The notes under the pieces are model-generated. The model was given only the letters and a program-made list of their open reading frames with translations. It did no database searches and had not been told where the DNA came from. From an uncultured Bacteroidia bacterium (lineage in GTDB: Bacteria; Bacteroidota; Bacteroidia; Bacteroidales; UBA932), in the NCBI GenBank assembly GCA_902768985.1, contig CACXNA010000001.1, positions 246,684 to 310,683 on the forward strand: a DNA stretch of 64,000 nt, given 5' to 3'. Positions 1 through 64,000 of the stretch are shown here, piece after piece. How positions within the stretch are numbered: the stretch's first letter is position 1; the number at the start of each line of letters is the position of its first letter. The translations under genes were made by a program, and so were the position numbers.

Positions 1-459
1 TTGATCTACATCGACCAGGAGTCGCTGGCCTTCTCGCGCATCGAGCTTTCGCTGGACGTTTCCGACCCGAACAAAGCCACGCACGCGATGCTGATCAGCA
101 AGCCGATGGACATCCGCTTCCGGCCGAAGGAGATGTCCCTGCTGCTCAACTACAAGCGTGAGGACGGCAAGAGCCGCCTGAGCTACGTCCGCACGGTGTT
201 CCGCTTCAACTGCGACGCCCGCAGGCGCCTGTTCAACACGGAGTTCACCGCCATTGCGGAGATGGTCGTGACGAACCGCTACACGGGCGAGGCCGTGGTG
301 CCGATCGACCGGAAAGACGCCTTCCGCAGCAGCGAGACGCTGGCCGACAAGACCCGGGCCTATTTCGATCCCGACTTCTGGAAAGCCTACAACATCATCG
401 AACCGACCGAAAGCCTGGAGAATGCCATCGGCCGCCTGAAGAAGTCAGAAGGCAAATAG
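1..459 (+). CDS. C-terminal part of a carboxypeptidase-regulatory-like outer protein (5' end outside window)
   Basis: The frame is open from the first base, so the TTG there is probably an internal codon and the real start lies upstream of the window. The visible 152 residues end in a segment (FDPDFWKAYNIIEPTESLENAIGRL) that resembles the C-terminus of Bacteroidota proteins annotated as carboxypeptidase-like regulatory domain-containing. These are usually exported surface or periplasmic proteins of unknown role. No catalytic motif is visible in this piece. The assignment rests on recognition of that tail only. The gene ends about 70 bp before iorA, and an iorA promoter occupies the gap, so it is probably a separate transcription unit. 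Confidence 0.5.
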   Translation: MIYIDQESLAFSRIELSLDVSDPNKATHAMLISKPMDIRFRPKEMSLLLNYKREDGKSRLSYVRTVFRFNCDARRRLFNTEFTAIAEMVVTNRYTGEAVVPIDRKDAFRSSETLADKTRAYFDPDFWKAYNIIEPTESLENAIGRLKKSEGK

Positions 460-471
460 TTCCGCGTTTTC

Positions 472-502
472 TTGTATTCTTGGCCGGAATAAAGTATATT
501 TG
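472..502 (+). promoter_or_regulatory. Bacteroidota-type promoter of the iorA operon
   Basis: A TTG at 472-474 is followed after 20 bp by TATATTTG at 495-502. This matches the Bacteroidota -33/-7 arrangement (TTG, about 20 bp, TAnnTTTG). The ATG of iorA lies 25 bp past the box. Confidence 0.7.
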
Positions 503-526
503 TTCCGGTTAGTTACGTATTATAAA

Positions 527-2134
527 ATGGCAGAAAAACGATTGCTTCTTGGCGATGAAGCCGTGGCCCTCGGGGCCTTGCATGCCGGCCTGTCCGGTGT
601 CTATGCCTATCCCGGCACGCCTTCGACCGAGATTACCGAATACATCCAGCAGAGTCCGCTCGCGCGGGAACGCGGCGTGCACAGCCGTTGGTGCACCAAC
701 GAGAAGACGGCGATGGAAGCCGCGCTGGGCATGTCGTACGCCGGCAAGCGGGCGCTTGTGTGCATGAAGCACGTGGGCATGAACGTCTGCGCCGACGCCT
801 TCGTCAACGCCGCCGTCACGGGTGTGAAAGGCGGCCTGGTGGTGCTGGCGGCGGACGATCCGTCCATGCATTCCTCGCAGAACGAGCAGGATTCCCGTTT
901 CTACGGGAAATTCGCCATGGTGCCCATCCTGGAGCCCTCCGACCAGCAGGAAGCCTACGACATGATGGCGCACGCCTTCGCGCTCTCCGAGCAGCTGCGG
1001 CTGCCGGTGCTGATGCGCCTCGTCACGCGCCTGGCGCATTCCCGCGCCGCGGTGCAGACGGGGGAGGCCCAGGCGCAGAACGCACTGGATCCCGACAACG
1101 AGCGCACCCACTGGGTGCTGCTCCCGGGCAACGCGCGCCGGCAGTATGCCTCGCTGGTCGCGAAGCAGCCGGAGATCGCCGCCTGCGCGGAGGAGTCCGC
1201 GTTCAACCGGCTGGAGATCCCCGCGCATGCGGATCCCGACTTCGGCGTGATCGCCGCAGGCATTGCCTATAATTATGTGCAGGAGTCGGTTCCGGCCGGC
1301 GTCCCCATCATGAAGGTTTCGCAGTATCCGCTGCCCATTAAGGAAGTCCGCAAGCTCGCGGCACAGTGCGGCCGCATCCTCGTCGTCGAGGACGGCCAGC
1401 CCTTCGTGGAGGAGCAGGTCCGCGGCATCTTCGGCGAAGAATATCCCGTTTCCGGCCGCCTGAGCGGCGAATTGCCGCGCACCGGCGAGCTGACGCCCGA
1501 CAGCGTCGCCGCGGCGCTCGGCGTGGAGGGCGGTCCCGCTTTCGCGGACGCCCACAACCTCGCGCCGCGCCCGCCCCAGCTCTGCCAGGGCTGCGGCCAC
1601 CGCGACGTCTACACGGCCCTGAACCAGGTGGCGGCCGAATATCCCAACGCCCGCATCTTCGGCGACATCGGCTGCTACACGCTCGGCGCGCTGCCGCCGT
1701 TCCGCGCCATCGACAGCTGCGTGGACATGGGCGCGTCCATCACCATGGCCAAGGGAGCCGCCGACGCCGGCGTGTATCCCGCCATCGCCGTGATCGGCGA
1801 CTCCACCTTCACGCATTCCGGCATGACCGGCCTGCTGGACGCCGTCAACGAAGGCGCCGACATCACGGTCATCATCAGCGACAACCTCACGACCGCCATG
1901 ACCGGCGGCCAGGATTCCGCGGGCACGCATAAGTTCGAGGCCATCTGCCTCGCGCTGGGCGTGGAGCGGGAGCACCTGCACGTCGTGGTGCCACTGCCCA
2001 AGAACATGGAAGAAATCACGCGCATCCTGCGCGACGAAATCAATTATCACGGCGTGTCCGTCATCATCCCGCAGCGCGAGTGCATGCAGACGCTGGGCCG
2101 CAAACTCCGTCAGAAAAAACAGGAAACGAAATGA
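527..2134 (+). CDS. iorA: Indolepyruvate:ferredoxin oxidoreductase, alpha subunit
   Basis: This is the thiamine-diphosphate subunit that oxidatively decarboxylates aryl-2-keto acids (from aromatic amino acids) to aryl-acetyl-CoA, passing electrons to ferredoxin. The N-terminal pyruvate-oxidoreductase-type domain opens with ALHAGLSGVYAYPGTPSTEI. The C-terminal TPP domain contains CQGCGH at residues 353-358, GDIGCYTLG from residue 379 and the metal/TPP segment GDSTFTHSG. The 535-residue product ends soon after the TPP domain and lacks the CxxCxxC ferredoxin domain that many longer IorA proteins carry at the C-terminus, so electrons must leave through another protein. The start at 527 is chosen because the promoter box ends at 502 and an upstream in-frame TTG overlaps it. 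The stop overlaps iorB (ATGA). Confidence 0.93.
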   Translation: MAEKRLLLGDEAVALGALHAGLSGVYAYPGTPSTEITEYIQQSPLARERGVHSRWCTNEKTAMEAALGMSYAGKRALVCMKHVGMNVCADAFVNAAVTGVKGGLVVLAADDPSMHSSQNEQDSRFYGKFAMVPILEPSDQQEAYDMMAHAFALSEQLRLPVLMRLVTRLAHSRAAVQTGEAQAQNALDPDNERTHWVLLPGNARRQYASLVAKQPEIAACAEESAFNRLEIPAHADPDFGVIAAGIAYNYVQESVPAGVPIMKVSQYPLPIKEVRKLAAQCGRILVVEDGQPFVEEQVRGIFGEEYPVSGRLSGELPRTGELTPDSVAAALGVEGGPAFADAHNLAPRPPQLCQGCGHRDVYTALNQVAAEYPNARIFGDIGCYTLGALPPFRAIDSCVDMGASITMAKGAADAGVYPAIAVIGDSTFTHSGMTGLLDAVNEGADITVIISDNLTTAMTGGQDSAGTHKFEAICLALGVEREHLHVVVPLPKNMEEITRILRDEINYHGVSVIIPQRECMQTLGRKLRQKKQETK

Positions 2135-2715
2135 AACTCGATATCAAACTTTCCGGTGTCGGAGGGCAGGGGATCCTCTCCATCGCGACCGTGATCGGCG
2201 AGGCCGCCACGGCCGCCGGGCTGCACCTCAAGCAGGCCGAAGTGCACGGCATGAGCCAGCGCGGCGGCGACGTCCAAAGCGACATGCGCCTGAGCACGGA
2301 CGGCATCTGCAGCGACTTGATCCCGCTCGGGCAGGCCGACCTCATCATCTCCATGGAGCCGATGGAAGCGCTGCGCTACCTGCCGTACCTCGCCCCGAAG
2401 GGCGCCGTGATCACGTCCAGCAAGCCGCTGGTCAACATTCCCAACTATCCGGACGAGGCGGCGCTGCTCGCCGAACTGGACGCCCTGCCGCACGTGGTGC
2501 GGGCCGACATCGAGACGCTCGCCCGCGAGCACGCGATGCCCAAGAGCGCGAACATGATCCTGCTGGGCATGGCCGCGCCGTCCCTGAAGCAGCTGCTCAG
2601 CGAGGAGCAGCTCCGCGACGCCATCGCGCGCGTCTTCACCCGCAAGGGCATGGAAATCGTCAATGCCAACCTGGAGGCCTTCAAGCTGGGCCTCGAGACC
2701 GCAAGCAACCGTTAG
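2131..2715 (+). CDS. iorB: Indolepyruvate:ferredoxin oxidoreductase, beta subunit
   Basis: The 194-residue gamma-type subunit completes the two-subunit IOR complex with the preceding gene. The N-terminus has the glycine-rich segment LSGVGGQGILSIATVIGEAA, followed by HGMSQRGGDVQSDMRLS, both hallmarks of the pyruvate/ketoisovalerate oxidoreductase gamma domain (PF01558). The start codon overlaps the iorA stop in an ATGA tetranucleotide, which indicates translational coupling and fixes the start. The gene is followed after 10 bp by the first phenylacetate-CoA ligase. The operon therefore joins aryl-CoA formation by keto-acid oxidation with aryl-CoA formation or breakdown by ligation. Confidence 0.92.
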   Translation: MKLDIKLSGVGGQGILSIATVIGEAATAAGLHLKQAEVHGMSQRGGDVQSDMRLSTDGICSDLIPLGQADLIISMEPMEALRYLPYLAPKGAVITSSKPLVNIPNYPDEAALLAELDALPHVVRADIETLAREHAMPKSANMILLGMAAPSLKQLLSEEQLRDAIARVFTRKGMEIVNANLEAFKLGLETASNR

Positions 2716-2725
2716 TCAGTAGTAT

Positions 2726-4036
2726 ATGATCTGGAATCCCACCAAAGAATGCATGTCGCGCGAGCAGATGCGCGAGTTGCAGGGCAAGCGCCTCCACAAG
2801 ATCGTGGAGTACGTGTACCACAACGTTCCGTTCTATCGGAACAAGCTGCAGGAGATGGACCTCTCGCCGGCCGACATCCGGACGATCGACGACATTGTCA
2901 AGCTGCCGTTTACGACCAAGAAGGACCTTCGGGACAACTATCCCTTCGGCCTGCAGGCGGCTCCGCAGAGTGAAATCATCCGCATCCACGCGTCTTCCGG
3001 CACCACGGGCAACCCGACCATCGTCGGCTACACCCGCAAGGATATCAGCATCTGGAGCGAGTGCATGGCGCGCAGCCTGACTTCCTTCGGCGTCACGCGC
3101 AACGACATCTTCTCTGTGTCTTACGGTTACGGCCTCTTCACGGGCGGTCTCGGCGCGCACAACGGCGTGGAGACCATCGGTGCGTCCGTCGTGCCCGCCT
3201 CGACCGGCAACACCGAGAAGCACGCCCGCCTGATCCGTGACCTCGGCATCACCGGTATCGCCTGTACGCCTTCGTACGCGCTGTACCTGGCCGAGACCAT
3301 GGACAAGCTGGGGATTTCCAAGGACCAGATCAAACTCCGCGTGGGCGCTTTCGGCGCCGAGCCGTGGACCGAGAATATGCGTACCGAGATCCAGAACCGC
3401 CTGGGCCTGAAGGGCTTCAATATCTACGGCCTGAGCGAGATCATGGGTCCGAGCGTCAGCTACGAGTGTGAGGAGCAGAACGGCTCCCACATCAACGAAG
3501 ACCATTTCTTCCCAGAAATCATCGATCCGGTCACGCTGGAGCCGCTGGAGCCCGGCCAGACCGGCGAACTGGTTTTCACGACCCTCACCAAGGAGGGCAT
3601 GCCCGTGATCCGCTACCGCACGCGCGACCTCTGCTCGCTCATACCGGGCGAGTGCCCCTGCGGCCGCACGAACGTGCGTATGTCCGCCATCCAGGGCCGT
3701 ACGGACGACATGCTCATCATCCGCGGCATCAACGTTTTCCCGTCCCAGGTGGAGAGCGTTGTGCTCACGATGGAGGAGTTCGCGCCCGTGTACATGCTCA
3801 TCGTGGACCGCGTGAACAACCTCGACACGCTCATGGTCCAGGTGGAGCTGCGCCCCGACTACTTCAACGCCACGCTCGACACGCCGGCCGCCATCTCCGA
3901 ACTGGAGAAGCGCTTCGCCGACAAGCTGCGCAGCGTGCTGAGTATCAGCGCCAAGGTGCAGATCAAGGCCCCCGGCACCATCGAGCGCAGCGAGGGCAAG
4001 AGCAAGCACGTCATCGACAAACGACAACTGTTTTAA
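2726..4036 (+). CDS. paaK: Phenylacetate-CoA ligase, first copy
   Basis: An AMP-forming aryl-acid CoA ligase of 436 residues, the usual family length. It carries the phosphate-binding loop SSGTTGNP from residue 90, the adenylate motif IYGLSEIMGPS, and the C-terminal AMP-binding lid domain from about residue 330 (QGRTDDMLIIRGINVFPSQ). In an operon with iorAB it could run in reverse, releasing arylacetate and ATP from the aryl-acetyl-CoA made by IOR, or forward to activate arylacetates. The direction is inference. The start lies 10 bp after iorB and only 1 bp separates its stop from the second copy. Confidence 0.92.
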   Translation: MIWNPTKECMSREQMRELQGKRLHKIVEYVYHNVPFYRNKLQEMDLSPADIRTIDDIVKLPFTTKKDLRDNYPFGLQAAPQSEIIRIHASSGTTGNPTIVGYTRKDISIWSECMARSLTSFGVTRNDIFSVSYGYGLFTGGLGAHNGVETIGASVVPASTGNTEKHARLIRDLGITGIACTPSYALYLAETMDKLGISKDQIKLRVGAFGAEPWTENMRTEIQNRLGLKGFNIYGLSEIMGPSVSYECEEQNGSHINEDHFFPEIIDPVTLEPLEPGQTGELVFTTLTKEGMPVIRYRTRDLCSLIPGECPCGRTNVRMSAIQGRTDDMLIIRGINVFPSQVESVVLTMEEFAPVYMLIVDRVNNLDTLMVQVELRPDYFNATLDTPAAISELEKRFADKLRSVLSISAKVQIKAPGTIERSEGKSKHVIDKRQLF

Positions 4037-4037
4037 A

Positions 4038-5357
4038 ATGGATACTTATTCTGCTTACTTCAATCCCGAGCTGGAAACGCTCTCCAAGGAGCAGTTGCGC
4101 TCCCTGCAGGGCTACCGTCTGCAGCAGACGGTCCGCCGTTGCATGAATTCCGATTTCTATCGGGAGAAGTTTGCAGCGCTGGGCATTACCCCCGATGACA
4201 TCAAGTCGGTGGACGATGTCCGCAAACTTCCGTTCACTTCCAAGGAGGACTTGCGCGAGCATTATCCTTTCGGACTCTCGTGCGTCCCAATGCGGGACTG
4301 CGTGCGCCTGCACTCCTCGTCTGGCACTACGGGGAACCCTACGGTGGTTCTCCATACCCAGGGAGACCTGGACGCCTGGGCGGAAGCCGTGGCGAGATGC
4401 CTCTGGATGGTCGGTGCCCGGCCGGAAGACGTATTCCAGAATTCCGCCGGATATGGCATGTTTACGGCCGGCCTCGGTTTCCAGTACGGCGCCGAGCGCG
4501 TCGGTATGTTGACGGTTCCTGCCGCTGCCGGCAATACGCTCCGGCAGATCAAGTTCATCCAGGATTTCGGGACAACCGTCCTGCATGCCATCCCGAGCTA
4601 TGCTTCCCGCATCTATGAGGTGATGAAGGAGCAGGGCGTGGATCCGCGCCGGGACACCAAGCTGCGCGTGCTGTGCATCGGCGCCGAGCCGCACAGCGAG
4701 GAGCAGCGCCGCCGCATCGAGGAGAACCTGGGCGTCAAGGCCTACAATTCCTACGGTATCTCCGAGATGATGGGCCCGGGCGTCGCCTTCGAGTGCCAGG
4801 AACAGAACGGCCTGCACATCTGGGAAGATTACTTTATCGTCGAGATCGTGGACCCGGTCACGCTGGAGCCCGTGCCTGACGGCCAGCTGGGCGAGTTGGT
4901 CCTCACGACGCTGCGTCGCGAGGCGATGCCCTTGCTCCGTTACCGTACGCGCGACCTGACGCGTATCCTGCCCGGCGACTGCCCCTGCGGCCGCCATCAT
5001 GTGCGCCTGGCCCGCCTGCAGGGCCGCAGCGACGACATGATTATCCTCAAGGGTGTGAACATCTTCCCGATCCAGATTGAGAAGATCCTCCTGAATTTCA
5101 AGGAAATCGGTACTGACTATCTGATCACGCTCGAGACCCGGGAAGGGGAGGGCGACGTGATGATCATCGATGTCGAGGTCAACAATATCTTTACCGACGA
5201 CTACTCCGTCCTTCAGCGGCTGGAGCGCGAGATCACGCGACAGCTCCGGGATGAAATCCTGGTCACGCCGAAGGTTCGTCTTGTCCCCAAGGGCACCCTG
5301 CCGGTCAGCGACGAGAAAAAAGCTGTCCGGGTACGGGACCTGCGTAAACTTTTCTGA
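4038..5357 (+). CDS. paaK: Phenylacetate-CoA ligase, second tandem copy
   Basis: A 439-residue paralogue of the preceding gene with the same motifs: SSGTTGNPT, YGISEMMGPG and the lid segment LQGRSDDMIILKGVNIFPIQ. The pair diverges clearly in the first 60 residues and in the substrate-pocket region (VLHTQGDLDAWAEAVARCLWMVG against VGYTRKDISIWSECMARSLTSFG). This suggests different acid preference, for example phenylacetate against indoleacetate or 4-hydroxyphenylacetate. Retention of two adjacent full-length copies with intact motifs argues against recent redundancy. Confidence 0.92.
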   Translation: MDTYSAYFNPELETLSKEQLRSLQGYRLQQTVRRCMNSDFYREKFAALGITPDDIKSVDDVRKLPFTSKEDLREHYPFGLSCVPMRDCVRLHSSSGTTGNPTVVLHTQGDLDAWAEAVARCLWMVGARPEDVFQNSAGYGMFTAGLGFQYGAERVGMLTVPAAAGNTLRQIKFIQDFGTTVLHAIPSYASRIYEVMKEQGVDPRRDTKLRVLCIGAEPHSEEQRRRIEENLGVKAYNSYGISEMMGPGVAFECQEQNGLHIWEDYFIVEIVDPVTLEPVPDGQLGELVLTTLRREAMPLLRYRTRDLTRILPGDCPCGRHHVRLARLQGRSDDMIILKGVNIFPIQIEKILLNFKEIGTDYLITLETREGEGDVMIIDVEVNNIFTDDYSVLQRLEREITRQLRDEILVTPKVRLVPKGTLPVSDEKKAVRVRDLRKLF

Positions 5358-5381
5358 TAATCCTTAATACATTGAAACGAT

Positions 5382-5804
5382 ATGACCGTCTCCCAACTTT
5401 CTATCTTTATCGAGAATCAGTCCGGTACCTTGGTCAAGGTGCTGGAGCTGATGCGCAAGTCGCGGATCCAGATCATCGCCTGTACCATCGCCGACACGGC
5501 TGAGTATGGCATCTTCCGGATCATCTGCAGCGAGCCCGACCGGGCTTGCGCGGAGCTTAAAGCGGCCGGTGTGGCCGTGGCCATCTCCGACGTCTTCGCC
5601 ATTGAGCTGGACAACCAGCCCGGCGGTGCCGCCGACGTGGTCGGTACTTTCAGCGAAGCCGGTATCGGTATTGCTTATATGTATGCCTTCCTGCGGGATG
5701 GCCGTGGCATCCTCATCTTCCGCACGGACAACGAAGCGGAGGCGAAGGAGGTGATTGTCCGCAAGGGGCTGCACGTGCTGGCAGAGAACCAATTATTAGC
5801 ATAG
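5382..5804 (+). CDS. Tandem ACT-domain protein
   Basis: The 140-residue protein consists of two ACT folds: residues about 1-66, starting TVSQLSIFIENQSGTLVKVLELM, and about 70-140, starting FAIELDNQPGGAADVVGTF. Each has the ligand-turn pattern N(Q/x)(S/P)G at the strand-helix junction. ACT pairs bind amino acids and usually act as allosteric sensors. Its position directly behind iorAB-paaK-paaK, an arrangement common in Bacteroidota and Firmicutes, makes an aromatic amino acid the likely ligand. No catalytic domain is attached, so a regulatory or binding role is inferred. Confidence 0.85.
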   Translation: MTVSQLSIFIENQSGTLVKVLELMRKSRIQIIACTIADTAEYGIFRIICSEPDRACAELKAAGVAVAISDVFAIELDNQPGGAADVVGTFSEAGIGIAYMYAFLRDGRGILIFRTDNEAEAKEVIVRKGLHVLAENQLLA

Positions 5805-5808
5805 ATTT

Positions 5809-6417
5809 TTGAATATCAAGAAATTGTTTGGTGCGCTCGTCGCGCTTGCCGCGCTGGCGGGCTGCACCGCTCAGCAGCCGGCTTCCGCCTCGCTGGACGA
5901 GCTCTTCCTGACTCGCCGCAGCATCCGGAACTACGAGCCCGGCCGGACCATTTCCGAAGCCCAGGTGCGCGAACTGCTCACCGCTGCGCAGAATGCCCCG
6001 TCCTGGGCGAACCAGCAGCCGAGCAAATACTATGTCGCCATCAGCCCGGAGAAGCACGACGCCGTGCTGGAGATGATCGGCGGCAACAAGGACCGTGTGG
6101 TCAACGCTCCCGTCTTTATCGTATCCACCTTCGAGAAGGCCAAGTCCGGCTTCTTCCGCGGCAATCCCGCCAACGACGCCGGTGACTTCTGGGGCGCCTA
6201 TGACAACGGCCTCAGCAATGCTTACCTGGTCCTGAAGGCACGCGACATGGGGTTTGACACCTTGATCATGGGCATGCGCGAGGCCGATAAGCTCCGTGAG
6301 CTCTTCCAGATTCCGGAGAATGAAATGATCCTGGCCGTCATCGCGCTCGGCTATCGCGCCGAAGAGCCCAACATGCCGGTCCACCGTCCCCTCGACGAGG
6401 TGGTGAAGTTCTTCTAG
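5809..6417 (+). CDS. Nitroreductase-family lipoprotein
   Basis: A 202-residue flavin-dependent nitroreductase domain follows a lipoprotein signal peptide (lipobox LAGC, Cys19). The FMN-binding start of the domain reads TRRSIRNYEPG, followed by the family segment LLTAAQNAPSWANQQPSKYYV; the C-terminus has the usual ALGYRAE turn. The best start is a TTG at 5809, five bases after the ACT gene, because it yields a complete signal peptide. A membrane-anchored nitroreductase suggests action on periplasmic substrates. It is probably the last gene of the ior operon. The substrate cannot be read from sequence. Confidence 0.85.
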   Translation: MNIKKLFGALVALAALAGCTAQQPASASLDELFLTRRSIRNYEPGRTISEAQVRELLTAAQNAPSWANQQPSKYYVAISPEKHDAVLEMIGGNKDRVVNAPVFIVSTFEKAKSGFFRGNPANDAGDFWGAYDNGLSNAYLVLKARDMGFDTLIMGMREADKLRELFQIPENEMILAVIALGYRAEEPNMPVHRPLDEVVKFF

Positions 6418-6440
6418 TCGTCATCTCTATTTTATATTAG

Positions 6441-6612
6441 CGGAGGCGGCAGGGCTGCTGATGTCCGGGCAGAAAATGCCCGTCCACCAGCACCCTGCCG
6501 CCTTTCCGCCAAATGCCTATAGCGCCAGCCGCCCCGCGCACGCTCCCCACGGCCCCCGACGGCACGGGCAAACGGCCACAGGCCCCCGCACACCCGCCCG
6601 CCGGCTGGCGCA
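6441..6612 (-). repeat. GC-rich structured repeat, copy 1 (long hairpin)
   Basis: This convergent intergenic region holds a very GC-rich element whose reverse complement matches 20446-20620 over its whole length, at about 80% identity in the first 88 aligned bases. It contains a long hairpin: outer arms GGCGGCAGGG (6445-6454) and CCCTGCCGCC (6493-6502), inner arms CGGGCA (6466-6471) and TGCCCG (6477-6482). The element lies just downstream of the exonuclease gene on its strand. The frames open through it are not thought to be genes. Confidence 0.75.
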
Positions 6613-6633
6613 GGGAGAACCGGGCAGCTTACT

Positions 6634-7128
6634 CTAAAGCACCTTACAAGCAATCACCGCACACGCCTCGGCATCAGCCAAAGCATGATGATGGTTTATC
6701 AGATTATAGCCACATGCCGCAGCAACCGTCTGAAGCTGAAAGTCAGACAAACAAGGACCGAAGTATCTGCGGGAGGCAGAAAGAGTATCATGGAACGCAT
6801 AATCCGGGTAGTCCATCTGGTAAACTTTGAATACCTCCTTCAAGCATCCTTCATCGAAAGAACTATTATGGGCTACCAGCGGCAAACCCTCGATCCTCGG
6901 AGCAATCTTTTCCCAAACATGCGGAAACACGGGTGCGTCTTCAGTATCTTCGGGGCCCAACCCATGTACCTGCTGGCAGAACCATTTGTAGTACTCCGGT
7001 TCTGGATGAATAAGGCTGTAGAACTTATCCACAATCTCGCCATCGCGAACAATCACTACGCCTACGCTACACACGCTGCAACGGCACTCGTTGGCCGTTT
7101 CGAAATCTATGGCTGCAAAGTCTTTCAT
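6634..7128 (-). CDS. DnaQ-like DEDDh 3'-5' exonuclease
   Basis: A stand-alone exonuclease of 164 residues with all DEDDh residues in place: D8 and E10 in FAAIDFETA, D92 in HNSSFDEG, H147 and D152 in HHALADA. It belongs to the epsilon-like/RNase T superfamily and would degrade single-stranded or frayed DNA or RNA 3' ends. The start codon overlaps the stop of the upstream WYL regulator (positions 7125-7128), so the two are translationally coupled and share the WYL-operator promoter at 8056-8091. The context, a regulator that represses itself and an exonuclease, points to an inducible nucleic-acid response. Confidence 0.88.
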   Translation of the reverse strand: MKDFAAIDFETANECRCSVCSVGVVIVRDGEIVDKFYSLIHPEPEYYKWFCQQVHGLGPEDTEDAPVFPHVWEKIAPRIEGLPLVAHNSSFDEGCLKEVFKVYQMDYPDYAFHDTLSASRRYFGPCLSDFQLQTVAAACGYNLINHHHALADAEACAVIACKVL

Positions 7129-8033
7129 AAACCGTAATTCTTCATCATCCCAAGAATATCTCCCTTTACCTCATCACGGAACCATTCCGGACTGAGCACC
7201 TCGTAATCTGGCCCATGGCTTAAGATTTCCTGCCTGAAATCAAACGTAGGGACCAAGTAGAGGCGATAGATGGTATATTCCGGTGTAGTTTTTAAAACCG
7301 TCTGACTCTCATGCAGTTTCAGCGTTTCAATATATTTCACCTGACCTGCAGCCACCTTAAGATCTACTAGGATCGGCGTGCAATCCGAACCGACAATGAT
7401 GCCAAAGTAGTTTGAGAAATACGCCCGGCCATCAAAGTCTTTAGGTACGACAAGGCTTTTCTGCGTCGGACTGACGTTCATCATACGTTCATCCAGCGCA
7501 TAAATATGAGGTTCCTCCTTTTCCTCACTCTTCGCCAACATATACCAACGTTGTTTGAAGAGTTTCAGGCAATAAGGGTGAGCTATGAAAGTGCTGGATT
7601 CATTCCTCGAAAAACTCTGATAGGTTACCTCAACGGCTTTCCCGTCGCGTATCGTGTTCACAATGGTAGAAAGCCATCTTTGCGAAGACGGAATCTTCTC
7701 GAACAGAATCCTATCGCGCATATCTTTGGACTCGTTGAGCAAATTGCTCATGGAAAGGGATTCCAACAACCATTGCTTGATGCCATCGGCTTCCAGGTCC
7801 TCTCCGTTTGCGATGTAGTAGCCCAAGGTGCGATCGCATTTGATTTCGATACCGAAAGTATCGAAAATAGCTTCCAGATGATTGAAGAATGTACGATTGC
7901 TCAATGGTTCTCCCGGTCGGTCATTCAAGGAACTGTCTTCCCATAGGTCACTGATGTGTTTGAATGGAATATGACCGTGACGGCTCACCGTGTCAATGAG
8001 CCAGATGTAGCGATCAAAATAGTTCTTTGCCAT
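7125..8033 (-). CDS. WYL-domain transcriptional regulator
   Basis: The protein has 302 residues. The N-terminal 75 residues form a winged-helix-like region (NRTFFNHLEAIFDTFGIEIKCDRTLGYYI). Residues about 120-215 form a WYL domain with its signature RWYMLA at 162-167 inside HPYCLKLFKQRWYML and the following HIYALDERM strand. The C-terminal WCX-like extension runs to the end. WYL regulators such as BrxR and CapW repress defence or DNA-repair genes and release on binding a nucleic-acid-type ligand; transfer of that model here is inference. The palindrome in its own promoter recurs at three other promoters of the island. Confidence 0.9.
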   Translation of the reverse strand: MAKNYFDRYIWLIDTVSRHGHIPFKHISDLWEDSSLNDRPGEPLSNRTFFNHLEAIFDTFGIEIKCDRTLGYYIANGEDLEADGIKQWLLESLSMSNLLNESKDMRDRILFEKIPSSQRWLSTIVNTIRDGKAVEVTYQSFSRNESSTFIAHPYCLKLFKQRWYMLAKSEEKEEPHIYALDERMMNVSPTQKSLVVPKDFDGRAYFSNYFGIIVGSDCTPILVDLKVAAGQVKYIETLKLHESQTVLKTTPEYTIYRLYLVPTFDFRQEILSHGPDYEVLSPEWFRDEVKGDILGMMKNYGL

Positions 8034-8055
8034 AGCAATTCTTTGATTGTTTCTG

Positions 8056-8091
8056 CAAATATAAGGATAATTACTGCCAAAAAGTGGCAGT
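8056..8091 (-). promoter_or_regulatory. WYL operon promoter with palindromic operator
   Basis: On the minus strand a TATATTTG -7 box (8056-8063) lies 23 bp before the WYL start codon. The palindrome CTGCCA-N5-TGGCAG (8074-8090, centre 8082) is centred 19 bp upstream of that box, where it would cover the -33 contact. Binding there should repress the WYL-exonuclease operon. Confidence 0.75.
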
Positions 8092-8096
8092 TTTAA

Positions 8097-9743
8097 TTAA
8101 AAACCTATCTGCCGTTGTTGTCTCTTTGATCCCATCTGCTCTTCACAGCAAAAAGTCAGTATTGCGCGTATGTCGGGCTCTTGTCTTTCCAGGATGGATT
8201 GAATCATCCGTCTTCTGACGACGTTCTCAATCTGGCCACCGCTGAAATCGAATTTCTCAGCGAGAAAATGCGCATCCACGTCAGCAAGTTCCGGCATCAT
8301 GGCTTTCCATATTTTGCATTTGACATCCACAGAGGGGGTGTTGAATTTGAGCTTGTAAAGGAAACGGCGTTCGAAGGCTTTGTCCAGATTGATAGTCAGA
8401 TTCGTGGTGGCGATGAGGATGCCGTCCAGGCACTCCATCTCTTGTAAGATAATGTCCTGAATTGTATTCTCCATTTTGTCCACTGATCGTTGAGCTCCTT
8501 CCTGACGGATACCGAAGATGGCGTCTGCCTCGTTGAAAAGCAGAATGGGTATCGTCCCGCCAAGCTTGACATTTGCTTTGTATTTGTCGAATACATCCTT
8601 TATCATCTTTTCGCTTTCTCCCACCCAACAACTTCTGATTTGAGAGACATCCACGATGAAGAGGTCGCGTCCACTCTCGCGAGCAATCTGGTAGACTGTC
8701 TCGGTTTTCCCGGTACCAGGACTTCCGTAAAAGAGGCAAGTAAAGCCCGTCCGAAGCCCTTTGTCCTTCATTTTTGTTCGAACCTCGTTGAACCGGGCTT
8801 CGCTCATCAAGTCTTTAAGCTGCGCCACCTGATGACCTTCATCCACATTATAAAACATCTTTTTTCTGCCGATGGCTGACGCTTCCAGTTTCCGTGATGC
8901 GGCCACTTTGGGCGCATCCTTGCGTATGCCCCCAAGGTCGGCAAAAATCTCCTCTTTAATCTCGTCCTTAATCTTGAAGTAATCCTTCGTCATCATGCCT
9001 TCGTGGCCGGTAAATTCAATAAGTTCCCGGCGCTGAAGACCAAGATGCCCTGTCTTGGAAGTCGTACGCAAACAATCTAGTTCTATCTCATCATAAAAAT
9101 CCTGCACGTCATGCCATCCCACCATATCGTCCTCTTCAAACCAGTATCGCCATATCAGCGCGAAGAAGAACACGCATTCTTTGGAGCAGAGACCTTTAAT
9201 ATGTTTCTCGCATGCCTTTGAGATGCTGGTTTCCGGATTATCCTTAATCAGTAACGTGACCTCGTCGAAAAGTTCCTCTGCATCCATCTGATCCTCGTTC
9301 CGGATGCAGAATAGTGTTTTCATCCGGCTCAAGATTTGCCCAGAGGACAAGCCAGTGGTGGGCTCCGGCTCGATCGGTTTGTTCCCTTTGATGGCTTTCA
9401 GGACTTCTTTCGGAACCGTGATGTGGTACTCTTTATCCATACGGATGTAGCCCTTCTGCTTCAAAATCATAAAGTCGGCATCGTGCGTGAGGAACTGAAG
9501 ATACTCCATTCCCAGGAAAGAGGCGATGTCCTCGGCATCGATCCGATAACGGGCCGATTTCTGGACGACCCCCGTCAAGATGAGTACCTGCATTGTGCTC
9601 ATCCCCAACACCCGTCGCAGGTGGCGCAGCTCCGACGACGCCCGTTTGGTGGAGTCTGCGTTAATGGAAATCGTGCAGACATCTTCCTTGTTACGCATCT
9701 TCTCTGTCAGCGCATACATGCATTCAATGATAGTCTTGCTCAT
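8097..9743 (-). CDS. AAA family ATPase with N-terminal extension
   Basis: A 548-residue protein. Residues 1-270 form an all-new N-terminal region, partly helical, with a possible winged-helix part at 40-110. They are followed by one AAA module: Walker A GSPGTGKT at 340-347, Walker B ILLFNEAD near 400-406, sensor 1 ATTN at 445-448 and arginine finger in FERRFLYKL near 457-462. The Walker B segment has Asn where Asp normally coordinates magnesium, with the catalytic Glu kept. The start at 9743 is chosen because the promoter box lies 21 bp upstream, and an upstream frame extension would overlap the operator. It stands alone between two WYL-type promoters. Its substrate is unknown; remodelling of a protein-DNA complex is a guess. 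Confidence 0.85.
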   Translation of the reverse strand: MSKTIIECMYALTEKMRNKEDVCTISINADSTKRASSELRHLRRVLGMSTMQVLILTGVVQKSARYRIDAEDIASFLGMEYLQFLTHDADFMILKQKGYIRMDKEYHITVPKEVLKAIKGNKPIEPEPTTGLSSGQILSRMKTLFCIRNEDQMDAEELFDEVTLLIKDNPETSISKACEKHIKGLCSKECVFFFALIWRYWFEEDDMVGWHDVQDFYDEIELDCLRTTSKTGHLGLQRRELIEFTGHEGMMTKDYFKIKDEIKEEIFADLGGIRKDAPKVAASRKLEASAIGRKKMFYNVDEGHQVAQLKDLMSEARFNEVRTKMKDKGLRTGFTCLFYGSPGTGKTETVYQIARESGRDLFIVDVSQIRSCWVGESEKMIKDVFDKYKANVKLGGTIPILLFNEADAIFGIRQEGAQRSVDKMENTIQDIILQEMECLDGILIATTNLTINLDKAFERRFLYKLKFNTPSVDVKCKIWKAMMPELADVDAHFLAEKFDFSGGQIENVVRRRMIQSILERQEPDIRAILTFCCEEQMGSKRQQRQIGF

Positions 9744-9763
9744 TGTTTTCTGGTTTAACGATG

Positions 9764-9798
9764 CAAAGGAAACAACCCACATTGCCAAAAGATGGCAG
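9764..9798 (-). promoter_or_regulatory. AAA gene promoter with WYL-type operator
   Basis: On the minus strand TTCCTTTG (9764-9771) serves as the -7 box, 21 bp before the start codon. The near-perfect palindrome TTGCCA-N5-TGGCAG (9782-9798) is centred at 9790, 19 bp upstream of the box, the same geometry as at the WYL promoter. Confidence 0.7.
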
Positions 9799-9837
9799 GA
9801 ACCATTAATGATGACTAAGAGAGCACTTTATTTACAA

Positions 9838-9872
9838 CTGCCAAGTTTCAGCAGAGACGCACCCTATATTTG
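9838..9872 (+). promoter_or_regulatory. Promoter of the DUF1835-like gene with WYL-type operator
   Basis: TATATTTG at 9865-9872 precedes the ATG at 9894 by 22 bp. CTGCCA-N5-CAGCAG (9838-9854, second half site matching at four of six positions) is centred at 9846, again 19 bp upstream of the box. Two operators thus lie 56 bp apart in this divergent region. Confidence 0.65.
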
Positions 9873-9893
9873 CCGCCATAAAAACTGAGAAAG

Positions 9894-11366
9894 ATGTTGA
9901 ACCTTTACATTTTCAGCAGTGCGGACGCCGCTGGCGTTTTTGAGTGCATCGAGAAGGATCCAGAAGGCGGGATTGACTCCTATTATCCGGTTCCCATGAA
10001 CCTTCACTATATTCCGGAATCTTGGAATGATACAGAAATGATGAAAGTCGCCCTCTCCTGGAGCAATCCGGACTTATATTACAGGGATTTCCGCAAGGAT
10101 GGCTATGCGGTTTGTGATGGGAAGCTTCTGTCTTTCCGATATGATTTGCTTAGTCGTATCAAGTTGGGCGGGAAAATCATTGTCGTACACGGTCAGGATG
10201 CGAATTCTTTACTGCTTTTGTACACCATAGCGTCTACCATTGATGCCGAAATCTATCACATAGATGTCACTCCAGAAGGGTTCTCGCAAAGGCTTCGTAA
10301 TACAACCGAAGATGACTGGGTTGATGTTCATTCCGAAGACGAGGGCGAACGGCAATATGACCCGCTTGTATTCAGGGTCGAGGACGTAACACGCGAGCAG
10401 GCGGAATCGTTCCTTGGGACGGAGAAGCTTGTTACTCCGGAAGAGCGTAAGGCCTGGCGCGAAATCTGGAAACACTGGGGTGGCGAAGACGCCCGAGATT
10501 TCCCCATTCTGGTGGACCAGAATGGAAATCTGTTCCATCCCTACAACGTCTATCTGAACAGTTCTATCTTCAATCATACGCCGACAAAAGCGCCAGCGGC
10601 CATTAAGACCATCGCCGAAGGGGTTTCAAAGGACCATCCACAAGTCGAACGAGACTTGATTGTAAGCCATATTGTCAAGATGGCTGACCAGAGACTGATC
10701 AAGTGGACGCATAAAGACGATAAGCCTGAAGATTGCGAAGTCATCCAGTATCGCACGGACATCGCTACCCGATGGAATCGCTTTCAAGATATACATTTCT
10801 TGATGCAATTTGCCGAATATGCCGGGAAGAAAATAACGCTCTCTGAAGAAGATATTGAAGCAGAGCTTGAACGCGACGAACAAGACAGTAAAGATTTATG
10901 GGGCAAGGGGCACTTGCATAGAGAGGCCATACAGCAAGCCCGTGACGAACGGGACCAGCGAATGCTCATTAAATGGGCAAGTGCGCTAAACGAAGACTGG
11001 GGCTGGTATCACCTGCTGGCTGTCATGAAAACAAAGTTGGAGATGATGGTAGACTATATGCGAAACTGGTCGCCGATAGCCAACGGTCGGGTGTATGCCG
11101 ACCAGATGGACCGCGCCATAGCTTTGATAGATATCGTCATTGCATGGGGAGGTCAATACGACTATCCTCATTCTGAAGATGAAGACGAGTATTTCGACGC
11201 TGCTCACTTCGCACATTATGTCAATTTACGCAATCAAGACAAGTACCCGGCTCCGGATTACGATGGCCATCATTTCTGGTGTGAATCTCAGCGTGTCCGC
11301 TTCACCAAGGCCTGGGTGCTACTTTGGAAGATCTTGTCGGAAAGGGTGTTAACCTGGGAAGACTAA
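9894..11366 (+). CDS. DUF1835/DUF3658-like protein with novel C-terminal domain
   Basis: A 490-residue cytoplasmic protein. The first 290 residues follow the DUF1835 plus DUF3658 plan. A Rossmann-like strand reads GGKIIVVHGQDANSLLLLYTI, and a helical block (LVTPEERKAWREIWKHWG) is followed by LVDQNGNLFHPYNVYLNSSI and a winged-helix-like end with VSKDHPQVERDLIVSHIVKMADQRLIKW. The C-terminal 200 residues (EDWGWYHLLAVMKTKLEMMVDYMRNW onward) are acidic, aromatic-rich and unrecognised. The function of DUF1835 proteins is not known. Its promoter carries a WYL-type operator, and the next small gene starts 5 bp after its stop. Confidence 0.6.
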   Translation: MLNLYIFSSADAAGVFECIEKDPEGGIDSYYPVPMNLHYIPESWNDTEMMKVALSWSNPDLYYRDFRKDGYAVCDGKLLSFRYDLLSRIKLGGKIIVVHGQDANSLLLLYTIASTIDAEIYHIDVTPEGFSQRLRNTTEDDWVDVHSEDEGERQYDPLVFRVEDVTREQAESFLGTEKLVTPEERKAWREIWKHWGGEDARDFPILVDQNGNLFHPYNVYLNSSIFNHTPTKAPAAIKTIAEGVSKDHPQVERDLIVSHIVKMADQRLIKWTHKDDKPEDCEVIQYRTDIATRWNRFQDIHFLMQFAEYAGKKITLSEEDIEAELERDEQDSKDLWGKGHLHREAIQQARDERDQRMLIKWASALNEDWGWYHLLAVMKTKLEMMVDYMRNWSPIANGRVYADQMDRAIALIDIVIAWGGQYDYPHSEDEDEYFDAAHFAHYVNLRNQDKYPAPDYDGHHFWCESQRVRFTKAWVLLWKILSERVLTWED

Positions 11367-11371
11367 AGGAT

Positions 11372-11707
11372 ATGGAACTCAACAAATGGGAAAAGCACCT
11401 CACCCACTGGTGCCCAGCGCAGATGTATTATTATTTCCAGGATTCGGATGGAGGGAAATGGTGCATCTATCTCCGCTGGGATGGCCATCGTGGTGATGAG
11501 CCTTGGCAGGCGGAACTATGCCGTTGCAACGATGCCTGGGATTTTATCTCGGACGGCCAAACTATCAATCTATTGGAGGAGAAAGAGCATACCCCTGGGA
11601 TAGTTACCGGTTTCTATAGAGACGAGGAATACCCTTTCCTAATGGGAAAGATCCTGGAACTGACCAAAGAACGTTTCCCGGACCTCGATTTCCCAAACAA
11701 TCAATAG
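11372..11707 (+). CDS. Small Trp/Asp-rich cytoplasmic protein of unknown function
   Basis: The 111-residue product begins MELNKWEKHLTHWCPAQMYYYFQDSDGG. It has no signal peptide, membrane segment or recognised motif. The predicted alternation of short strands (KWCIYLRWDG, PWQAELCRC) suggests a small beta-rich domain. The ATG at 11372 lies 5 bp behind the preceding gene, so the two form an operon under the operator at 9838-9854. An upstream frame extension overlaps the preceding gene and is less likely. It is probably accessory to the DUF1835-like protein, but no role can be assigned. Confidence 0.6.
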   Translation: MELNKWEKHLTHWCPAQMYYYFQDSDGGKWCIYLRWDGHRGDEPWQAELCRCNDAWDFISDGQTINLLEEKEHTPGIVTGFYRDEEYPFLMGKILELTKERFPDLDFPNNQ

Positions 11708-11710
11708 GAA

Positions 11711-11745
11711 CTGCCAGAGTTTAGCGGGATAACTTCCGTCTTTTG
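11711..11745 (+). promoter_or_regulatory. Promoter of the Cys-rich gene with WYL-type operator
   Basis: CTGCCA-N5-TAGCGG (11711-11727, centre 11719) lies exactly 19 bp upstream of GTCTTTTG (11738-11745), which keeps the TTTG end of the -7 box. The ATG at 11765 is 20 bp downstream. The match is weaker than at the other sites, but spacing to box and start is the same. Confidence 0.55.
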
Positions 11746-11764
11746 TCGCAAAAGGATTCAGTTT

Positions 11765-12295
11765 ATGAAAAGAGAATTCTGGCGCAAAGCGCCGCAGTGT
11801 AAGAAGTGCATCTATCACATCCCCGAAGGGAAAAGGCCGGACTCGAACGACTCCGAAACTGTTTGGAAAGAATCATGCCGTTTCACGGGGCATTCGTTCT
11901 GGCCTGAGTTAGAAGAAGCCGAGATTTGTTTTGATTTCAGAAGTACGGGAAAAGATGCTGATATTGTTGACAAGGCAGAGAAGGATAAATGGGTAAAAGG
12001 ACATTTGTGCGCCAAATGTGCCTTTTATGGTATGAACGGCTTTGATCTGCGCGATCAAACTCTGATCAGGAAACCGGAGGAATGGCATGCTCAGCATCGC
12101 TGCAGAGGATATTTGCATTGTGTAGATCACGACAAGGAAGGTTTCTGTTCATCATTCTTGTCCATTGATCAGTGGGCGGTAGTCGAGTCCACTCCCATAT
12201 ATGGAGGAGAACGGCGCCGAAAATGGGATTTCTTCCGCGAAAATAACACCAGTGGAAAGACGGAACCTGGCTCAATCATCACCGAAAAAGATTAA
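11765..12295 (+). CDS. Cys-rich probable zinc-binding protein
   Basis: A 176-residue protein with paired cysteines that look like metal sites: CKKC near residues 12-15, a Cys in KESCRF, a Cys in EICFDF, CAKC near 81-84, CRGYLHC near 113-119 and GFCSSF near 129. The spacing repeats loosely (CxxC, then single Cys), suggesting two related zinc-ribbon-like units. There is no signal peptide. No family was recognised. The gene is monocistronic or leads into the next gene 32 bp downstream, and its promoter carries the fourth WYL-type operator, which ties it to the island rather than to the flanks. Confidence 0.6.
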   Translation: MKREFWRKAPQCKKCIYHIPEGKRPDSNDSETVWKESCRFTGHSFWPELEEAEICFDFRSTGKDADIVDKAEKDKWVKGHLCAKCAFYGMNGFDLRDQTLIRKPEEWHAQHRCRGYLHCVDHDKEGFCSSFLSIDQWAVVESTPIYGGERRRKWDFFRENNTSGKTEPGSIITEKD

Positions 12296-12327
12296 CTTTG
12301 TCTCGAAACCACTTCAATTATGGCACT

Positions 12328-13071
12328 ATGAGCAGTATTGATTCTAATAACTTCTTTGAGCCGCAACTACGTCAAGCGCTCTTTCCTCTCTACAAGGAAC
12401 TAATGGAAGCCGTAGAGCCTTTTCAGGACGACCCGAGAGGACTCTGCCCCTTTGCCGTTCAATGGGGACCTCGTTTCCCAAAAGAGGAAAGATCGGGAAT
12501 TCTTTTTGTCGGGAGAGCGACCAACGGATGGGTATCCTTTAGTAATGACCCTGATGTGCTGTTCGGAGACACCGACGAAGCCATTTTCAACCTAGGAGAT
12601 CAGATGCTCTGGGTCCATAACCTTGAAGGTAACAGGAACGGTTATAACACCCGTCGTTCCGCCTTCTGGAGGGTCATCCGTGGTATTAGTTCTAGCTTTT
12701 ACCCGAATCCGGAACTCTCATATGTTTCATGGTCCAATGTTACGAAGGTTGCTCCCGACGGAGCAAATCCTAGCGATGTGCTTTATTACGCTCAGTTGGA
12801 GGTTTGCCAGCGGATTCTTGCGGAGGAGATCCGCATCCTGTCACCCCGGTTTGTTGTTTTTCTGACTGGATACAACTGGGCTATCGACTTCCTGCGTTTT
12901 CTCAACGGAGGGAATGCCCCTACCCATATCTTAAAAGAGCCCTGGGGTGATTATGAGGCCTGCACTTTCAGGATAAGAGAAACAACGTGTATCCTCTCCG
13001 AGCACCCCATGGGAAAGCCTGAAAAGGCACATATAGAAGCCATTAATAAGTTAATCAAGGCTTCTATATAG
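12328..13071 (+). CDS. Uracil-DNA glycosylase-superfamily-like protein
   Basis: The 247-residue sequence follows the UDG-fold pattern without being a standard family member. A first strand with motif-1 position reads GILFVGRATN (57-66), an SNVTKV segment at 136-141 sits where the substrate loop falls, a strand LSPRFVVFLTG (171-181) is followed by a helix, and EHPMGK (225-230) takes the place of the HPS motif. Such proteins may be DNA glycosylases or binding-only relatives. The start at 12328 is preferred to a TTG at 12298, because a TAACTTTG -7 box at 12293-12300 overlaps that TTG. No WYL operator is visible at this promoter. Confidence 0.6.
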   Translation: MSSIDSNNFFEPQLRQALFPLYKELMEAVEPFQDDPRGLCPFAVQWGPRFPKEERSGILFVGRATNGWVSFSNDPDVLFGDTDEAIFNLGDQMLWVHNLEGNRNGYNTRRSAFWRVIRGISSSFYPNPELSYVSWSNVTKVAPDGANPSDVLYYAQLEVCQRILAEEIRILSPRFVVFLTGYNWAIDFLRFLNGGNAPTHILKEPWGDYEACTFRIRETTCILSEHPMGKPEKAHIEAINKLIKASI

Positions 13072-13134
13072 TTCTGGAGTTTGTTCCATACCGAGATACC
13101 GGGACACTGGTTATATCTCCCCACAATTATTGCT

Positions 13135-14337
13135 ATGAGTATTGACGGAGCGAAGATCTTTGAGTTGGCCAGTCAGGCTCAAGATCTTTCTGATGGATTG
13201 AATAACACGAATCTTCTTGATGTCGTTCACATGAACGAGAATGCCCATTCGCGCATCCTCCGTTTAATCATGCAGTATGTTAAGGACCACAGATGCCCAT
13301 TCTATGAATCTTTTCTGAGAATCAACAAAATAGCATGTATCCTCCCGGAGGGTTTTTCTGCTGAAAGGCCAACATTCGTCAATGAACAGGATCGAATCGA
13401 TCTTCTTATTGAAGGGAAAGGATATGCCATCATAATTGAGAACAAGGTATATGACGCAGTGGACCAGGACCGTCAGTTGGAAAGATATCTGGACAGTTGC
13501 ATTGGCCGGGGTTTTCCGACAGACAGATTGTACGCATTATACCTGACCTTGGATGGTTCAAAGGAAGTTTCCTCATATAGCTTGACAGAGAAAGCGAAAG
13601 AAGTTCTGGGAGTCACGAATGAATCCACCGGGCGTTTTGTGGAGATAAACTTCCATGACGATATCCTTCCTTGGCTTCGCGAGGCCATTACTCTCTGCAA
13701 AGGTGAGGATGATGCCTGCATCAAAGCGGCGCTTATCCAGTATGCCGATTATGTTTCCGAGATGTACGGAGAAACTGAGAATTCATTAAAATACAAGATG
13801 GGCATAACGGAATTGCTTGCAAAAAACGACATTAGAACAATCGCTTCCTTTACTGAGCATATCGATGCCGCGAATAGACTTTCTACGGAACTCGTTCAAA
13901 GAAGGGATAAGAAATGTGAATTCATAGCGATGAGGTTTATTTCTTTTCCCTTGAAAGAGTACTGTGAGAAGAGAGGGATTTCACTTCTCTACGAAAAGTA
14001 TTCATTCAGCCATGTCAGCATCCGGATGTCTCTTCATGGTAAAGAAAGGTCATTCTTCTGTCTCGACACAGAGAATGACGGACGAATCTTCTACGGGATC
14101 AGCAACTTCAACGTTGCTGACAAAGAAACGCTCTCTGAAGAGGCTCTGTTGCGCTTCAAGAATGCCGGATATACTGACAATGACTGGTGGCCGGCATGGC
14201 GACACCTGGATTCTTCGTCTAGAAGATTCGAGCGGCCCGCTTCTGTTGATTTCTGGGAAATCTCCGTGATGGACAAGAGCTTTGCCAACTTTGTTATTGA
14301 TGCATATGAAGAAGTGGAAAAGATATTGAATCTATAG
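13135..14337 (+). CDS. PD-(D/E)XK nuclease superfamily protein
   Basis: A 400-residue protein. The nuclease core lies at residues about 30-160: ENAHSRILRLIMQY (helix with the conserved Glu), DRIDLLIE with D89, the catalytic pair E102 and K104 in IIIENKVYDAVDQDRQLERYL, and Q114 on the following helix. This matches the PDDEXK family found in many Bacteroidota accessory regions. The C-terminal 240 residues are of unknown fold. The start at 13135 avoids an upstream extension of 18 residues without support. It is followed after 4 bp by the Asp-box protein and then directly by the metallophosphoesterase, giving a three-gene operon. Confidence 0.8.
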   Translation: MSIDGAKIFELASQAQDLSDGLNNTNLLDVVHMNENAHSRILRLIMQYVKDHRCPFYESFLRINKIACILPEGFSAERPTFVNEQDRIDLLIEGKGYAIIIENKVYDAVDQDRQLERYLDSCIGRGFPTDRLYALYLTLDGSKEVSSYSLTEKAKEVLGVTNESTGRFVEINFHDDILPWLREAITLCKGEDDACIKAALIQYADYVSEMYGETENSLKYKMGITELLAKNDIRTIASFTEHIDAANRLSTELVQRRDKKCEFIAMRFISFPLKEYCEKRGISLLYEKYSFSHVSIRMSLHGKERSFFCLDTENDGRIFYGISNFNVADKETLSEEALLRFKNAGYTDNDWWPAWRHLDSSSRRFERPASVDFWEISVMDKSFANFVIDAYEEVEKILNL

Positions 14338-14341
14338 CACT

Positions 14342-14692
14342 ATGCCACAGTTAATCACCTATGGCAACGAGTTGATCAGGATCAACCCCGCCAACAATCA
14401 CATAGAATTCTCTCCCAACCGAGGCATTTCCTGGATGCCTCGCTATACCGGAAGTAGTTTTGGCACATTCCGCGATCTGGTTCCATATAACGGGAAGATT
14501 ATCGCCATTACAGACAAGGGCGTATACTATTCCACTAACAAGGGCATCAGTTGGGCGTCCAGAAACACTAGTTCTGTCGTCCGGACCTTCGTCGTCATTC
14601 AGGACGCCGGCAGAGAGCTGCTGGCCCAGACCTGTGACGGGCATTTGTATTTTTCCACCAACGAAGGCATATCCTGGATACGGCGCAAATAG
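14342..14692 (+). CDS. Asp-box (BNR-like) mini-repeat protein
   Basis: The 116 residues contain three repeats of about 40 residues, each with an Asp-box-like motif SxNxGISW: SPNRGISW at 24-31, STNKGISW at 64-71 and STNEGISW at 105-112. Asp boxes normally sit in six- to eight-bladed propellers; here less than half a propeller is present, without a signal peptide. It may oligomerise or be the remainder of a longer gene. It starts 4 bp after the nuclease and ends exactly at the start of the metallophosphoesterase (TAG ATG), so it is embedded in an operon and unlikely to be random. Confidence 0.6.
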   Translation: MPQLITYGNELIRINPANNHIEFSPNRGISWMPRYTGSSFGTFRDLVPYNGKIIAITDKGVYYSTNKGISWASRNTSSVVRTFVVIQDAGRELLAQTCDGHLYFSTNEGISWIRRK

Positions 14693-15274
14693 ATGCTTGT
14701 AGAATACAAAAGCCATAAGATCTTTGCTTTTTCCGACACCCACGGGATGTATAGGCGACTCGACGTGCCCGCAGATGCAGATATCCTAATCTGCGCGGGG
14801 GATGCATGCGAAGGCTTTGCCGTTGAGGGCCTGAAAGACTTCTTTTCCTGGTATAACAGCCTTCCAGCAAAACTACGGATATTCGTCGCTGGGAATCATG
14901 ATATGGTCTTTGACGAGCAACCCGATTATGCGCGAAGCCTCATTCCCGAAGGTGTTTCGTTCCTTGAGAATGAAGGAATTGAGTTCGACGGGATCAAGTT
15001 CTATAGCGTCCCGGCAAGGCCGTACATGAAGACACCGCTTCCCATACCTGAAGATGTTGACTTCCTCATTACCCACGGGCCGGCTTACGGCTATCTTGAC
15101 CAGGGCTTGGGCTGTAAGAACCTCTTCCTTTCCATGGCCAGCGCTCGTCCCAAGTACCACATCTTCGGCCACGTCCACGAGGAGGGGCTTAAAAGAAAGG
15201 CGGTGCTTGGTAGCACCACTTTTCTCAATATGTCGTATTTCGAGGAACTACGTCATTCTTTGGGCTCTGAATAA
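14693..15274 (+). CDS. Calcineurin-like metallophosphoesterase
   Basis: A 193-residue phosphoesterase with the full metal-site set: FSDTHG near residue 12, AGDA near 34, AGNHDM near 60, ITHGPAYGYLD near 116 and FGHVHEEGL near 148. The compact form resembles predicted phosphatases of the YfcE/MJ0936-like branch that act on phosphodiesters or nucleotides. It is translated directly after the Asp-box protein. About 130 bp of its 3' end (from about 15107) recurs as a second, partial copy at 16271-16435 behind the Bro-N gene. Confidence 0.85.
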   Translation: MLVEYKSHKIFAFSDTHGMYRRLDVPADADILICAGDACEGFAVEGLKDFFSWYNSLPAKLRIFVAGNHDMVFDEQPDYARSLIPEGVSFLENEGIEFDGIKFYSVPARPYMKTPLPIPEDVDFLITHGPAYGYLDQGLGCKNLFLSMASARPKYHIFGHVHEEGLKRKAVLGSTTFLNMSYFEELRHSLGSE

Positions 15275-15365
15275 TCCATTCGGCGCCCTTATCTCCCCCT
15301 TTTCTCCGAATAGTTCGGAGGAAGCTATCCTCTATTTTCACATCAAGATCCGATACAAGTTTCTC

Positions 15366-15396
15366 TTGCAATAGAAAGGAGTATTTTGTAGCTTTG
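15366..15396 (+). promoter_or_regulatory. Promoter of the Bro-N gene
   Basis: TTG at 15366-15368, a 20-bp spacer and TAGCTTTG at 15389-15396 form a canonical Bacteroidota promoter. No CTGCCA palindrome is present, so this gene seems outside the WYL-type regulon. Confidence 0.7.
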
Positions 15397-15415
15397 TAAA
15401 CAAACCTGATTGGTT

Positions 15416-16258
15416 ATGTCAAACATGGAACAGATACAACTTTTTGGAGAGAGGCAGATTAGAACTTCCTGGAACGATGCGGAGGAGAAGTGGTATTTCT
15501 CCATCATTGATATTATCGCAGCACTTGTCGAAACAGATCGTCCCAGAAAATACTGGTCTGACCTGAAGCGAAAGCTTGTTGCCGAAGGAAGCGAGTTGTC
15601 CGAAAAAATCGGACAACTGAAAATGAGGTCCGCTGATGGGAAGATGTATGCCACCGATGTTGCCGACCAGGAGCAGCTTTTCCGTCTGGTTCAATCAATT
15701 CCTTCTCCCAAAGTTGAGCCCATTAAGCTTTGGATAGCCCGCGTGGCGAGCGAGCGCATTGATGAGATGATAGACCCGGAGGTTTCTATTGACCGGGCGA
15801 TTGACACATATCGTCGCAAGGGATACTCCGAGGAATGGATTAATCAGAGGCTGCAGGGCAAGAAGGAGCGCAAGAAACTTACGGACGAATGGAAACGTGT
15901 CGGTGTGAAGGAGAAGCAATATGCCATCTTAACCAATGCAATTTACGAGGTCTGGTCTGGTATGACCGCCAAGGAATACAAGCATCTTAAAGGTTTGAAG
16001 AAGGAGAATCTTCGCGACAATATGACTGATACGGAGAGCGCTCTTACTACACTGGCAGAGGTGGCAACCCGAGAAATTTCACAAAACGAAGACCCCGAAA
16101 CCATTGCCCATAGCATCAATATCGCACGCAGAGGCGGCGGGGTTGCCAAAGTCGCCCGTGAAGCATTGGAAGACCAACTCGGCAGAACCATCATTTCTTC
16201 GGATAATGCTAAGACATTAAATAGACCGGAAGCCCCAAAGGAAATAGAGGAGCAGTAG
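15416..16258 (+). CDS. Bro-N domain (antirepressor-like) protein
   Basis: A 280-residue protein. An N-terminal Bro-N domain (residues about 8-105) opens with IRTSWNDAEEKWYFSIIDIIAALVET and includes the conserved YWSDLKRKL helix and ATDVADQEQLFRLVQSIPSPK. The C-terminal region has a long basic helix (WINQRLQGKKERKKLTDEWKRVGV). Bro-N proteins include phage antirepressors and DinD-like damage-inducible proteins. The start at 15416 lies 19 bp after the promoter box; 15425 is an alternative. The gene is flanked on both sides by the 3' end of a metallophosphoesterase gene, which suggests insertion or duplication. Confidence 0.82.
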   Translation: MSNMEQIQLFGERQIRTSWNDAEEKWYFSIIDIIAALVETDRPRKYWSDLKRKLVAEGSELSEKIGQLKMRSADGKMYATDVADQEQLFRLVQSIPSPKVEPIKLWIARVASERIDEMIDPEVSIDRAIDTYRRKGYSEEWINQRLQGKKERKKLTDEWKRVGVKEKQYAILTNAIYEVWSGMTAKEYKHLKGLKKENLRDNMTDTESALTTLAEVATREISQNEDPETIAHSINIARRGGGVAKVAREALEDQLGRTIISSDNAKTLNRPEAPKEIEEQ

Positions 16259-16270
16259 TGTGTCCGGAGC

Positions 16271-16435
16271 TTAGGCTGCAAGAAGCACTTACGTTCCATC
16301 GCCAGCGCTCGCCCCAAGTACCACATCTTCGGCCATGTCCACAAAGAAGGGCTCAAAAGGAAAGCGGTGCTCGGGGGCACAACCTATCTAAATTTGTCGT
16401 GTTACGAGCGTTCAAGAATACAGTCAAGATGTTAA
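16271..16435 (+). pseudogene. Relic of a second metallophosphoesterase 3' end
   Basis: Translated in the right frame this stretch reads LGCKKHLRSIASARPKYHIF, then GHVHKEGLKRKAVLGGTTYL and NLS. It corresponds to the C-terminus of the metallophosphoesterase at 14693-15274 (LGCKNLFLSMASARPKYHIF onward). No 5' part, start codon or promoter remains, and the last 15 residues are unrelated. It is clearly diverged from the intact copy, so the duplication is not recent. Confidence 0.75.
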
Positions 16436-16458
16436 TAATAGAGTGTGCAGAATAATCG

Positions 16459-16466
16459 TACATTTG
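16459..16466 (+). promoter_or_regulatory. -7 box of the second UDG-like gene
   Basis: TACATTTG lies 29 bp before the TTG start at 16495. A TTA at 16432-16434 is the nearest -33 candidate, so the promoter is weaker in sequence than the others. Confidence 0.45.
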
Positions 16467-16494
16467 GCGATATCACATATCAATTCATACGAGT

Positions 16495-17190
16495 TTGGAA
16501 CTTAGTCAAATCCTTCAGCATCGTTTTTATTCATGTACAATAAACGATAAACTAATTGAGTTGTATGAGAAAACCGACTTTGAGTTTGGGCCTCTGTTTG
16601 AGGAGTTGAATTCGAGGTCAGACGCCACAGAGTATTTTACAAACCCTTTTTACGCAGTTGTAAGCGAAGCGTACATAAAGGCAAGAAACCGAATTATCAT
16701 TCTTGGCCAAGAGACCAACACTTGGGGTGGTGAGTTTGGAGACGATGGTGCTTATCATCGTAGTAATACTGTAAATAATCTGTGTAAGTTATACGACTTG
16801 TACATCAATCACAGGAATCAGTCATCTGGGCAGTATTGGAGCTACTGTCATTATTTAGAAGAGAATGCGAGCAACAATTCAGAGTTCTTTTATTTCAATA
16901 CTGCTTTCGTTGGGAAATGTGGAGAAACTGGTTATATCGACAAATTACAGCCTTATGTCCTATTTGAGGTGTTCAAAATCGTTCGTCCGAATCTTGCCAT
17001 TTTTTTGTGTGGGCCTAATTATGATTCTTTAATAAAGGAAAATTTAAGAGATTCAACATACTTTACTCAAGCATCTGATTGTTTCACAACCAAACAGTTT
17101 GCAAAAATAGAAGGGGTCGGCATTCCTGCCTATAGATGTTATCATCCCGGGTATTTATACCGTACGACTTCTTTTAAGAGAAACTTTTGA
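16495..17190 (+). CDS. Second uracil-DNA glycosylase-superfamily-like protein
   Basis: The 231-residue protein shows the UDG-fold order of motifs: RIIILGQETNTWGG (motif 1, residues 66-79), NTAFVGKCG (135-143), VRPNLAIFLCGPNYD (163-177) and CYHPGYL (215-221) in the position of the HPS loop. It is unlike the gene at 12328-13071 in detail. The only plausible start is a TTG at 16495, since no in-frame ATG occurs before motif 1 and a -7 box lies 29 bp upstream. This gene and the 370 bp after it are the most AT-rich part of the window, consistent with separate acquisition. Confidence 0.55.
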   Translation: MELSQILQHRFYSCTINDKLIELYEKTDFEFGPLFEELNSRSDATEYFTNPFYAVVSEAYIKARNRIIILGQETNTWGGEFGDDGAYHRSNTVNNLCKLYDLYINHRNQSSGQYWSYCHYLEENASNNSEFFYFNTAFVGKCGETGYIDKLQPYVLFEVFKIVRPNLAIFLCGPNYDSLIKENLRDSTYFTQASDCFTTKQFAKIEGVGIPAYRCYHPGYLYRTTSFKRNF

Positions 17191-17354
17191 GAAGATCATA
17201 GTTCCAATGCTACAATAGCACCCATTACAAATAATAATAATCTATTCCCTGCAAGATAATAGCAGTAAATAACTCACATTTGCGATTATTATCGCATAAT
17301 ATGACTCTTTACATATTATCATTCCGTCATAGTTTCGAGGCTATCGTTACTTAG
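17191..17354. other. AT-rich intergenic stretch without recognisable gene
   Basis: Stops occur in all frames on both strands. It contains low-complexity AATAATAATAAT but no hairpin with a T-run, no promoter of the local type and no repeat shared with the rest of the window. Confidence 0.5.
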
Positions 17355-17561
17355 CTAAATATTGTTGATTCGGAGAACATTCCTGTTAATTTATATGCAT
17401 TCAAGGAGGCTTTCGATAAAATGCTCTGAACTGAATTAGGAGATCCGCACGATGAAAAGATTGTCATCGATTATATAGTGGAGACCGATAGCGGATTATC
17501 TCCTATCGATAACATCTTTTTGGGAAACCACACAGCGGATCCATATAGGAGTCACGCATGA
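17355..17561 (+). pseudogene. Decayed coding remnant with one in-frame stop
   Basis: One frame reads LNIVDSENIPVNLYAFKEAF then DKML, a TGA, then TELGDPHDEKIVIDYIVETD followed by SGLSPIDNIFLGNHTADP. The amino-acid composition looks coding, with well-mixed charged and hydrophobic residues, but there is no start signal and the stop interrupts it. No family was recognised. It is probably the C-terminal remainder of an island gene. Confidence 0.35.
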
Positions 17562-17603
17562 AGAGTCTATTGACGTACGTCTTTTCATTGTTTGCAGTCG
17601 ATA

Positions 17604-17667
17604 GATGCCAGGTCGGGGCCGGGTATGATGAAAAGGAAGAGATGCCCGGTTAGGGCCGGGCATGACG
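17604..17667. repeat. Two tandem REP-like palindromes
   Basis: Two 27-bp units (17604-17630 and 17641-17667, period 37 bp, five mismatches) share the core GGGCCGGG and end in ATGA-G. The second has perfect arms ATGCCCGG and CCGGGCAT around TTAGGG. A related half-degenerate unit lies at 20934-20953. They sit at the downstream end of the polymerase operon. Confidence 0.6.
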
Positions 17668-17668
17668 G

Positions 17669-17881
17669 TCAATAATCTTCGTCCCCGTACATTTCCGGCT
17701 GGTCAGCGATGTGCTGATCAGCCGTTTTTTCGATGACGCCGTCGAAGCCGGTGAGTGCGGCGAAGGGGGCGAACTGCGCCGCACGGTCGGCCCGGGACAT
17801 GCGCGGATGGCGCACCGGATCCGGGTCGGGATGCGGCAGGGTGATGATGTCGTCGTAGCGGTGCTCGAAGTCGTTGCTCAT
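17669..17881 (-). CDS. Small YolD-like partner of the Y-family polymerase
   Basis: A 70-residue protein with the conserved pattern DDIITLPHPxxxxVRHPRM, then SRADRAAQFAPFAALTGFDG and VIEKTA. Small proteins with this RAAQFAPFAALTGY/F block are regularly encoded directly downstream of UmuC/DinB-like polymerases in Bacteroidota and Firmicutes. Its start overlaps the polymerase stop (17878-17881). The role is unknown; a regulatory subunit of the translesion polymerase is the usual inference. Confidence 0.8.
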   Translation of the reverse strand: MSNDFEHRYDDIITLPHPDPDPVRHPRMSRADRAAQFAPFAALTGFDGVIEKTADQHIADQPEMYGDEDY

Positions 17882-19365
17882 GCCTTGTGTCCTCCAATCG
17901 TTTTGTGACGCTCCCGTCCGGTGGCGCCTTCGTCGAAATTGGTGCCCGTCAGGATGGCGTTGGTGCCGAACTTGCGCCGGATGGCGAGGATGGCCTCCTG
18001 GCGGCTGCGCTCGCGCTCGTCCGGCTCGGCCAAATCGTCGAATAAATCCAGCTGGACGGCCTCCACGCTGGATTCCGCGACCAGGCGCGCCGCCACCACA
18101 TACATCCGCCGGACCAGCAGGTCCGGGTTCACGATGCGGTCGAAGAGCTCCAGCACCGCCTCGCAGATCTGGCGGGTGGAGGACGTCTGGCGGGGCAGGT
18201 TGATGCTGCCGTGGGCGGGCTTCGGGACGGGCCGCCCGTACCAGTCCTGCGTGACGGGGCCGTTGTATTTGGCCCGCATGTCCGGGTCGGTCAGGCTGCT
18301 GATGTCGTAGCCGATGTGCAGCACCAGCTGGTCCGTGAGCAGTTGCTTGTCCACGAGGCTCAGGACCAGCTGCTCCGTCATCTCGTGGATGACCACGCGC
18401 GCCTTCTTGAAGGTATACGGCTGGGACAGGACCTGCCCGCTGGAGAGGCTGCTCGTCGTGGGGCGGTAGGCCTTGATCTCCGCCATCGTGCAGGGCTCCC
18501 AGCCCCAGGCGTGGTCGATGAGGAGTTCGGCGTTGACGCCGAACAATTTATACAGCAGCTCCGGGTTCTGCCGCTCGTAGGGCTTGGCGATCGAGCAGCG
18601 CGCCACGTCGCCCAGGGTGTAGAGGCCGTTGGCCTCAAGCTTGGCGGCGATGCCGCGCCCGATGCGCCAGAAGTCCGTCAGGGGGCGGTGCGTCCAGTAT
18701 TTGCGGCGGTAGCTCAGCTCGTCCAGCTCGGCAATGCGCACGCCGTCCGCGTCGGCCGGGCTGTGCTTCGCCTCGATGTCCATCGCGATTTTGCAGAGGT
18801 AGAGATTCGGGCCGATGCCCGCCGTGGCGGTGATGCCCGTCTCCGCGAGCACCTCGCGGATGAGCTTGCGTGCGAAATCGTGCGCCGAGAGCTTGTAGGC
18901 CTTGAGGTAGTCCGTGGCGTCGATGAAGACCTCGTCGATGGAATAGACCTGGATGTCCTCCGGCGAGACGTAGCGCAGGTAGATGCCGTAGATCTGGCTG
19001 CTGACCTCCATGTAACGTGCCATGCGGGGCGGCGCCACAATGTATTCCAGCTCCAGGGAAGGGTCGCGCAGCAGCGCGGAATGGAAATGGCTCTTGCCGC
19101 TGAAGCGGCGCCCGGGAGCCTGCGCGCGGCGGTCGGCGTTGACGCGGCGCACCGCCTGCACGACCTCGAAGAGCCGCGCGCGCCCGGAGATGCCGTAGCT
19201 CTTCAGCGAGGGCGACACCGCCAGGCAGATGGTCTTCTCCGTCCGGGTCGGGTCCGCTACGACGAGATGCGTGTCCAGCGGGTCCAGCCCCATCGCCACG
19301 CACTCCGCAGAGGCGTAGAACGACTTCAGGTCGATGGCGATATAGGTTCTGGACGGGGATTTCAT
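17878..19365 (-). CDS. Y-family translesion DNA polymerase (UmuC/DinB-like)
   Basis: A 495-residue error-prone polymerase. The palm residues are D12 in YIAIDLKSFYASAEC and D144/E145 in VYSIDEVFIDATDY. The helix-hairpin-helix region follows at about 230-265 (RIGRGIAAKLEANGLYTLGDVA). A beta-clamp binding motif QLDLF lies at residues 438-442. The start at 19365 is chosen because a TAATTTTG box (19371-19378, minus strand) lies just upstream and the upstream frame extension lacks a signal. The gap from box to ATG is very short (5 bp). Copying past DNA lesions fits the DNA-repair flavour of the neighbouring island. It is divergent from the oxidoreductase. Confidence 0.9.
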   Translation of the reverse strand: MKSPSRTYIAIDLKSFYASAECVAMGLDPLDTHLVVADPTRTEKTICLAVSPSLKSYGISGRARLFEVVQAVRRVNADRRAQAPGRRFSGKSHFHSALLRDPSLELEYIVAPPRMARYMEVSSQIYGIYLRYVSPEDIQVYSIDEVFIDATDYLKAYKLSAHDFARKLIREVLAETGITATAGIGPNLYLCKIAMDIEAKHSPADADGVRIAELDELSYRRKYWTHRPLTDFWRIGRGIAAKLEANGLYTLGDVARCSIAKPYERQNPELLYKLFGVNAELLIDHAWGWEPCTMAEIKAYRPTTSSLSSGQVLSQPYTFKKARVVIHEMTEQLVLSLVDKQLLTDQLVLHIGYDISSLTDPDMRAKYNGPVTQDWYGRPVPKPAHGSINLPRQTSSTRQICEAVLELFDRIVNPDLLVRRMYVVAARLVAESSVEAVQLDLFDDLAEPDERERSRQEAILAIRRKFGTNAILTGTNFDEGATGRERHKTIGGHKA

Positions 19366-19367
19366 TA

Positions 19368-19399
19368 TTGCAAAATTAGCAGATTTTTCCGTATATTTG
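19368..19399 (+). promoter_or_regulatory. Divergent promoters of polymerase and oxidoreductase
   Basis: Forward: TTG at 19368-19370, 21 bp, TATATTTG at 19392-19399, then ATG at 19422. Reverse: TAATTTTG on the minus strand at 19371-19378 in front of the polymerase start at 19365. The two promoters overlap face to face. Confidence 0.6.
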
Positions 19400-19421
19400 G
19401 AAAAACTAATACCCAACCGTT

Positions 19422-20384
19422 ATGCTCAGAATTGCCATTGTCGGATCCGGGATGATCGTTCCCGATATGCTGAAAGCCATGCAGACCGTGCAGGGCTACG
19501 AAATCATCGCCATCTGCGCCCGTAACCTGGAGAAGGGCGCCCGTTTCGGCATTCCAAACGTCTATACCGACTACGCGGAAATGCTCACCCGCACCGACAT
19601 CGACTTCGTCTATGTGGCGCTGCCGAACTCGCTGCACTTCGCTGCGGCGAAGCAGGCCCTGCTGGCCGGCAAGAACGTCCTCTGCGAGAAGCCGTTCACC
19701 TCGACCGTCGCCCAGACGGAGGAGCTCTTCTCCATCGCGAAGGAGCGCGATCTCTTTATCTTTGAGGCCATTTCGAATATTCATCTGCCGAACTTCTTCA
19801 AGGTTCGGGAGCTGCTTCCGCAGATTGGCCCCGTGCGCTTGGTGCACGCCGACTACGACGAGCATTTCGGCCGCTACGACGAGTACCTCGCCGGCAAGGA
19901 ACTGCCCGTGTTCACGCACGAATACGAGGGCGGCGCGCTGCGAGACATCAACATCTACTGCCTGCACATCGTGCTGGCGCTCTACGGCCGCCCGGACACG
20001 GTCTACTATGCCGCCAACGCCTGCGGCCACAACGCCGTGGCGACCTCCGGCGCCGCCACGCTGACCTGGAAGAGCGGCGTCACGGCCATCTGCTCGGCCT
20101 CCATGGACTCCGACGGCCTGCGCGGCTTCTTCTTCCAGGGCGAGAAAGGCGCCATCCGCGTCCACGGCCTGCCGAATTTCTTCACGAAGGTGGACCTGAT
20201 GCTGCCCGGAAAGGAAATGCAGAGTTTCGAACTGAACCGCTACGAGCACCGGCTCTGCCACCAGTTGGAGGTCTACCGCGACATCTTCCTCACCCGCGAC
20301 AGAAACGCAGAGGAGGCCCTGCATGCGCAGACCCTCCTCATCATGGAGACCCTCGTCCGTTGCGAGGCCTCGATGCCGGAGTAA
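19422..20384 (+). CDS. Gfo/Idh/MocA family NAD(P)-dependent oxidoreductase
   Basis: A 320-residue oxidoreductase. The N-terminal Rossmann fold begins with AIVGSGMIVPDMLKAM (GxGxxG-type) and continues with YVALPNSLHFAAAKQALLAG and the family signature CEKPFTST near residue 90. The C-terminal alpha/beta domain (120-320) has GGALRDINIYCLHIVLALYG, where the catalytic His is expected. Enzymes of this family oxidise or epimerise sugars and inositols, but the substrate cannot be told. It appears monocistronic, with a promoter at 19368-19399 and a terminator-like hairpin at 20407-20436. Confidence 0.9.
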   Translation: MLRIAIVGSGMIVPDMLKAMQTVQGYEIIAICARNLEKGARFGIPNVYTDYAEMLTRTDIDFVYVALPNSLHFAAAKQALLAGKNVLCEKPFTSTVAQTEELFSIAKERDLFIFEAISNIHLPNFFKVRELLPQIGPVRLVHADYDEHFGRYDEYLAGKELPVFTHEYEGGALRDINIYCLHIVLALYGRPDTVYYAANACGHNAVATSGAATLTWKSGVTAICSASMDSDGLRGFFFQGEKGAIRVHGLPNFFTKVDLMLPGKEMQSFELNRYEHRLCHQLEVYRDIFLTRDRNAEEALHAQTLLIMETLVRCEASMPE

Positions 20385-20406
20385 CGCCGCCCTCACGGGC
20401 TATGCC

Positions 20407-20436
20407 GGGGTGCAAAAGTACCCAATTTTGCACCCC
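20407..20436 (+). terminator. Terminator-like hairpin after the oxidoreductase
   Basis: Perfect 11-bp arms GGGGTGCAAAA (20407-20417) and TTTTGCACCCC (20426-20436) enclose an 8-base loop. GATTTCTTTT follows in place of a clean T-run. Confidence 0.6.
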
Positions 20437-20445
20437 GATTTCTTT

Positions 20446-20620
20446 TGCGCCGGCCGGCGGGTGGGTGTGCGGGAGCCTGCGCACGTTGGCCTGTGCGGTC
20501 GGGGGCCGTGCGTGCGGTGCGTGGGGCGGCCGGCGCTATCAGGATGGGGCGGAAAGGCGGCAGGGTGGCGGCGGGCAAGCATTTTTTTGCTTGCACGCCG
20601 GCAGCCCTGCCGGCTCCGCC
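20446..20620 (+). repeat. GC-rich structured repeat, copy 2 (long hairpin)
   Basis: This matches the reverse complement of 6441-6612. The hairpin has outer arms GGCAGGG (20559-20565) and CCCTGCC (20605-20611) and inner arms GCAAGCA (20575-20581) and TGCTTGC (20588-20594) around a T loop. Relative to copy 1, two inner G-C pairs have become A-T pairs on both sides, keeping the stem. A 96-residue frame through it shares peptide similarity with copy 1 only because the DNA is shared. Confidence 0.75.
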
Positions 20621-20660
20621 AAATGCCCTTGGTGCTGGTACCCTGTTTGATTTTGGACAA

Positions 20661-20722
20661 GCTACTCGCATAATTGGCCGTTTTTGCAAGTAGCCTGTTG
20701 GTTTTGATACAGGCTACTCGCA
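20661..20722. repeat. Alternating 10-13 bp inverted/direct repeats
   Basis: GCTACTCGCA occurs at 20661-20670 and 20713-20722. Between them, at 20685-20697, lies the reverse-complement form TGCAAGTAGCCTG (one mismatch). The middle copy can pair with either neighbour, so two hairpins exclude each other. Confidence 0.6.
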
Positions 20723-20764
20723 GGGTAGTTGGAGATTCGCCGCTCGGTGCTGGCGAATGACGAA

Positions 20765-20880
20765 ATTGGGGAAGGTCTGATTTTAGGTGCCAGACCTTCC
20801 CCATCAGTTATGCCCTGGAGCACCCCGTAGTGGCATTTTCGCGGGGAAGATCCCACCCCTAAAATCAGACCTTCCCCAAT
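20765..20880. repeat. 23-bp perfect inverted repeat with a competing inner hairpin
   Basis: The 23-bp arm at 20765-20787 is the exact reverse complement of 20858-20880, with 70 bp between. Part of the left arm, GGGGAAGGTCTG (20768-20779), is also perfectly complementary to CAGACCTTCCCC at 20791-20802. The long and the short hairpin cannot form together. Confidence 0.75.
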
Positions 20881-20900
20881 CCCTGAACTAAAAATGCGCT

Positions 20901-20926
20901 AACTGTGGGTGTTTTTCCCCACAGTT
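20901..20926. repeat. Short perfect hairpin
   Basis: Arms AACTGTGGG (20901-20909) and CCCACAGTT (20918-20926) with loop TGTTTTTC. No T-run follows, so termination is uncertain. A REP-like half unit (TTCCGGG-TCAAG-CCCGAA) follows at 20934. Confidence 0.55.
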
Positions 20927-20969
20927 GGAGGGGTTCCGGGTCAAGCCCGAAATGACTATAGAACGGGAA

Positions 20970-21002
20970 TTGCGTTTTCTTCGGGAAGTATTCTTATCTT
21001 TG
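20970..21002 (+). promoter_or_regulatory. Promoter of the M15 peptidase gene
   Basis: TTG at 20970-20972 is followed after 22 bp by TATCTTTG at 20995-21002. The ATG at 21011 is 9 bp further, which leaves a very short leader. Confidence 0.55.
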
Positions 21003-21010
21003 TAGAGAAC

Positions 21011-21634
21011 ATGTCCCACATACTGGCCATATTAACCAACCTTCTGCTGATGATGCCATTCCAGCCCGTTTTCACGGCGGAGCCGATCCCGCCGCAGGTG
21101 GAGGCCCGCATGCGCGGGAACTCCTATCCCGAAGGCGGGGCGCCGGAGATCAGCCTTGCTGATTTGCGCTACCTGCGCCTGTCCTATTACGATTTCAGCG
21201 GTGAACCGCAGACCGGCGAGATGGTCTGCAACGCGGCCATCGCGCAGGACCTGCTGGAGATTTTCGAGGCCCTCTTTGAGGCGAAGTATCCCATCCGCAG
21301 CATCAAGCTGGTGGACGATTACGGTGCATCGGACGACCTCTCCATGCTGGCGGACAACAGCTCCTGCTTCAATTACCGGGTGGTGGCCGGCACGACCCAC
21401 CTGTCCCGGCACGCGGTCGGGATGGCGGTGGACATCAATCCCTTCGAGAATCCCTATATCCAGCCGAACGGCCGGATCCTTCCGCCGGAAGCGGCGGAAT
21501 TCGTCGACCGCACGAAAGATTTCCCGCACAAGATCGACCGGGAGGACCTTTGCTACCGGCTTTTCCGGGAGCATGGCTTCTCCTGGGGTGGGGCATGGAC
21601 GCATTCAAAAGACTATCAACACTTTCAAAAGTAG
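21011..21634 (+). CDS. M15-family D-alanyl-D-alanine carboxypeptidase-like peptidase
   Basis: A 207-residue zinc peptidase of the VanY/M15_4 type acting on peptidoglycan stem peptides. Zinc ligands are visible as the His and Asp of THLSRHAVGMAVDINP and the His of GGAWTHSKDYQHF near the C-terminus. The N-terminal 25 residues (SHILAILTNLLLMMPFQPVFTAEP) form a signal peptide or anchor, placing the domain in the periplasm. The start at 21011 is supported by the -7 box at 20995-21002; the upstream frame extension runs through the repeat block and is rejected. Confidence 0.85.
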   Translation: MSHILAILTNLLLMMPFQPVFTAEPIPPQVEARMRGNSYPEGGAPEISLADLRYLRLSYYDFSGEPQTGEMVCNAAIAQDLLEIFEALFEAKYPIRSIKLVDDYGASDDLSMLADNSSCFNYRVVAGTTHLSRHAVGMAVDINPFENPYIQPNGRILPPEAAEFVDRTKDFPHKIDREDLCYRLFREHGFSWGGAWTHSKDYQHFQK

Positions 21635-21684
21635 ATTATTTATCCCATCTTTGAAATTGTCAACAACCAATATTAATAACCGTT

Positions 21685-24216
21685 ATGCGAAAATCATTTC
21701 TGTTTTTCCTTCTCCTGGTGGCCCTTGCGGCCTGCTGCCGCCCTGCGGCGTCGGACCTGAAACTCAATGATCTTGAGTACTTTGAGCGCCAGGGCGTGAA
21801 TGTGCTGGTGTACAGCAACACGTTCTCCGGCGGCTTCAATGACGAGAAGAATTCCGGCATCGAGATCATCCACCACGGCGTGCGCACCGTGCAGGGCGGC
21901 GCCGTGCGCCTGTCCAACACGCCGGAGCAGTGGGACCTCGTCCCCGAGACGACCGTCCGCACCGTGAACCGCGAGGCGGGCTCCATCGAAGTCGGCCTGC
22001 GCTATCCGCACTACGACTTCGACTCGCGCCTTGTCGTGACGGCGGAGGGCAAGGCCGTCCGGATTGACGTTTATCTGGACAAGCCGGTCCCTGCTGAACT
22101 GGAAGGCGATGCGGGCTTCAACCTCGAATTCCTGCCTTCCCAGTACTGGAACAAGGCGTACGTGATGGACGGCAAGGCGAACCGCTTCCCGCGGTATTCC
22201 GCCAGCCTGACGACCACGCGTCCCAATGAGGAGAAGGTCTACCAGTTCAAGGGGTACAAGACCTACGACGACCGCGGCACCGGCCGCTTCGTCGATCCGC
22301 TTCCGCTGTCGACCGGTCACGAGCTGATCGTGGCGACGGACGACCCCGGACGCCTCATCAAGATCAGCTCCGAGGATGCCGAACTGAACCTTTACGACGG
22401 CCGCCTGCTGGCGCAGAACGGCTGGTACGTGCTCCGCAGCCTGCTGCCCGCCGGCCAGACCGGCAAGGTGCTGAGCTGGACGGTGGAGCCGAACGCCATC
22501 CCCGGCTGGACGCGTGAGCCCAACGTGGGCTTCTCGCAGGTGGGCTACCTGCCCGGCCAGCAGAAGGTGGCGGTGGTCGAGCTGGACAAGCTCGACAAGC
22601 CCCGCGCGACGGCGGAGGTGTGGCGCGTCAAGGACGACGGCAGCACTGAGCGCGCCTTCTCCGGCCCCGTGAAGTCCTGGGGTGACTACTACAAGTATCA
22701 CTACGTGAAATTCGACTTCAGCGCCGTGCAGGAGCCGGGTGTGTACTTCCTGAAATACGGCGACGTGCAGACCAACGACTTCATCATCGGCGACGATGTA
22801 CTGGACCGCATCACGGACGCCACGAGCGACGTCTGGATCCCGATCCACATGAACCACATGATGGTCAACGAGGCCTACCGCATCTGGCACGGCGAGCCCT
22901 TCAAGGAGGGTTATCTCCAGGCCCCGGCCAACACCGACCACTTCGACCTGCACAGCCAGGGCGTGATCGATACCAAGTACAAAGCCCTCCAGCTGATCCC
23001 CGGCCTGAACGTGGGCGGCTTCTTCGACGCCGGCGACTTCGACATCGAGACGGGCTCCAACATCAGCGTGGTGCAGAACCTGGTCTCCGACTGGGAGCGC
23101 TTCAAGCCGATGCGCGACGAGACCTTCGTCAGCGAGGAGCAGCGTTATGTGGACCTGCACCGCCCGGACGGCGTGCCCGATGTGCTGCAGTACATCCAGC
23201 ACGGCGTGCTGAACCTCGTGGCCCAGGCCGAGAACATCGGCCACATGTCCCAGACCCTGTCCAACTCCGTTCTGGACAATTACCACCATCTGGGTGACGC
23301 GGCCGCCATCACGGACGGCCTGCACTACGATCCGCGCCTGAAGCCGTACCAGAAGTCGGCCGACGGCAAGTCGAGCGGCACGCCTGATGATATGTGGGCG
23401 TTCACGACGCGCAATCCCGGCCTGGACCTGCAGGCAGCCACCATGTTCGCGGCCGCCAGCCGCGCCCTGGCGGGCTACAACGACGAGCTTGCGGCCCGTG
23501 CCCTGAAGCAGTCCAAGCGCCTGATGAAGGAGGGGACTGAGCTCCTGGCCAAGAACCCGGCCGCCGCCCGCCGCGGCGGACGCGGTGGCTTCGGCAACAT
23601 GTCCACGAACCTGCAGCTTTACGTCTGCACGGGCGAGCAGCACTACCTGGACGATTTCCAGGCGCAGATCTGGCCGGCGCTCGACCGCGGTCCGGAATTC
23701 TCCATGCAGCCGGCGCTCGACGCCATCCCGTACCTCGACGAGGCCTACAAGGAGCGCCTTCGTCCGTACGTGGTTCAGTACAAGCACTATCTGGACAGCC
23801 TTGACCAGGTCAACCCGTACGGCGTTCCCATCGGTGAGGGCAACTGGGCCGGCAGCGGCAGCGTCGTGAGCTTCGGCACCACGGCCAGCTTCGCGAGCAA
23901 GTATTTCCCGGATATCGTCAGTCCGGAATATGCCCTCAAGGCCGCCGGTTACATGTTCGGCTGCCACCCGTACCACAACTACTCGCTGGTGGCCGCCGTC
24001 GGCGCCACGCGCCCGAAGGAAGTCTTCTACGGCAACAACCGCGCGGACTTCTCCTTCATCCCCGGCAACGTGGCCCCGGGCGTGCTGTTCCGCCATCCGG
24101 ATCATTTCGAGAATTACGACGACTGGCCTTTCCTCTGGGGACAGAATGAAGGCACGATCGCCGGCAATACTTCCTACCTGATTTTCGGCGCCGCACTGCA
24201 GAATTTAGTTCGTTAA
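21685..24216 (+). CDS. Glycoside hydrolase family 9 lipoprotein
   Basis: An 843-residue exported enzyme. Residues 1-17 are a lipoprotein signal with lipobox LAAC (Cys17). Residues about 20-280 form a beta-rich N-terminal domain, and 285-375 an Ig-like domain typical of family 9 (SQVGYLPGQQKVAVVEL...VYFLKYGDVQTNDFIIGDDV). The catalytic alpha6/alpha6 barrel then begins. The nucleophile/base region is GGFFDAGDFDIETG with D448 and D451, and the general acid is expected at E822 in WGQNEGTIAGNTSYL. Family 9 enzymes cleave beta-1,4-glucans and related polymers. No SusCD pair or other polysaccharide-utilisation genes are next to it, so the substrate is open. A strong terminator follows. Confidence 0.88.
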   Translation: MRKSFLFFLLLVALAACCRPAASDLKLNDLEYFERQGVNVLVYSNTFSGGFNDEKNSGIEIIHHGVRTVQGGAVRLSNTPEQWDLVPETTVRTVNREAGSIEVGLRYPHYDFDSRLVVTAEGKAVRIDVYLDKPVPAELEGDAGFNLEFLPSQYWNKAYVMDGKANRFPRYSASLTTTRPNEEKVYQFKGYKTYDDRGTGRFVDPLPLSTGHELIVATDDPGRLIKISSEDAELNLYDGRLLAQNGWYVLRSLLPAGQTGKVLSWTVEPNAIPGWTREPNVGFSQVGYLPGQQKVAVVELDKLDKPRATAEVWRVKDDGSTERAFSGPVKSWGDYYKYHYVKFDFSAVQEPGVYFLKYGDVQTNDFIIGDDVLDRITDATSDVWIPIHMNHMMVNEAYRIWHGEPFKEGYLQAPANTDHFDLHSQGVIDTKYKALQLIPGLNVGGFFDAGDFDIETGSNISVVQNLVSDWERFKPMRDETFVSEEQRYVDLHRPDGVPDVLQYIQHGVLNLVAQAENIGHMSQTLSNSVLDNYHHLGDAAAITDGLHYDPRLKPYQKSADGKSSGTPDDMWAFTTRNPGLDLQAATMFAAASRALAGYNDELAARALKQSKRLMKEGTELLAKNPAAARRGGRGGFGNMSTNLQLYVCTGEQHYLDDFQAQIWPALDRGPEFSMQPALDAIPYLDEAYKERLRPYVVQYKHYLDSLDQVNPYGVPIGEGNWAGSGSVVSFGTTASFASKYFPDIVSPEYALKAAGYMFGCHPYHNYSLVAAVGATRPKEVFYGNNRADFSFIPGNVAPGVLFRHPDHFENYDDWPFLWGQNEGTIAGNTSYLIFGAALQNLVR

Positions 24217-24235
24217 TTGTTGAAAATCATGCTAT

Positions 24236-24271
24236 ATGCGGGTTGCAACTATTTGCAATCCGCATTTTTTT
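24236..24271 (+). terminator. Rho-independent terminator after the GH9 gene
   Basis: Arms at 24236-24248 and 24253-24265 pair over 13 positions with one G-U wobble, and six T follow at once. The next promoter's -7 box (24273-24280) begins two bases later. Confidence 0.85.
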
Positions 24272-24272
24272 G

Positions 24273-24280
24273 TATATTTG
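24273..24280 (+). promoter_or_regulatory. -7 box of the binding-protein/SpoIIE operon
   Basis: TATATTTG directly after the terminator, 22 bp before the ATG at 24303. The nearest TTG (24253-24255) has a 17-bp spacer and is part of the terminator stem. Confidence 0.55.
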
Positions 24281-24302
24281 GACAAACTAATCCTATAACA
24301 TC

Positions 24303-25244
24303 ATGAGGAATCTGTTCCTGACAGTGTGCTGCCTGGCGCTCTCCTGTTCGCTGCTTGCGCAGGAGCACACGTTTGTGTTCACGCCACAGTGGACGGCGCA
24401 AGCCCAGTTCGCCGGTTACTATGTAGCCCAGGAGATGGGTTTCTATGAAGAAGAAGGCGTCAAGGTGCAGATCGTGCACCCGTCCGTGTCGCAGTCGGCC
24501 ATGGAACGCATCCGGACGGACCAGAGCCAGGCCACCACGCTGCAGCTTGCACAGGCGCTGGAGATCGTGGACAGCGGCATTCAGCTGGTGAACATCCTGC
24601 AGACCTCGATGAACAACGGCCTTGTGATCGTGTCGCGCCGCGGCAAGGACCCGCTTAAGCAGCACGGCGCCCGCGTCGGTATCTGGAACGCCGGTTTCGG
24701 GCAGATGGCCATCTGCATGAGCCAGATCGAACACCTGGATTATGAGTGGACGCGTTTCGTCAACAACGTCACGCTCTTCGTCTCCGGGGCCCTGGACGCA
24801 ACGCTTGCGATGAGCTACAACGAGTATTACCAGCTCCTCCAAACGGGAATGGACCTGACCGAGGAGAATGTCTACCGCTTCTGCAATCACGGTTACAACG
24901 TCCAGGAGGACGGCGTCTATATGACGCGCTCGACCTGGCTGAAGAACAAGGACGGCGCCGAGCGCTTCGCCCGCGCCAGCCGGCGAGGCTGGGAGTGGGC
25001 GGCGGAGCACCCGGAAGAGACCTTGGACATCGTGATGCAATACGTGCGGGAAGAGCATATCGCCACCAACCGCGTTCTCCAGAAACTGATGCTCGAGGAA
25101 ATCCTTCGCCTGCAGGTGGACCGCGAGTCCGGAGAGCGGGAGTTCCGCCTCCGGCCCGATATGGTCGAACTGGCCAGCAACCTGATGTATCAGTGCGGGA
25201 TGCTGAAGAAAACCGTTTCCTACAATGATCTGATTGCCCGATGA
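24303..25244 (+). CDS. NMT1/THI5-like periplasmic binding protein
   Basis: A 313-residue exported protein with signal peptide MRNLFLTVCCLALSCSLLAQ and the SsuA/THI5-like domain start FVFTPQWTAQAQFAGYYVAQ, then EMGFYEEEGVKVQIV. The family binds pyrimidine precursors of thiamine, sulfonates, nitrate or similar small ligands, normally for an ABC transporter. Here no permease or ATPase follows. Instead the gene overlaps (ATGA, 25241-25244) a transmembrane phosphatase with a periplasmic dCache domain. This suggests that it presents a ligand to a sensor rather than to a transporter. Confidence 0.85.
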   Translation: MRNLFLTVCCLALSCSLLAQEHTFVFTPQWTAQAQFAGYYVAQEMGFYEEEGVKVQIVHPSVSQSAMERIRTDQSQATTLQLAQALEIVDSGIQLVNILQTSMNNGLVIVSRRGKDPLKQHGARVGIWNAGFGQMAICMSQIEHLDYEWTRFVNNVTLFVSGALDATLAMSYNEYYQLLQTGMDLTEENVYRFCNHGYNVQEDGVYMTRSTWLKNKDGAERFARASRRGWEWAAEHPEETLDIVMQYVREEHIATNRVLQKLMLEEILRLQVDRESGEREFRLRPDMVELASNLMYQCGMLKKTVSYNDLIAR

Positions 25245-27181
25245 AAAACAGTAAGTTCCTCAAATCGCTCGGCGATTCGCTTGCGTCGCGTCTAGGCCTC
25301 TGGGTCGTAGCCATTTCCACGCTGATTTTCATTGCCGCGCTCGGCTATTTCTTCCTGGAGTCCCGCAAGGCGGTCAAGCGGGAAGCGATCGAGCACGCCA
25401 CCCAGTTGCTGGATAAAACCGTGGTGCGCGTCAACGGCATTCTGGACAACGCCACGATCGCCGCGGACAACATCGACTGGCTGGTCTATAAGAATCTGGA
25501 CAATCCCGATGCGATGGTGGACCTGGCCCGGAACGCCATCCTGAACAACCCCGGACTGTATGGCTGCTCCATTTCCTTTGAGCCTTGGTTCTATCCGAAG
25601 AAAGGCCTGTATTTCTCGCCGTATGCACATATTGACAACGGCTCCGTCACCGTGGAAATGGTCGGCAGCGACGACTATCAGTATTTCTATATGGACTGGT
25701 ATCAGCTGCCCCACCTGCTCAACCAGCCTTGCTGGACAGAACCTTACATCGATGCCGACCGGGAGACGGGCAACGTCGAAATGGTCACATCCTATTGCAA
25801 GCCCCTCATCGGCAACAGCGGCGAGTTTATCGGCAGCCTCTCGCTGGACATCTCGCTGGCGTGGCTTTCGGAGACCATCCTGTCCGTCAAACCTTATCCC
25901 AACTCATACAGCATTGTGCTCGGCCGCGGCGGCACCTACCTGGTGCACCCGGATCCTGAAAAGCTGATGTACCAGACCATCTTCACGGAGACGCTCGAAA
26001 CGCCGAACCCGACTATTTCGGACCTGGGTCATGCGATGCTGAACGGGGAGGAGGGAATGCGTATCCTGGACATCAACGGCGTTCGGAACTTTGTTTTCTA
26101 CAAGCCCGTCAAGGAGACGAACTGGAGCGTGGCCATCATCTGCCCGGAGAAGGATATTTTCGGTGCTTTCTCGCATCTGCGCAATCTGGTCATCGCCATC
26201 GTCATCATCGGCATGATCCTGATGTTCCTTGGCTTCACGCGCCTGATTTCCAATGAGCTGGCGCCGCTGCGCCGGCTCGTGACCCAGGCGGATACCATCG
26301 CCTCCGGCCGCTTCAACGAGCTCCTGCCGGAGCCGGAGAACGACGACGAAATCGGACAGCTCACGCGTTCGTTCGGACATATGCAGACCTCGCTCGTCAA
26401 CTACATTGACGAACTCACGGAGACGACCGCCAACAATGAGCGTATCGAGGGTGAATTACGCATTGCCCGTGATATCCAGATGTCCATGGTGCCGCGTATC
26501 TTCCCGCCGTTCCCGGAGCGCAAGGAGATCGATCTCTTCGCCTCGATGACGCCGGCGAAGGAGGTCGGCGGCGACCTGTACGACTATTATCTCATCAATG
26601 ACAAGCTCTATTTCTGCGTCGGTGACGTCAGCGGTAAGGGCGTGCCGGGCAGCTTGCTGATGGCCGTGTCACGAAACCTGTTCCGCGTGGTGCTCAAGCA
26701 GATCCTCCCGCCGGCGGAGATCGCCCGCCAGATCAACGAAATCATCTCGAACGACAACGATCAAATGATGTTCATGACGATGTTCCTCGGCGTCGTCGAC
26801 CTGAAGACCGGTCGGATGGAGTACTGTAACTGCGGTCACAATCCGCCTGTGGTATTCTCCGAAGGCAAGGCCGAATTCCTGACGGTCAAGTCCAACGTCC
26901 CGCTGGGCATCGATCCGACCTTCGAATTCGAAGGGGAGGCGATGGAGGACATCCGCGAACAGCCGTTCCTGTTCTATACGGACGGCCTGAACGAGGCGGA
27001 GAACCACGTGCACGAGCAATACGGCGACGACCGTATCCTGGGGGTGCTCCGCAGCGCTCCTTACAGCACGGCACAGGATGCCATCCAGCGGATCCTGGTG
27101 GATCTGGCGGCGTTCGTGAACGGGGCGGAAGCCAGCGACGACCTGACGCTGCTCTGCCTGAAGATCGCTAAGGAAGCTTAG
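25241..27181 (+). CDS. dCache-HAMP-SpoIIE membrane protein phosphatase
   Basis: A 646-residue sensor. TM1 lies at about residues 20-42, followed by a periplasmic dCache_1 domain (about 45-310: LYGCSISFEPWFYPKKGLYF, SLSLDISLAWL). TM2 is at about 312-335 (NLVIAIVIIGMILMFLGF), then a HAMP linker (SNELAPLRRLVTQADTIASG) and a C-terminal PP2C/SpoIIE phosphatase from about 410 (RDIQMSMVPR, PAKEVGGDLYDYY, VGDVSGKGVPGSLLMA, SDDLTLL). Metal-binding Asp residues of these motifs are present. The likely target is an anti-sigma-factor antagonist elsewhere in the genome. It is translationally coupled to the binding protein, and its end overlaps the end of the convergent DUF1846 gene by 4 bp. Confidence 0.88.
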   Translation: MKNSKFLKSLGDSLASRLGLWVVAISTLIFIAALGYFFLESRKAVKREAIEHATQLLDKTVVRVNGILDNATIAADNIDWLVYKNLDNPDAMVDLARNAILNNPGLYGCSISFEPWFYPKKGLYFSPYAHIDNGSVTVEMVGSDDYQYFYMDWYQLPHLLNQPCWTEPYIDADRETGNVEMVTSYCKPLIGNSGEFIGSLSLDISLAWLSETILSVKPYPNSYSIVLGRGGTYLVHPDPEKLMYQTIFTETLETPNPTISDLGHAMLNGEEGMRILDINGVRNFVFYKPVKETNWSVAIICPEKDIFGAFSHLRNLVIAIVIIGMILMFLGFTRLISNELAPLRRLVTQADTIASGRFNELLPEPENDDEIGQLTRSFGHMQTSLVNYIDELTETTANNERIEGELRIARDIQMSMVPRIFPPFPERKEIDLFASMTPAKEVGGDLYDYYLINDKLYFCVGDVSGKGVPGSLLMAVSRNLFRVVLKQILPPAEIARQINEIISNDNDQMMFMTMFLGVVDLKTGRMEYCNCGHNPPVVFSEGKAEFLTVKSNVPLGIDPTFEFEGEAMEDIREQPFLFYTDGLNEAENHVHEQYGDDRILGVLRSAPYSTAQDAIQRILVDLAAFVNGAEASDDLTLLCLKIAKEA

Positions 27182-28683
27182 ACCTCTTCCTCGACGCTGG
27201 TCTTCGGATCCTTGATCTTGCGGACCGGGTCGCAGGTGAGGTCGATCCCCAGTTTCTTGAAGGTTTTGCGGTCCACTTCACTCAGCATGACGGTGGAGTG
27301 GACTTGCGCGCCTTTGAGCCGGGGCAGCTGGTCGAGGGCCAGCTTACAGTTCTCGTCCAGCAGGCTCATCATGGAGATGGTGACCAGGACTTCGTCCGTG
27401 TGCAGGCGCGGGTTGCGCCCGTGCAGGTAGGTCACCTTGGTCTTCTGGATCGGCGCGATCATGGTCTTGGGGATGAGCTTGACGTTGTGCTCGATGCCGG
27501 CCAGGTGCTTGAGCGCGTTCAGCAGGAGCGCGGCGCTGGGGCCGAGCAGGGGAGAGGTCTCTGCAGTAAGGATGGTGCCGTCTTCGAGCTCGATGGCGGC
27601 CGTGGCGCCGCCGGCCTTCTCGAGGCGCTCGTGCGCGGCGACGGTCGTCTTGCGGTCGTTCGTCGTGATGCCGGCCTTCTTCATCAGCAGGACCAGCTTG
27701 TTGACCTCCGATTCCGAGGCCTTGCCGTCGGCGAAGTTGCAGAGCGCCGTGTAGTAGCGGCGGATGATTTCCTGCAGGGAAGCCTCGCGGCACACGGCGT
27801 CGTCGCTGATGCAGGAGCCGATCATGTTCACGCCCATGTCGGTCGGGGACTTGTACGGAGACTGGCCGTAGATGTCCTCGAAGAGGGCGTTCATCACCGG
27901 GAAAATCTCGATGTCGCGGTTGTAGTTGACGGCTGTCTCGCCGTAGGCGTCCAGGTGGAAGGGGTCGATCATGTTGACGTCCTCCAGGTCGGCCGTGGCG
28001 GCCTCGTAGGCGATGTTGACGGGATGGTTCAGGGGCAGGCTCCAGACCGGGAAGGTCTCGAATTTGGCGTAGCCGGCCTTGGTGCCGCGCTTGTTCTCCT
28101 GGTAGAGTTGGCTCAGGCAGACGGCCATCTTGCCGCTGCCCGGGCCGGGTGCGGTCACGACCACGAGGGGCTTGCTCGTCTCGATGTAGTCGTTCTTGCC
28201 GAAACCCTCGTCGGAGTCGATCAGGGCCACGTTGTTGGGGTAGCCTTCAATCGTATAATGGTAATAGACCTTGATGCCCATGCGCTCCAGGCGCTTGCGG
28301 TAGGCGTCCGCGCTGGACTGCCCGTTGTAATGGGTGACGACGACGCTGTTCACGCTGAATCCGCGGTCCATGAACTCGTCGCGCAGGCGCAGCACGTCCA
28401 TGTCGTAGGTGATACCCAGGTCATTGCGGATCTTGTTCTTCTCAATATCCACGGCGCTGATCACGATCACGATCTCCAGATCGTCCTTCAGCTGATAGAG
28501 CATTTTGAATTTGCTGTCCGGCTCGAAGCCCGGAAGCACGCGGCTGGCGTGGTAATCATCGAACAGTTTGCCGCCGAATTCCATGTAAAGTTTATTGCCG
28601 AATTTGGCAATGCGTTCCTTGATGTGCTCTGATTGGATTTTGAGATATTTCTCGTTGTCGTACCCGTATTTCATAAAAGACAT
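27178..28683 (-). CDS. DUF1846 domain-containing protein
   Basis: A 501-residue cytoplasmic protein with the typical full-length DUF1846 organisation. The N-terminal segment is YDNEKYLKIQSEHIKERIAK, then FGNKLYMEFGGKLFDDYHAS. A P-loop-like stretch VVVTAPGPGSGKMAVCLSQLY lies near residue 180, and the central block has TDMGVNMIGSCISDD. Structures of the family show a nucleotide-hydrolase-like fold, but the reaction is not established. A second start at 28674 (MKYGYDNEKYL) is equally possible. The promoter is at 28702-28731 on the minus strand. It is a single-gene unit, divergent from hypB. Confidence 0.9.
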   Translation of the reverse strand: MSFMKYGYDNEKYLKIQSEHIKERIAKFGNKLYMEFGGKLFDDYHASRVLPGFEPDSKFKMLYQLKDDLEIVIVISAVDIEKNKIRNDLGITYDMDVLRLRDEFMDRGFSVNSVVVTHYNGQSSADAYRKRLERMGIKVYYHYTIEGYPNNVALIDSDEGFGKNDYIETSKPLVVVTAPGPGSGKMAVCLSQLYQENKRGTKAGYAKFETFPVWSLPLNHPVNIAYEAATADLEDVNMIDPFHLDAYGETAVNYNRDIEIFPVMNALFEDIYGQSPYKSPTDMGVNMIGSCISDDAVCREASLQEIIRRYYTALCNFADGKASESEVNKLVLLMKKAGITTNDRKTTVAAHERLEKAGGATAAIELEDGTILTAETSPLLGPSAALLLNALKHLAGIEHNVKLIPKTMIAPIQKTKVTYLHGRNPRLHTDEVLVTISMMSLLDENCKLALDQLPRLKGAQVHSTVMLSEVDRKTFKKLGIDLTCDPVRKIKDPKTSVEEEV

Positions 28684-28701
28684 TTATTACACTACGGGTT
28701 A

Positions 28702-28731
28702 CAAAATTACGCAAAATCTGCGGAATATCAA
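28702..28731 (-). promoter_or_regulatory. Promoter of the DUF1846 gene
   Basis: On the minus strand TTG (28729-28731) is followed by a 19-bp spacer and TAATTTTG (28702-28709), ahead of the start at 28683. Confidence 0.6.
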
Positions 28732-28804
28732 CAAAAATTGTTAACTTGCAAAACCATTGTAATTAATAACACATAACCAAGCGTTTTTGTCGCGTTCCTA
28801 CCCC

Positions 28805-29479
28805 ATGGACGAAGTCAAAATCATTGAGATCAAGAAGAGCGTCTATGCAGATAACGACGCTGCGGCCGGCGTGCTCCGGCAGGAGTTGAAGGCCCGGGGC
28901 GTGTATCTGCTGAACCTGATGTCCTCGCCCGGCAGCGGCAAGACCACCACGCTGATCCGGACCATCAACCTCATCAAGGACAAGATCCGCGTGGCCGTGA
29001 TGGAGGCCGACATCGACTCGGATGTCGATGCCGTCAAGATCAAGCAGGCCACCGGGATTGAATCCATCCAGCTCCACACGGGCGGCATGTGCCACCTGGA
29101 CGCCGGCATGACGCGCCAGGGGCTCGAGAACCTTGCGCCCGGCGGCGCGGACCTGGTTATCCTGGAGAACGTGGGCAACCTGGTCTGCCCGGCCGAGTTC
29201 GACACGGGCGCCGTCTGCAACGCCATGATCCTCTCCGTGCCGGAAGGCGACGACAAGCCGCTCAAGTATCCGCTGATGTTCTCCGTCTGCGACCTCGTCC
29301 TCGTCAACAAGACGGACGTCCTGCCGTATTTCGACTTCGACCTGGACCGTTGCCGGGAACATGTCCGCATGCGCAACCCCAAGGCGCGCGTCATCCCCAT
29401 CTGCGCCAAGACGGGGGAGGGCGTGGACGCCTTTGCGGCGTGGCTGCTGGAGCAGGTGGCTGCCTGGAAAACTAACTAA
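28805..29479 (+). CDS. hypB: Hydrogenase nickel-incorporation GTPase HypB
   Basis: A 224-residue SIMIBI GTPase that delivers nickel to [NiFe] hydrogenase with HypA. The P-loop SSPGSGKTTT lies near residue 40, the metal site of the G domain includes the Cys-His pair in GGMCHLDAGM, ENVGNLVCPAEFD contains the second conserved Cys, and NKTD is the guanine motif. The N-terminus lacks a His-rich stretch or a CxxCGC high-affinity nickel motif. The start at 28805 (MDEVKIIEI) fits family alignments better than the upstream in-frame start. It is followed by a large oxidoreductase and hypA, while hypC, hypD, hypE, hypF and hydrogenase subunits are absent from the window. Confidence 0.9.
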   Translation: MDEVKIIEIKKSVYADNDAAAGVLRQELKARGVYLLNLMSSPGSGKTTTLIRTINLIKDKIRVAVMEADIDSDVDAVKIKQATGIESIQLHTGGMCHLDAGMTRQGLENLAPGGADLVILENVGNLVCPAEFDTGAVCNAMILSVPEGDDKPLKYPLMFSVCDLVLVNKTDVLPYFDFDLDRCREHVRMRNPKARVIPICAKTGEGVDAFAAWLLEQVAAWKTN

Positions 29480-29500
29480 CTGACTGATAACCGAGATTTT

Positions 29501-32329
29501 ATGCCTGAAATGTCTACCAAGTTCGTCCCCAAGCACAAAGGGGATCCGAACCCGAATCCGAAATTGTTGAAGTTCGTCCGGCACGTCACCGACCGGGTGC
29601 CCGGCAAGATCAAGATGACCTCCGACGCTCCGGAATACTGGGGCCTGGCGTGCATTTTCGAGGATGAGATGGATCCCGTGACGCGCGAAGCCGCGCTGGA
29701 CTTGCTCCTGGACATGCTCCCGCCCAACTTCTTCAAGGTGCGTGAGCACCGTCCGTATGCGCTTCTGCACGCGTGGAACGCGGAGAAGCATTACACTCCG
29801 GATGACGCCTCCTTCGATGAACTGCTGGACAAACTGGCCTATTTCGGCATGCTGGAGTACGACTACGGCGACAAGTACACCGACGAGGGCCCCGTGCCCG
29901 GCACGACGTACCGGCGGGAGGACCGCATCTACTGGGTACCCATGTTCGTGCCCGGCAGCGCAGAGTATACGAACATGAATACGGAACTGATGGACAAACA
30001 TCCGGAGCTGGCGATGTTCTTCGAGCGCATGACCTTCCTGCCGCTGGAGAAGATCACGCCCATGGTTCCGATGGGCGGCTCGGGCATCGGTATGCACGTG
30101 ATCCCCGTGGAGAAAGCCATCAGCATGGAGAACCAGTCCGTCAGCATCGAACACATTTCCTACTGGCTGAAGAAATACGAGGGGCACATCGGCGTGGGCA
30201 TCTGCTCCTGCCGTTACGGCCGCAAGAAGCTGGATGAGGGCTGTGCCGACGACTACCGTGACTGGTGCATTGGCGTCGGCGACATGGCCGACTACCTGCG
30301 CGAGACGGGCCGCGGCCACGACATCACCTACGACGAGGCGATGGCCATTCTCAAGAAGGCCGAGGACCACGGTTTCGTGCACCAGATCACCAATATCGAC
30401 GGCGAAGGAAAGATCTTCGCCATCTGTAATTGCAACGTCAAGATCTGCAACGCTTTGCGCACGTCGCAGCTTTTCAATACACCCAACATGTCCCGCAGCG
30501 CCTACGTGGCGAAGGTGGATCCGAAGAACTGCGTCGCCTGCGGCCGCTGCGTGGAATACTGCCCGGCCGGCGCCGTGAAGCTGGGGCAGAAGCTGTGCAC
30601 GAAGCACGGGGAGCAGACCTACCCCAAGCAGGAGCTGCCGGATGCCGTGAAATGGGGTCCGCACAAATGGAATGAGGATTACCGCGACCGCAACCGCATC
30701 AATTGCTATCCGACGGGCACGTCGCCCTGCAAGACTGCTTGTCCGGCGCACATCGCCGTGCAGGGCTACCTGAAGAAGGCCGCCGAGGGCAAATACACCG
30801 AGGCGCTGGAGCTGATCAAGCGCGAGAACCCCTTCCCGGCCGTCTGCGGCCGCATCTGCAACCGTCGCTGCGAGGATGCCTGCACGCGCGGGACGATCGA
30901 CCGTCCTGTCGCGATCGACGCCGTGAAGAAGTTCCTCGCCGAGCGCGACCTCCACGCCGAGACGCGTTTCGTGCCGGAGGTCAACATCTGCTCCAACGTG
31001 GAGGAGCGCTGGCCGCAGAAGATCGCCGTGATCGGCGGCGGCCCGGCCGGCATGAGCTGCGCCAATTACCTGGCCACGATGGGCTACAGGCCGACTGTAT
31101 TTGAGAAGAATCCCGAGCCGGGCGGCATGCTCCGCTACGGCATCCCTTCCTACAAACTGGAGAAGGACGTCATCGCCGCCGAGATCGACATCATGAAGGA
31201 AATCGGCGTCGAGGTGCGCACGGGCGTGGAAGTGGGCAAGGATGTTACCATCGCGCAGCTGCGCGAACAGGGCTACGAGGCCTTCTACGTGGCCATCGGC
31301 TGCCAGGGCGGCCGTCTGCCGGGCATTCCCGGCGAGACACTTCCCGGCATGACGACGGCCATCGATTTCCTGCATGACGCCAACTGCGGGCAGGTGAAGG
31401 TCGCTGGGAAGGTTGTCGTCGTGGGCGGCGGCAACGTGGCGATCGACGCGGCGCGCGTGGCGAAGCGCAGCGGGGCGTCCGAGGTCACGATGCTTTCGCT
31501 CGAGACCGAGGACATCATGCCCGCTTCGCTGGAGGAGCGCGCCGAGGCCCGCGAGGACGGCGTCGTCCTCAATCCCGGCTGGGGCCCGAAGGAGGTTCTG
31601 GGCGAGGGGAAGGTGAGCGGCATCGTTTTCAAGAAGTGCACTTCCGTCTTCAACGCCGAGCATAAGTTTGCTCCGGAATATGATGAGAATGAACTGATTA
31701 CCCTGGAGGCTGACCTGGTCATCTTCGCGATCGGCCAGACCGTCATCCTGAAGGATCTGCTCAAGGATACAAAGGTGGAGTTCTTCCGCGGGGTGTATCC
31801 GGTGGCGGACAAACTGACTTATCAGACTGCTGAGCCTGACATCTTCGTGGGCGGCGACTGCTTCACCGGTCCGAAGTTCGCCATCGACGCGATTGCGGCC
31901 GGCAAGGAGGCGGCCGAGAGCCTGCACCGCTATGTGCAGCACGGCCACATGACGATCGGCCGCAACCGGCGCGATTTCATCGAGCTGGACAAGCAGGATA
32001 TCGTGGTGGAAAGCTACGACAACGGTTCCCGCCAGGATCCGGGCGTGGTGCCGGTTAAGGACAACTTCCAGGAATACCATGGGACGCTGACGGAGGAACA
32101 GGTGAAGAAGGAGACCGCCCGGTGCCTGAGCTGCGGCGCTTCCGTCGTGGACGAGAACCGCTGCATTGGGTGCGGCATCTGTACGACGAAGTGCGGCTTC
32201 GATGCCATCCACCTGTATCGCGTGCACCCCGAGGCGAGCCATTTCGTCACCTCCGAGGACAAGTTCTCCGGTATCCTCCCTTACATGATCAAACGGACCG
32301 GTAAAATACTGTTTAAGAAGAAGTCCTGA
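29501..32329 (+). CDS. Multi-[4Fe-4S] FAD-dependent pyridine-nucleotide oxidoreductase (GltD/NfnB-like)
   Basis: A 942-residue electron-transfer flavoprotein. Residues 1-330 form an N-terminal domain with a Cys set (ICSCRYGRKKLDEGC, DWCIGVGD, CNCNVKICN). A 4Fe-4S motif CVACGRCVEYCP follows near 345. A GltD-type block then contains CKTACPAHI near 409 and CGRICNRRCEDACTRG near 450. The FAD Rossmann motif is GGGPAGMSCANYLA near 512 and the NAD(P) motif VVVGGGNVAIDAARVA near 640. The C-terminus has a final ferredoxin pair, CLSCGA and CIGCGICTTKCGF near 888. The layout resembles NfnB/GltD enlarged by an N-terminal domain. Its place between hypB and hypA suggests coupling to a nickel enzyme's redox pool; this is inference. 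TGATG overlaps hypA. Confidence 0.85.
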   Translation: MPEMSTKFVPKHKGDPNPNPKLLKFVRHVTDRVPGKIKMTSDAPEYWGLACIFEDEMDPVTREAALDLLLDMLPPNFFKVREHRPYALLHAWNAEKHYTPDDASFDELLDKLAYFGMLEYDYGDKYTDEGPVPGTTYRREDRIYWVPMFVPGSAEYTNMNTELMDKHPELAMFFERMTFLPLEKITPMVPMGGSGIGMHVIPVEKAISMENQSVSIEHISYWLKKYEGHIGVGICSCRYGRKKLDEGCADDYRDWCIGVGDMADYLRETGRGHDITYDEAMAILKKAEDHGFVHQITNIDGEGKIFAICNCNVKICNALRTSQLFNTPNMSRSAYVAKVDPKNCVACGRCVEYCPAGAVKLGQKLCTKHGEQTYPKQELPDAVKWGPHKWNEDYRDRNRINCYPTGTSPCKTACPAHIAVQGYLKKAAEGKYTEALELIKRENPFPAVCGRICNRRCEDACTRGTIDRPVAIDAVKKFLAERDLHAETRFVPEVNICSNVEERWPQKIAVIGGGPAGMSCANYLATMGYRPTVFEKNPEPGGMLRYGIPSYKLEKDVIAAEIDIMKEIGVEVRTGVEVGKDVTIAQLREQGYEAFYVAIGCQGGRLPGIPGETLPGMTTAIDFLHDANCGQVKVAGKVVVVGGGNVAIDAARVAKRSGASEVTMLSLETEDIMPASLEERAEAREDGVVLNPGWGPKEVLGEGKVSGIVFKKCTSVFNAEHKFAPEYDENELITLEADLVIFAIGQTVILKDLLKDTKVEFFRGVYPVADKLTYQTAEPDIFVGGDCFTGPKFAIDAIAAGKEAAESLHRYVQHGHMTIGRNRRDFIELDKQDIVVESYDNGSRQDPGVVPVKDNFQEYHGTLTEEQVKKETARCLSCGASVVDENRCIGCGICTTKCGFDAIHLYRVHPEASHFVTSEDKFSGILPYMIKRTGKILFKKKS

Positions 32330-32679
32330 TGCACGAATTAGGGATCGTATTCTACATTATCAAGGACGTCAAGGAGGCGGCTGCGGAGAACGGCGTGTCG
32401 CACGTGGACGCCGTGGTGATGAATATCGGGGAGGTGTCGACGGTGGTGCCGGAGTACCTGACGGATTGCTGGCGCTGGGCGGCGGACAAGGAGGCGGTGT
32501 TGCAGGGATGTGAACTGAAGATCCATTCCATCCCGGCTGTGTCGTACTGCGAGGACTGCCGGACGGAGTTCGAGACGGTCCGCTTCGGAAAGACCTGCCC
32601 GCACTGCCAAAGCGGCAAGACCTACCTGCTCCGTGGTAATGAAGTGGAGATCAAGGAAATAGAAGTAATGAACCAATAA
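32329..32679 (+). CDS. hypA: Hydrogenase nickel-insertion protein HypA
   Basis: The 116-residue metallochaperone begins MHELG, with His2 as the nickel ligand. The C-terminal zinc finger reads CEDC...CPHC (YCEDCRTEFETVRFGKTCPHC), as in all HypA. The start overlaps the stop of the oxidoreductase (TGATG), so translation is coupled. With HypB it forms the nickel-delivery pair for [NiFe] hydrogenase or another nickel enzyme. HypA/HypB also serve urease in some bacteria, but no urease gene is near. Confidence 0.92.
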   Translation: MHELGIVFYIIKDVKEAAAENGVSHVDAVVMNIGEVSTVVPEYLTDCWRWAADKEAVLQGCELKIHSIPAVSYCEDCRTEFETVRFGKTCPHCQSGKTYLLRGNEVEIKEIEVMNQ

Positions 32680-32692
32680 ACAGCTATCGATT

Positions 32693-32986
32693 ATGTCTTG
32701 TTATGTCGTTCCGCTGGTGGAAGCTGCCATCGTCAGTGCGTGCCGCAAGCGCGCCCTGCGCTCTTCCAGCCCGCTCCTGCAGGAGCTGCCCGCTTTGGAG
32801 AAGATGCTCTGGGGCGGCACGGTGATGCTCATCGTGGATCATGCCATCAATGGCGAACTGTTCGCCTGGACACCTATGGAAATGCTCAAGGTGGGCGTGC
32901 CTATGTCGCTGGCCATCACGCTGGTGTGGCTGGTCTATGCGCTGGTCAAGGCCCGGAAGAAAGAACCCAAATTAACTACTAAATAA
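32693..32986 (+). CDS. Small membrane protein of unknown function
   Basis: A 97-residue protein with an amphipathic start (MSCYVVPLVEAAIVSACRKR) and two predicted membrane segments: about residues 38-58 (LWGGTVMLIVDHAINGELFAW, weak) and 66-88 (VGVPMSLAITLVWLVYALV), ending in a basic cytoplasmic tail. It lies 13 bp after hypA and 9 bp before the DUF5692 gene, so it belongs to the hyp operon. No family was recognised. It may be a subunit of the following membrane protein. Confidence 0.65.
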   Translation: MSCYVVPLVEAAIVSACRKRALRSSSPLLQELPALEKMLWGGTVMLIVDHAINGELFAWTPMEMLKVGVPMSLAITLVWLVYALVKARKKEPKLTTK

Positions 32987-32995
32987 CACTAAACC

Positions 32996-34093
32996 ATGTT
33001 TTTCGAAGTGTATGGGGCAAATGCGTTTGCCCAGTGGGGAATGCTGATCGTGGTCCTGTTGGGCCTCATTCTCCTCAATGAATTCGCCCGCCGCACCAAG
33101 TTCGGCGGTATCGTTACCTTCCTGGTGGTCCCCGTGGCCCTCACCGTCTACTTCCTGGCCATCTGGCTCGGTGTGCGGAGCGGCGCCAAGTGGGCCCTGG
33201 AGAACCAGACGCACATCTACATGCAGGGCTGGTTCCACTACGCCAAGCTCTACGCCGCCACGGCCGGGTGTATCGGCTTCATGATGATCAAGTACAAGTG
33301 GGGAGTCGGCGCCAAGCACTGGTTCAAGCCCTTCCCGTTCGTCATCGTGGGCATCAACATCCTCATCGCCTGCGCTTCCGACTTCGAGAGTGCGGCCATG
33401 GGATGGAACAAGTGGTGGCTGACTTCCGAAGGCGTCTGGCAGTACGGCGGCTGGCACAACGTGATGAACGGCGTAGCCGGTCTGATCAACATCTTCTGTA
33501 TGACCGCCTGGTGGAGCATCTACCCGTCCAAGGACAAGAAGGACATGGTCTGGGCCGACATGACCTGGGTTTACATCCTGGCCTATGACGTGTGGAACTT
33601 CGCCTACACCTACAACTGCCTGCCGACGCACAGCTGGTACTGCGGTGTCGCCCTGCTGGCGGCTCCGACCATCGCCGCCCTCCTGTGGAACCGCGGCGGC
33701 TGGATCCAGAACCGCGCCAACACCCTGGCCATCTGGTGCATGTTCGCCCAGGTGTTCCCGCTCTTCCAGGAGACCTTCAAGAACGGTCAGCAGTGGTACC
33801 CGTGGGCCACGCTGCCCGTCCTCTATCCCGAGGGAGTCGGTACCATCGAGAAGCTTTACGAGGCTGCCGGCGGTGAAGCCGCTGTGGTAGGCACCACGGT
33901 GGATCCTTCCGTCGTGGCCGCCAATCCGACGATGATGACGGTCATCAGCGCCGCCGCCCTGATCATCAACATCGTCGTGATCGGCTACATCTGCGCCCAG
34001 GCGAAGAAGCGCCACATCAATCCTTACAAAGAAGACGTATTCGTGGACCAGAAGTACTACAAGGACGCCATGGCCCGCGCCGATCTGAGTTAG
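32996..34093 (+). CDS. DUF5692 family polytopic membrane protein
   Basis: A 365-residue integral membrane protein with about eight to nine hydrophobic segments, rich in Trp (GWNKWWLTSEGVWQYGGWHN, TAWWSIYPSKDK, YDVWNFAYTYNCLP). It matches what I recall of DUF5692 proteins in Bacteroidota, whose function is unknown. A short charged C-terminal tail is cytoplasmic. Being the last gene of the hypB-oxidoreductase-hypA operon, it might be a membrane partner in the same redox or nickel pathway. A strong terminator follows at 34117-34150. Confidence 0.75.
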   Translation: MFFEVYGANAFAQWGMLIVVLLGLILLNEFARRTKFGGIVTFLVVPVALTVYFLAIWLGVRSGAKWALENQTHIYMQGWFHYAKLYAATAGCIGFMMIKYKWGVGAKHWFKPFPFVIVGINILIACASDFESAAMGWNKWWLTSEGVWQYGGWHNVMNGVAGLINIFCMTAWWSIYPSKDKKDMVWADMTWVYILAYDVWNFAYTYNCLPTHSWYCGVALLAAPTIAALLWNRGGWIQNRANTLAIWCMFAQVFPLFQETFKNGQQWYPWATLPVLYPEGVGTIEKLYEAAGGEAAVVGTTVDPSVVAANPTMMTVISAAALIINIVVIGYICAQAKKRHINPYKEDVFVDQKYYKDAMARADLS

Positions 34094-34116
34094 TAGTCAT
34101 TCTATATTTTGTTGGT

Positions 34117-34150
34117 GGGGACCCGGTTGGATCCGGGTCTCCTTTTTTTT
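34117..34150 (+). terminator. Rho-independent terminator of the hyp operon
   Basis: Arms GGGGACCCGG (34117-34126) and CCGGGTCTCC (34133-34142) pair with one G-U wobble around TTGGAT and are followed by eight T (34143-34150). Confidence 0.88.
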
Positions 34151-34167
34151 CTTCCCGTGACTTTTTG

Positions 34168-34175
34168 TATCTTTG
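34168..34175 (+). promoter_or_regulatory. -7 box of the glycosyltransferase gene
   Basis: TATCTTTG lies 8 bp before the ATG at 34183. No convincing -33 TTG is seen. The leader would be nearly absent. Confidence 0.45.
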
Positions 34176-34182
34176 TGTAACT

Positions 34183-35349
34183 ATGAAGAAAGTCGGACTT
34201 TTCATTGACACCTGGTATCCGATGGTGGACGGTGTCATCAAGGTGGTGGACAATTACGCCCGTCGCCTGACGCAATACTGTGACGTGGTGGTGTTCTGCC
34301 CGGAGACCCGGGGCTACAGCAAGGAAGAGGACAGGAAGCTGCCTTACACGGTGGTCCGCTGCAATTCCCTGCCTATGCTGGGGAGCGATTATGACATCCC
34401 GGCGGCGTCGCTGGACCCGAAATTCGAGGCGAAGCTCCTGCGGAGCAAGATCGACATCGTCCACATCCATTCTCCCTTCGCCGTCGGCCTGGCGGGCCTG
34501 CTTCACGCCAAGATGAACAAGTTGCCCGTCGTGGCCACGCTCCACAGCCAGTACAAGCAGGATTTCGAGAAGCCGCTCCATTTTGATTTCTCCGTCAACG
34601 TGGCCATGGACGCCATCATGCGCGTGTTCAACGCCTGCGACGAGTGCTGGGCGGTGAACGGCGGCATCAAGGAACTATACGAAAAGGAATACGGCCTGAC
34701 GGCACCCTGCAAGGTGCGCCTGAACGCCACGGACCACAAGCCCGTGGCCGATCCCGCCGAAGCCGCGCGCATCGTCAACGAGACCTACGGCGTTCCGGCC
34801 GATGCGACGGTCTTCCTCTTCGTGGGTCGCATCAATTTCATCAAGAATATCGATTTCACGGTCCGTGCGCTGGCGAAGGCCAAGGAGATGGGCCTCAAGA
34901 ACTTCCGCATGCTCTTTGCCGGCAAGGGGCAGGATGAGGAGGCACTGGCCGCCCTGGTGCGGGAGCTCGGCCTGGAACAGGAGGTGGTGATGTGCGGCTT
35001 GATCAACGACAAGGAGATGCTCGAGAACCTGTTCTCCCGGGCGAAGCTGTTCCTCTTCCCCTCGCTGTACGACGCCAATTCGCTGGTTCAGATCGAGGCG
35101 GCCTGCCAGGGTACGCCCACGGTGTTCCTCGAGGGCGCGAAGACGGCGGCGACCGTCACGCCGGGCGTGAACGGCTTCGTGTCGGCACCGGGCGAGGAGA
35201 ACTACGCGCGCACCATCCTGGACATCATGGCCGATCCGGAGCTGTACGGGCGCGTCAGCGCCGCCGCCCGCCGCGACCTGTATCTCAACTGGGATGACGT
35301 CGTCCGCGAGGTCTATGCCGACTACTGCCGCTTCTGCGAGCAGCGTTAG
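34183..35349 (+). CDS. Glycosyltransferase family 4 protein
   Basis: A 388-residue GT-B glycosyltransferase. The N-terminal domain starts VGLFIDTWYPMVDGVIKVVD and has DIVHIHSPFAVGLAGLL. The C-terminal donor domain has FVGRINFIKNIDF near residue 210, LFAGKGQDE, and the EX7E region LFPSLYDANSLVQIEAACQG. It resembles cytoplasmic diglucosyl-diacylglycerol or mannosyl transferases of bacteria, but donor and acceptor are not readable. The ATG at 34183 is supported by the -7 box just upstream. Its stop overlaps the stop of the convergent phosphatase gene. Confidence 0.88.
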   Translation: MKKVGLFIDTWYPMVDGVIKVVDNYARRLTQYCDVVVFCPETRGYSKEEDRKLPYTVVRCNSLPMLGSDYDIPAASLDPKFEAKLLRSKIDIVHIHSPFAVGLAGLLHAKMNKLPVVATLHSQYKQDFEKPLHFDFSVNVAMDAIMRVFNACDECWAVNGGIKELYEKEYGLTAPCKVRLNATDHKPVADPAEAARIVNETYGVPADATVFLFVGRINFIKNIDFTVRALAKAKEMGLKNFRMLFAGKGQDEEALAALVRELGLEQEVVMCGLINDKEMLENLFSRAKLFLFPSLYDANSLVQIEAACQGTPTVFLEGAKTAATVTPGVNGFVSAPGEENYARTILDIMADPELYGRVSAAARRDLYLNWDDVVREVYADYCRFCEQR

Positions 35350-36446
35350 TCTTTGACGATTAAATATTTACGCAGGAGCTCGATTTCCTCCGGGGAGAGG
35401 GGGTCGACGTTGTCGGCGTGGCGCGTGGTGGCCCAGTTGTAGGTCAGCTCGTTGATACTCATGGTCTCGGGATCGCCGAACTTGCGCAGGTAGGTGATGA
35501 GCTCGTAGAGGATGTGCGTTTCCTTCTCCGTTGCGCGGAAATTGCGCAGCCGCTTGTTCGTCTTGGCGAAGGTCGTCAGTTCGTAATCCTTCGACAGGTC
35601 GCTTTCCGACACGCCCACCAGGGCCTCGATCAGGAAGGCCAGCGAGCCGGTCCGGTCGGCGCCGCCCGCGCAGTGGAAATAGACGGGCTTGCCCTCGCTG
35701 AGGTAGCCGAGGATGGCGCGGATGGCCTGCTGGTAGAGCTCCTGGGTGTTACCGGTGCCGCGGCCCAGGTTCTTCTCGACCGGGAATTTGAGGTAGTCGG
35801 CGCCGTCGATGACCGGGCCGACGTGCGCTTCGCTCTCCTTGATGCCGCGCAGGTCGAGGTCGAGGGCGATGCCGAGGTCTTTCAGGAAGATATCCTTGCC
35901 GCTCTGCGGCATGCGGGAGGAGAGCCGGGCGCCCCGGTAGATTTTGCCGTAGGCGATGTGGCCGCCGTCCGCCTGCCAGCCGCCGAGGTCGCGGACGTTC
36001 TCCGCGATGCCGTTGATCCAGCGCAGCGGGCCCACGGGGCGCACGCACCCCGTCTTGATCGCTTTCCCGTTGCGGTCGAGCACCTTATAGAAATAGTTCA
36101 CCCCGGGGATGAGGTTGAAGATCTCGGCGGGAGAGCCGGAGACCGGCTGCTCGGCCGCGCCCTTGAAACTGGCGGCGGTGGAGATGATGAGCCGGGCGGC
36201 ATCGCCCGTCCAGGCGATCCTGACGGGCAGCGGCTTGTCGTTGGCGCCGTATTCCTGCATGTATTGCAGGGCGAAGGAGACGGTGTAGGCGGTATCGGTC
36301 GCGTAGTCCACTTCCTCCAGGAATTTCCGGGTTCCGACATTCTCGATATCACATTTTTCGACGGCGGTCGGCTTGACCGGCTGGATGGTCCCGCAGGAAA
36401 CAAGGATGGCCGCAAGGGCAGCAATGAGCAGGAATCTTTTCTTCAT
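35346..36446 (-). CDS. Tyrosine-protein phosphatase-like lipoprotein
   Basis: A 366-residue lipoprotein (lipobox LVSC, Cys18). An N-terminal fibronectin-like beta domain covers about 35-125 (ending IPGVNYFYKVLD). It is followed by a Y_phosphatase3-type catalytic domain opening with NVRDLGGWQADGGHIAYGKIYRGARLS. The active-site loop HCAGGADRTG has the nucleophilic Cys and Arg of the CX5R motif, and DLDLRGIKE is the upstream acid region. Tethered to the outer or inner membrane, it would dephosphorylate phosphotyrosine, phosphoinositide or inositol phosphates outside the cytoplasm. The start at 36446 gives the better signal peptide. Confidence 0.85.
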   Translation of the reverse strand: MKKRFLLIAALAAILVSCGTIQPVKPTAVEKCDIENVGTRKFLEEVDYATDTAYTVSFALQYMQEYGANDKPLPVRIAWTGDAARLIISTAASFKGAAEQPVSGSPAEIFNLIPGVNYFYKVLDRNGKAIKTGCVRPVGPLRWINGIAENVRDLGGWQADGGHIAYGKIYRGARLSSRMPQSGKDIFLKDLGIALDLDLRGIKESEAHVGPVIDGADYLKFPVEKNLGRGTGNTQELYQQAIRAILGYLSEGKPVYFHCAGGADRTGSLAFLIEALVGVSESDLSKDYELTTFAKTNKRLRNFRATEKETHILYELITYLRKFGDPETMSINELTYNWATTRHADNVDPLSPEEIELLRKYLIVKD

Positions 36447-36560
36447 AAGGCGCATAAAAAAGTAGTCAGCGCAAATCTATATTATTTCAAAGAAACAAGA
36501 AATGCGCTGACGTATCTTTATACGATTATGAAACGCCTGTCATAGGTCGGCGTCTCCGGC

Positions 36561-37013
36561 TTAGTTCTGCAGCTGTCCGCGGAAAGAGGTGGGGCTGTCG
36601 CCGAAGTTCAGGGAGAAGGCCAGCTCCTGGCCGACGATTTCCCCTTCCAGGTTGGTCACGGTGTACCGGGGGAATTCTCCGCCCATGGCGAGCGGGACGG
36701 TCGTCTCGCAGGAAAGCAGGATCTTCTCCGGCGTGCTCTGGACGGTCACGTTCGGGATGGTCACGTCGATGGTCACGGGCATCTTGGGCACGAAACGAAT
36801 CTGGTAGATCGTGATGGAGGCGGTCTTGCCGTCCTCGGCGGGGGTGAAGTTGACCTCGATATTCTCGTTGTCGAAGGGTTCGCCCTGATACTGGACGGTC
36901 ACCGTCCCTTTGTAGTCGGATTCTTCAGGGACGATCGGGGTTTCGGGCTCGGCTTTGCCGCAGCCCATCAGTGCAACGGCCGTCAGGGCCGCAAAGAAGA
37001 ACTTGGTTTTCAT
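36561..37013 (-). CDS. Calycin-like domain lipoprotein
   Basis: A 150-residue lipoprotein with signal MKTKFFFAALTAVALMGC and a beta-rich body (YKGTVTVQYQGEPFDNENIEVNFTP, ITIYQIRFVPKMPVTIDVTIPNV) that matches the calycin-like Bacteroidota family (PF13944) in strand pattern. It lies 7 bp after the TonB-dependent receptor, so both probably form one transcript and act together at the outer membrane, the lipoprotein as surface or periplasmic ligand binder. No ligand can be named. Confidence 0.75.
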   Translation of the reverse strand: MKTKFFFAALTAVALMGCGKAEPETPIVPEESDYKGTVTVQYQGEPFDNENIEVNFTPAEDGKTASITIYQIRFVPKMPVTIDVTIPNVTVQSTPEKILLSCETTVPLAMGGEFPRYTVTNLEGEIVGQELAFSLNFGDSPTSFRGQLQN

Positions 37014-37020
37014 ATTTGAT

Positions 37021-39225
37021 TTACAATTTAATGGATATTCCGGTCAGGATGGTGCGCGGCTTGACGCCGGCGAAGAATTCGTTTCCCACGGACTTGAAGT
37101 AGAAACTGTGGCCCGGCGTCTGGGTCAGGTTCTCGGCGCGTACATAGATCTCCCAGCGGGGGAAGACCAGTGCGATCCTCGCGTCCGGGCGGAGCCGGAA
37201 AGGCTCCCGGAGCGTGTTGTCCTCGTTCCAGTAGATCGGACCGGCGCCCCGGGCGGAAAGGTCCAAGTCCAGCCGGCGATTGTTCCAGCGGAAGCTGTAA
37301 CCGACACTGACATACAGCGTATGTCGCGGGACGTAGGGGACAAAGTGGCCCGCGTAGTCGTGGTTCCCGTCATCATAGCTGACGAAACGGGTGTCGCACC
37401 AGGACCAGGAGACGTGCGTGCGGAAGTCGCCGGGCGTCCAGTCCAACTCCGCTTCCGCGCCGATGCTCCGGCTGCGTCCGGCGTTCGTCATCATGCGCCC
37501 CGTGGACAGGCCGGGTGGGAAAACGGTGAGTTGCTGCCGGTTCACGGCGATGTAGTAGGCGGAAAGCTCCGCGCGCAGGTCGCCCCGGCGGAGCCGGGCG
37601 CCGGCCTCGAAGTTCCAAGCCGTCTCCGGGTCGTATTCCGTATTCTCGGCCGAGACGGAGACGATAGGACGGTCCAGATAGACGCCCAGGTCCTTCATCA
37701 TTCCGTTCATCGTCAGGTTCTGCAGGATGTCGGAAAAGATCTGCGTATTGAATCCGCCGGCGCGATAGCCTTTCGCGACGGTCGCGTAGAGCGTCCAGGA
37801 ATCGTTCGCCCGGTACAGGGCGGAGAGTTTGGGCAGCCATTCCACATAACCGTGGTTCTGGTGTCCCCGGTAGGGCACGGAGAAGGGCTTGTCTGCTGCC
37901 ATTGTCGGCACGAAGCGGTAGTGCAGGCTCGCGAGGCAGTCATAATCCATGCGGGCGCCTTCGTAGTCCAGGCGCAGACCGGCCGTGAACTGCCACGCGC
38001 CGACAGTCAGGACTGATTCGTGGAAGAGCGCAACGTTCCAGGTGCTGATCAGGAAGTCCGAATTCACCGGGAATTGGGTGTCCGGGATGGTGAGGTGGCC
38101 GATGTCGGCGGGGATGTGTGCGTTGGCATTGTCCAGGATCAGCCTTTCGATGCCCGCGCGCTTGAAGGTGACGGGCGCCGCCAGGTGGTTCAGTTTGTAC
38201 AGGGCGAAGATGCCGGTCTTGGGCTGCCAGGCGGCGTCGGCGTCGGCGCGGGAGATTCTTAATTCCAGGGTGGCTGCTCCGCTGTGCTGCCGCTGCTGCA
38301 GGGTGAAGACGTCGTCCGCCGTATAATCCTGGTCCATCCGCATATCGTCGGCCAGGAGCTGGATGGACGCCGCGGCGTCGGCCGTGAAGCGGTCCGCCCG
38401 GAGCCTGGCGTACAAACCTTCGATGATGGATGCGCGGCCGTAACTGCCTTCATCATTGTAGGATACCGGATGCTGGACGCCGTCCTGCCATTGGCCGTAA
38501 GCGAATCCGCCCTCGCGGGAGAGGCTGGCCCAGAGCGTGTTGCCCACGAAGAGCCGCTCCGAGACGGAGCGCTCCCATTTCCAGTGGAGCGACAGACCGT
38601 CGTAGGGGTCGCAGTTCCGGTTCTTGTATTCATTCAGGAAGAAGCCGTCACTGTGCCGGTACTGGGCCGTGAGGACGTTTCGTCCGATCGTATAGATGCC
38701 GCCCACCCGCATGGAGTTGGCGCTGCCGTATTCGAGGTGGAAGCCCCGACGCATTCCGTCGGTGGGGGTGATGGACTGCAGCGCGAGCACACCGCCCATG
38801 GCGTTCCGCCCGTATAGCGTGCCCTGCGGGCCCCGCAGGACCGTGGCGCTACGGATGCCTTCCCAGTCGAAGTCGTAGGCGTTTTTGTCCAGCACCGGGA
38901 TGCCGTCCAGGTAGAGGCCCATCACGGGATTCTCCATCCGGGAGCCCAGCCCGCGCATATAAATGGTGGATGTGAGCGATGCGCCGTATTCGGGGATATA
39001 CAGACCGGGGACTTGCCCCGACAGCCGGTTGTGACGATACGTGTTACTGCTCTGCAGGGCATCTTCGCGCAGGACTGTGACAGGCGATGGAAGCCTGTCC
39101 ACGGACACGGATTCTTTCAGGGCCGTGACCGTGGCTGCCTGCAGCAGCGTGTCACAGACCGGAGATGCCACTGAGAGCAGGGAAATGAAAAGTGTCGCTA
39201 CCATTGCGGCTGCAAATTTCCGCAA
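37021..39225 (-). CDS. TonB-dependent outer-membrane receptor
   Basis: A 734-residue receptor of the siderophore/small-ligand type, without the N-terminal carboxypeptidase-like domain of SusC proteins. The signal peptide is followed by a TonB-box-like stretch (VTALKESVSVDRLPSPVTV). The plug domain spans about residues 45-165, with IYMRGLGSRMENPVMGLYLDG and VLRGPQGTLYGRNAMGGVL. The beta-barrel ends in a C-terminal aromatic-poor strand (ILTGISIKL). The start is uncertain: TTG at 39225 gives a complete signal peptide beginning MRKF, and ATG at 39204 is the alternative. It is followed by the calycin-like lipoprotein and preceded by an AraC regulator on the same strand. Confidence 0.9.
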   Translation of the reverse strand: MRKFAAAMVATLFISLLSVASPVCDTLLQAATVTALKESVSVDRLPSPVTVLREDALQSSNTYRHNRLSGQVPGLYIPEYGASLTSTIYMRGLGSRMENPVMGLYLDGIPVLDKNAYDFDWEGIRSATVLRGPQGTLYGRNAMGGVLALQSITPTDGMRRGFHLEYGSANSMRVGGIYTIGRNVLTAQYRHSDGFFLNEYKNRNCDPYDGLSLHWKWERSVSERLFVGNTLWASLSREGGFAYGQWQDGVQHPVSYNDEGSYGRASIIEGLYARLRADRFTADAAASIQLLADDMRMDQDYTADDVFTLQQRQHSGAATLELRISRADADAAWQPKTGIFALYKLNHLAAPVTFKRAGIERLILDNANAHIPADIGHLTIPDTQFPVNSDFLISTWNVALFHESVLTVGAWQFTAGLRLDYEGARMDYDCLASLHYRFVPTMAADKPFSVPYRGHQNHGYVEWLPKLSALYRANDSWTLYATVAKGYRAGGFNTQIFSDILQNLTMNGMMKDLGVYLDRPIVSVSAENTEYDPETAWNFEAGARLRRGDLRAELSAYYIAVNRQQLTVFPPGLSTGRMMTNAGRSRSIGAEAELDWTPGDFRTHVSWSWCDTRFVSYDDGNHDYAGHFVPYVPRHTLYVSVGYSFRWNNRRLDLDLSARGAGPIYWNEDNTLREPFRLRPDARIALVFPRWEIYVRAENLTQTPGHSFYFKSVGNEFFAGVKPRTILTGISIKL

Positions 39226-39267
39226 TCCCCGACGAATATTTTAGAACGGATGGTGCCGGAATTAGGA

Positions 39268-40071
39268 TTATCCTTGCATCTTTTTCCGGAAGGAAGAAGG
39301 CGTCATACCCGTTTCCTTCTTGAACAGGCGCGAAAAATAGGACTGATCTTCGATACCGACTGCGGTGGCCACGTCGATGACGGACAGCGCGCTCGTGGCC
39401 AGCAGATGTTTGGCGCGCTGGATGCGAACGATGTCGATCCAGGCCCCGACGCTGCGGCCGGTGCTCTTCTTGACGAGGCGGCTCAGATAATTCTCACTGA
39501 TGCCGGCGGCCTCCGCGTAGGTGGCAATGGTGCCGGGCATCCGATCGGGAGAGAAAACGGACTCCAGGAAGGAACTGACAGCGGCCGGAATGGCTTCCGG
39601 CAGGTTGGGCCGGATCCGCGAAAGGAGCAGGTCAAGTCCTTTCTCCACAAAAACGCGGTCGCCCTTTCCGAACGCGAGGGCGAGCATGTTGAAGAGTTCG
39701 TTCATGAAGGCGCCCTCGTCAAACCAGAAGCCCTGGTAGATGGGTGACGAGAGATAGCGTAACGGTTTGGTGTCCGGGAGGATAGACGGGACGAAACCGC
39801 CGGTGTAACCGACGGCGTCCCGGTAGTAGCGGATGGCGAAGGGGCAGTGCTGCGGGATCAGAAGAATCTGTCCCGGCTGGCAGAGGTAGGGCGTGCCCTC
39901 TATGTCTGCGAGCACCTCGCCGGAGGTGATGTAGATGAATCCGGTGAGCGGCAGCCGGGCCACGGGGGCGCCGGCCGGCTTGATGTAGCCGGTGGTGTCC
40001 ATTCTCCGGATGAAGAATGGGGTGGATGAGAAATCCGCATCCGGGCTCCAGTGTGCTTTGGGATTCTTCAC
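39268..40071 (-). CDS. AraC-family transcriptional regulator
   Basis: A 267-residue regulator with an N-terminal cupin-like sensing domain (LTGFIYITSGEVLADIEGTPYLCQPGQ) and two C-terminal helix-turn-helix units (ATYAEAAGISENYLSRLVKKSTG and VIDVATAVGIEDQSYFSRLFKKETGMTP). GTG at 40071, 8 bp after the DUF4491 stop, is the best start because the cupin strands begin near there; ATG at 40002 is the alternative. The longer open frame upstream runs antisense to nothing and overlaps DUF4491 in another frame. Location directly before the TonB receptor suggests that it controls the receptor-lipoprotein pair. Confidence 0.85.
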   Translation of the reverse strand: MKNPKAHWSPDADFSSTPFFIRRMDTTGYIKPAGAPVARLPLTGFIYITSGEVLADIEGTPYLCQPGQILLIPQHCPFAIRYYRDAVGYTGGFVPSILPDTKPLRYLSSPIYQGFWFDEGAFMNELFNMLALAFGKGDRVFVEKGLDLLLSRIRPNLPEAIPAAVSSFLESVFSPDRMPGTIATYAEAAGISENYLSRLVKKSTGRSVGAWIDIVRIQRAKHLLATSALSVIDVATAVGIEDQSYFSRLFKKETGMTPSSFRKKMQG

Positions 40072-40079
40072 TTCCAATT

Positions 40080-40406
40080 CTATTCTGATTTGGGCATCTC
40101 TTTGCGGCGTGCTTCGTAGTAGGCGTGTCGCCTGGGGTTCTCGGGGAACCAGCCGCGGAGCACCCGCTTTTCCTGCATGAACATCTCTCCGATGCCCCAG
40201 AGGCAGCAGAAAGCAAATCCGCCGATGATGATGGAGAGGGTGTCGTTCCGGACAAACAGGGAGAGCGTGCAGAAGGCCAGTCCTGCCACCAGCCAGATCC
40301 ACCAGCTTTGTTTGCCCCAATGATACTCCATCTTGATGACCAAGGGATGACAGATGCCGATGCACAGGAAGACTGCTGCTCCGACGAGGATGCCGTTGAA
40401 ATTCAT
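40080..40406 (-). CDS. DUF4491 family small membrane protein
   Basis: The 108-residue protein starts MNFNGILVGAAVFLCIGICHPLVIKMEYHWG, characteristic of DUF4491. It has three predicted membrane helices (residues 4-22, 36-54 and 62-80) and a charged C-terminal tail. The function of the family is unknown. The start at 40406 is taken from family resemblance rather than the longer frame. It precedes the AraC gene by 8 bp and may share its transcript. Confidence 0.85.
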   Translation of the reverse strand: MNFNGILVGAAVFLCIGICHPLVIKMEYHWGKQSWWIWLVAGLAFCTLSLFVRNDTLSIIIGGFAFCCLWGIGEMFMQEKRVLRGWFPENPRRHAYYEARRKEMPKSE

Positions 40407-40503
40407 AAACACTACTTTTTGCGGCGACAAAGATAATATAAATAATGGGGATTGCCGCTCCAGGAAGACGCAGGTCTATCATTATTTATGATGATTGTCA
40501 GAA

Positions 40504-40553
40504 ATATCGCTTGCGATATAAAATAATCGTCGTATATTTGCATCGTGAACGAT
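40504..40553 (+). promoter_or_regulatory. gpx-marR promoter with two palindromic operators
   Basis: TTG at 40511-40513, 19 bp, TATATTTG at 40533-40540. ATATCGC-TT-GCGATAT (40504-40519) covers the -33 element. ATCGT-GA-ACGAT (40542-40553) covers the start-point region. Both share the core ATCG(C/T)NN(G/A)CGAT and are plausible sites for the MarR regulator encoded by the second gene. Confidence 0.75.
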
Positions 40554-40568
40554 ATAAAAACAAAAGAT

Positions 40569-41111
40569 ATGGCAAAGATTTATGATTACAAAGCCCTGAA
40601 CAACAAGGGACAGGAATTCGACTTCGCGCAGTTCGAAGGCAAGGTGCTTCTCATCGTCAACACCGCTTCCAAGTGCGGTTTCACCCCGCAATACGACGGC
40701 CTCGAGGCCCTTTATCAGAAGTATAAGGACCAGGGCCTGGTCGTCATCGGCTTCCCCTGCGACCAGTTCGCCCATCAGGAGCCAGGCTCCGACGAGCAAA
40801 TCGCGGAGTTCTGCCGCCTCAATCACGGCGTGACCTTCCCGCTGATGAAGAAGGTCGATGTGAACGGCCCCGAGGAGACCCCGGTCTTCACCTACCTGAA
40901 GTCCGTCGCGCCGACCGAGGAGTACAAGGGCCTGAAGGCCAAGGCCGCCCGCACGATGCTCAAGGGCATCAGCAAGAGCGCCAAGAAGGACAGCGACATC
41001 CTCTGGAACTTCACCAAGTTCCTCATCAACCGCGACGGCAGCGTGGTCAAGCGTTTCGCGCCCGTGGCCGAGCCGGAATCTTTCGAGAAGGACATCCAGG
41101 AGATGCTGTAA
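40569..41111 (+). CDS. Glutathione peroxidase-family thiol peroxidase (cytoplasmic)
   Basis: A 180-residue peroxidase with the peroxidatic Cys in NTASKCGFTPQY near residue 34, the second family motif GFPCDQF near 64 and the C-terminal WNFTKFLINRDG. It is the Cys (not selenocysteine) type, which uses thioredoxin rather than glutathione in most bacteria. It is cytoplasmic, with no signal peptide, unlike the homologue at 55551-56153. The start at 40569 follows the promoter; its stop overlaps the start of the MarR gene (TAATG). Confidence 0.9.
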   Translation: MAKIYDYKALNNKGQEFDFAQFEGKVLLIVNTASKCGFTPQYDGLEALYQKYKDQGLVVIGFPCDQFAHQEPGSDEQIAEFCRLNHGVTFPLMKKVDVNGPEETPVFTYLKSVAPTEEYKGLKAKAARTMLKGISKSAKKDSDILWNFTKFLINRDGSVVKRFAPVAEPESFEKDIQEML

Positions 41112-41548
41112 TGGACGAGCGGTTCAAGCTGGATAACCAGCTCTGTTTCAGACTCTACACCGCTTCACGCCTGCTCACGCAGGCCTATCATCCGCTGCTC
41201 TCGGAGCACGGACTCACGTACCCTCAGTACCTGGTGCTGATGGTCCTTTGGGAGCGGGACGCGCAGCCGGTGAACGACATCGCCAAGCGCTTGCTGCTGG
41301 AGACCAACACGGTGACGCCGCTGCTCAAGCGGATGGAGGCCGAAGGCATCCTGACGCGCACGCAGGGCAAGAAGGACGCCCGGCAGATGATCGTGAAACT
41401 GACGAAGAAGGGCAGAGACCTGCAGCAGAAGCTAACGGCCGTCCCCGAGACCGTAGGACGCGCCGTCCTGTGCAAGAGCGTCACACCCGAGACCGTCCCC
41501 GGCCTGTTCGGCATGCTGGACGACATCATTCAGAATCTCAAAGATTAA
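41111..41548 (+). CDS. MarR/OhrR-type redox-sensing repressor
   Basis: A 145-residue winged-helix regulator. The N-terminal helix carries the single Cys in DNQLCFRLYTASR (Cys12), the position of the peroxide-sensing Cys of OhrR. The DNA-binding part is TYPQYLVLMVLWERDAQPVN and DIAKRLLLETNTVTPLLKRM, with a wing at TRTQGKKDARQMIVKLT. A second Cys occurs near residue 121. It is translationally coupled to the peroxidase, and paired palindromes lie in their shared promoter, so peroxide-induced derepression of its own operon is the likely mode. A bidirectional terminator follows. Confidence 0.9.
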   Translation: MDERFKLDNQLCFRLYTASRLLTQAYHPLLSEHGLTYPQYLVLMVLWERDAQPVNDIAKRLLLETNTVTPLLKRMEAEGILTRTQGKKDARQMIVKLTKKGRDLQQKLTAVPETVGRAVLCKSVTPETVPGLFGMLDDIIQNLKD

Positions 41549-41565
41549 ACGTATTCCATAAAAAC

Positions 41566-41600
41566 AGAACCCCGGCGGACCGTCTGGTCGCCGGGGTTCT
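41566..41600. terminator. Bidirectional terminator between convergent genes
   Basis: Perfect 12-bp arms AGAACCCCGGCG (41566-41577) and CGCCGGGGTTCT (41589-41600). CGTTTAT follows on the plus strand and TTTTTATGG on the minus strand, so it can serve marR and the HTH gene. Confidence 0.8.
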
Positions 41601-41610
41601 CGTTTATCAG

Positions 41611-41976
41611 CTAGTTCCCCAGGATGATTGCGGGGGAGATGTGTAGTCGCTGATAGATTTTTTTGGCAGTCTTCAAGGTGGGCTCTGCCCGTCCCATGAA
41701 GTAGTCGTTGACTCTGGAAGGACTGATTTCCAGCATGTTGGCGAGGTCCTTCTGGCTGATGCCCAGCTCGTGCATGCGGAGCTTGAGCACTTCCTTCAGG
41801 CTGGGCTCGCCGATGTCGAAGACTTCTTCGGAGTAGTCGGCGACCAGGTTGGACAGCAGCTCCAGCTCGATGCTCGCGGGATCTGTACTCGGCGTGTTTT
41901 CATGGACGTTGGGAAAGAGCTCTTCGACCCTTCCCTTGGCCCATTCATACTGCTCTCTGGTCGTGATCTTGGTCAT
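41611..41976 (-). CDS. HigA-like helix-turn-helix antitoxin
   Basis: The 121-residue protein has a helical N-terminal part (YEWAKGRVEELFPNV...ELELLSNLVADYSEEVFDI) followed by a Cro/C1-type HTH (VLKLRMHELGISQKDLANML and EISPSRVNDYFMGRAEP) and the end KKIYQRLHISPAIIL. This is the layout of HigA antitoxins of the higBA type in Bacteroidota. The matching HigB-like toxin lies at 42405-42665, but a gene for a secreted protein is placed between them. The start codon is 3 bp after the stop of that inserted gene. Confidence 0.82.
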   Translation of the reverse strand: MTKITTREQYEWAKGRVEELFPNVHENTPSTDPASIELELLSNLVADYSEEVFDIGEPSLKEVLKLRMHELGISQKDLANMLEISPSRVNDYFMGRAEPTLKTAKKIYQRLHISPAIILGN

Positions 41977-41979
41977 GAT

Positions 41980-42393
41980 CTACTCTTCTGCGTACTCTCT
42001 GCGGATCTCCCGGCGCTTGGCGGTGTAGGCCTCGCCGAGCTCATTCCATTTCTCGTTGGAACGGGCGGTGTAATAGCTCTTGCCGTCCAGCTTGTTGACG
42101 AGCAGGTTTTCGGCCGTCTTGAGGGAGTCGGGAACATGGCAGTAGGCGAAGATGAAATTCTCGAGCATGGCGGCGCGCAGTTCGGGATAGTTCTCGATGG
42201 CGCGCTGGCTCGCGGCCAGGTCGGTGGCGAGGTTGAGCTGGTCGTAGCCGGAGGAGATGGCGACGAGCTGCTTGAAGGTCTCTTCTGCGAGTTTTTCGCG
42301 TCCGGGCGCGTAACGCGCGTTGCTCTTGTCCTGGGCAAGTGCGGTGCCTGCCATCAGGGCGAGGGAGGCGAGGAGAATAAGAGCTTTTTTCAT
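41980..42393 (-). CDS. Small exported protein inserted in the toxin-antitoxin locus
   Basis: A 137-residue protein with a clear signal peptide (MKKALILLASLALMAGTALAQ) and a helical, charged mature part (KLAEETFKQLVAISSGYDQL, NEKWNELGEAYTAKRREIRR). No Cys-based anchor is present, so it is probably periplasmic or secreted. The family is unknown. It starts 11 bp after the HigB-like stop and ends 3 bp before the antitoxin start, so it is co-transcribed with both, an unusual place for an exported protein. Confidence 0.7.
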   Translation of the reverse strand: MKKALILLASLALMAGTALAQDKSNARYAPGREKLAEETFKQLVAISSGYDQLNLATDLAASQRAIENYPELRAAMLENFIFAYCHVPDSLKTAENLLVNKLDGKSYYTARSNEKWNELGEAYTAKRREIRREYAEE

Positions 42394-42404
42394 GGCTTTT
42401 GTTT

Positions 42405-42665
42405 TTAATTATGGATAAGGTTGGTAATGCTGATGAGTTGGATGGAGAACTTGACGGCGATGATGAGCTGGCAGTCGCCGCCCAGAATGCCGAAACTGTA
42501 CTGATCTCCACTGAGGCGGCTTACGTTGGCGAAGTCGCCCTGCATGTCTTCGAAGCTCGTCCATTGGCTTTTCTTGACGACGGAGGCCCATTCCTGGAGG
42601 GCGGTTTTCGTCTCCGGGTATGCACCGATAAACTCCTTCAATGGTTGTTCCGTGAAGATTCGCAT
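42405..42665 (-). CDS. HigB-like toxin, C-terminally altered
   Basis: The 86 residues align with the HigB family (PF09907): MRIFTEQPLKEFIGAYPETK, ALQEWASVVKKSQWTSFEDM and GILGGDCQLIIAVKFSIQLI match the N-terminal and central strands. The family's last strand and the conserved GTHxEYDKI end are missing; the protein finishes with SITNLIHN instead. The final strand carries catalytic or structural residues in this RelE-like fold, so toxicity may be lost. The break coincides with the insertion point of the secreted-protein gene. Confidence 0.72.
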   Translation of the reverse strand: MRIFTEQPLKEFIGAYPETKTALQEWASVVKKSQWTSFEDMQGDFANVSRLSGDQYSFGILGGDCQLIIAVKFSIQLISITNLIHN

Positions 42666-42726
42666 GGAGCAAATATAAAAACATTATTTTGAATTCCAAA
42701 ACTTTCTTTTGAAAATCAAAATATTT

Positions 42727-42754
42727 TTGAAAAAACTAAAATTGACTAACTTTG
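42727..42754 (+). promoter_or_regulatory. Promoter of the alpha/beta hydrolase gene
   Basis: TAACTTTG at 42747-42754 lies 11 bp before the ATG at 42765. The nearest TTG (42727-42729) leaves a 17-bp spacer. Confidence 0.45.
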
Positions 42755-42764
42755 CTCTATATAT

Positions 42765-43457
42765 ATGGATATTAATATTAATTATATAGAGAAGGGGAGC
42801 GGTGAACCGCTGATCCTGTTGCATGGCAACGGGGAGGACTCCAGCTACTTCAACGAGCAGTTGGATGCGTTCGCGCGCTATTTCCATGTCTATGCGCTGG
42901 ATACCCGCGGGCACGGGAAAACGCCCCGGGGCACGGCTCCCTTCACGATCCGGCAGTTCGCCGACGACCTGCTGACGTTCATGGACGCGCATGAAATCGC
43001 ACGGGCGCATCTGCTGGGTTTCTCCGACGGTGGCAACACCGCAATGATCTTCGCGATGCAGCATCCCGGGCGCGTGATGCGCCTGATCTTATACGGCGCC
43101 AACCTGGACGCCCGGGGCGTGAAGCCCGGCGTCCAGCTGCCCATCGAGATGGGTTATCGTTTCGCGAAGCTGTTCGCGCGCAGAAGCGCGGAAGCCCGCC
43201 AGCATGCGGAGCTGCTGGGGCTGATGGTGAACGACCCGGCCGTGCGGCCGGAGGAGCTCGCCGGGATCCAGGCGCCGACGCTGGTCGTCGCCGGGACCCG
43301 GGACATGATCAAGGAACAGCACACACGGCTGATCGCCGCCAGCATCCCGAGCGCGCAGCTCGTTATCCTGGACGGCGATCACTTTGTCGCAAACAAGCGA
43401 CCTGCGGCTTTCAACGAAGCCGTGTTAGTCTTTCTGCGAAGCGGCCCTGTATTTTAG
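42765..43457 (+). CDS. Alpha/beta-fold hydrolase
   Basis: A 230-residue hydrolase with the oxyanion motif LLHGNGEDSSYF near residue 20, the nucleophile elbow GFSDGG near residue 86 (Ser), the acid expected in VVAGTRDMI near 187 and the His in ILDGDHFV near 209. A lid insertion is short. It lacks a signal peptide. The closest type is the small esterase/BioH-like group; the natural substrate is not evident. It is a single-gene unit, convergent with the ABC exporter operon (32 bp overlap between its end and the permease end). Confidence 0.85.
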   Translation: MDININYIEKGSGEPLILLHGNGEDSSYFNEQLDAFARYFHVYALDTRGHGKTPRGTAPFTIRQFADDLLTFMDAHEIARAHLLGFSDGGNTAMIFAMQHPGRVMRLILYGANLDARGVKPGVQLPIEMGYRFAKLFARRSAEARQHAELLGLMVNDPAVRPEELAGIQAPTLVVAGTRDMIKEQHTRLIAASIPSAQLVILDGDHFVANKRPAAFNEAVLVFLRSGPVF

Positions 43458-44636
43458 AACGAAGTTTTCCACGTAGATGGCGCCGCATGCAAGGATGAAA
43501 TAAATGGCACCCTGCAGGCAAAGCGCCTGCAGTTGGGGGACGACGACCTCCAAACCCGCGCCGGCGGTGTTCAGGTTGATGAACGCCTGGCAGCCGAAGG
43601 TGGACGGGAACAGCCAGGAGAAGACTTTCCAGAACCCGGGGAATGCCGTCGTCGGCCAGCTGAAGCCGGTCAGGAAGACGCAGATCGGCGACATGAACAG
43701 GAAGAGCAGGAAGGCCGATTCCCGGCGGGTCACCAGCGTCGTCCAGGTCATCGAGAAGAATACGCAAACGGTCACGAAAATGGTGAGCAGCAAGAAAATG
43801 TCGCTGAAGCGGCCGCGCTGCGGGAATCCGAACAGGGCCGGGACAATGCAGGCCACATAGATGCCGATAATCATGAAGATCAGCCAGTACACCGCGCCGC
43901 GCCCCAGGACAACCCGCCCCACGCCGTGTCCCGTGTAGGTGTCCGGCAGGGAGGCGAAACTGCGGTTCTCTTCGCGCATCGTGCCCACGGACATGCTCAT
44001 TCCATAGAACATGACCTGCTGGATAATCAGCAGAAGGATGGCGGAAATCAGGAAAATGCTATAGGAGAAGGCCCGGTTGTAAGGGTTGACGTCCTCGTAG
44101 CGGACCGCCCGGACGGAAGCGTCGGCCTGCGCGTCGGTGAGTCCGTCCAGGCGCATCCGTTCCACCTTGATGGCGTTGATCTCGTGCAGCATCACGAATT
44201 CGGAGCCCATCAGGAGGTTCTTGTAGTAGAGGAAACTGCTCATGTCGGCATAGATGCTGAAGGTGGCCGTTTCGCGGGCGGCCAGCCGGTCGCCGAAATC
44301 GGACGGGAAATAAATGATTCCGTTCACTTTTCGCTTCTGGAAAAGATCCTTGGCCTCTTCCATGTCCGTGCAGCGGCGCTCGATGCTGATCTCGCGCGTC
44401 GCATCCATCTCGCGGATGAGGCGCCGCGAATCGGCGCAGGCGGCATCGTCCACGACGGCAATGGGTGTCTCCTCCAGGATGCCGTTCTTGTACACGAAAT
44501 TGTACAGAATCGGGTACAGGAATCCCGCCACGACGAAGATGATCATCACGCCGCCATCCTGCAGGATATTTTTCAGCTCGTGGTTGAAGATGCCCAGGGC
44601 ATCCTGGAACCACGCTTTTACATAGTTTGTCTTCAT
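43425..44636 (-). CDS. ABC-2 type transporter permease, second
   Basis: A 403-residue permease of the YhhJ/YbhR type. One N-terminal helix (VMIIFVVAGFLYPILYNFVY) is followed by a large extracytoplasmic domain (about 55-185) and five to six C-terminal helices (SIFLISAILLLIIQQVMFYG, FMIIGIYVACIVPALFGF, LLLTIFVTVCVFFSM, and so on). It starts 3 bp after the stop of the first permease, and the two probably form a heterodimer. The last 33 bases overlap the 3' end of the convergent hydrolase gene. No ATP-binding subunit is encoded in this operon. Confidence 0.88.
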   Translation of the reverse strand: MKTNYVKAWFQDALGIFNHELKNILQDGGVMIIFVVAGFLYPILYNFVYKNGILEETPIAVVDDAACADSRRLIREMDATREISIERRCTDMEEAKDLFQKRKVNGIIYFPSDFGDRLAARETATFSIYADMSSFLYYKNLLMGSEFVMLHEINAIKVERMRLDGLTDAQADASVRAVRYEDVNPYNRAFSYSIFLISAILLLIIQQVMFYGMSMSVGTMREENRSFASLPDTYTGHGVGRVVLGRGAVYWLIFMIIGIYVACIVPALFGFPQRGRFSDIFLLLTIFVTVCVFFSMTWTTLVTRRESAFLLFLFMSPICVFLTGFSWPTTAFPGFWKVFSWLFPSTFGCQAFINLNTAGAGLEVVVPQLQALCLQGAIYFILACGAIYVENFVLKYRAASQKD

Positions 44637-44639
44637 CGA

Positions 44640-45809
44640 TCAGTTCCTCTCGTAATTCAGATTTCTGTATGCATTCCCGAGCCGCCGCATCACCGGCAGC
44701 GGGAGGAAGCAGAAGGCCAGGAGCGCCAGGACATAAACATACCACTGCCCGAAATCGCTGCCGAAGATGCCTACCTGGACATACATGGCGTAATAATGAC
44801 GCAGGGGATACATCATGGTCAGGCCGCGCAGTCCTGCCGGCATCACCTCCACGGGGAGGGTGAATCCGGTCAGCGAAAGACCCAGCACGCTGTACAGGGC
44901 GCCGATGCTCAGTGCGAAGCGGCACACCGGCACGCAGCCGATGATCAGGATGGCGACGGATTCCGCGGCGATCACGAGCAGGAAGCAGGCCAGTAGCATC
45001 TGCCACAGGCTTCCCGCCAGCGGGAAATGCATCCACTTGTACAGGATTAGCTCAACGGTCCATCCGATGAGCGTGAACAGGACCGTGTACAGGATGGTTT
45101 TGCCGAGTACGGCGACGTGGATGTCATTCTCCACCGAATCCAGCAGGTGACGGCTGGTCCCGTACTTGAGCTCCGCACCCAGCGAATAGATCAGGACGAT
45201 GATCACCACCATCTGCAGCATGCCCGGGATCATCATGTTGGCCAGGTATGCGCCGTAGTTCATCGTCGGATTGCCGATCTGGTGGACGTCGACGTCGATC
45301 GGGCGCAGCAGTCCCATGATTTCGCTGTCCGGGACGCCTTTCATCTGCAGCACTTCGCGCTGGACCGCGCCGGAGGTAAGGTTCACCATCGTCAGGAGGT
45401 CCTTCCAGCCCAGCGAGCCGCCCAGGAAATACAGGCCGTTCACATAGATGCCCACCGAGGGCTGCCGCTGCGACTGGATGTTCCGATTGAATCCTTCCGG
45501 GATCACGCAGACGCTCGTCACTTTTCCGGACTGGAGGGCTGCCCGGGCGGATGAATAGTCGGCATAGCGGACCACGCGACCCAACTGCGTCGCATCCAGC
45601 TGGCGGACGAAGTTCCGGGAGGTGGAGCTGTTGTCCAGGTCCACGACGGCGATGGGCAGGTCCGACGGCACCCCGTCGCCGAGGAAAGTCAGGTAGAAGA
45701 CCGTGCAGAAGGCCATGACTGCCACCGAGCCCAGCAAGTAGATGGGCCTTCGGGACCAGATGCGGACCTCCCGACGGACGACTGTCGCTATCTTTTGAAT
45801 GAATGTCAT
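44640..45809 (-). CDS. ABC-2 type transporter permease, first
   Basis: A 389-residue paralogue of the following permease with the same design: an N-terminal helix near 25-45 (YLLGSVAVMAFCTVFYLTFL), a periplasmic domain (LPIAVVDLDNSSTSRNFVRQLDATQLG) and C-terminal helices (MLQMVVIIVLIYSLGA, LLACFLLVIAAESVAILIIG). It is 2 bp from the HlyD-like gene upstream. Export of a drug-like or lipid-linked compound across both membranes with the TolC and HlyD components is the family role; the substrate is unknown. Confidence 0.88.
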   Translation of the reverse strand: MTFIQKIATVVRREVRIWSRRPIYLLGSVAVMAFCTVFYLTFLGDGVPSDLPIAVVDLDNSSTSRNFVRQLDATQLGRVVRYADYSSARAALQSGKVTSVCVIPEGFNRNIQSQRQPSVGIYVNGLYFLGGSLGWKDLLTMVNLTSGAVQREVLQMKGVPDSEIMGLLRPIDVDVHQIGNPTMNYGAYLANMMIPGMLQMVVIIVLIYSLGAELKYGTSRHLLDSVENDIHVAVLGKTILYTVLFTLIGWTVELILYKWMHFPLAGSLWQMLLACFLLVIAAESVAILIIGCVPVCRFALSIGALYSVLGLSLTGFTLPVEVMPAGLRGLTMMYPLRHYYAMYVQVGIFGSDFGQWYVYVLALLAFCFLPLPVMRRLGNAYRNLNYERN

Positions 45810-45811
45810 CG

Positions 45812-46795
45812 TTATTTTTCGATCAAGACGGTCATGCCGGGACGGAGTCCCTTCACATTCTCACAGGGTACAGCACGCACTTCGAAGGTCTTGGCGTCGT
45901 AGGCGTCGGTCTCCTTGGTCGCCTTCCAGGTGGCATAGGAGTCACGGACGGACAGGTAATCGACTTTCGCCCTCACGCGGACGCCGTCCAGGGCCGGGAC
46001 GGTCAGGGTGAGCTCGTCGCCCACGTTCATGCCGTGAAGCCGGTCTTCGCGGACGTTGAAGGTGAACCAGATGTCGTCGAGGTCGGTCACGGTCATCACC
46101 GGAGCGCCTTCTCCGACCAGCTCACCGCGTTTGGGATAGATGTCGGAAATGACACCGTCCACGGGGGATACCAGGTACAGCTCGGCGAGATAGGAGTTGA
46201 CCTCCTGGATGGCGCCTTCCGCCTGGAGGACCAGTGCGGCTGCAGCGTCCTTGTCTTCGGCCCGGGCCCCTTCCAGCGCCATGACGTACTGGCTCTTCGC
46301 AGCTGCAGCCTGGGCGACGGCAGCATCGTATTTGGCCTTGGTCTCGTCGTATTTCTGGGCGGAAATGACTTTCTGCTCATAGAGTGACTGCACGCGGTCG
46401 AGGGACTTCTTCATGACGTCCTCCTGCACGAGGGCCTGCTGCCAGAGCTGGTAGGCGCCGGCAATCTGCTCTTTCCGGGCGCCGCTCTGCGCCTTGGCGC
46501 TCTGGGCGCTGGCGGCGGACCTGGCGGCCTGCGCCTGCGCCAGTTTGGCGCGCACCTGTGGCGAGTCGATGAAGGCGACCGTGTCGCCGCGATGGACCGT
46601 CTGTCCTTCGCGTGCATAGATCTCGGTCACGTGGCCCGGGACCATGCAGGAAATGCGGTATTCTTCGGCTTCCACCTCGCCCTGGATGATCTCGGGCTTG
46701 GGTTTGCTCACAAGATAACCCACCAGGGCAATCAACAGGACGATGCCCACGAGGGCGCTGACTCCAATGAGGAGATTGTAATTTTTCTTTCCCAT
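45812..46795 (-). CDS. HlyD-family membrane fusion protein
   Basis: A 327-residue periplasmic adaptor. One N-terminal membrane anchor (NLLIGVSALVGIVLLIALVGYLV) is followed by a split lipoyl domain (EEYRISCMVPGHVTEIYAREGQTVHRGDTVAFI and LYLVSPVDGVISDIYPKRGELVGEGAPVM). An alpha-helical hairpin of about 90 residues, rich in Ala, Gln and Lys, lies between them. The beta-barrel domain has FTFNVREDRLHGMNVGDEL. It joins the inner-membrane permeases to the TolC-like channel encoded 12 bp upstream. Confidence 0.92.
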   Translation of the reverse strand: MGKKNYNLLIGVSALVGIVLLIALVGYLVSKPKPEIIQGEVEAEEYRISCMVPGHVTEIYAREGQTVHRGDTVAFIDSPQVRAKLAQAQAARSAASAQSAKAQSGARKEQIAGAYQLWQQALVQEDVMKKSLDRVQSLYEQKVISAQKYDETKAKYDAAVAQAAAAKSQYVMALEGARAEDKDAAAALVLQAEGAIQEVNSYLAELYLVSPVDGVISDIYPKRGELVGEGAPVMTVTDLDDIWFTFNVREDRLHGMNVGDELTLTVPALDGVRVRAKVDYLSVRDSYATWKATKETDAYDAKTFEVRAVPCENVKGLRPGMTVLIEK

Positions 46796-46807
46796 AACTT
46801 ATGTTTT

Positions 46808-48412
46808 TTATTTGTTTTCGTGATTCATGTCGCCCTCTGCCTGGCGGAGTGCCGCGGCTGCGATCTGGAGCTCGGTGCCGGCGTCCAGGCAGTCGATGTT
46901 GGCGGAAAGCCAGGCGGTCTGGGCGCCCAGGACGGTGTCCGTCGTGATGACGCCTGCTTCGAAACCGACGGTGGCGGCGCGCAGGTTCTCTTCCGCGCTT
47001 TCCAGATTGGATTCGGCCATGGACAGCTTCTCCATCGCCTCGTCATAGGTCTTGCGCTCGCGCGTGACCTGGAGCTCGATCATCTCCTTGGCGTTCTCCA
47101 GCTGGCTGCGGTACAGAGACGCTTCGGCCTTGGCTTTCCGGTATCGGTTCGTGTTCTCCAAGCCATGGAAAAGGGGAATGTTGACGACGACGCCCGCGCA
47201 GAACATGCCGCCGTTCCAGGTGTTCTGGATGCCGTTGAAGGCGTTGGGATTCGAGATGAGGTAGTTCGCCGTCAGGGCCACGGTCGGAAGGCCGTCGCCG
47301 CGGGTCACTTTCGCCTTGGCGTCATAGATCTGGGCGGCCAGCTCCAGGCGGCGGGTCTCGGGACGGTCGGCCCAGATGTCCTCCAGGGATTTGCCGGGGC
47401 CGCACTGGGGCAGGGGAACGATGTCCTGGTCTTCGTCGGCCAGGACGATCTCGCTTTCCAGCGGGAGCCCGATCCGTTGGCAGAGCAGCATCTTGGAAAG
47501 GGTCAGGCCGTTGGCGGCTTTGGTCCGGAGCATTTCGGCTTCATTGACTTTCACCTTGATCTGCAGCGCGTCGGACTCTGTCAGCACGCCCGTGGCGACG
47601 GATGCTTTCACATTGTTCTGCAGCGTTTGGAGCAGGTCGACGTAGGCGTCGGCGAGACGCTTCTTGCCGGCGATGGAGACAATCTGCCAGTAGGCCTGCT
47701 CTACGTCGACGAGGACCTGCGCGTACTCCTGGTCGTATCCCGCCTTGGCGAGATCCTCGGAGAGCGCCGCCATCTTATTGGAATAGATGATCTTACCGCC
47801 TGCGAACAGGGGCTGCTCCACCGACACGGCGCCCAGCCAGATGTTGTGCATGTCCGGGTGCAGGGCCTGGTCGATGTCGGCGCCGATGGCATTCACCGGG
47901 CCGGCGATGTCCGGTGCCTGTAGCTGGACGAGCGCGGACGGATCCGCCTGCTGGAGCATTCCGAGGACGGTCTGCCACATCGGGCTGGTCATGTAATCCA
48001 GCGCCAGGAGGGGATTGCTCTGGATGGCCGTCATGAGCTGGGTCATGCTGCCGGTCATCGCCTGGGTCAGGGCGCCGGAGATCTGCTGGTTCATGGCGCT
48101 TACGGCCCCGTCGAGCTGGGCCTGCATCAAGTCACCCGCGCCGCGGAGCATCGCGGACTGGCTATCGCTGATGAGTGCGATGTCGCGGTTATTATATTGA
48201 TAGGTGCCCGTCGCGCTGATCTTCGGGAAATAATTCGCCAGGGCGATTTTCCGGTCGTAGCCGGCCATTTCGATTTCCGTCCGGGCCTGGTCCAGGGCCT
48301 TGTTCGTCCGGACCGCCATATCGCGGCAGTCGTCCAGGGTGAGTCGCTGCGGCTGCGCCAGCAGGGGGAGGGCCGGCGTCAGCAGGGTAAGCATTAAGAT
48401 TAGTCTTTTCAT
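46808..48412 (-). CDS. TolC-like outer-membrane efflux protein
   Basis: A 534-residue outer-membrane factor with a signal peptide (MKRLILMLTLLTPALPLLAQ) and two OEP repeats rich in long helices (MAVRTNKALDQARTEIEMAG; QLENAKEMIELQVTRERKTY; ESAEENLRAATVGFEAGVIT). An insert of about 130 residues after the first strand (ALISDSQSAMLRGAGDLMQA and following, rich in Met, Gln and Ala) is longer than usual. It is the first gene of the exporter operon. The long frame that continues upstream through the divergent regulator is rejected; the true start at 48412 lies 53 bp after the promoter box. Confidence 0.92.
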   Translation of the reverse strand: MKRLILMLTLLTPALPLLAQPQRLTLDDCRDMAVRTNKALDQARTEIEMAGYDRKIALANYFPKISATGTYQYNNRDIALISDSQSAMLRGAGDLMQAQLDGAVSAMNQQISGALTQAMTGSMTQLMTAIQSNPLLALDYMTSPMWQTVLGMLQQADPSALVQLQAPDIAGPVNAIGADIDQALHPDMHNIWLGAVSVEQPLFAGGKIIYSNKMAALSEDLAKAGYDQEYAQVLVDVEQAYWQIVSIAGKKRLADAYVDLLQTLQNNVKASVATGVLTESDALQIKVKVNEAEMLRTKAANGLTLSKMLLCQRIGLPLESEIVLADEDQDIVPLPQCGPGKSLEDIWADRPETRRLELAAQIYDAKAKVTRGDGLPTVALTANYLISNPNAFNGIQNTWNGGMFCAGVVVNIPLFHGLENTNRYRKAKAEASLYRSQLENAKEMIELQVTRERKTYDEAMEKLSMAESNLESAEENLRAATVGFEAGVITTDTVLGAQTAWLSANIDCLDAGTELQIAAAALRQAEGDMNHENK

Positions 48413-48464
48413 TATTCTACTTTTTGTCAATTTGTCACTTGTTTTTGTTCGTTGAATTGTGGTG

Positions 48465-48472
48465 CAAAGATA
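48465..48472 (-). promoter_or_regulatory. -7 box of the exporter operon
   Basis: TATCTTTG on the minus strand, 53 bp before the TolC start. The leader contains a tandem TTTGTCA (48423-48429 and 48431-48437). Confidence 0.55.
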
Positions 48473-48529
48473 CTGCCATAAAAAGCCATCTAAGCACTCT
48501 AAACGGGCACTTATATTGTCAAAAGGTCG

Positions 48530-48574
48530 AATTTGCGGCAAATTTGTAAATATTCTTAAAAACATATATCTTTG
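48530..48574 (+). promoter_or_regulatory. Promoter of the divergent AraC gene with palindrome
   Basis: TTG 48544-48546, 20 bp, TATCTTTG 48567-48574. The perfect palindrome AATTTG-CGG-CAAATT (48530-48544) abuts the -33 element and lies between the two divergent promoters. Confidence 0.6.
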
Positions 48575-48589
48575 CGGAAATTCTACTTT

Positions 48590-49531
48590 ATGAACATGAA
48601 TATAGAAGAGCCCCAGACCATCAGCCTCCAGCGCATCAAGGCGCTGGCCGCTGTCCTGGACGAGCAGGAGTACGGGGATGACGTCATCATCGGCGAAGCC
48701 AGTGGCGAGCAGGTAGAGCAGAACCAGGCTATCCTCCGGATGCTCCAGTATCCGGTCCGCTTCGACGGCTACATCATCTTTTATCTGAAGAAAGGTCATT
48801 TCTCCGTGGACGTGAACCTCCATACGTTTGAGGTTCGAGAGCACTCCCTGATGATCAATGTCCCGGGCAATATCGTGAAAGTCTCCCAGTACGACGAGGA
48901 CCATATCGACCAGCTGGACCTGGTTTTCGTGCTTATCTCCAAGGAGTTTATGTCCGGCATCCAGTTCGATTTCGGAAAGGTGTTCCAGGACGGACTGAAT
49001 CTCCTGCACAATCCCTGCATCATCCTGGACGACTTCCAGATGGCCGTGGCGAACGATTACATGAACCTGGCGCGCAAGCTCATCGGCGCTTCGTTCGCCT
49101 ACAAACGCGAGACCATCGGTTCGCTGCTGACCTCGCTGACCTACCTGGCCGCCGATGTGTGGTCCAAGCAGGTGGACGAGGCGCGGAAACTCGCCCTGGA
49201 TCCCCACGCGACGCGGTCCAACCAGGTCTTTGAGCATTTCCTCACCCTGGTCTCGGAACACCACAATACGGAACGCGGCGTGGCTTTCTATGCCGACAAG
49301 CTGTGCCTGACGCCGAAATACCTCTCGAAGCTTGTCAAGACGGCTTCCGGACGCTCCGCGCCGGATTGGATCGACTCCTTCGTCATCCTGGAAGCCAAGA
49401 ACCTGCTCAAATACTCCGATCTTCCCATCAAGGAAGTCGTCTACCGGCTTCACTTTCCCAACCCTTCCGTCTTCCACAAGTTTTTCAAAGCCCATACGGG
49501 GCTCACGCCCATGCAATACCGGAACGGGTAA
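48590..49531 (+). CDS. AraC-family regulator of the exporter operon
   Basis: A 313-residue regulator. The N-terminal sensing domain (about 20-170) contains GYIIFYLKKGHFSVDVNLHT, and the C-terminal AraC domain has two helix-turn-helix units (GVAFYADKLCLTPKYLSKLV and PIKEVVYRLHFPNPSVFHKF, ending FKAHTGLTPMQYR). Divergent orientation to the TolC-HlyD-permease operon is the usual sign of local control. The ATG at 48590 follows the promoter box by 15 bp. A strong terminator follows the gene. Confidence 0.88.
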   Translation: MNMNIEEPQTISLQRIKALAAVLDEQEYGDDVIIGEASGEQVEQNQAILRMLQYPVRFDGYIIFYLKKGHFSVDVNLHTFEVREHSLMINVPGNIVKVSQYDEDHIDQLDLVFVLISKEFMSGIQFDFGKVFQDGLNLLHNPCIILDDFQMAVANDYMNLARKLIGASFAYKRETIGSLLTSLTYLAADVWSKQVDEARKLALDPHATRSNQVFEHFLTLVSEHHNTERGVAFYADKLCLTPKYLSKLVKTASGRSAPDWIDSFVILEAKNLLKYSDLPIKEVVYRLHFPNPSVFHKFFKAHTGLTPMQYRNG

Positions 49532-49538
49532 AAATGAA

Positions 49539-49569
49539 GCCCTGGCACCCGAAGGTGCCAGGGCTTTTT
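49539..49569. terminator. Rho-independent terminator
   Basis: Perfect 11-bp arms GCCCTGGCACC (49539-49549) and GGTGCCAGGGC (49554-49564) with loop CGAA, then five T. It can also serve the convergent peptidase gene ending at 49589. Confidence 0.88.
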
Positions 49570-49588
49570 GTTTGAAGTTAAGAAGTGT

Positions 49589-51190
49589 TTATCGTTTGAA
49601 GTTAAAACGTATGTCTGCGGGGATGTTCTCCAGGCCCAGGTACAGGCGGTCGGCGTCGTAGTCGGCGCTGCGCTTGGCGTACTGGGCCTCAAACGCCTCG
49701 GCGGCCGCCTTGTCGCCGGTGGCCTGCATCTCGAGCACGCGGGCGGTCAGCTCGGAGAGCGCCGTTTCCATTTTCTTCAGATCCAGCGCGTACTGGTTGG
49801 ATGCCTTGCGCTGGAATGCGCCGGCCTCCGCCAGATAGTTGTAAATGATGATGTTGGCGCGGCCGAGCGCGGAGCTCTCGCCGAAGCGCTCGGAGCGGAG
49901 GATGGAGGCGAAGAAGGTGGTCAGGGCATCCTCCTTGGTGAAGAGATGGTGGATGTCGTAGTGGTCCTGGAGCTTGCACACGAGGAGCTCGCCGGCCGCG
50001 TTGGCCTTCACCTCCTCCAGGGTGGGAGCAACATAACCAAGAGCCTCTTCCACGCTGCCCTGGCCGTTCACGGTCTCTTTCACGCCCAGGCCGTGCGCCA
50101 CTTCGCGGAACGCGATATTCCACAAAAAGGCATCCGAAGACAGGTGCTCGGCGGCATCGGCCTCCAGCAGCGTCTCGCCGCTGGGCGCGACGATGTGGTT
50201 GTACTTGGCCCGGATGATGTTCTCCAGCAGGATGGTGCGGGTGCCGCGGTCACGCTGGACGTCCATGTCGAAGGGCAGGTTGAGCGCGATGACTTTTACG
50301 CCTGCGTTGGCCTTGCCGGCATAGTAGATGGCGTCGCAGGAGAAGATGTTGGAACCAGTGCCGGGCTGGAAGGTCTTGTAGGCCGGGTCGCCGGGGAGGT
50401 CCTCCTGGAACTCGCCGATGCGGGAAACATACTGCATCAGTTCCCGGGTCTCGGCTTCGTTCTTCAGCAGGACATAGGCTTCGTAAGAGCGTTTGATGCC
50501 AAGCAGCTGGTCGTCCGTCACCTCGTTGGGGCCGATGACCAGGTCCATCTTGCTGTCGTCCATGTCCAGCCAGGCGAGGGAACTCTCGTAGTAATTGTCG
50601 GTCTTGAGCGCGTCGGCCTTGCTCAGCAGATACTTGGCTACGCTGGGCTTGATGGTGATGTCGGCAGCAGCCTTCAGGTAGTTGCCGATCTTGTCGATAT
50701 GCGCTTTGTAGGCGTCGTGGTACCAGACGGCCTCCAGGGAGCCGTCAGAGGTGCGGCGGACGAGGGTGTAAGGGCTGTTCTTGTCGGGATTGTCCCAGGC
50801 ATCGAACTCGTCCTTTGTCATGTCCGCCGGATAGAAACCGGCGCCGGGAAGCGCATCGGCATAACCTTCCACGAAGGATTTACCGGTGGTGCGGTCCCAT
50901 GGGCCGTAGTTGATTTCGGCGAAGGTCTTCTGGACAGGGTCTGTGATGCCGTCCAGGAGGACCTGCTTGTCGCCGAAGTACTGTTCCCAGTAGATAGCGT
51001 CCACCTCGTCGGCGGCGAAGCGGTAGAGATTCAGCACCTCCTTGCCGTTGTCGGTGATGCCGCTGAGGTCGGGAGCCTGGATGGTTACGACCGCATAGTT
51101 GTCGACGTCGCGGGTAAAGGGAGATTTCGTCTCCTTGCAGGAAACCATCGCGGTCAACGCGATGGCGATCAGAATCAGTTTCTTATTCAT
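49589..51190 (-). CDS. M49-like (dipeptidyl-peptidase III-related) lipoprotein, copy with partial metal motif
   Basis: A 533-residue lipoprotein (MNKKLILIAIALTAMVSC) related to the M49-like zinc hydrolases of Bacteroidota. The family's start NYAVVTIQAPDLSGITDNGK and a helix-rich body are present. The metal region reads FREVAHGLGVKETVNG (residues 361-376) and LEEVKANAAGELLV. The second His of HExxH is kept (H366), but Arg replaces the first, while the downstream LEE is intact. It is about half identical to 52675-54270. It is the last gene of the LysR-flanked cluster, beside the anion transporter. The substrate is probably a peptide or acylated amino acid, by inference. Confidence 0.7.
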   Translation of the reverse strand: MNKKLILIAIALTAMVSCKETKSPFTRDVDNYAVVTIQAPDLSGITDNGKEVLNLYRFAADEVDAIYWEQYFGDKQVLLDGITDPVQKTFAEINYGPWDRTTGKSFVEGYADALPGAGFYPADMTKDEFDAWDNPDKNSPYTLVRRTSDGSLEAVWYHDAYKAHIDKIGNYLKAAADITIKPSVAKYLLSKADALKTDNYYESSLAWLDMDDSKMDLVIGPNEVTDDQLLGIKRSYEAYVLLKNEAETRELMQYVSRIGEFQEDLPGDPAYKTFQPGTGSNIFSCDAIYYAGKANAGVKVIALNLPFDMDVQRDRGTRTILLENIIRAKYNHIVAPSGETLLEADAAEHLSSDAFLWNIAFREVAHGLGVKETVNGQGSVEEALGYVAPTLEEVKANAAGELLVCKLQDHYDIHHLFTKEDALTTFFASILRSERFGESSALGRANIIIYNYLAEAGAFQRKASNQYALDLKKMETALSELTARVLEMQATGDKAAAEAFEAQYAKRSADYDADRLYLGLENIPADIRFNFKR

Positions 51191-51207
51191 GATGGGTACT
51201 TTTTGAT

Positions 51208-52648
51208 TTAAACAATATTCAGGGACCCGGCGGCGAACAGTACCAGGTAACCCAGTACGACGCTGATGAGGCCGATGATGATGCCCATGCGGGCCATGTC
51301 TTTCTGCTGGATGAGGTTCGTGGCGTAAGCCAGGGCATTCGGGGGCGTGGAGATGGGCAGGATCATAGCGCTGCTGGAAGCGATGGCTACACCAATCAGG
51401 ACGGTGGAGGTGCCGCCGATGGCTGCAAGTTTATCTCCCATGGCCGTGCAGACCACCACAAGGATGGGCATCAGCAGGGCTGCCGTGGCAGAGTGTGAAA
51501 TCAGGTTGGAGAGGCCGTAGCAGAGCAGGCCGGAGAGGATGACGATCAGCAGCGGCGAGAAGTCACCGAAGGGAATGGCGCGGACCACGAGGGCCGCCAG
51601 GCCGGAGCCGTTCATGGCGTAGCCCAGCGCGAAGCCGCCCGCCACCATCCAGATGACCGACCAGTTGATTTCTTCGAGATCGTATTTGGAGATGACTCCG
51701 GCCATGGCAAAGACCGCAAAGGGAATCAGAGCGACCGTATAGGTGTTGATGCCGGTGAGGGAATCCATCATCCAGAGGAGGATGGTGATGGCCATCGTTA
51801 CGATGACGAGGGTACTCTTGCGGTCCTTCTTCATTTCGCCGTCAATCTTGAGCTCGATGGTCTTCTGGGTGAAGGGGAAGAACCTGGCCGAAGCCGATGC
51901 CGAGGTTCAAGCCTTCCGGGTCGTTCAAATACTTGAGTGCGATGGTGTTGGGAGGTGTGCCGATGGGTGTTCCCATACCGCCCAGATTGGCGGCGATGGG
52001 GATGCTGAGGGCCATGGCGATGCGTCCCTTGCCGCCTTCCGGAAGCTGTTTGAATACAGGTGTGAGGAAGGTGAGCATCATGGCGGTGGTGGCCGTGTTG
52101 CTGATGAACATGGAGAAAAGGGCCGTCACCAGCATGAATCCGAGCAGGATGTTTTCACTTTTCTTCCCGAACGGGGTGAGGAGCACCCGTGCCAGATGGA
52201 CATCGAGTCCTATCTTGGTGGTCGCAATGGCCAGGACGAAACCGCCGATGAAGAGCATCACCACCGGATCGGCGAAACTGGCCATCACCTGCTTGTAGCT
52301 GAGAAGCTGCCCGACAGCAGACGGGTTGCAGATCCACTTGATGCCGGAGTCGGAGGCAAACAGGAGCAACAGGACCATGATACTGACTGATGTGGCCCAG
52401 GCGGGTACAAGTTCGAACACCCACATCAGCGTGGCATAGACGAAGATGGCGATAATCCGCTGCTGCACCTGGGTGAGGCCGTCAATACCGAAGCTCTCCG
52501 TCGGCAGGAACCAAAGGACGAGGACGATGACGGCGACAAAAAAGAGGCCGATGCTTTTCTTTTTCAATATGTTGGGGTTGAATCTGTTGCTCTGACGCAA
52601 CTTGTGCATCTCGGAAACCAGACTAAAACCAGTGAAATTCTTGAACAT
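51208..52648 (-). pseudogene. DASS-family sodium-coupled anion symporter, frameshifted
   Basis: Two adjoining frames encode the two halves of one divalent-anion/sodium symporter. The N-terminal half (52648-51842) includes LGGMGTPIGTPPNTIALKYL, the first SNT-like substrate loop. The C-terminal half (51834-51208) includes SSSAMILPISTPPNALAYAT, the second loop. Near 51883-51884 one extra base (G on the coding strand, CAGG for CAG) breaks the frame after GIGFGQ; removing it restores FFPFTQKTIELKIDGEMKKD. It is either a sequencing error or a real inactivating slip. The intact protein would have about 480 residues and import succinate-like dicarboxylates. Confidence 0.85.
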
Positions 52649-52674
52649 GGTATTGACTCGATTGCGTTGACAGA

Positions 52675-54270
52675 TTATTCGTAGGTGAAGCGGATGTCCA
52701 CGGGGATACCGGCATTCTCCAGAACGCGTTTGTCGGACAGGCTCTCCGGACCGGCTACACCGTACTTGGCCAAGAAGGCGTGGGCAGCCTCAATGTCACC
52801 GTGGGCCTGGATGTCCAGTATCTTAGCGCCCAGGGTTTCAAGGGCCTGCCAGGTTTTGTCATAGTCGATGCTATAGCGGCCGGAAGGGTTCCAGACGATG
52901 GCCTTGCTCTCCAGCAGGTAGTTATACACGACGATATTGGCGATGCCGGTGGGATCGGCCGCACCGAAACGGGTGGAACGGATGGTGTTGGTGACGAAGG
53001 TGGTGAGCACGTCTTCTTTCTGAAAGAGTGCGGAAATGTTGTAGGCTTCGGCCTCCTGTGCACACAGCCAGGCGCCCAGCACATTGGACTTGGCTTTCTC
53101 CAGGGCAAGGGCCTCATTTCCCAGGGCTTCGGCTACGGTGCCCTTCCCGTTCACGGTCTCCTTCACACCAAGGCCTTTCGCTATCTCGCGGAAAACGATG
53201 AGCCAGTAGAAGGCGCTGGCGTCCACGTGGGGCTGGTGGATCTCCTCCAGCAGGGCGCTGCCCACCGAGTGGACCGTGCGGTTGAACTTCTCGCGGATGA
53301 TGTTGTCGAAGATGATGGTGCGGGTGCCCAGTTCCTCCTGTGCCTTTGCATCATAAGGGAAATTGATACCGATGACTTTATAGCCGGCATTGGTGTAGCC
53401 ACTGCAATACAGGACGTTGCAGGAGAAAATGTCGGACTCGGCACCGGGGACGAAATTGTGATTGGCAGCATCGCCGGGGAGCATTTTCTGGTATTCCGGC
53501 ATACGGGCGGAGAGGGCATTGAGTTCTTCGCTCCGCTGCAGGTTTTTCAGGAGGACGTAGGCTCCATAGGATGCCTTCGTGCCGTAGAGACCGTCATCCA
53601 CCGCTTCGATGGGGCCTAACACGAGGTCCATCTTGCTATCGTTCATTTCCAGCCAGGCCTTGTTGCTTTCGTAGTAATCGTCGGTCTTGAGACCTTCAAT
53701 CAGGTGGAGCAGATAATGCCTCACGCTTTCCTTGATAGTGACGTCGGCAGCACGGTGGAGGTAGCCTTCAATCTTGGCGATGAACTGGGCATAGGCGTCG
53801 TGATACCAGACGGTTTTCAGTGCATCTCCGTCACGTACGACCAAGGTGTAGGGACTCTGCTTGTCAGGGGCGTTAAAGGCGGTATATTCCGCTTCGGTCA
53901 TATCGGCAGGATAGAATCCGGCGCCGGCGGGTTTGGGGCCATATCCCTTTAGGAAGGCTTTCCCGTCGATGCGGTCCCAGGGGCCGTAGTTGATGGAGGC
54001 GTACTGCCTTTCCGCTTCCGTGGAGAGCGAGGAAAGGAACTCCTCTTTGGGACCGAAATACTGCTGCCAGTAGATTTTGTCCACTTCATCGGCGGCCATC
54101 CGGTACAGTTTCAAGACTTCTTTTCCGTTGTCGGTAATGCCAGTCAGGTCCGGTGCGGGGATGGTTACCTGGGCATAATTCTCTACGAGACGGTTTACAT
54201 TTACGCGCTCCTGTGTGCAGGAAATGGCAACCAGGGCGAGGATTGCCCATACGGTTGTAGCTTTTTTCAT
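52675..54270 (-). CDS. M49-like lipoprotein paralogue with lost metal motif
   Basis: A 531-residue paralogue of 49589-51190, with lipobox signal (MKKATTVWAILALVAISC) and the same start of the mature domain (NYAQVTIPAPDLTGITDNGK). At the metal site it reads FREIAKGLGVKETVNG (360-375), with Lys365 replacing the remaining His, and LEKAKSNVLG, with Lys replacing the ligand-position Glu. The surrounding fold residues are well kept. It may be a binding protein or pseudo-enzyme. The start at 54270 gives the signal peptide. It is the first gene of the cluster and divergent from the LysR gene. Confidence 0.7.
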   Translation of the reverse strand: MKKATTVWAILALVAISCTQERVNVNRLVENYAQVTIPAPDLTGITDNGKEVLKLYRMAADEVDKIYWQQYFGPKEEFLSSLSTEAERQYASINYGPWDRIDGKAFLKGYGPKPAGAGFYPADMTEAEYTAFNAPDKQSPYTLVVRDGDALKTVWYHDAYAQFIAKIEGYLHRAADVTIKESVRHYLLHLIEGLKTDDYYESNKAWLEMNDSKMDLVLGPIEAVDDGLYGTKASYGAYVLLKNLQRSEELNALSARMPEYQKMLPGDAANHNFVPGAESDIFSCNVLYCSGYTNAGYKVIGINFPYDAKAQEELGTRTIIFDNIIREKFNRTVHSVGSALLEEIHQPHVDASAFYWLIVFREIAKGLGVKETVNGKGTVAEALGNEALALEKAKSNVLGAWLCAQEAEAYNISALFQKEDVLTTFVTNTIRSTRFGAADPTGIANIVVYNYLLESKAIVWNPSGRYSIDYDKTWQALETLGAKILDIQAHGDIEAAHAFLAKYGVAGPESLSDKRVLENAGIPVDIRFTYE

Positions 54271-54379
54271 AACGTTGTTTTCTTTCTGTCCTGCAAAGGT
54301 AGGTATTAGGTGCATCCGATTTTATTGATGAATAAGGTTTGTTTCGATAAAATTGATAGATAATAACGATAAATATGCC

Positions 54380-54387
54380 TATATTTG
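54380..54387 (+). promoter_or_regulatory. -7 box of the LysR gene in the divergent control region
   Basis: TATATTTG lies 20 bp before the ATG at 54408. The 137-bp divergent region also has an AT-rich imperfect dyad (TCGAT-AAA-ATTGA, 54344-54356), a candidate LysR site. Confidence 0.5.
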
Positions 54388-54407
54388 CGGATAAATCGGT
54401 ATTGGTT

Positions 54408-55301
54408 ATGGAATTACGTCAGTTGAAATATTTTGTCGAAGTCGGGCGCCTGGGCAGTTTCTCCCTGGCTTCCAAATCGCTGTTCATTACGCAGAGCACC
54501 ATTTCCCAGCAAATCCAGAAGCTGGAGGAGGAGCTGGGTGTGGAACTGCTGACCCGGGACACGCGCCACGTGACCCTCAGCGATTATGGCGAGCAGTTCT
54601 TTCCCTGCGCCGTGCAGGTCCTGGAGGAGGCCCGGGCCGGTGCGGAACGGATCCAGGACGTGAAGGCGCTGCAAGTGGGGACGCTCAGTGTCGGCGCGAC
54701 ATATTCCTTCGGCCCGCTGCTCAAGCAGACGGTCCTGGACTTCTACGCCAATTTCCCGCGCATCCGCCTCAATCTGGTCATCACCTCCCAGGAAGAACTG
54801 CGACAGATGCTGCTGGACAGGCAGCTGGATGTGGCGCTTACCTACAAGTCGCCGCTGGGGGACGACCACATTGAGTCGCACCTGCTGTTCCAGAGCCGCC
54901 TCAGCCTGGTCGGCCGCATCGGGGAGCTGAAGGGCGTGGGCAGGGAAGTGTCCGTCCAGGACCTCTCCCGCTTCCCGCTGGCCCTGCCGGCCAAGGGTCT
55001 GCAGGCGCGAGATTCCCTCGAAGCCGTTCTGTTCGCGCAGAATGTCAAATTGGATATTCGCCTGGAGATCAACAGCGTACGTTCGCTCCTGGATCTAGTG
55101 GGCAGCAGCCCGCTGGTGACCATTTTGTCGGAGGAAGCCATCCACCAGGTGCAGGGCTTCGAGGCAGTCCCCATCGCCCATCCCGACGGGCGGATGGACG
55201 GCTGTTACCATTTCCTGAAAGGCAGCTATCACAAAATAGCCGCCCGGAAGTTTGTCGAAATGCTGAAGGAGAACAATTCCTTCAACCAGACCTTCGCGTA
55301 A
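54408..55301 (+). CDS. LysR-family transcriptional regulator
   Basis: A 297-residue LysR protein. The N-terminal winged helix opens with MELRQLKYFVEVGRLGSFSL, then ASKSLFITQSTISQQIQKLE. The effector-binding domain covers about 90-290 (VGTLSVGATYSFGPLLKQTV). It is divergent from the peptidase-transporter-peptidase cluster, which it probably controls, with the transporter's substrate or a peptide product as coinducer (inference). The ATG at 54408 is supported by the -7 box. Confidence 0.9.
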   Translation: MELRQLKYFVEVGRLGSFSLASKSLFITQSTISQQIQKLEEELGVELLTRDTRHVTLSDYGEQFFPCAVQVLEEARAGAERIQDVKALQVGTLSVGATYSFGPLLKQTVLDFYANFPRIRLNLVITSQEELRQMLLDRQLDVALTYKSPLGDDHIESHLLFQSRLSLVGRIGELKGVGREVSVQDLSRFPLALPAKGLQARDSLEAVLFAQNVKLDIRLEINSVRSLLDLVGSSPLVTILSEEAIHQVQGFEAVPIAHPDGRMDGCYHFLKGSYHKIAARKFVEMLKENNSFNQTFA

Positions 55302-55332
55302 GGCCCGCCCTTTCCCATTTCGGCAAATTTGT

Positions 55333-55340
55333 TATCTTTG
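55333..55340 (+). promoter_or_regulatory. -7 box upstream of the relic and second gpx
   Basis: TATCTTTG in the gap after the LysR gene. It would drive transcription through the 55360-55540 relic into the peroxidase at 55551. Confidence 0.45.
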
Positions 55341-55359
55341 TGTTTGACTAATCCGACTG

Positions 55360-55540
55360 GCCTATGACCTGCCGGTGCGCGAGTGGCTCAAGGAGCACTG
55401 GCTCAAGAAAAGTAATATCAAAACCAAATAAATATGAGAAAGTACATCATCTGCCTCACTACCACTGGGTCCTGTCCAAGATGGTCACGGACGATTCCCA
55501 GATCACGGAAGGCCTGCGTACCAAGGGTATGAACAAATAG
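55360..55540 (+). pseudogene. Two overlapping out-of-frame coding remnants
   Basis: Frame one reads AYDLPVREWLKEHWLKKSNI then KTK and a stop (55360-55431). Another frame continues HYHWVLSKMVTDDSQITEGL then RTKGMNK and a stop (ending 55540). Both look like genuine protein ends, but neither has a start or recognised family. A decayed gene that once preceded the peroxidase is the simplest reading. Confidence 0.35.
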
Positions 55541-55550
55541 TAACACCACC

Positions 55551-56153
55551 ATGAAGAAGATACTTATTTTTTTTGCAGTCATTTGCGCCGTCGCTTGTTC
55601 GAACGACACGAACACCATCTATCAGTTCTCCGCTGAGTCCAATTCGGGCGATCCGGTGAACTTTGCCGACTACAAGGGCAAAGTCCTGCTCGTTGTCAAT
55701 ACGGCTTCCAAATGCGGCTTTACGCCGCAGTACGAAGGCCTGGAGGCCCTGTATCAGAAGTATAAATTCGAAGGCCTGGTCGTCATCGGCTTCCCCTGCG
55801 ACCAGTTCGGTCACCAGGAGCCCGGCTCCGATGGTGAAATCGTGGAGTTCTGCCGCGAGAACTATGGCGTGACCTTCCCGCTGATGGCCAAATCGGACGT
55901 CAACGGCGAAAACGCCAACGAGGTGTTCAAGTGGCTGTATTCCGAGAAGCCTTTCGCCGGTTGGGGGGAGAGCGAAACGGGTAAATTCATGGACGGCATG
56001 CTCTCCAGGAATGACCCGGACTATGCCTCCAATCCCGATATCAAGTGGAATTTCACCAAGTTCCTGATTGACAGGAACGGTAAGGTCGTTGCGCGTTTCG
56101 AGCCCGTGGTGACTCCGGAAGAGATTGACGATCAGATTGTTGCCCTCCTATAA
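55551..56153 (+). CDS. Glutathione peroxidase-family lipoprotein
   Basis: A 200-residue homologue of the peroxidase at 40569-41111, but exported: MKKILIFFAVICAVACSND gives a lipobox with Cys16. The peroxidatic Cys is in NTASKCGFTPQY, then GFPCDQF and KWNFTKFLIDRNG. The centre of the two proteins is almost the same (ASKCGFTPQYxGLEALYQKY). The pair thus provides cytoplasmic and envelope versions of the same activity. No MarR-type palindrome is seen upstream. A ZIP-transporter stub starts 1 bp after its stop. Confidence 0.9.
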   Translation: MKKILIFFAVICAVACSNDTNTIYQFSAESNSGDPVNFADYKGKVLLVVNTASKCGFTPQYEGLEALYQKYKFEGLVVIGFPCDQFGHQEPGSDGEIVEFCRENYGVTFPLMAKSDVNGENANEVFKWLYSEKPFAGWGESETGKFMDGMLSRNDPDYASNPDIKWNFTKFLIDRNGKVVARFEPVVTPEEIDDQIVALL

Positions 56154-56788
56154 CATGAATCCGGTATTCGCTGCGCTGATGATTCCGTTCCTGGGCACGG
56201 CCCTGGGATCGGGTTTCGTCTTCTTTTTGAAGCGGGACATGCCGGAGCTGTTGCAGAAGGTGCTGCTGGGCTAAACGCCCGTTTCATGACCTTTACCGGT
56301 TTGTCGGAACCCACCTTCAGGTTGGGACATAACACTTCGCGGCCTGTGTCAGTGAATCCGCATTTCTGCATTACTTTGCCGGAAGCCGGATTGGATGGGA
56401 AGTAGGTTCCCCACAGGGTTTTGTACCCTTTTTCGCGAACGCAGAAATCCATGACCAGGCGGAGCGCCTCGGTGCAGATTCCCTGGCCCCAATAGGGTCG
56501 GGCGATCCAATATCCGACTTCGCATTCGCTTTCCGTTATGGCCAGGTGGGACTGCCCGGCTGTCAGATAGCCTATGCAGCCGATGGCCTCTCCCGTTTCC
56601 TTTAGCTCGACCGCCCACATCCCTTCGCCCATGAAGAGGGTGCGGATGATTTGTCGGCTTTCTTCCACATTTTTGTGCGGCGGCCATCCGGCCCGGGGGC
56701 CCAACTCCGGGTCTGAAGCCCATTTGAACAGCGTTTCGGCATCGCCTTCGCGCCAGGGGCGCAGGCGTATTCTTTCTGTTTCCATCAT
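56132..56788 (-). CDS. GNAT-family N-acetyltransferase with odd C-terminal extension
   Basis: A 218-residue protein whose first 170 residues form a RimJ/RimL-type GNAT domain: TERIRLRPWREGDAETLFKW, CEVGYWIARPYWGQGICTEA (acetyl-CoA loop QGICTEA) and NPASGKVMQKCGFTDTGREV. The normal end is near VKVMKRAF. The remaining 45 residues (Pro-, Ala- and Ser-rich, SPAAPSATAPACPASKRRR and onward) are the antisense reading of the ZIP stub and the gpx 3' end, so they are probably an acquired read-through tail. The start may be the second Met (56785). Confidence 0.82.
   Translation of the reverse strand: MMETERIRLRPWREGDAETLFKWASDPELGPRAGWPPHKNVEESRQIIRTLFMGEGMWAVELKETGEAIGCIGYLTAGQSHLAITESECEVGYWIARPYWGQGICTEALRLVMDFCVREKGYKTLWGTYFPSNPASGKVMQKCGFTDTGREVLCPNLKVGSDKPVKVMKRAFSPAAPSATAPACPASKRRRNPIPGPCPGTESSAQRIPDSCYRRATI
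56155..56274 (+). pseudogene. ZIP metal transporter stub (39 codons)
   Basis: The short frame reads MNPVFAALMIPFLGTALGSG then FVFFLKRDMPELLQKVLLG and a stop. This is the first membrane helix and following loop of ZIP/ZupT transporters, which usually continue for about 230 further residues. The rest is absent. It starts 1 bp after the gpx stop, as if formerly co-transcribed. Confidence 0.65.
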
Positions 56789-56791
56789 TAT

Positions 56792-57259
56792 TCAGTCGAG
56801 TGTGATGCTGTCGATTCGCAGGCGCAGGGTGCCGGAGGGGACGTGAGCTTCGGCGATTTCGCCGACCTTCTTGCCCATCAGGGCGGCGCCGATGGGGGAT
56901 TTCAGCGAAATCTTGCCCGCCTCGAGATTCATCTCGTGGGGGCTGACGATCTGGAATGTCATGCGTTTGTTGGTCGTGAGGTTCGTGAATTCGACCCGGC
57001 TCAGCAGGCTGACCCGGTCCTTGGGGAGGGCGTCGGGGTCGATCACGCGGGAATGTTCCAGGATCTTCTGCAGGAAGCGGATACGGCTGATGGTCTTGGC
57101 CTGGATCCGCCTTGCCTCCCGGTATCCCGCATTGTCGCTCCGGTCCCCCTGGGCGCTGGCCTCAGCGAGTTCTTCCTGCACCTTGGGGTACACCTCGTTG
57201 ATCAGGTGCTTCAGCTCGGTTGTCAGCTCGTTGTATCGTTGCTTGGACAGGTATTCCAT
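56792..57259 (-). CDS. GreA/GreB-family transcription elongation factor
   Basis: A 155-residue factor that stimulates transcript cleavage by stalled RNA polymerase. An N-terminal coiled coil covers residues about 5-75, with the acidic tip at EELAEASAQGDRSDNAGYRE (the catalytic acidic pair region of GreA, DxxENxEY, here DRSDNAGY). The C-terminal FKBP-like domain has VSPHEMNLEAGKISLKSPIG and ALMGKKVGEIAEAHVPSG. It precedes the GNAT gene by 3 bp. The -7 box TATATTTG (57264-57271) ends 4 bp before the ATG, so the mRNA may be leaderless. Confidence 0.88.
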   Translation of the reverse strand: MEYLSKQRYNELTTELKHLINEVYPKVQEELAEASAQGDRSDNAGYREARRIQAKTISRIRFLQKILEHSRVIDPDALPKDRVSLLSRVEFTNLTTNKRMTFQIVSPHEMNLEAGKISLKSPIGAALMGKKVGEIAEAHVPSGTLRLRIDSITLD

Positions 57260-57263
57260 GGCT

Positions 57264-57271
57264 CAAATATA
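57264..57271 (-). promoter_or_regulatory. -7 box of the GreA-like gene
   Basis: TATATTTG on the minus strand, 4 bp before the start codon at 57259. The usual start point, 5-7 bp after the box, would fall on the ATG. Confidence 0.55.
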
Positions 57272-57284
57272 CGCAATTTAATAC

Positions 57285-57353
57285 TCAAAGGAAAACGATC
57301 ACCCCGGCGACCAGCGCCGCGGGGATGGCTGGCAGCACGCCGAACAGCAACAT
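57285..57353 (-). other. Possible 22-codon hydrophobic peptide or relic
   Basis: MLLFGVLPAIPAALVAGVIV then FL and a stop is a single membrane helix, with an ATG and no recognised family, in the gap between the YiiX-like gene and the GreA promoter. It may be a small membrane peptide or the remainder of a transporter. Confidence 0.25.
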
Positions 57354-57368
57354 GATTACGAGGTTGTT

Positions 57369-58616
57369 TTATTTTGACGCCGGAAGTTTGTTCTGCAGGT
57401 CCTTCTCGAAGATGTCCCGCGCTACGATGCGGTAGTGGGGATGGTAGGTCTGTTCGAAGATGGGGCTGTGGTGCAGAATGTAGTGTCCTTCGGCCATGAG
57501 GGAATCGATGGCCGCCAGGTCAGCCTCTGCGTCCGGAAGGGCGGGGAAGTCCTTGCGGATGATGTTGGCGACGGAGGCCCATTTGGCACTCCATGCTTCT
57601 TCAGAGAGGGTTTTCCCTTCATTGGCACTTCTTACGAAAGCGGCCAACAGCGTTTCGGCATCTATCAGTGAATCCAGGACCACGGACAAGTCCACGCGGA
57701 CAAAATTCCCGGCGTCGCCGACGCTCACGCAGCGCTCCGCCGGGATCTCATACCGGCCACTGTCCAGATCTTCCCGATAGGCCTGCAGTTCTTCCATCAG
57801 GTATGCCCTGGCCGCGTCCGGATTAGGGATCAGGTGCCCCGGGCCCAGACAGTCCTGGCAGAAGCTTTTGTAGATGTCCTGCACCCGGGTCTCGGGGTAC
57901 TGCCTGATCTGCTGCCGGATGGCCTCCCGCGTAGGATCGGGCTGGCTGGATGCAAGCTGGGTCAGTGAAACCGGAACGGTGTCGAGCCGGTCGGACTCGG
58001 ACATGTGCTGCGGGTTGGTGCCGGGGACCCCCTGGGGAACGGGCATTCCCAATTCTTTGAACAACGCTTCCCAGTAGGGCGGCATCGTTCCGTCCGCCGC
58101 GAGGAAATTCATGGGCTGACTCTCAAATACCGGCTCTCCGTTCGCGTCCAGATAGCATTTCTGAACGAGTTCCGAGCAATACAGTTCTTCGTTTTCCGGC
58201 AGGAAACAAAAGTCGTAAGGTCTGCCGCCATAGGCTTTGGCCTGCATCACGGCTGCATCTGCGTCAATATCCCGGGCCCGCTTCACCACAAACACCGGAA
58301 GAGATCCGTCTTCCAGCCTGTTGTCATTGAGAAATACATCCAGGCTATGCCTCCCGACGCCCCGTTCCGGGGTGGCTTCAATCATCCAGATACCGTCGTT
58401 GGAGACTTCGGCAATCGCCACATGGGTGATGTTCAGTTGTCCTTCTTTTCCGGTTGCTGCAGAGATGGCAGCGCCCATGGAGGCGCTGTCCGCGTCATAT
58501 TCTGCCGGAATGCCGACGAAGACCAGGTCTCCGCTCCTGAGGGTATCGATTCTTTCCCCGCAGCTCAAGGCAGCGACTGCGGTGATGGCGGATAGGATCC
58601 AAGACTTCCAATTCAT
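57369..58616 (-). CDS. YiiX-like (permuted papain/NlpC-P60 fold) lipoprotein
   Basis: A 415-residue lipoprotein (MNWKSWILSAITAVAALSCG). Residues about 20-180 form a YiiX/YebB-type domain: RSGDLVFVGIP, NITHVAIAEV with the active His, and LYCSELVQKCY with the nucleophilic Cys. Members cleave lipid-ester or amide bonds or peptides; the precise reaction is not established here. Residues 200-415 are a helical domain with a probable haem- or metal-like CxxC (SFCQDCLGPGH) and no recognised family. The start at 58616 fits the signal peptide. Confidence 0.8.
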   Translation of the reverse strand: MNWKSWILSAITAVAALSCGERIDTLRSGDLVFVGIPAEYDADSASMGAAISAATGKEGQLNITHVAIAEVSNDGIWMIEATPERGVGRHSLDVFLNDNRLEDGSLPVFVVKRARDIDADAAVMQAKAYGGRPYDFCFLPENEELYCSELVQKCYLDANGEPVFESQPMNFLAADGTMPPYWEALFKELGMPVPQGVPGTNPQHMSESDRLDTVPVSLTQLASSQPDPTREAIRQQIRQYPETRVQDIYKSFCQDCLGPGHLIPNPDAARAYLMEELQAYREDLDSGRYEIPAERCVSVGDAGNFVRVDLSVVLDSLIDAETLLAAFVRSANEGKTLSEEAWSAKWASVANIIRKDFPALPDAEADLAAIDSLMAEGHYILHHSPIFEQTYHPHYRIVARDIFEKDLQNKLPASK

Positions 58617-58885
58617 TTGGCTGGGCTTTTTATTTGCCAATGCAGAATATTAAATTCATTGACATGGTTCAAATGTGGTTCAAGTTTTTCGGTAATAACT
58701 TCCACGTAGCCGGTACAAAAACGGACTTGGATTCTCTTCAGTGAGATCTTCGGAAACTTGCCCAAGCCCGATTTCAAAGGTACGAAAAATGGCGGAAACC
58801 GCCAAGAGTTGAGGCGCTATCCAGCGGTGATTTGACGCTTATCAAGAAGATTGAAAGGTAAAATCGGATTTCTCGGGCGACTTAT
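58617..58885. other. Intergenic region with possible gene relic and long 5' leader
   Basis: On the minus strand a TACCTTTG box lies about 160 bp before the YiiX-like start. The leader between contains a coding-like stretch, FEIGLGQVSEDLTEENPSPF then LYRLRGSYYRKT and a stop, with another frame continuing EVITEKLEPHLNHVNEFN. A short dyad GGCGG-AAA-CCGCC is also present. No family was recognised; it may be a decayed small gene. Confidence 0.35.
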
Positions 58886-59779
58886 TTATTTCCCAAGAAA
58901 CTCTGTTGGCGTAATACCCGTCACCTTCTTGAAGAGACGGGTGAAGTGGTGCGGGTATTCGAAACCCAGTAGGTGAGCGGTTTCGTTCACGTTGTGGCCA
59001 TTCATCAAAAGGGTCTTGCCCTGTTCGATCACGAAAGAGTGGATATAGCCGATGGCCGTGCCGCCGCTTGCCTTGTGGATCACATCGCCCAGGTAGCGGG
59101 GCGAATAGGCCAGCTGCTCCGCGCAGTATTGAACGGAAGGGACGCCGAGGTCCATTTGCCTGCCGTCCAGGTAGTACTCTCGCAGCAGGTTGTGGAAACG
59201 CTTGAGGAGGTCCGATGAGCCTCTGTCTTCCCTGGAGAGCTGACGCAGATAGATGCGCTGGCAGTATTCCAGGACAAGGCGGATATATCCCAGGATGACA
59301 GCCCTCAGTGCTGGAGAATCTTCGTTCTCCTGCAGTTCGTGCCTGAGCTGCGAGAGGAGCTGGGTGATCCGGCCCCATTCGGATGGGTCCATTTTCAAAG
59401 TCTCCGTGGCGAAGTAGGAGAAGTATCGGTACTCCTTCATCCTGGTTTCCAGATCCGTTCCGTGCAGAAGTTCCGGAGAGAACAGCAATACCCATCCGCT
59501 GATGTAGAGGTCCTCGCCACTATCTTCCTTACCGCCGATCTGGCCCGGCTCCACGGCAATGATGGAACCGTCGGCCGCATCGAACATTTTCATCCCATAG
59601 GTGAGATTCTTGGGGAAATTCTTTTGTATGAAGAGACCGTATACGCCGTAATTGTTCAGGCTGGAACGGAACGGCGACACCTCGTCGTAGTGGATGACGC
59701 TCACAAGGGGATGTAACTCCCGGGCCCCCACGGAGCGGGCGTACACATTGGGATTTGAGACGTGCAGGATGTTCTTCAT
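58886..59779 (-). CDS. AraC-family transcriptional regulator
   Basis: A 297-residue regulator with an N-terminal cupin-like domain (GMKMFDAADGSIIAVEPGQI, WVLLFSPELLHGTDLE) and the C-terminal AraC domain (VQYCAEQLAYSPRYLGDVIH; VNETAHLLGFEYPHHFTRLF; ending KKVTGITPTEF). It is divergent from the hydrolase gene at 59908; tandem GATATTGG half-sites lie between them. Genes of this kind in Bacteroidota often regulate the adjacent hydrolase. The start at 59779 follows a TATTTTTG box (59806-59813, minus strand). Confidence 0.88.
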   Translation of the reverse strand: MKNILHVSNPNVYARSVGARELHPLVSVIHYDEVSPFRSSLNNYGVYGLFIQKNFPKNLTYGMKMFDAADGSIIAVEPGQIGGKEDSGEDLYISGWVLLFSPELLHGTDLETRMKEYRYFSYFATETLKMDPSEWGRITQLLSQLRHELQENEDSPALRAVILGYIRLVLEYCQRIYLRQLSREDRGSSDLLKRFHNLLREYYLDGRQMDLGVPSVQYCAEQLAYSPRYLGDVIHKASGGTAIGYIHSFVIEQGKTLLMNGHNVNETAHLLGFEYPHHFTRLFKKVTGITPTEFLGK

Positions 59780-59826
59780 GTCACGTAAAAGGGTATGAAC
59801 TCCTGCAAAAATAAGCAAAGTTCTGC

Positions 59827-59844
59827 GATATTGGTAGATATTGG
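59827..59844. promoter_or_regulatory. Tandem GATATTGG half-sites, candidate AraC operator
   Basis: GATATTGG at 59827-59834 and again at 59837-59844, period 10 bp (one helical turn). They lie 36 bp upstream of the hydrolase -7 box (TACCTTTG, 59880-59887), the usual arrangement for AraC-type activation. Confidence 0.6.
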
Positions 59845-59907
59845 CCCAAAATCGGTTAAAGACTCTCCGAAAGACAGCCTACCTTTGCAACATCTAACAT
59901 CTACGAT

Positions 59908-60963
59908 ATGAATATCAAATCCATCCTTGCAATCTGCGCCGTATCCCTGATGCTGCTTGGCTGCAAACAAAACACGAAAGATATGAGTACGCTTACCCTC
60001 ACCCAGGAATGGGACAAGAAGTTCCCGAAGTCTGAACTTGTCAATCACTGCAAGGTCACTTTCCACAACCGCTACGGCATTGAGCTGGCGGCCGATATGT
60101 ATGTTCCTAAAGATAAAGATGCTGAAGGAAAGCTTCCCGCCATTGCGGTGAGCGGCCCGTTCGGCGCCGTGAAGGAGCAGTCCAGCGGCCTGTACGCCCA
60201 GCACATGGCCGAAAGGGGCTTCCTGACCATCGCCTTCGACCCTTCCTTCACCGGTGAATCCGGCGGCGAGCCCCGCAGGATGGCCTCTCCGGACATCAAC
60301 ACGGAGGACTTCCTGGCGGCCGTGGACTTCCTCTCCACCTGCGAGATGGTCGATCCGGAGCGTATCGGCATCATTGGCATCTGCGGTTTCGGCGGCATGG
60401 CCATCAATGCGGCCGCGCTGGACCCGCGCATCAAAGCGACGGTAACTTCCACCATGTACGACATGAGCAAGGTGAACGTCGAGGGCTATTTCGCCAGCGA
60501 GGATACGCCCGCCCAGCGGATGGAGAAGCGCAAAGCATTGGCGGCCCAGCGTACAAAGGACTATGCTGCGGGTACTTATGAGCGTGCGGGCGGTGTCATC
60601 GATCCGCTTCCGGAAGACGCACCCTGGTTTGTCAAGGACTATCATGCCTACTACAAGACGCCTCGCGGCTATCACGAGAGAAGTGGCAATTCCACGGACG
60701 GCTGGAACGTAATCGGCTGCCAGAGCTTCCTGAACCAGCCCCTGCTGGCCTGGGCTGCAGAGATTGAGACGCCCGTGCTCCTCATCCACGGGGAGAAAGC
60801 CCACAGCCGCTATTTCAGCGAGTATGCCTTCAACCTGCTGACCGGCACCAACAAGGAGCTGATGATCATCCCCGGCGCCTCCCATGTGGATCTCTATGAC
60901 GATGAGGCCGGCGTGATTCCCTACGACAAGATGGAAAGCTATTTCAAAACTAATCTGAAGTAA
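59908..60963 (+). CDS. Alpha/beta hydrolase lipoprotein with Cys nucleophile position
   Basis: A 351-residue lipoprotein (MNIKSILAICAVSLMLLGC). The fold is that of YcjY/dienelactone-hydrolase-like esterases: IAVSGPFGAVKEQSSGLYAQ, a GESGG loop and the nucleophile elbow IGICGFGGMAIN, in which Cys takes the place of Ser. The acid is expected in LLIHGEKAHSRYF and the His in IPGASHVDLYD. Cys at this place is known in dienelactone hydrolases. It acts outside the cytoplasm. It is probably activated by the divergent AraC regulator, and its stop overlaps the next gene (TAATG). Confidence 0.85.
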   Translation: MNIKSILAICAVSLMLLGCKQNTKDMSTLTLTQEWDKKFPKSELVNHCKVTFHNRYGIELAADMYVPKDKDAEGKLPAIAVSGPFGAVKEQSSGLYAQHMAERGFLTIAFDPSFTGESGGEPRRMASPDINTEDFLAAVDFLSTCEMVDPERIGIIGICGFGGMAINAAALDPRIKATVTSTMYDMSKVNVEGYFASEDTPAQRMEKRKALAAQRTKDYAAGTYERAGGVIDPLPEDAPWFVKDYHAYYKTPRGYHERSGNSTDGWNVIGCQSFLNQPLLAWAAEIETPVLLIHGEKAHSRYFSEYAFNLLTGTNKELMIIPGASHVDLYDDEAGVIPYDKMESYFKTNLK

Positions 60964-61424
60964 TGAAAAGCTTGATATCCACCCTTCTATGCTGCTTCTT
61001 CCTGGCGCTGCCCGCTTGTGGGAAACTGCCCGTTCAGGCTGGACAGGAGGAACAGCAGGTGAAAGCAGAAAAGCAGTCTATGACCATCCATATTGCCGTC
61101 GGCGAAAAAACCTTCACCGCCCATATTGAAGACAGCGAAACCGGGAGGGCATTTGTTGCCAAACTCCCGCTTACGCTGGACATGTCTGAGCTCAACGGAA
61201 ACGAGAAATACTGCTACGGCGTAGAACTGCCGGGAGCCGATAAGTACTACGATTCCATCGCCGCCGGCGACCTGATGCTCTATTCCGGCAATTGTGTCGT
61301 ACTGTTCTACGGCAGCGCCGGCGGCTATAGCTATACCCGTATCGGGAAGCTTACCGGCACGGATGGTCTGAAGGAAGCCCTGGGAACCGGTAGTATTCGT
61401 GTCTCCTTCGCAAAGCAGGAATAA
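60963..61424 (+). CDS. Cyclophilin-like domain lipoprotein
   Basis: A 153-residue lipoprotein (signal ending LALPAC) with a cyclophilin-like beta-barrel domain (PF18050 type): MTIHIAVGEKTFTAHIEDSE, FVAKLPLTLDMSELNGNEKY and DLMLYSGNCVVLFYGSAGGY, then SYTRIGKL. This group keeps the fold, but prolyl isomerase activity has not been shown. It is translationally coupled to the hydrolase and commonly occurs next to such hydrolases and flavodoxin-like proteins in Bacteroidota. Confidence 0.85.
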   Translation: MKSLISTLLCCFFLALPACGKLPVQAGQEEQQVKAEKQSMTIHIAVGEKTFTAHIEDSETGRAFVAKLPLTLDMSELNGNEKYCYGVELPGADKYYDSIAAGDLMLYSGNCVVLFYGSAGGYSYTRIGKLTGTDGLKEALGTGSIRVSFAKQE

Positions 61425-61429
61425 AAGGA

Positions 61430-61582
61430 GTCCGCTGGAGTTTCATCCCCTTTGCCTTCTCCTTCTTCGCCTACATCTCCCACTGGTGGACGGACACGGA
61501 GGGCTCCCTGGCCGCTGCCGTCGAAGAAATGCCCGTGGCCATGCTCTCAATGCGTCTTGCGGAACGCTCGCTGAAGAAATAA
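61430..61582 (+). pseudogene. C-terminal relic of a membrane protein
   Basis: Open in one frame only: VRWSFIPFAFSFFAYISHWW then TDTEGSLAAAVEEMPVAMLS and MRLAERSLKK, stop. It reads like the last transmembrane helix and tail of a longer protein. It has no start codon and follows the cyclophilin-like gene by 5 bp. The family was not recognised. Confidence 0.4.
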
Positions 61583-61591
61583 GGGAAACGC

Positions 61592-62572
61592 TTAATCGCC
61601 CTTTTTCGCAAGGGCGCGAAAATAGCAAAGGGCACTCTCGTAATCCATGAAACGCGAGGCATCGGCGGCACCGTTGGCATGCTTGGACACCGCCACTTCG
61701 GGATGGTATTGCAGGCCAAAGAAGAAGGGCTTGTCGGTACGCTCCACAGCCTCAATGATGTCGATGCCGCTCGTCTTGGAGACAGCAGTCACCTTGAGCG
61801 ACGTCCCCTCCACGCTCAGCACCGCTTGATGGTGCCATGACGGCACTTTGCGGACCGTCTCGCTACCTGTGATCTGTCGCATCAGTGATGTAGGATCCGT
61901 AATTGAGACATCGTGCACGGCAAAGTCGCGCCCGTGCTCTGCCGTCGGCTCCATGCGGTGCTCTCCGGAATAGGGCAGTCCCTGCGCCTCGAAGTAGTTC
62001 TGCAGATCCTGTATCATCTGTGCGCCTGAAACGACGCTGAGCATCTGCATCCCCCGACAGATGCACAATACCGGCAGTGCCGGTTCCTTCTCCAGGCACC
62101 ACCTCATCAGGATATAGTCCGACACGTCGCGCCGTCCGTCGCAGTTGCCTTCCGCCTCGATGCCGTGCCAGGGCTCGGGGGTCTTGTAGAAGGAAGGACC
62201 GATGTCTGAACCGCCGGTGAAGATAAGTCCGTCCAAACCGTTGAGCAGACTTGCGATATCCTGCCCGACAAAGGGATTGGCCTTCACCTTGTCGGCATAC
62301 TCCTGCAGTACAACGCCGTGCTCATCGGTATACTGTGCCAGCAGCTGATCCCCTTCGTATTCCATAAAGGGCGACTTCAGCAGCGGCAGCGGTACGGGGA
62401 TTGCGCCTGCCTCCCGTACGCTCTGCAGCGTACTGGTGTAGGTGATGGCCGTATCGTCTCCCCGCCAGGCGATACCGATGCGGATGGGAGTGCCATCCTG
62501 CCGTTTGCCGCACGACGAGAAGAGGACAAGACAGCAGTAAAATACGACAGCGTATGTAAGGCCGTGTTTCAT
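61592..62572 (-). CDS. Class-I glutamine amidotransferase (C26 gamma-glutamyl hydrolase-like) lipoprotein
   Basis: A 326-residue lipoprotein (LVLFSSC) with a PuuD-like peptidase C26 domain: IGIAWRGDD, LIFTGGSDIGPSFY, nucleophile Cys in LPVLCICRGMQMLSV, and the His-Glu pair in FGLQYHPEVAV. PuuD-type enzymes hydrolyse gamma-glutamyl amides such as gamma-glutamyl-GABA; the exported form suggests use of external gamma-glutamyl compounds. The start at 62572 yields the signal peptide. A TATCTTTG box is present on the minus strand at 62594-62601. Confidence 0.88.
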   Translation of the reverse strand: MKHGLTYAVVFYCCLVLFSSCGKRQDGTPIRIGIAWRGDDTAITYTSTLQSVREAGAIPVPLPLLKSPFMEYEGDQLLAQYTDEHGVVLQEYADKVKANPFVGQDIASLLNGLDGLIFTGGSDIGPSFYKTPEPWHGIEAEGNCDGRRDVSDYILMRWCLEKEPALPVLCICRGMQMLSVVSGAQMIQDLQNYFEAQGLPYSGEHRMEPTAEHGRDFAVHDVSITDPTSLMRQITGSETVRKVPSWHHQAVLSVEGTSLKVTAVSKTSGIDIIEAVERTDKPFFFGLQYHPEVAVSKHANGAADASRFMDYESALCYFRALAKKGD

Positions 62573-62593
62573 GAGAAAATGTGGTACTGGGAA

Positions 62594-62601
62594 CAAAGAT
62601 A
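62594..62601 (-). promoter_or_regulatory. -7 box of the amidotransferase gene
   Basis: TATCTTTG on the minus strand, 22 bp before the start at 62572; no clear -33 TTG. Confidence 0.45.
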
Positions 62602-62656
62602 CTTTTTTCCAACGAGTTTTGTCTGAAATAACAGGTTTAATCCGACAAAAATGCAT

Positions 62657-62687
62657 TTGACCTTTGAAGGAAAATGATTTATCTTTG
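62657..62687 (+). promoter_or_regulatory. Promoter of the zinc-ribbon/PNPOx gene
   Basis: TTG 62657-62659, 20 bp, TATCTTTG 62680-62687. A leader of about 90 nt follows, containing a ten-codon frame MNQAAGLLRL (62699-62731). Confidence 0.65.
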
Positions 62688-62782
62688 TTACTGGCGCCAT
62701 GAACCAGGCTGCTGGATTACTTAGACTTTAGAAGCCGTTCCCCCGGCACCTATAGCCAAGATTGAACCCAAAGAAAAACGAT

Positions 62783-63508
62783 ATGGAAATGAAGTTTTGC
62801 CAGAGCTGCGGAATGCCGCTCACGGAAGAAGTCCTCGGCACCAATGCCGACGGGAGCAAGAATGAAGATTACTGCATCTACTGCTATAAGGACGGGAAGT
62901 TCCTGCAGGAGTGCACGATGGAGGAAATGATCGAGCACTGCGCCCAGTTTGTGGGCGAGGTGAACAAAGGGCTGCCGCAGCCCATCACGAAAGAGGAATA
63001 CATCGGTCAGATGAAGCTGTATTTCCCCCACCTGAAACGCTGGCGCAAGGAGCTGACACTTGCGGACTCCATGCCGGAGAATCCCGCTCTCTCCGGCGTG
63101 AAGGAACTCATCGGCACAATGGCCGATAAACTGCCCATTGCTTACATCTCATCAGTGGACCAGGACGGTTTTCCCTGGACCAAGGCTATGTTGAAGCCAC
63201 GTAAGCGTGAGGGTATCAAAACCTTCTACTTTACCACCAACACCTTCTCAATTCGTGTAGCTCAATACAAGGCAAACCCTAAGGCAAGCGTCTATTTTTG
63301 CGATGCCAAGGGATTTAAGGGCATGATGCTCAGAGGCACTATGGAGGTATTGACGGATGCCGCCTCGAAGGAAATGATTTGGCGCGAGGGTGACACGCAA
63401 TACTATCCCGGCGGCGTCACCGACCCTAACTACTGTGTCCTTAAATTCACCGCCACCGACGGCCGCTTCTACAGTGATTTCTACCCGCGCAGTTTTGTGA
63501 TTGAATAA
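62783..63508 (+). CDS. Zinc-ribbon plus pyridoxamine-5'-phosphate-oxidase-like fusion protein
   Basis: A 241-residue protein of two domains. The N-terminal 85 residues are a putative zinc ribbon (FCQSCGMPL and YCIYCYKDGKF, four Cys; PF12674 type). From about residue 110 to the end is a split-barrel flavin/PNPOx-like domain as in general stress protein 26 (YISSVDQDGFPWTKAMLKPR, FYFTTNTFSIRVAQYKANPK). It may bind FMN or F420-like cofactors or haem. The start at 62783 is the first ATG after the leader; 62789 is equally plausible. It is followed after 2 bp by the TIGR04076 gene. Confidence 0.85.
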   Translation: MEMKFCQSCGMPLTEEVLGTNADGSKNEDYCIYCYKDGKFLQECTMEEMIEHCAQFVGEVNKGLPQPITKEEYIGQMKLYFPHLKRWRKELTLADSMPENPALSGVKELIGTMADKLPIAYISSVDQDGFPWTKAMLKPRKREGIKTFYFTTNTFSIRVAQYKANPKASVYFCDAKGFKGMMLRGTMEVLTDAASKEMIWREGDTQYYPGGVTDPNYCVLKFTATDGRFYSDFYPRSFVIE

Positions 63509-63510
63509 CT

Positions 63511-63807
63511 ATGAAAATCAGAATCACTGCCATCAGGAAGGCTTCGTACCCGGATTTGATGGTGAAATATGAGAACCCTATCGAACACACTTGCGATGTG
63601 CTGGAAGGGCAGGAGTGGATCTCTATAGACGGCAGGTGCCCTGAAGGGATGTGCCCTTCGGCCTGGGGCTCCATGAGGGAGTTTGTCGAGGCTCTGGTCC
63701 GTGGTGAAGGAAACTTCTACGACGGCTGGATGAAGAATCCGAATAGCGCCATGATTAGCTGCAACGACGGCTTCCGGCCGGTGAGTTTCTACATTGAAGT
63801 GATCTGA
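63511..63807 (+). CDS. TIGR04076 family protein
   Basis: The 98-residue protein starts KIRITAIRKASYPDLMVKYE and has the family pattern of few conserved Cys (HTCDVLEGQEWIS, GRCPEGMCPSAWGSM) and the end CNDGFRPVSFYIEVI. The function of TIGR04076 proteins is unknown; the Cys set suggests metal or flavin interaction. It is coupled to the preceding zinc-ribbon/PNPOx gene, an association seen in other Bacteroidota and anaerobes. Confidence 0.82.
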   Translation: MKIRITAIRKASYPDLMVKYENPIEHTCDVLEGQEWISIDGRCPEGMCPSAWGSMREFVEALVRGEGNFYDGWMKNPNSAMISCNDGFRPVSFYIEVI

Positions 63808-63898
63808 AGCTACCGCTTTGACGGATACTCCACGAATGGGCTGAACCAAGTAATTCTTCGTATCTTTACGTCGATAAATCGGAATTAACATCAACCAT

Positions 63899-64000
63899 AT
63901 GACCAACATCACCAAACTCCTTTGCTTAGGCCTCTGCCTCTGTGCAGTTGCCTGCGGAAACCCGTCACAGAAAGCGTCTGACACTGAATTTACCGACAGC
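63899..64000 (+). CDS. Lipoprotein, 5' part only (cut by window edge)
   Basis: The visible 34 residues are a lipoprotein signal peptide (MTNITKLLCLGLCLCAVACG) and the beginning of a mature sequence (NPSQKASDTEFTDS). A TATCTTTA box at 63861-63868 is a possible promoter. The family cannot be told from this piece. Confidence 0.6.
   Translation, partial: MTNITKLLCLGLCLCAVACGNPSQKASDTEFTDS

Follow-up and report, generated by a model that had tools for sequence, protein, structure and literature searches.

Four promoters in one gene island of an uncultured Bacteroidia bacterium carry a common operator at a single fixed distance from the -7 box, and judging from the sequence this is probably the local regulon of a WYL activator of the DriD/PafBC type, which would autoregulate and switch on its defence-like neighbours. 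The island lies in a stretch of 64,000 nucleotides, here called the window, to which all coordinates without a locus name refer. In the proposed mechanism, a WYL dimer would bind CTGCCAnnTTTTGGCAG, thereby taking up the position of the -33 element otherwise read by the housekeeping sigma factor, and the bound protein would recruit RNA polymerase to a TAnnTTTG -7 box exactly 10 nt downstream. The targets of activation would be the WYL gene itself with the exonuclease, the AAA ATPase, the DUF1835-like gene and the Cys-rich gene, and the downstream nucleases would perhaps be activated by read-through. The trigger is probably ssDNA or oligonucleotides from phage replication or DNA damage, acting in the WYL domain, as proposed by analogy with DriD and PafBC. 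We infer both this signal and a role of the island in defence or DNA damage.

The initial annotation of this DNA had described sites of the form CTGCCA-N5-TGGCAG at 8074-8090, 9782-9798, 9838-9854 and 11711-11727, each with its centre 19 bp upstream of a -7 box that ends 20-23 bp before the start codon, two promoters on each strand, and every part of this description held. The WYL-exonuclease promoter has the operator CTGCCACTTTTTGGCAG (8074..8090, minus strand), which matches without mismatch, and the -7 box TATATTTG before the WYL gene (8056..8063, minus). The AAA promoter has the operator CTGCCATCTTTTGGCAA (9782..9798, minus; 1 mismatch) and the box TTCCTTTG (9764..9771, minus). On the plus strand, the DUF1835-like gene is preceded by CTGCCAAGTTTCAGCAG (9838..9854; 2 mismatches) and the box TATATTTG (9865..9872), and the Cys-rich gene by CTGCCAGAGTTTAGCGG (11711..11727; 2 mismatches), the weakest of the four sites, and the weak box GTCTTTTG (11738..11745). 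Operator centres at 8082, 9790, 9846 and 11719 lie 19 bp from the first box base at 8063 and 9771 (minus) and at 9865 and 11738 (plus), and the operator edge stands 10 nt from the box at all four promoters. The gaps between box end and ATG are 22, 20, 21 and 19 nt in the order WYL, AAA, DUF1835-like and Cys-rich, equal to 20-23 when counted as distances. The boxes match 6, 5, 6 and 4 of the six specified positions of TAnnTTTG, and the N10 sequences between operator and box are unlike at all four sites.

The WYL gene (7125..8033, minus) encodes a WYL-WCX transcription regulator of 302 aa with an N-terminal DNA-binding region (Pfam WYL 4.5e-12, WCX 1.4e-08). It overlaps by 4 nt the second gene of its operon (6634..7128, minus), which encodes a 3'-5' exonuclease of the DEDDh, RNase_T type (Pfam RNase_T 8.8e-15; PADLOC PDC-S48 3.2e-27); the exonuclease cluster occurs in 24 of 32 sources, namely the window and loci L047-L077. 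The IetA-like AAA ATPase of 548 aa (8097..9743, minus; Pfam AAA 1.3e-22, PADLOC IetA 5.4e-28) belongs to a cluster of 12 genes in 12 of the same 32 sources, and all 12 carry the operator. No function was assigned to the 490-aa protein (9894..11366, plus), which had no Pfam match of its own and is called DUF1835-like solely through a homologue in its cluster, L058:6761-8002, whose DUF1835 score of 0.00058 falls below the cut-off. The genes for a 111-aa protein lying 3' of it (11372..11707, plus; clustered in three loci, with its own operator in none of the three) and for the Cys-rich protein of 176 aa (11765..12295, plus) were likewise left without assigned function. An operator was not found for any of the island genes in 12328..15274 (plus), which encode a UDG-like protein (12328-13071, below the Pfam cut-off), a PDDEXK_4 nuclease (about 13135-14337), a 116-aa reading frame (14342-14692) and a metallophosphoesterase (14693-15274). 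These genes gave PADLOC matches to PDC-S26 and PDC-S10 and are possibly read from upstream promoters. When ten island proteins were scanned, the PADLOC matches were to the unproven candidates PDC-S48, PDC-S26, PDC-S10 and PDC-S13 and to IetA models.

Comparison of homologous loci, which had been suggested as a check, showed that the operator and its 10-nt spacing recur across a set of 31 loci. In these loci (508,903 bp, overlapping loci kept, promoters of the WYL gene itself excluded), the 10-nt spacing accounted for 64 cases of a palindrome with up to 2 mismatches followed by TAnnTTTG with up to 1 mismatch, against 6 at the next best of 41 spacings, and four altered palindromes gave only 0-2 at 10 nt. 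With duplicates removed, palindromes with up to 1 mismatch had a box at exactly 10 nt in 36 of 39 cases outside WYL's own promoter and in 18 of 18 at it; for palindromes with 2 mismatches the figures were 26 of 42 and 9 of 10. The frequency of the box at random places is 0.0043. One operator alignment demanded a box at 10 nt to fix the register and carries no weight as a test of spacing. Among 101 genomes of the genus, 14 contained the operator with N10 and TAnnTTTG (up to 1 mismatch), at 24 places in all (reversed control 0), and a looser exact pattern gave 40 matches in 24 of 199 genomes of the family (control 3). The promoter module thus recurs in many Bacteroidales. The palindromes at L065:4834 and L049:7142 are candidate cases in which one palindrome may serve two divergent promoters.

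The operator is asymmetric and reads CTGCCAnnTTTTGGCAG-N10-TAnnTTTG. T is present at position 10 in 95 of 97 sites and at position 11 in 82, whereas the palindromic mates A8 and A7 are present in 47 and 16 of the 97 sites. The operator lies across the place expected for a -33, at a fixed distance from the -7 box, as in activators of the DriD/PafBC type. TTTG was found 17-23 nt upstream of the box in none of 71 operator promoters, and TTG at 20 nt was present in 7% of them as against 15% of 74 background promoters, a low background that makes this a weak test, so a poor -33 at operator promoters is weakly supported.

The regulator itself has WYL and WCX domains over the Pfam cut-off and is by this measure a WYL-domain regulator. 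Pfam HTH models gave no match in it; its model shows helices at residues 2-19, 24-32 and 46-60 and two strands. None of the residues W163, Y164 and R183 varies among 22 homologues, which does not prove a ligand. The PDB profile search returned the PafBC fusion at 3.9e-15, single PafBC chains at 2.9e-7 and 5.6e-6, and DriD at 1.4e-13 to 6.8e-13, as against 0.0098 for CapW and 0.15 for BrxR; by closest similarity, with DriD at about 1e-13, the protein falls outside the CapW/BrxR class. A single-sequence PDB search gave weak matches throughout, with PafBC chains at 0.018 to 0.021 and CapW at 0.63, and DriD was absent from it. Foldseek with the AlphaFold model placed DriD (2.6e-12) and PafBC (5.5e-12) above CapW (5.1e-8) and BrxR (1.7e-6), a ranking that is merely supportive, since the model has a pTM of 0.56 and the alignments to full DriD chains have a TM of about 0.5 and an rmsd over 11 A. 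In sequence profile and modelled fold, the WYL protein thus appears nearer to DriD and PafBC than to CapW and BrxR, at a remote identity of 16-17% to DriD/PafBC, and it is probably an activator of their type.

Among the described systems, the island shares with DriD an HTH-WYL-WCX protein, a palindromic target and the nearest fold. In the portion of the DriD report available (PMC12340889), the DriD site overlaps the -35 region, the -35 is poor and the promoters aligned have the site at one fixed distance from -10; here too the operator covers the -35/-33 place, which may likewise be poor, at one fixed distance from the box. The differences are an identity of about 16% in the fold alignment, an operator CTGCC-N7-GGCAG in place of the 20-bp pseudo-palindrome of DriD, a Bacteroidota promoter that lacks a clear -33, targets that cluster beside the regulator, and ssDNA binding that is here putative, by analogy. 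Mycobacterial PafBC, as far as the accessible text describes it (PMC11804915), is a WYL activator that takes the place of the -35 contact, a case of sigma adaptation. The PafBC fusion is the best PDB profile match of our protein, but PafBC is a heterodimer; the single gene and near-palindromic site here suggest a homodimer. The SiwR protein of Mycobacterium smegmatis is presented in the consulted part of its description as a WYL activator that acts as a homodimer, with an imperfect palindrome of 19 bp that covers -35 to -10 and a -26 region that is required (PMC10693628). The likeness to SiwR lies in a WYL activator, putative here, with a near-palindromic promoter target; SiwR controls DinB-like genes, and its operator and phylum differ. 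In the open-licence literature, among the matches listed by title and abstract opening, we found none on a WYL operator in Bacteroidota or on replisome decoys under a WYL operator.

A rival reading takes the WYL protein for a repressor. It would then be CapW/BrxR-like, sitting on the -33 of constitutive promoters and released on infection or damage, and the fixed spacing would reflect only the need to cover the -33. The overlap of the operator with the expected -33 place fits this reading, as does the apparent autoregulation, which is common among repressors. CapW is a WYL repressor that is encoded in a defence-like island and binds an inverted repeat, and our island likewise encodes a WYL regulator with an inverted-repeat operator. 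BrxR, a WYL protein of defence islands, also binds inverted repeats and represses, but its repeats lie downstream of the predicted -10 and not over the -33 place, according to the available part of its report (PMC9122601). Both are repressors to which our protein is less similar in sequence and fold than to DriD/PafBC, and a fixed promoter geometry is not among the features reported in the accessible portions of the work on them. A symmetric repressor site, moreover, would not explain the conserved T10-T11, the spacing is preferred even where the operator sequence has changed, and TTTG is absent at the usual -33 distance. We therefore consider repression unlikely, and infer activation. Among the points against the activator model are that a repressor lying over the -33 region might equally be held at a fixed position, and that the box of the fourth window site is poor.

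A different regulator might bind the operator, the WYL gene being just one of its targets. The tie between WYL protein and site is one of sequence association, and some distant loci have, 1.4-7 kb away from their WYL gene, an extended palindrome, acctCTGCC..GGCAGaggt. However, operators with up to 2 mismatches stand no more than 150 nt before 27 of the 30 close WYL homologues tested; two of the remaining three, L051 and L075, show a site with 3 mismatches whose box is at 10 nt. In L053 the WYL gene is not immediately preceded by a site. Exact operator matches were found in 20 of 53 genomes with a strong WYL homologue and in 4 of 146 others (199 genomes; Fisher p 6.8e-10, with kinship ignored and the threshold separating strong from weak chosen once both lists were known). 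The exact CTGCC pattern is absent from 33 of the 53 genomes with strong homologues, which we ascribe to drift of specificity. Exceptions to the link between helix and operator are L075, with an NH helix and GTGCC, L056, L060, L062 and L067, with CTGCT, and several distant loci in which a clear site is absent (kinship ignored).

In 20 divergent loci, exact TAnnTTTG boxes were preceded at 10 nt by sites resembling the local WYL operator (at least 10 of 12 positions) in six cases, all from three plasmid loci; no other of the 31 spacings had more than one case. With T[A/T]nnTTTG boxes, the 17 other loci gave 5 at 10 nt as against at most 1 elsewhere, and the three plasmid loci 6 as against 1; at the looser threshold of at least 8 of 12 the test was noisier (16 versus up to 8, and 11 versus up to 6). 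The preference of neighbouring promoters in divergent loci for sites like the local WYL operator at 10 nt supports the WYL protein as the binder. By cluster, WYL is present in 29 and the exonuclease in 24 of the 32 sources and no other cluster in more than 14, so there is no second regulator common to the loci in the DNA examined. Binding by another regulator is accordingly quite improbable, and the earlier proposal that a single regulator, most simply the WYL protein, is at work has good support from the operator sites and the co-occurrence but is not proven.

Scans were made of the window and, as also suggested at the outset, of the genome: the palindrome alone was near chance in the window, and a pattern fitted to the sites with their geometry occurred only at the four window sites. 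With up to 3 mismatches the palindrome gave 41 matches in the window against 35.7 expected, a number reached in 20 of 100 shuffles, and was rejected as evidence without the geometry; with up to 2 mismatches it gave 122 places per strand in the own genome against 75 in the reversed control. The palindrome (up to 2 mismatches) with N14 and TTTG gave 4 matches in 6601-17600, and of 118 permuted half-sites 117 gave none and one gave a single match. The exact pattern CTGCCANNNTTNNGC-N16-TTTG matched the four window sites and nothing else in the 2.35-Mb genome (reversed control 0); having been written to fit these sites, it shows exclusivity and is no independent test. The tests that are independent of it are the spacing counts in the 31 loci, the genus scan, the co-occurrence with WYL homologues and the counts in the divergent loci. 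Two places of the own genome with 3 mismatches were not counted, C5:9155 (L110), where the nearest same-strand frame starts 167 nt past the box, and C5:13123 (L111), with no same-strand frame of at least 80 aa starting within 1 kb. That the sites are coincidence or duplicated promoter DNA is very hard to credit, despite the near-chance palindrome and what by eye appear to be duplicated remnants in the island at 16260-16400, for the genes are unrelated, the N10 differs at all four sites, the permuted half-sites gave 0-1 matches against 4, and recurrence in many genomes before unrelated genes contradicts it for the family as a whole. A candidate fifth, decayed operator, CTGCAAGATAATAGCAG (17249..17265, plus), was also read by eye and set aside as a possible remnant, since its box stands at 9 nt, not 10, and a broken reading frame lies behind it.

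For the DriD/PafBC-type regulon, the defence-locus WYL regulators compared (BrxR, CapW) are repressors, and the activators compared (DriD, PafBC, SiwR) serve DNA-damage or stress responses in Caulobacter and mycobacteria. If true, a family of WYL activators in Bacteroidales that controls defence-like cassettes would link these groups. It would also offer a candidate stress switch for genomes where no LexA was found, as well as a simple code, made up of operator half-site, 10 nt and TAnnTTTG, by which such genes without assigned function could be found; the exact spacing renders the activation model directly testable. The LexA DNA-binding domain PF01726 was found in none of 21 genomes searched, the own genome included (10 of them at least 90% complete with low contamination; in the control, 10 of 14 known genomes had it), and control by a LexA SOS regulon was rejected. 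Fragments of ParE, DnaE and DnaA stand behind the same operators in relatives, and the short ParE-like proteins are under purifying selection although they have lost residues of the ATP site. As a tentative and rather doubtful extension, LexA-less Bacteroidales might run an SOS-like response through fast-diversifying WYL activators that replace the -33 contact, in which ssDNA from damage or phage would switch on private cassettes of nucleases together with catalytically dead ParE-like, DnaE-like and DnaA ATPase-only proteins acting as decoys or dominant-negative replication brakes, activator and operators changing specificity together while the geometry stays fixed. As to a mobile origin, which was considered and set aside, three Prevotellaceae plasmids carry relatives that cover most of the query at 36-41% identity; more distant ones were found among 23 plasmid records, and others on 9 faecal phage-labelled records and 2 IMG/VR contigs.

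Four CTGCCA-N5-TGGCAG-like operators had been placed in the window by the initial annotation (8074-8090, 9782-9798, 9838-9854 and 11711-11727), each with its centre 19 bp from a -7 box (TAnnTTTG). All four were recovered at these positions; in every case the 17-bp site and the box are 10 nt apart, and the centre is 19 bp from the box. The palindrome alone is close to chance in the window (41 matches as compared to 35.7 expected, at three mismatches). Site and geometry together gave 4 matches in 6601-17600, as against none in 117 of 118 sets of permuted half-sites and one in the last. A scan of the 2.35 Mb genome assembly containing the window, with a geometry pattern composed to fit all four sites, returned these four only. 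Two near-identical elements, TTGTCAAAAGNTGGCAA + N10 + TATCTTTG-like, lie about 4 kb apart elsewhere in this genome (C5:9155-9189 and C5:13123-13157), with no fitting gene start close downstream of either.

The WYL-WCX regulator (302 aa; 7125-8033, minus strand) has an N-terminal helical DNA-binding region; the next gene, which overlaps it by 4 nt, encodes a DEDDh exonuclease (6634-7128, minus strand). Beside the regulator is a 548-aa AAA ATPase (8097-9743, minus strand). Next are a 490-aa protein with no assigned function (9894-11366, plus strand), a 111-aa protein between it and the Cys-rich protein, the 176-aa Cys-rich protein itself (11765-12295) and a UDG-like protein (12328-13071), whose Pfam UDG match is below the cut-off. 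More distal island genes encode PDDEXK_4, metallophosphoesterase and Bro-N proteins. Five of the ten proteins scanned, the WYL protein not counted, matched PADLOC models for phage-defence candidates or IetA.

A search with the WYL protein yielded 60 loci, of which we inspected 57 upstream; L063, L105 and L106 were omitted, as the gene start lay outside the DNA or the match was partial. Conservation of the sites in homologous loci, a check suggested by the initial annotation, was borne out: a palindrome with at most two mismatches lay no more than 150 nt from the WYL start in 27 of the 30 close loci tested (L047-L077). In L051 and L075 the site has three mismatches and its box is 10 nt away. 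Upstream inspection revealed no site directly before the WYL start of L053, where a site is present in front of the preceding co-directional gene (L053:1465). Among the more distant loci (L078-L104, n = 27), L092 alone was within two mismatches, though some of these matches begin after the first residue and the true WYL start may be further upstream. The full pattern (at most one mismatch) occurred at 24 places in 14 of 101 genus genomes (reversed control, 0), and a looser exact pattern gave 40 matches in 24 of 199 family genomes (control, 3). Strong WYL homologues (best E <= 1e-55, a cut chosen after both lists were seen) were present in 53 genomes, 20 of which had operator matches, as compared to 4 of the 146 others (G048, G089, G152, G175).

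Across 31 loci (508,903 bp; both strands, WYL own promoters excluded, overlapping loci kept), the box followed the palindrome at 10 nt 64 times and at the runner-up among 41 spacings 6 times; exact boxes numbered 43 at 10 nt and at most 2 at other spacings. With duplicates removed and WYL own promoters counted apart, palindromes with at most one mismatch had the box at 10 nt in 36 of 39 cases (WYL own promoters, 18/18) and those with two in 26 of 42 (9/10). At L065:4834-4850 and L049:7142-7158 one operator has boxes at 10 nt on both flanks, and each may act for a pair of divergent promoters. The symmetry of the operator is incomplete: T occupies positions 10, 11 and 12 in 95, 82 and 93 of 97 sites, while the mirror positions hold A8 in 47 and A7 in 16. 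The sites had been selected without regard to positions 10 and 11. The consensus is CTGCCAnnTTTTGGCAG-N10-TAnnTTTG. None of the 71 exact-box promoters had TTTG at 17-23 nt before the box, and TTG at 20 nt was present in 7% of these as compared to 15% of 74 background promoters. In the sigma-ABfr consensus, according to PMC7366714, TAnnTTTG stands at -7 and TTTG around -33, and the -33 element could not be recognised in Flavobacterium johnsoniae. Because of the latter, and of the 15% in background promoters, the lack of a -33 element is suggestive only.

Upstream of the WYL gene in divergent relatives, the site takes GTGCC, GTGTCT or GTGCAA forms in the 10-nt register, a reading that presupposes this register and hence is no test of spacing. 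At other promoters of 20 divergent loci with exact TAnnTTTG boxes, a site resembling the local WYL operator (at least 10 of 12 outer bases) occurred six times at 10 nt, all in L167-L169, and at most once at any other of the 31 spacings. With T[A/T]nnTTTG boxes, the 17 non-plasmid loci gave 5 sites at 10 nt as compared to at most 1 elsewhere (7 vs 3 at >=9 bases, 16 vs 8 at >=8), and the plasmid loci 6 vs 1 (10 vs 2, 11 vs 6). The recognition-helix motif RTF[HF]NH goes mostly with CTGCC, RTFHKW mostly with GTGCC/GTGTC and RTFINN with GTGCA. Exceptions are L075, CTGCT in L056, L060, L062 and L067, and ATGCC in several; several distant loci had no clear operator site in this comparison. The helix-operator link, which is not corrected for phylogeny, fits the WYL protein as operator binder. 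L167-L169 are plasmid loci with divergent WYL cassettes (Prevotella sp. E2-28, Segatella copri DSM 18205 and Segatella hominis), whose annotated toolkit resembles the island: WYL, 3'-5' exonuclease, AAA/ATP-binding and PD-(D/E)XK nuclease, together with phospholipase D-like, metallophosphoesterase and DUF262 proteins, single plasmids missing some items. An extended palindrome, acctCTGCC-N7-GGCAGaggt, was seen 1.4-7 kb from the WYL gene, its TTnnTTTG-like box also 10 nt away (L087:18015, L091:12322, L095:12290, L089:11436, L090:4054, L092:17017, L082:10099). It precedes AAA, FtsZ-like, DUF6557 and other genes and may be bound by a sister regulator.

A 22-homologue profile searched against PDB matched the PafBC fusion (3.9e-15), single PafBC chains (2.9e-7, 5.6e-6) and DriD (1.4e-13 to 6.8e-13), followed by CapW (0.0098) and BrxR (0.15); the single sequence matched PafBC chains (0.018-0.021), CapW (0.63) and nothing else. 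The AlphaFold model (pLDDT 81.7, pTM 0.56) was nearest to DriD and PafBC, then to CapW and BrxR. DriD sites overlap a poor -35 at one distance to -10 in aligned promoters (preprint PMC12340889), the SiwR palindrome covers -35 to -10, with the -26 region required (PMC10693628), and BrxR represses from repeats downstream of the predicted -10 (PMC9122601). The geometry here is that of activators, like DriD and SiwR and unlike the repressor BrxR. PF01726 (LexA) was detected in none of 21 genomes searched. We infer that the WYL protein is probably a DriD/PafBC-type activator, which would bind the operator and activate in response to an ssDNA signal, its regulon being confined to the island, in Bacteroidales without detected LexA.

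The window and L047-L106 together hold 106 sites with the geometry (box with at most one mismatch or, in a few including the window's fourth site, up to two with intact TTTG). A reading frame follows 105, in 36 protein clusters: WYL (30), AAA ATPase (13), ParE/GyrB-like (5), a 253-262-aa unknown (5), 83-aa zinc-finger-like (5), phospholipase D-like (4) and DnaE-like (3) among them. Among the single or paired clusters are GmrSD-type and PDDEXK_4 proteins, the exonuclease of the WYL operon, a protein with the DnaA ATPase alone, a KaiC-like ATPase that matches DnaB below the cut-off, and the FtsZ-like protein behind the extended palindrome. Twenty of the 36 are one gene each, and some such sites may be chance.

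Truncated or degenerate DnaE, ParE and DnaA paralogues were observed behind WYL-type operators (L064:2256-4334, L071:8100-8582, L073:7855-8547, L073:6134-7195, L066:8485-9216, L062:8156-8719); none of these fragments was seen in the window's first 21 kb. The 692-aa DnaE-like protein of L064 aligns to host DnaE blocks 12-497 and 556-844 (of the 1131 residues available), is without its PDxDxD motif and ends before the C-terminal part. In L071 and L073 the finger domain stands alone, as proteins of 160 and 230 aa. The ParE-like cluster spans 14 loci, with an operator directly upstream in 5 of the 14 genes. In alignments counted by eye, its 10 short members have lost what we take to be the catalytic Glu in nine (kept in L051) and the presumed ATP-site Asn in all ten (kept in host ParE). 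Both are present in the near full-length L055 protein and in the 340-353-aa form of L071-L073. Among 28 ParE-like and DnaE-finger gene pairs, dN/dS was 0.03-0.26 in 26, with two not computable and dS saturated in many. The boldest reading would be an SOS-like response with replisome decoys.

Within the island, the protein at 16495-17190, judged by eye, may be a second uracil-DNA glycosylase superfamily member besides that at 12328-13071. The DNA at 16260-16400 resembles, also by eye, the 3' part of the metallophosphoesterase gene (15110-15240) and is perhaps the remnant of a copy duplicated within the island. At 17249-17400, a degenerate operator with its box at 9 nt is followed by a broken frame whose first residues, MTLYILSF... 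(by eye), resemble those of the 490-aa protein encoded from 9894; this may be the relic of a second copy.
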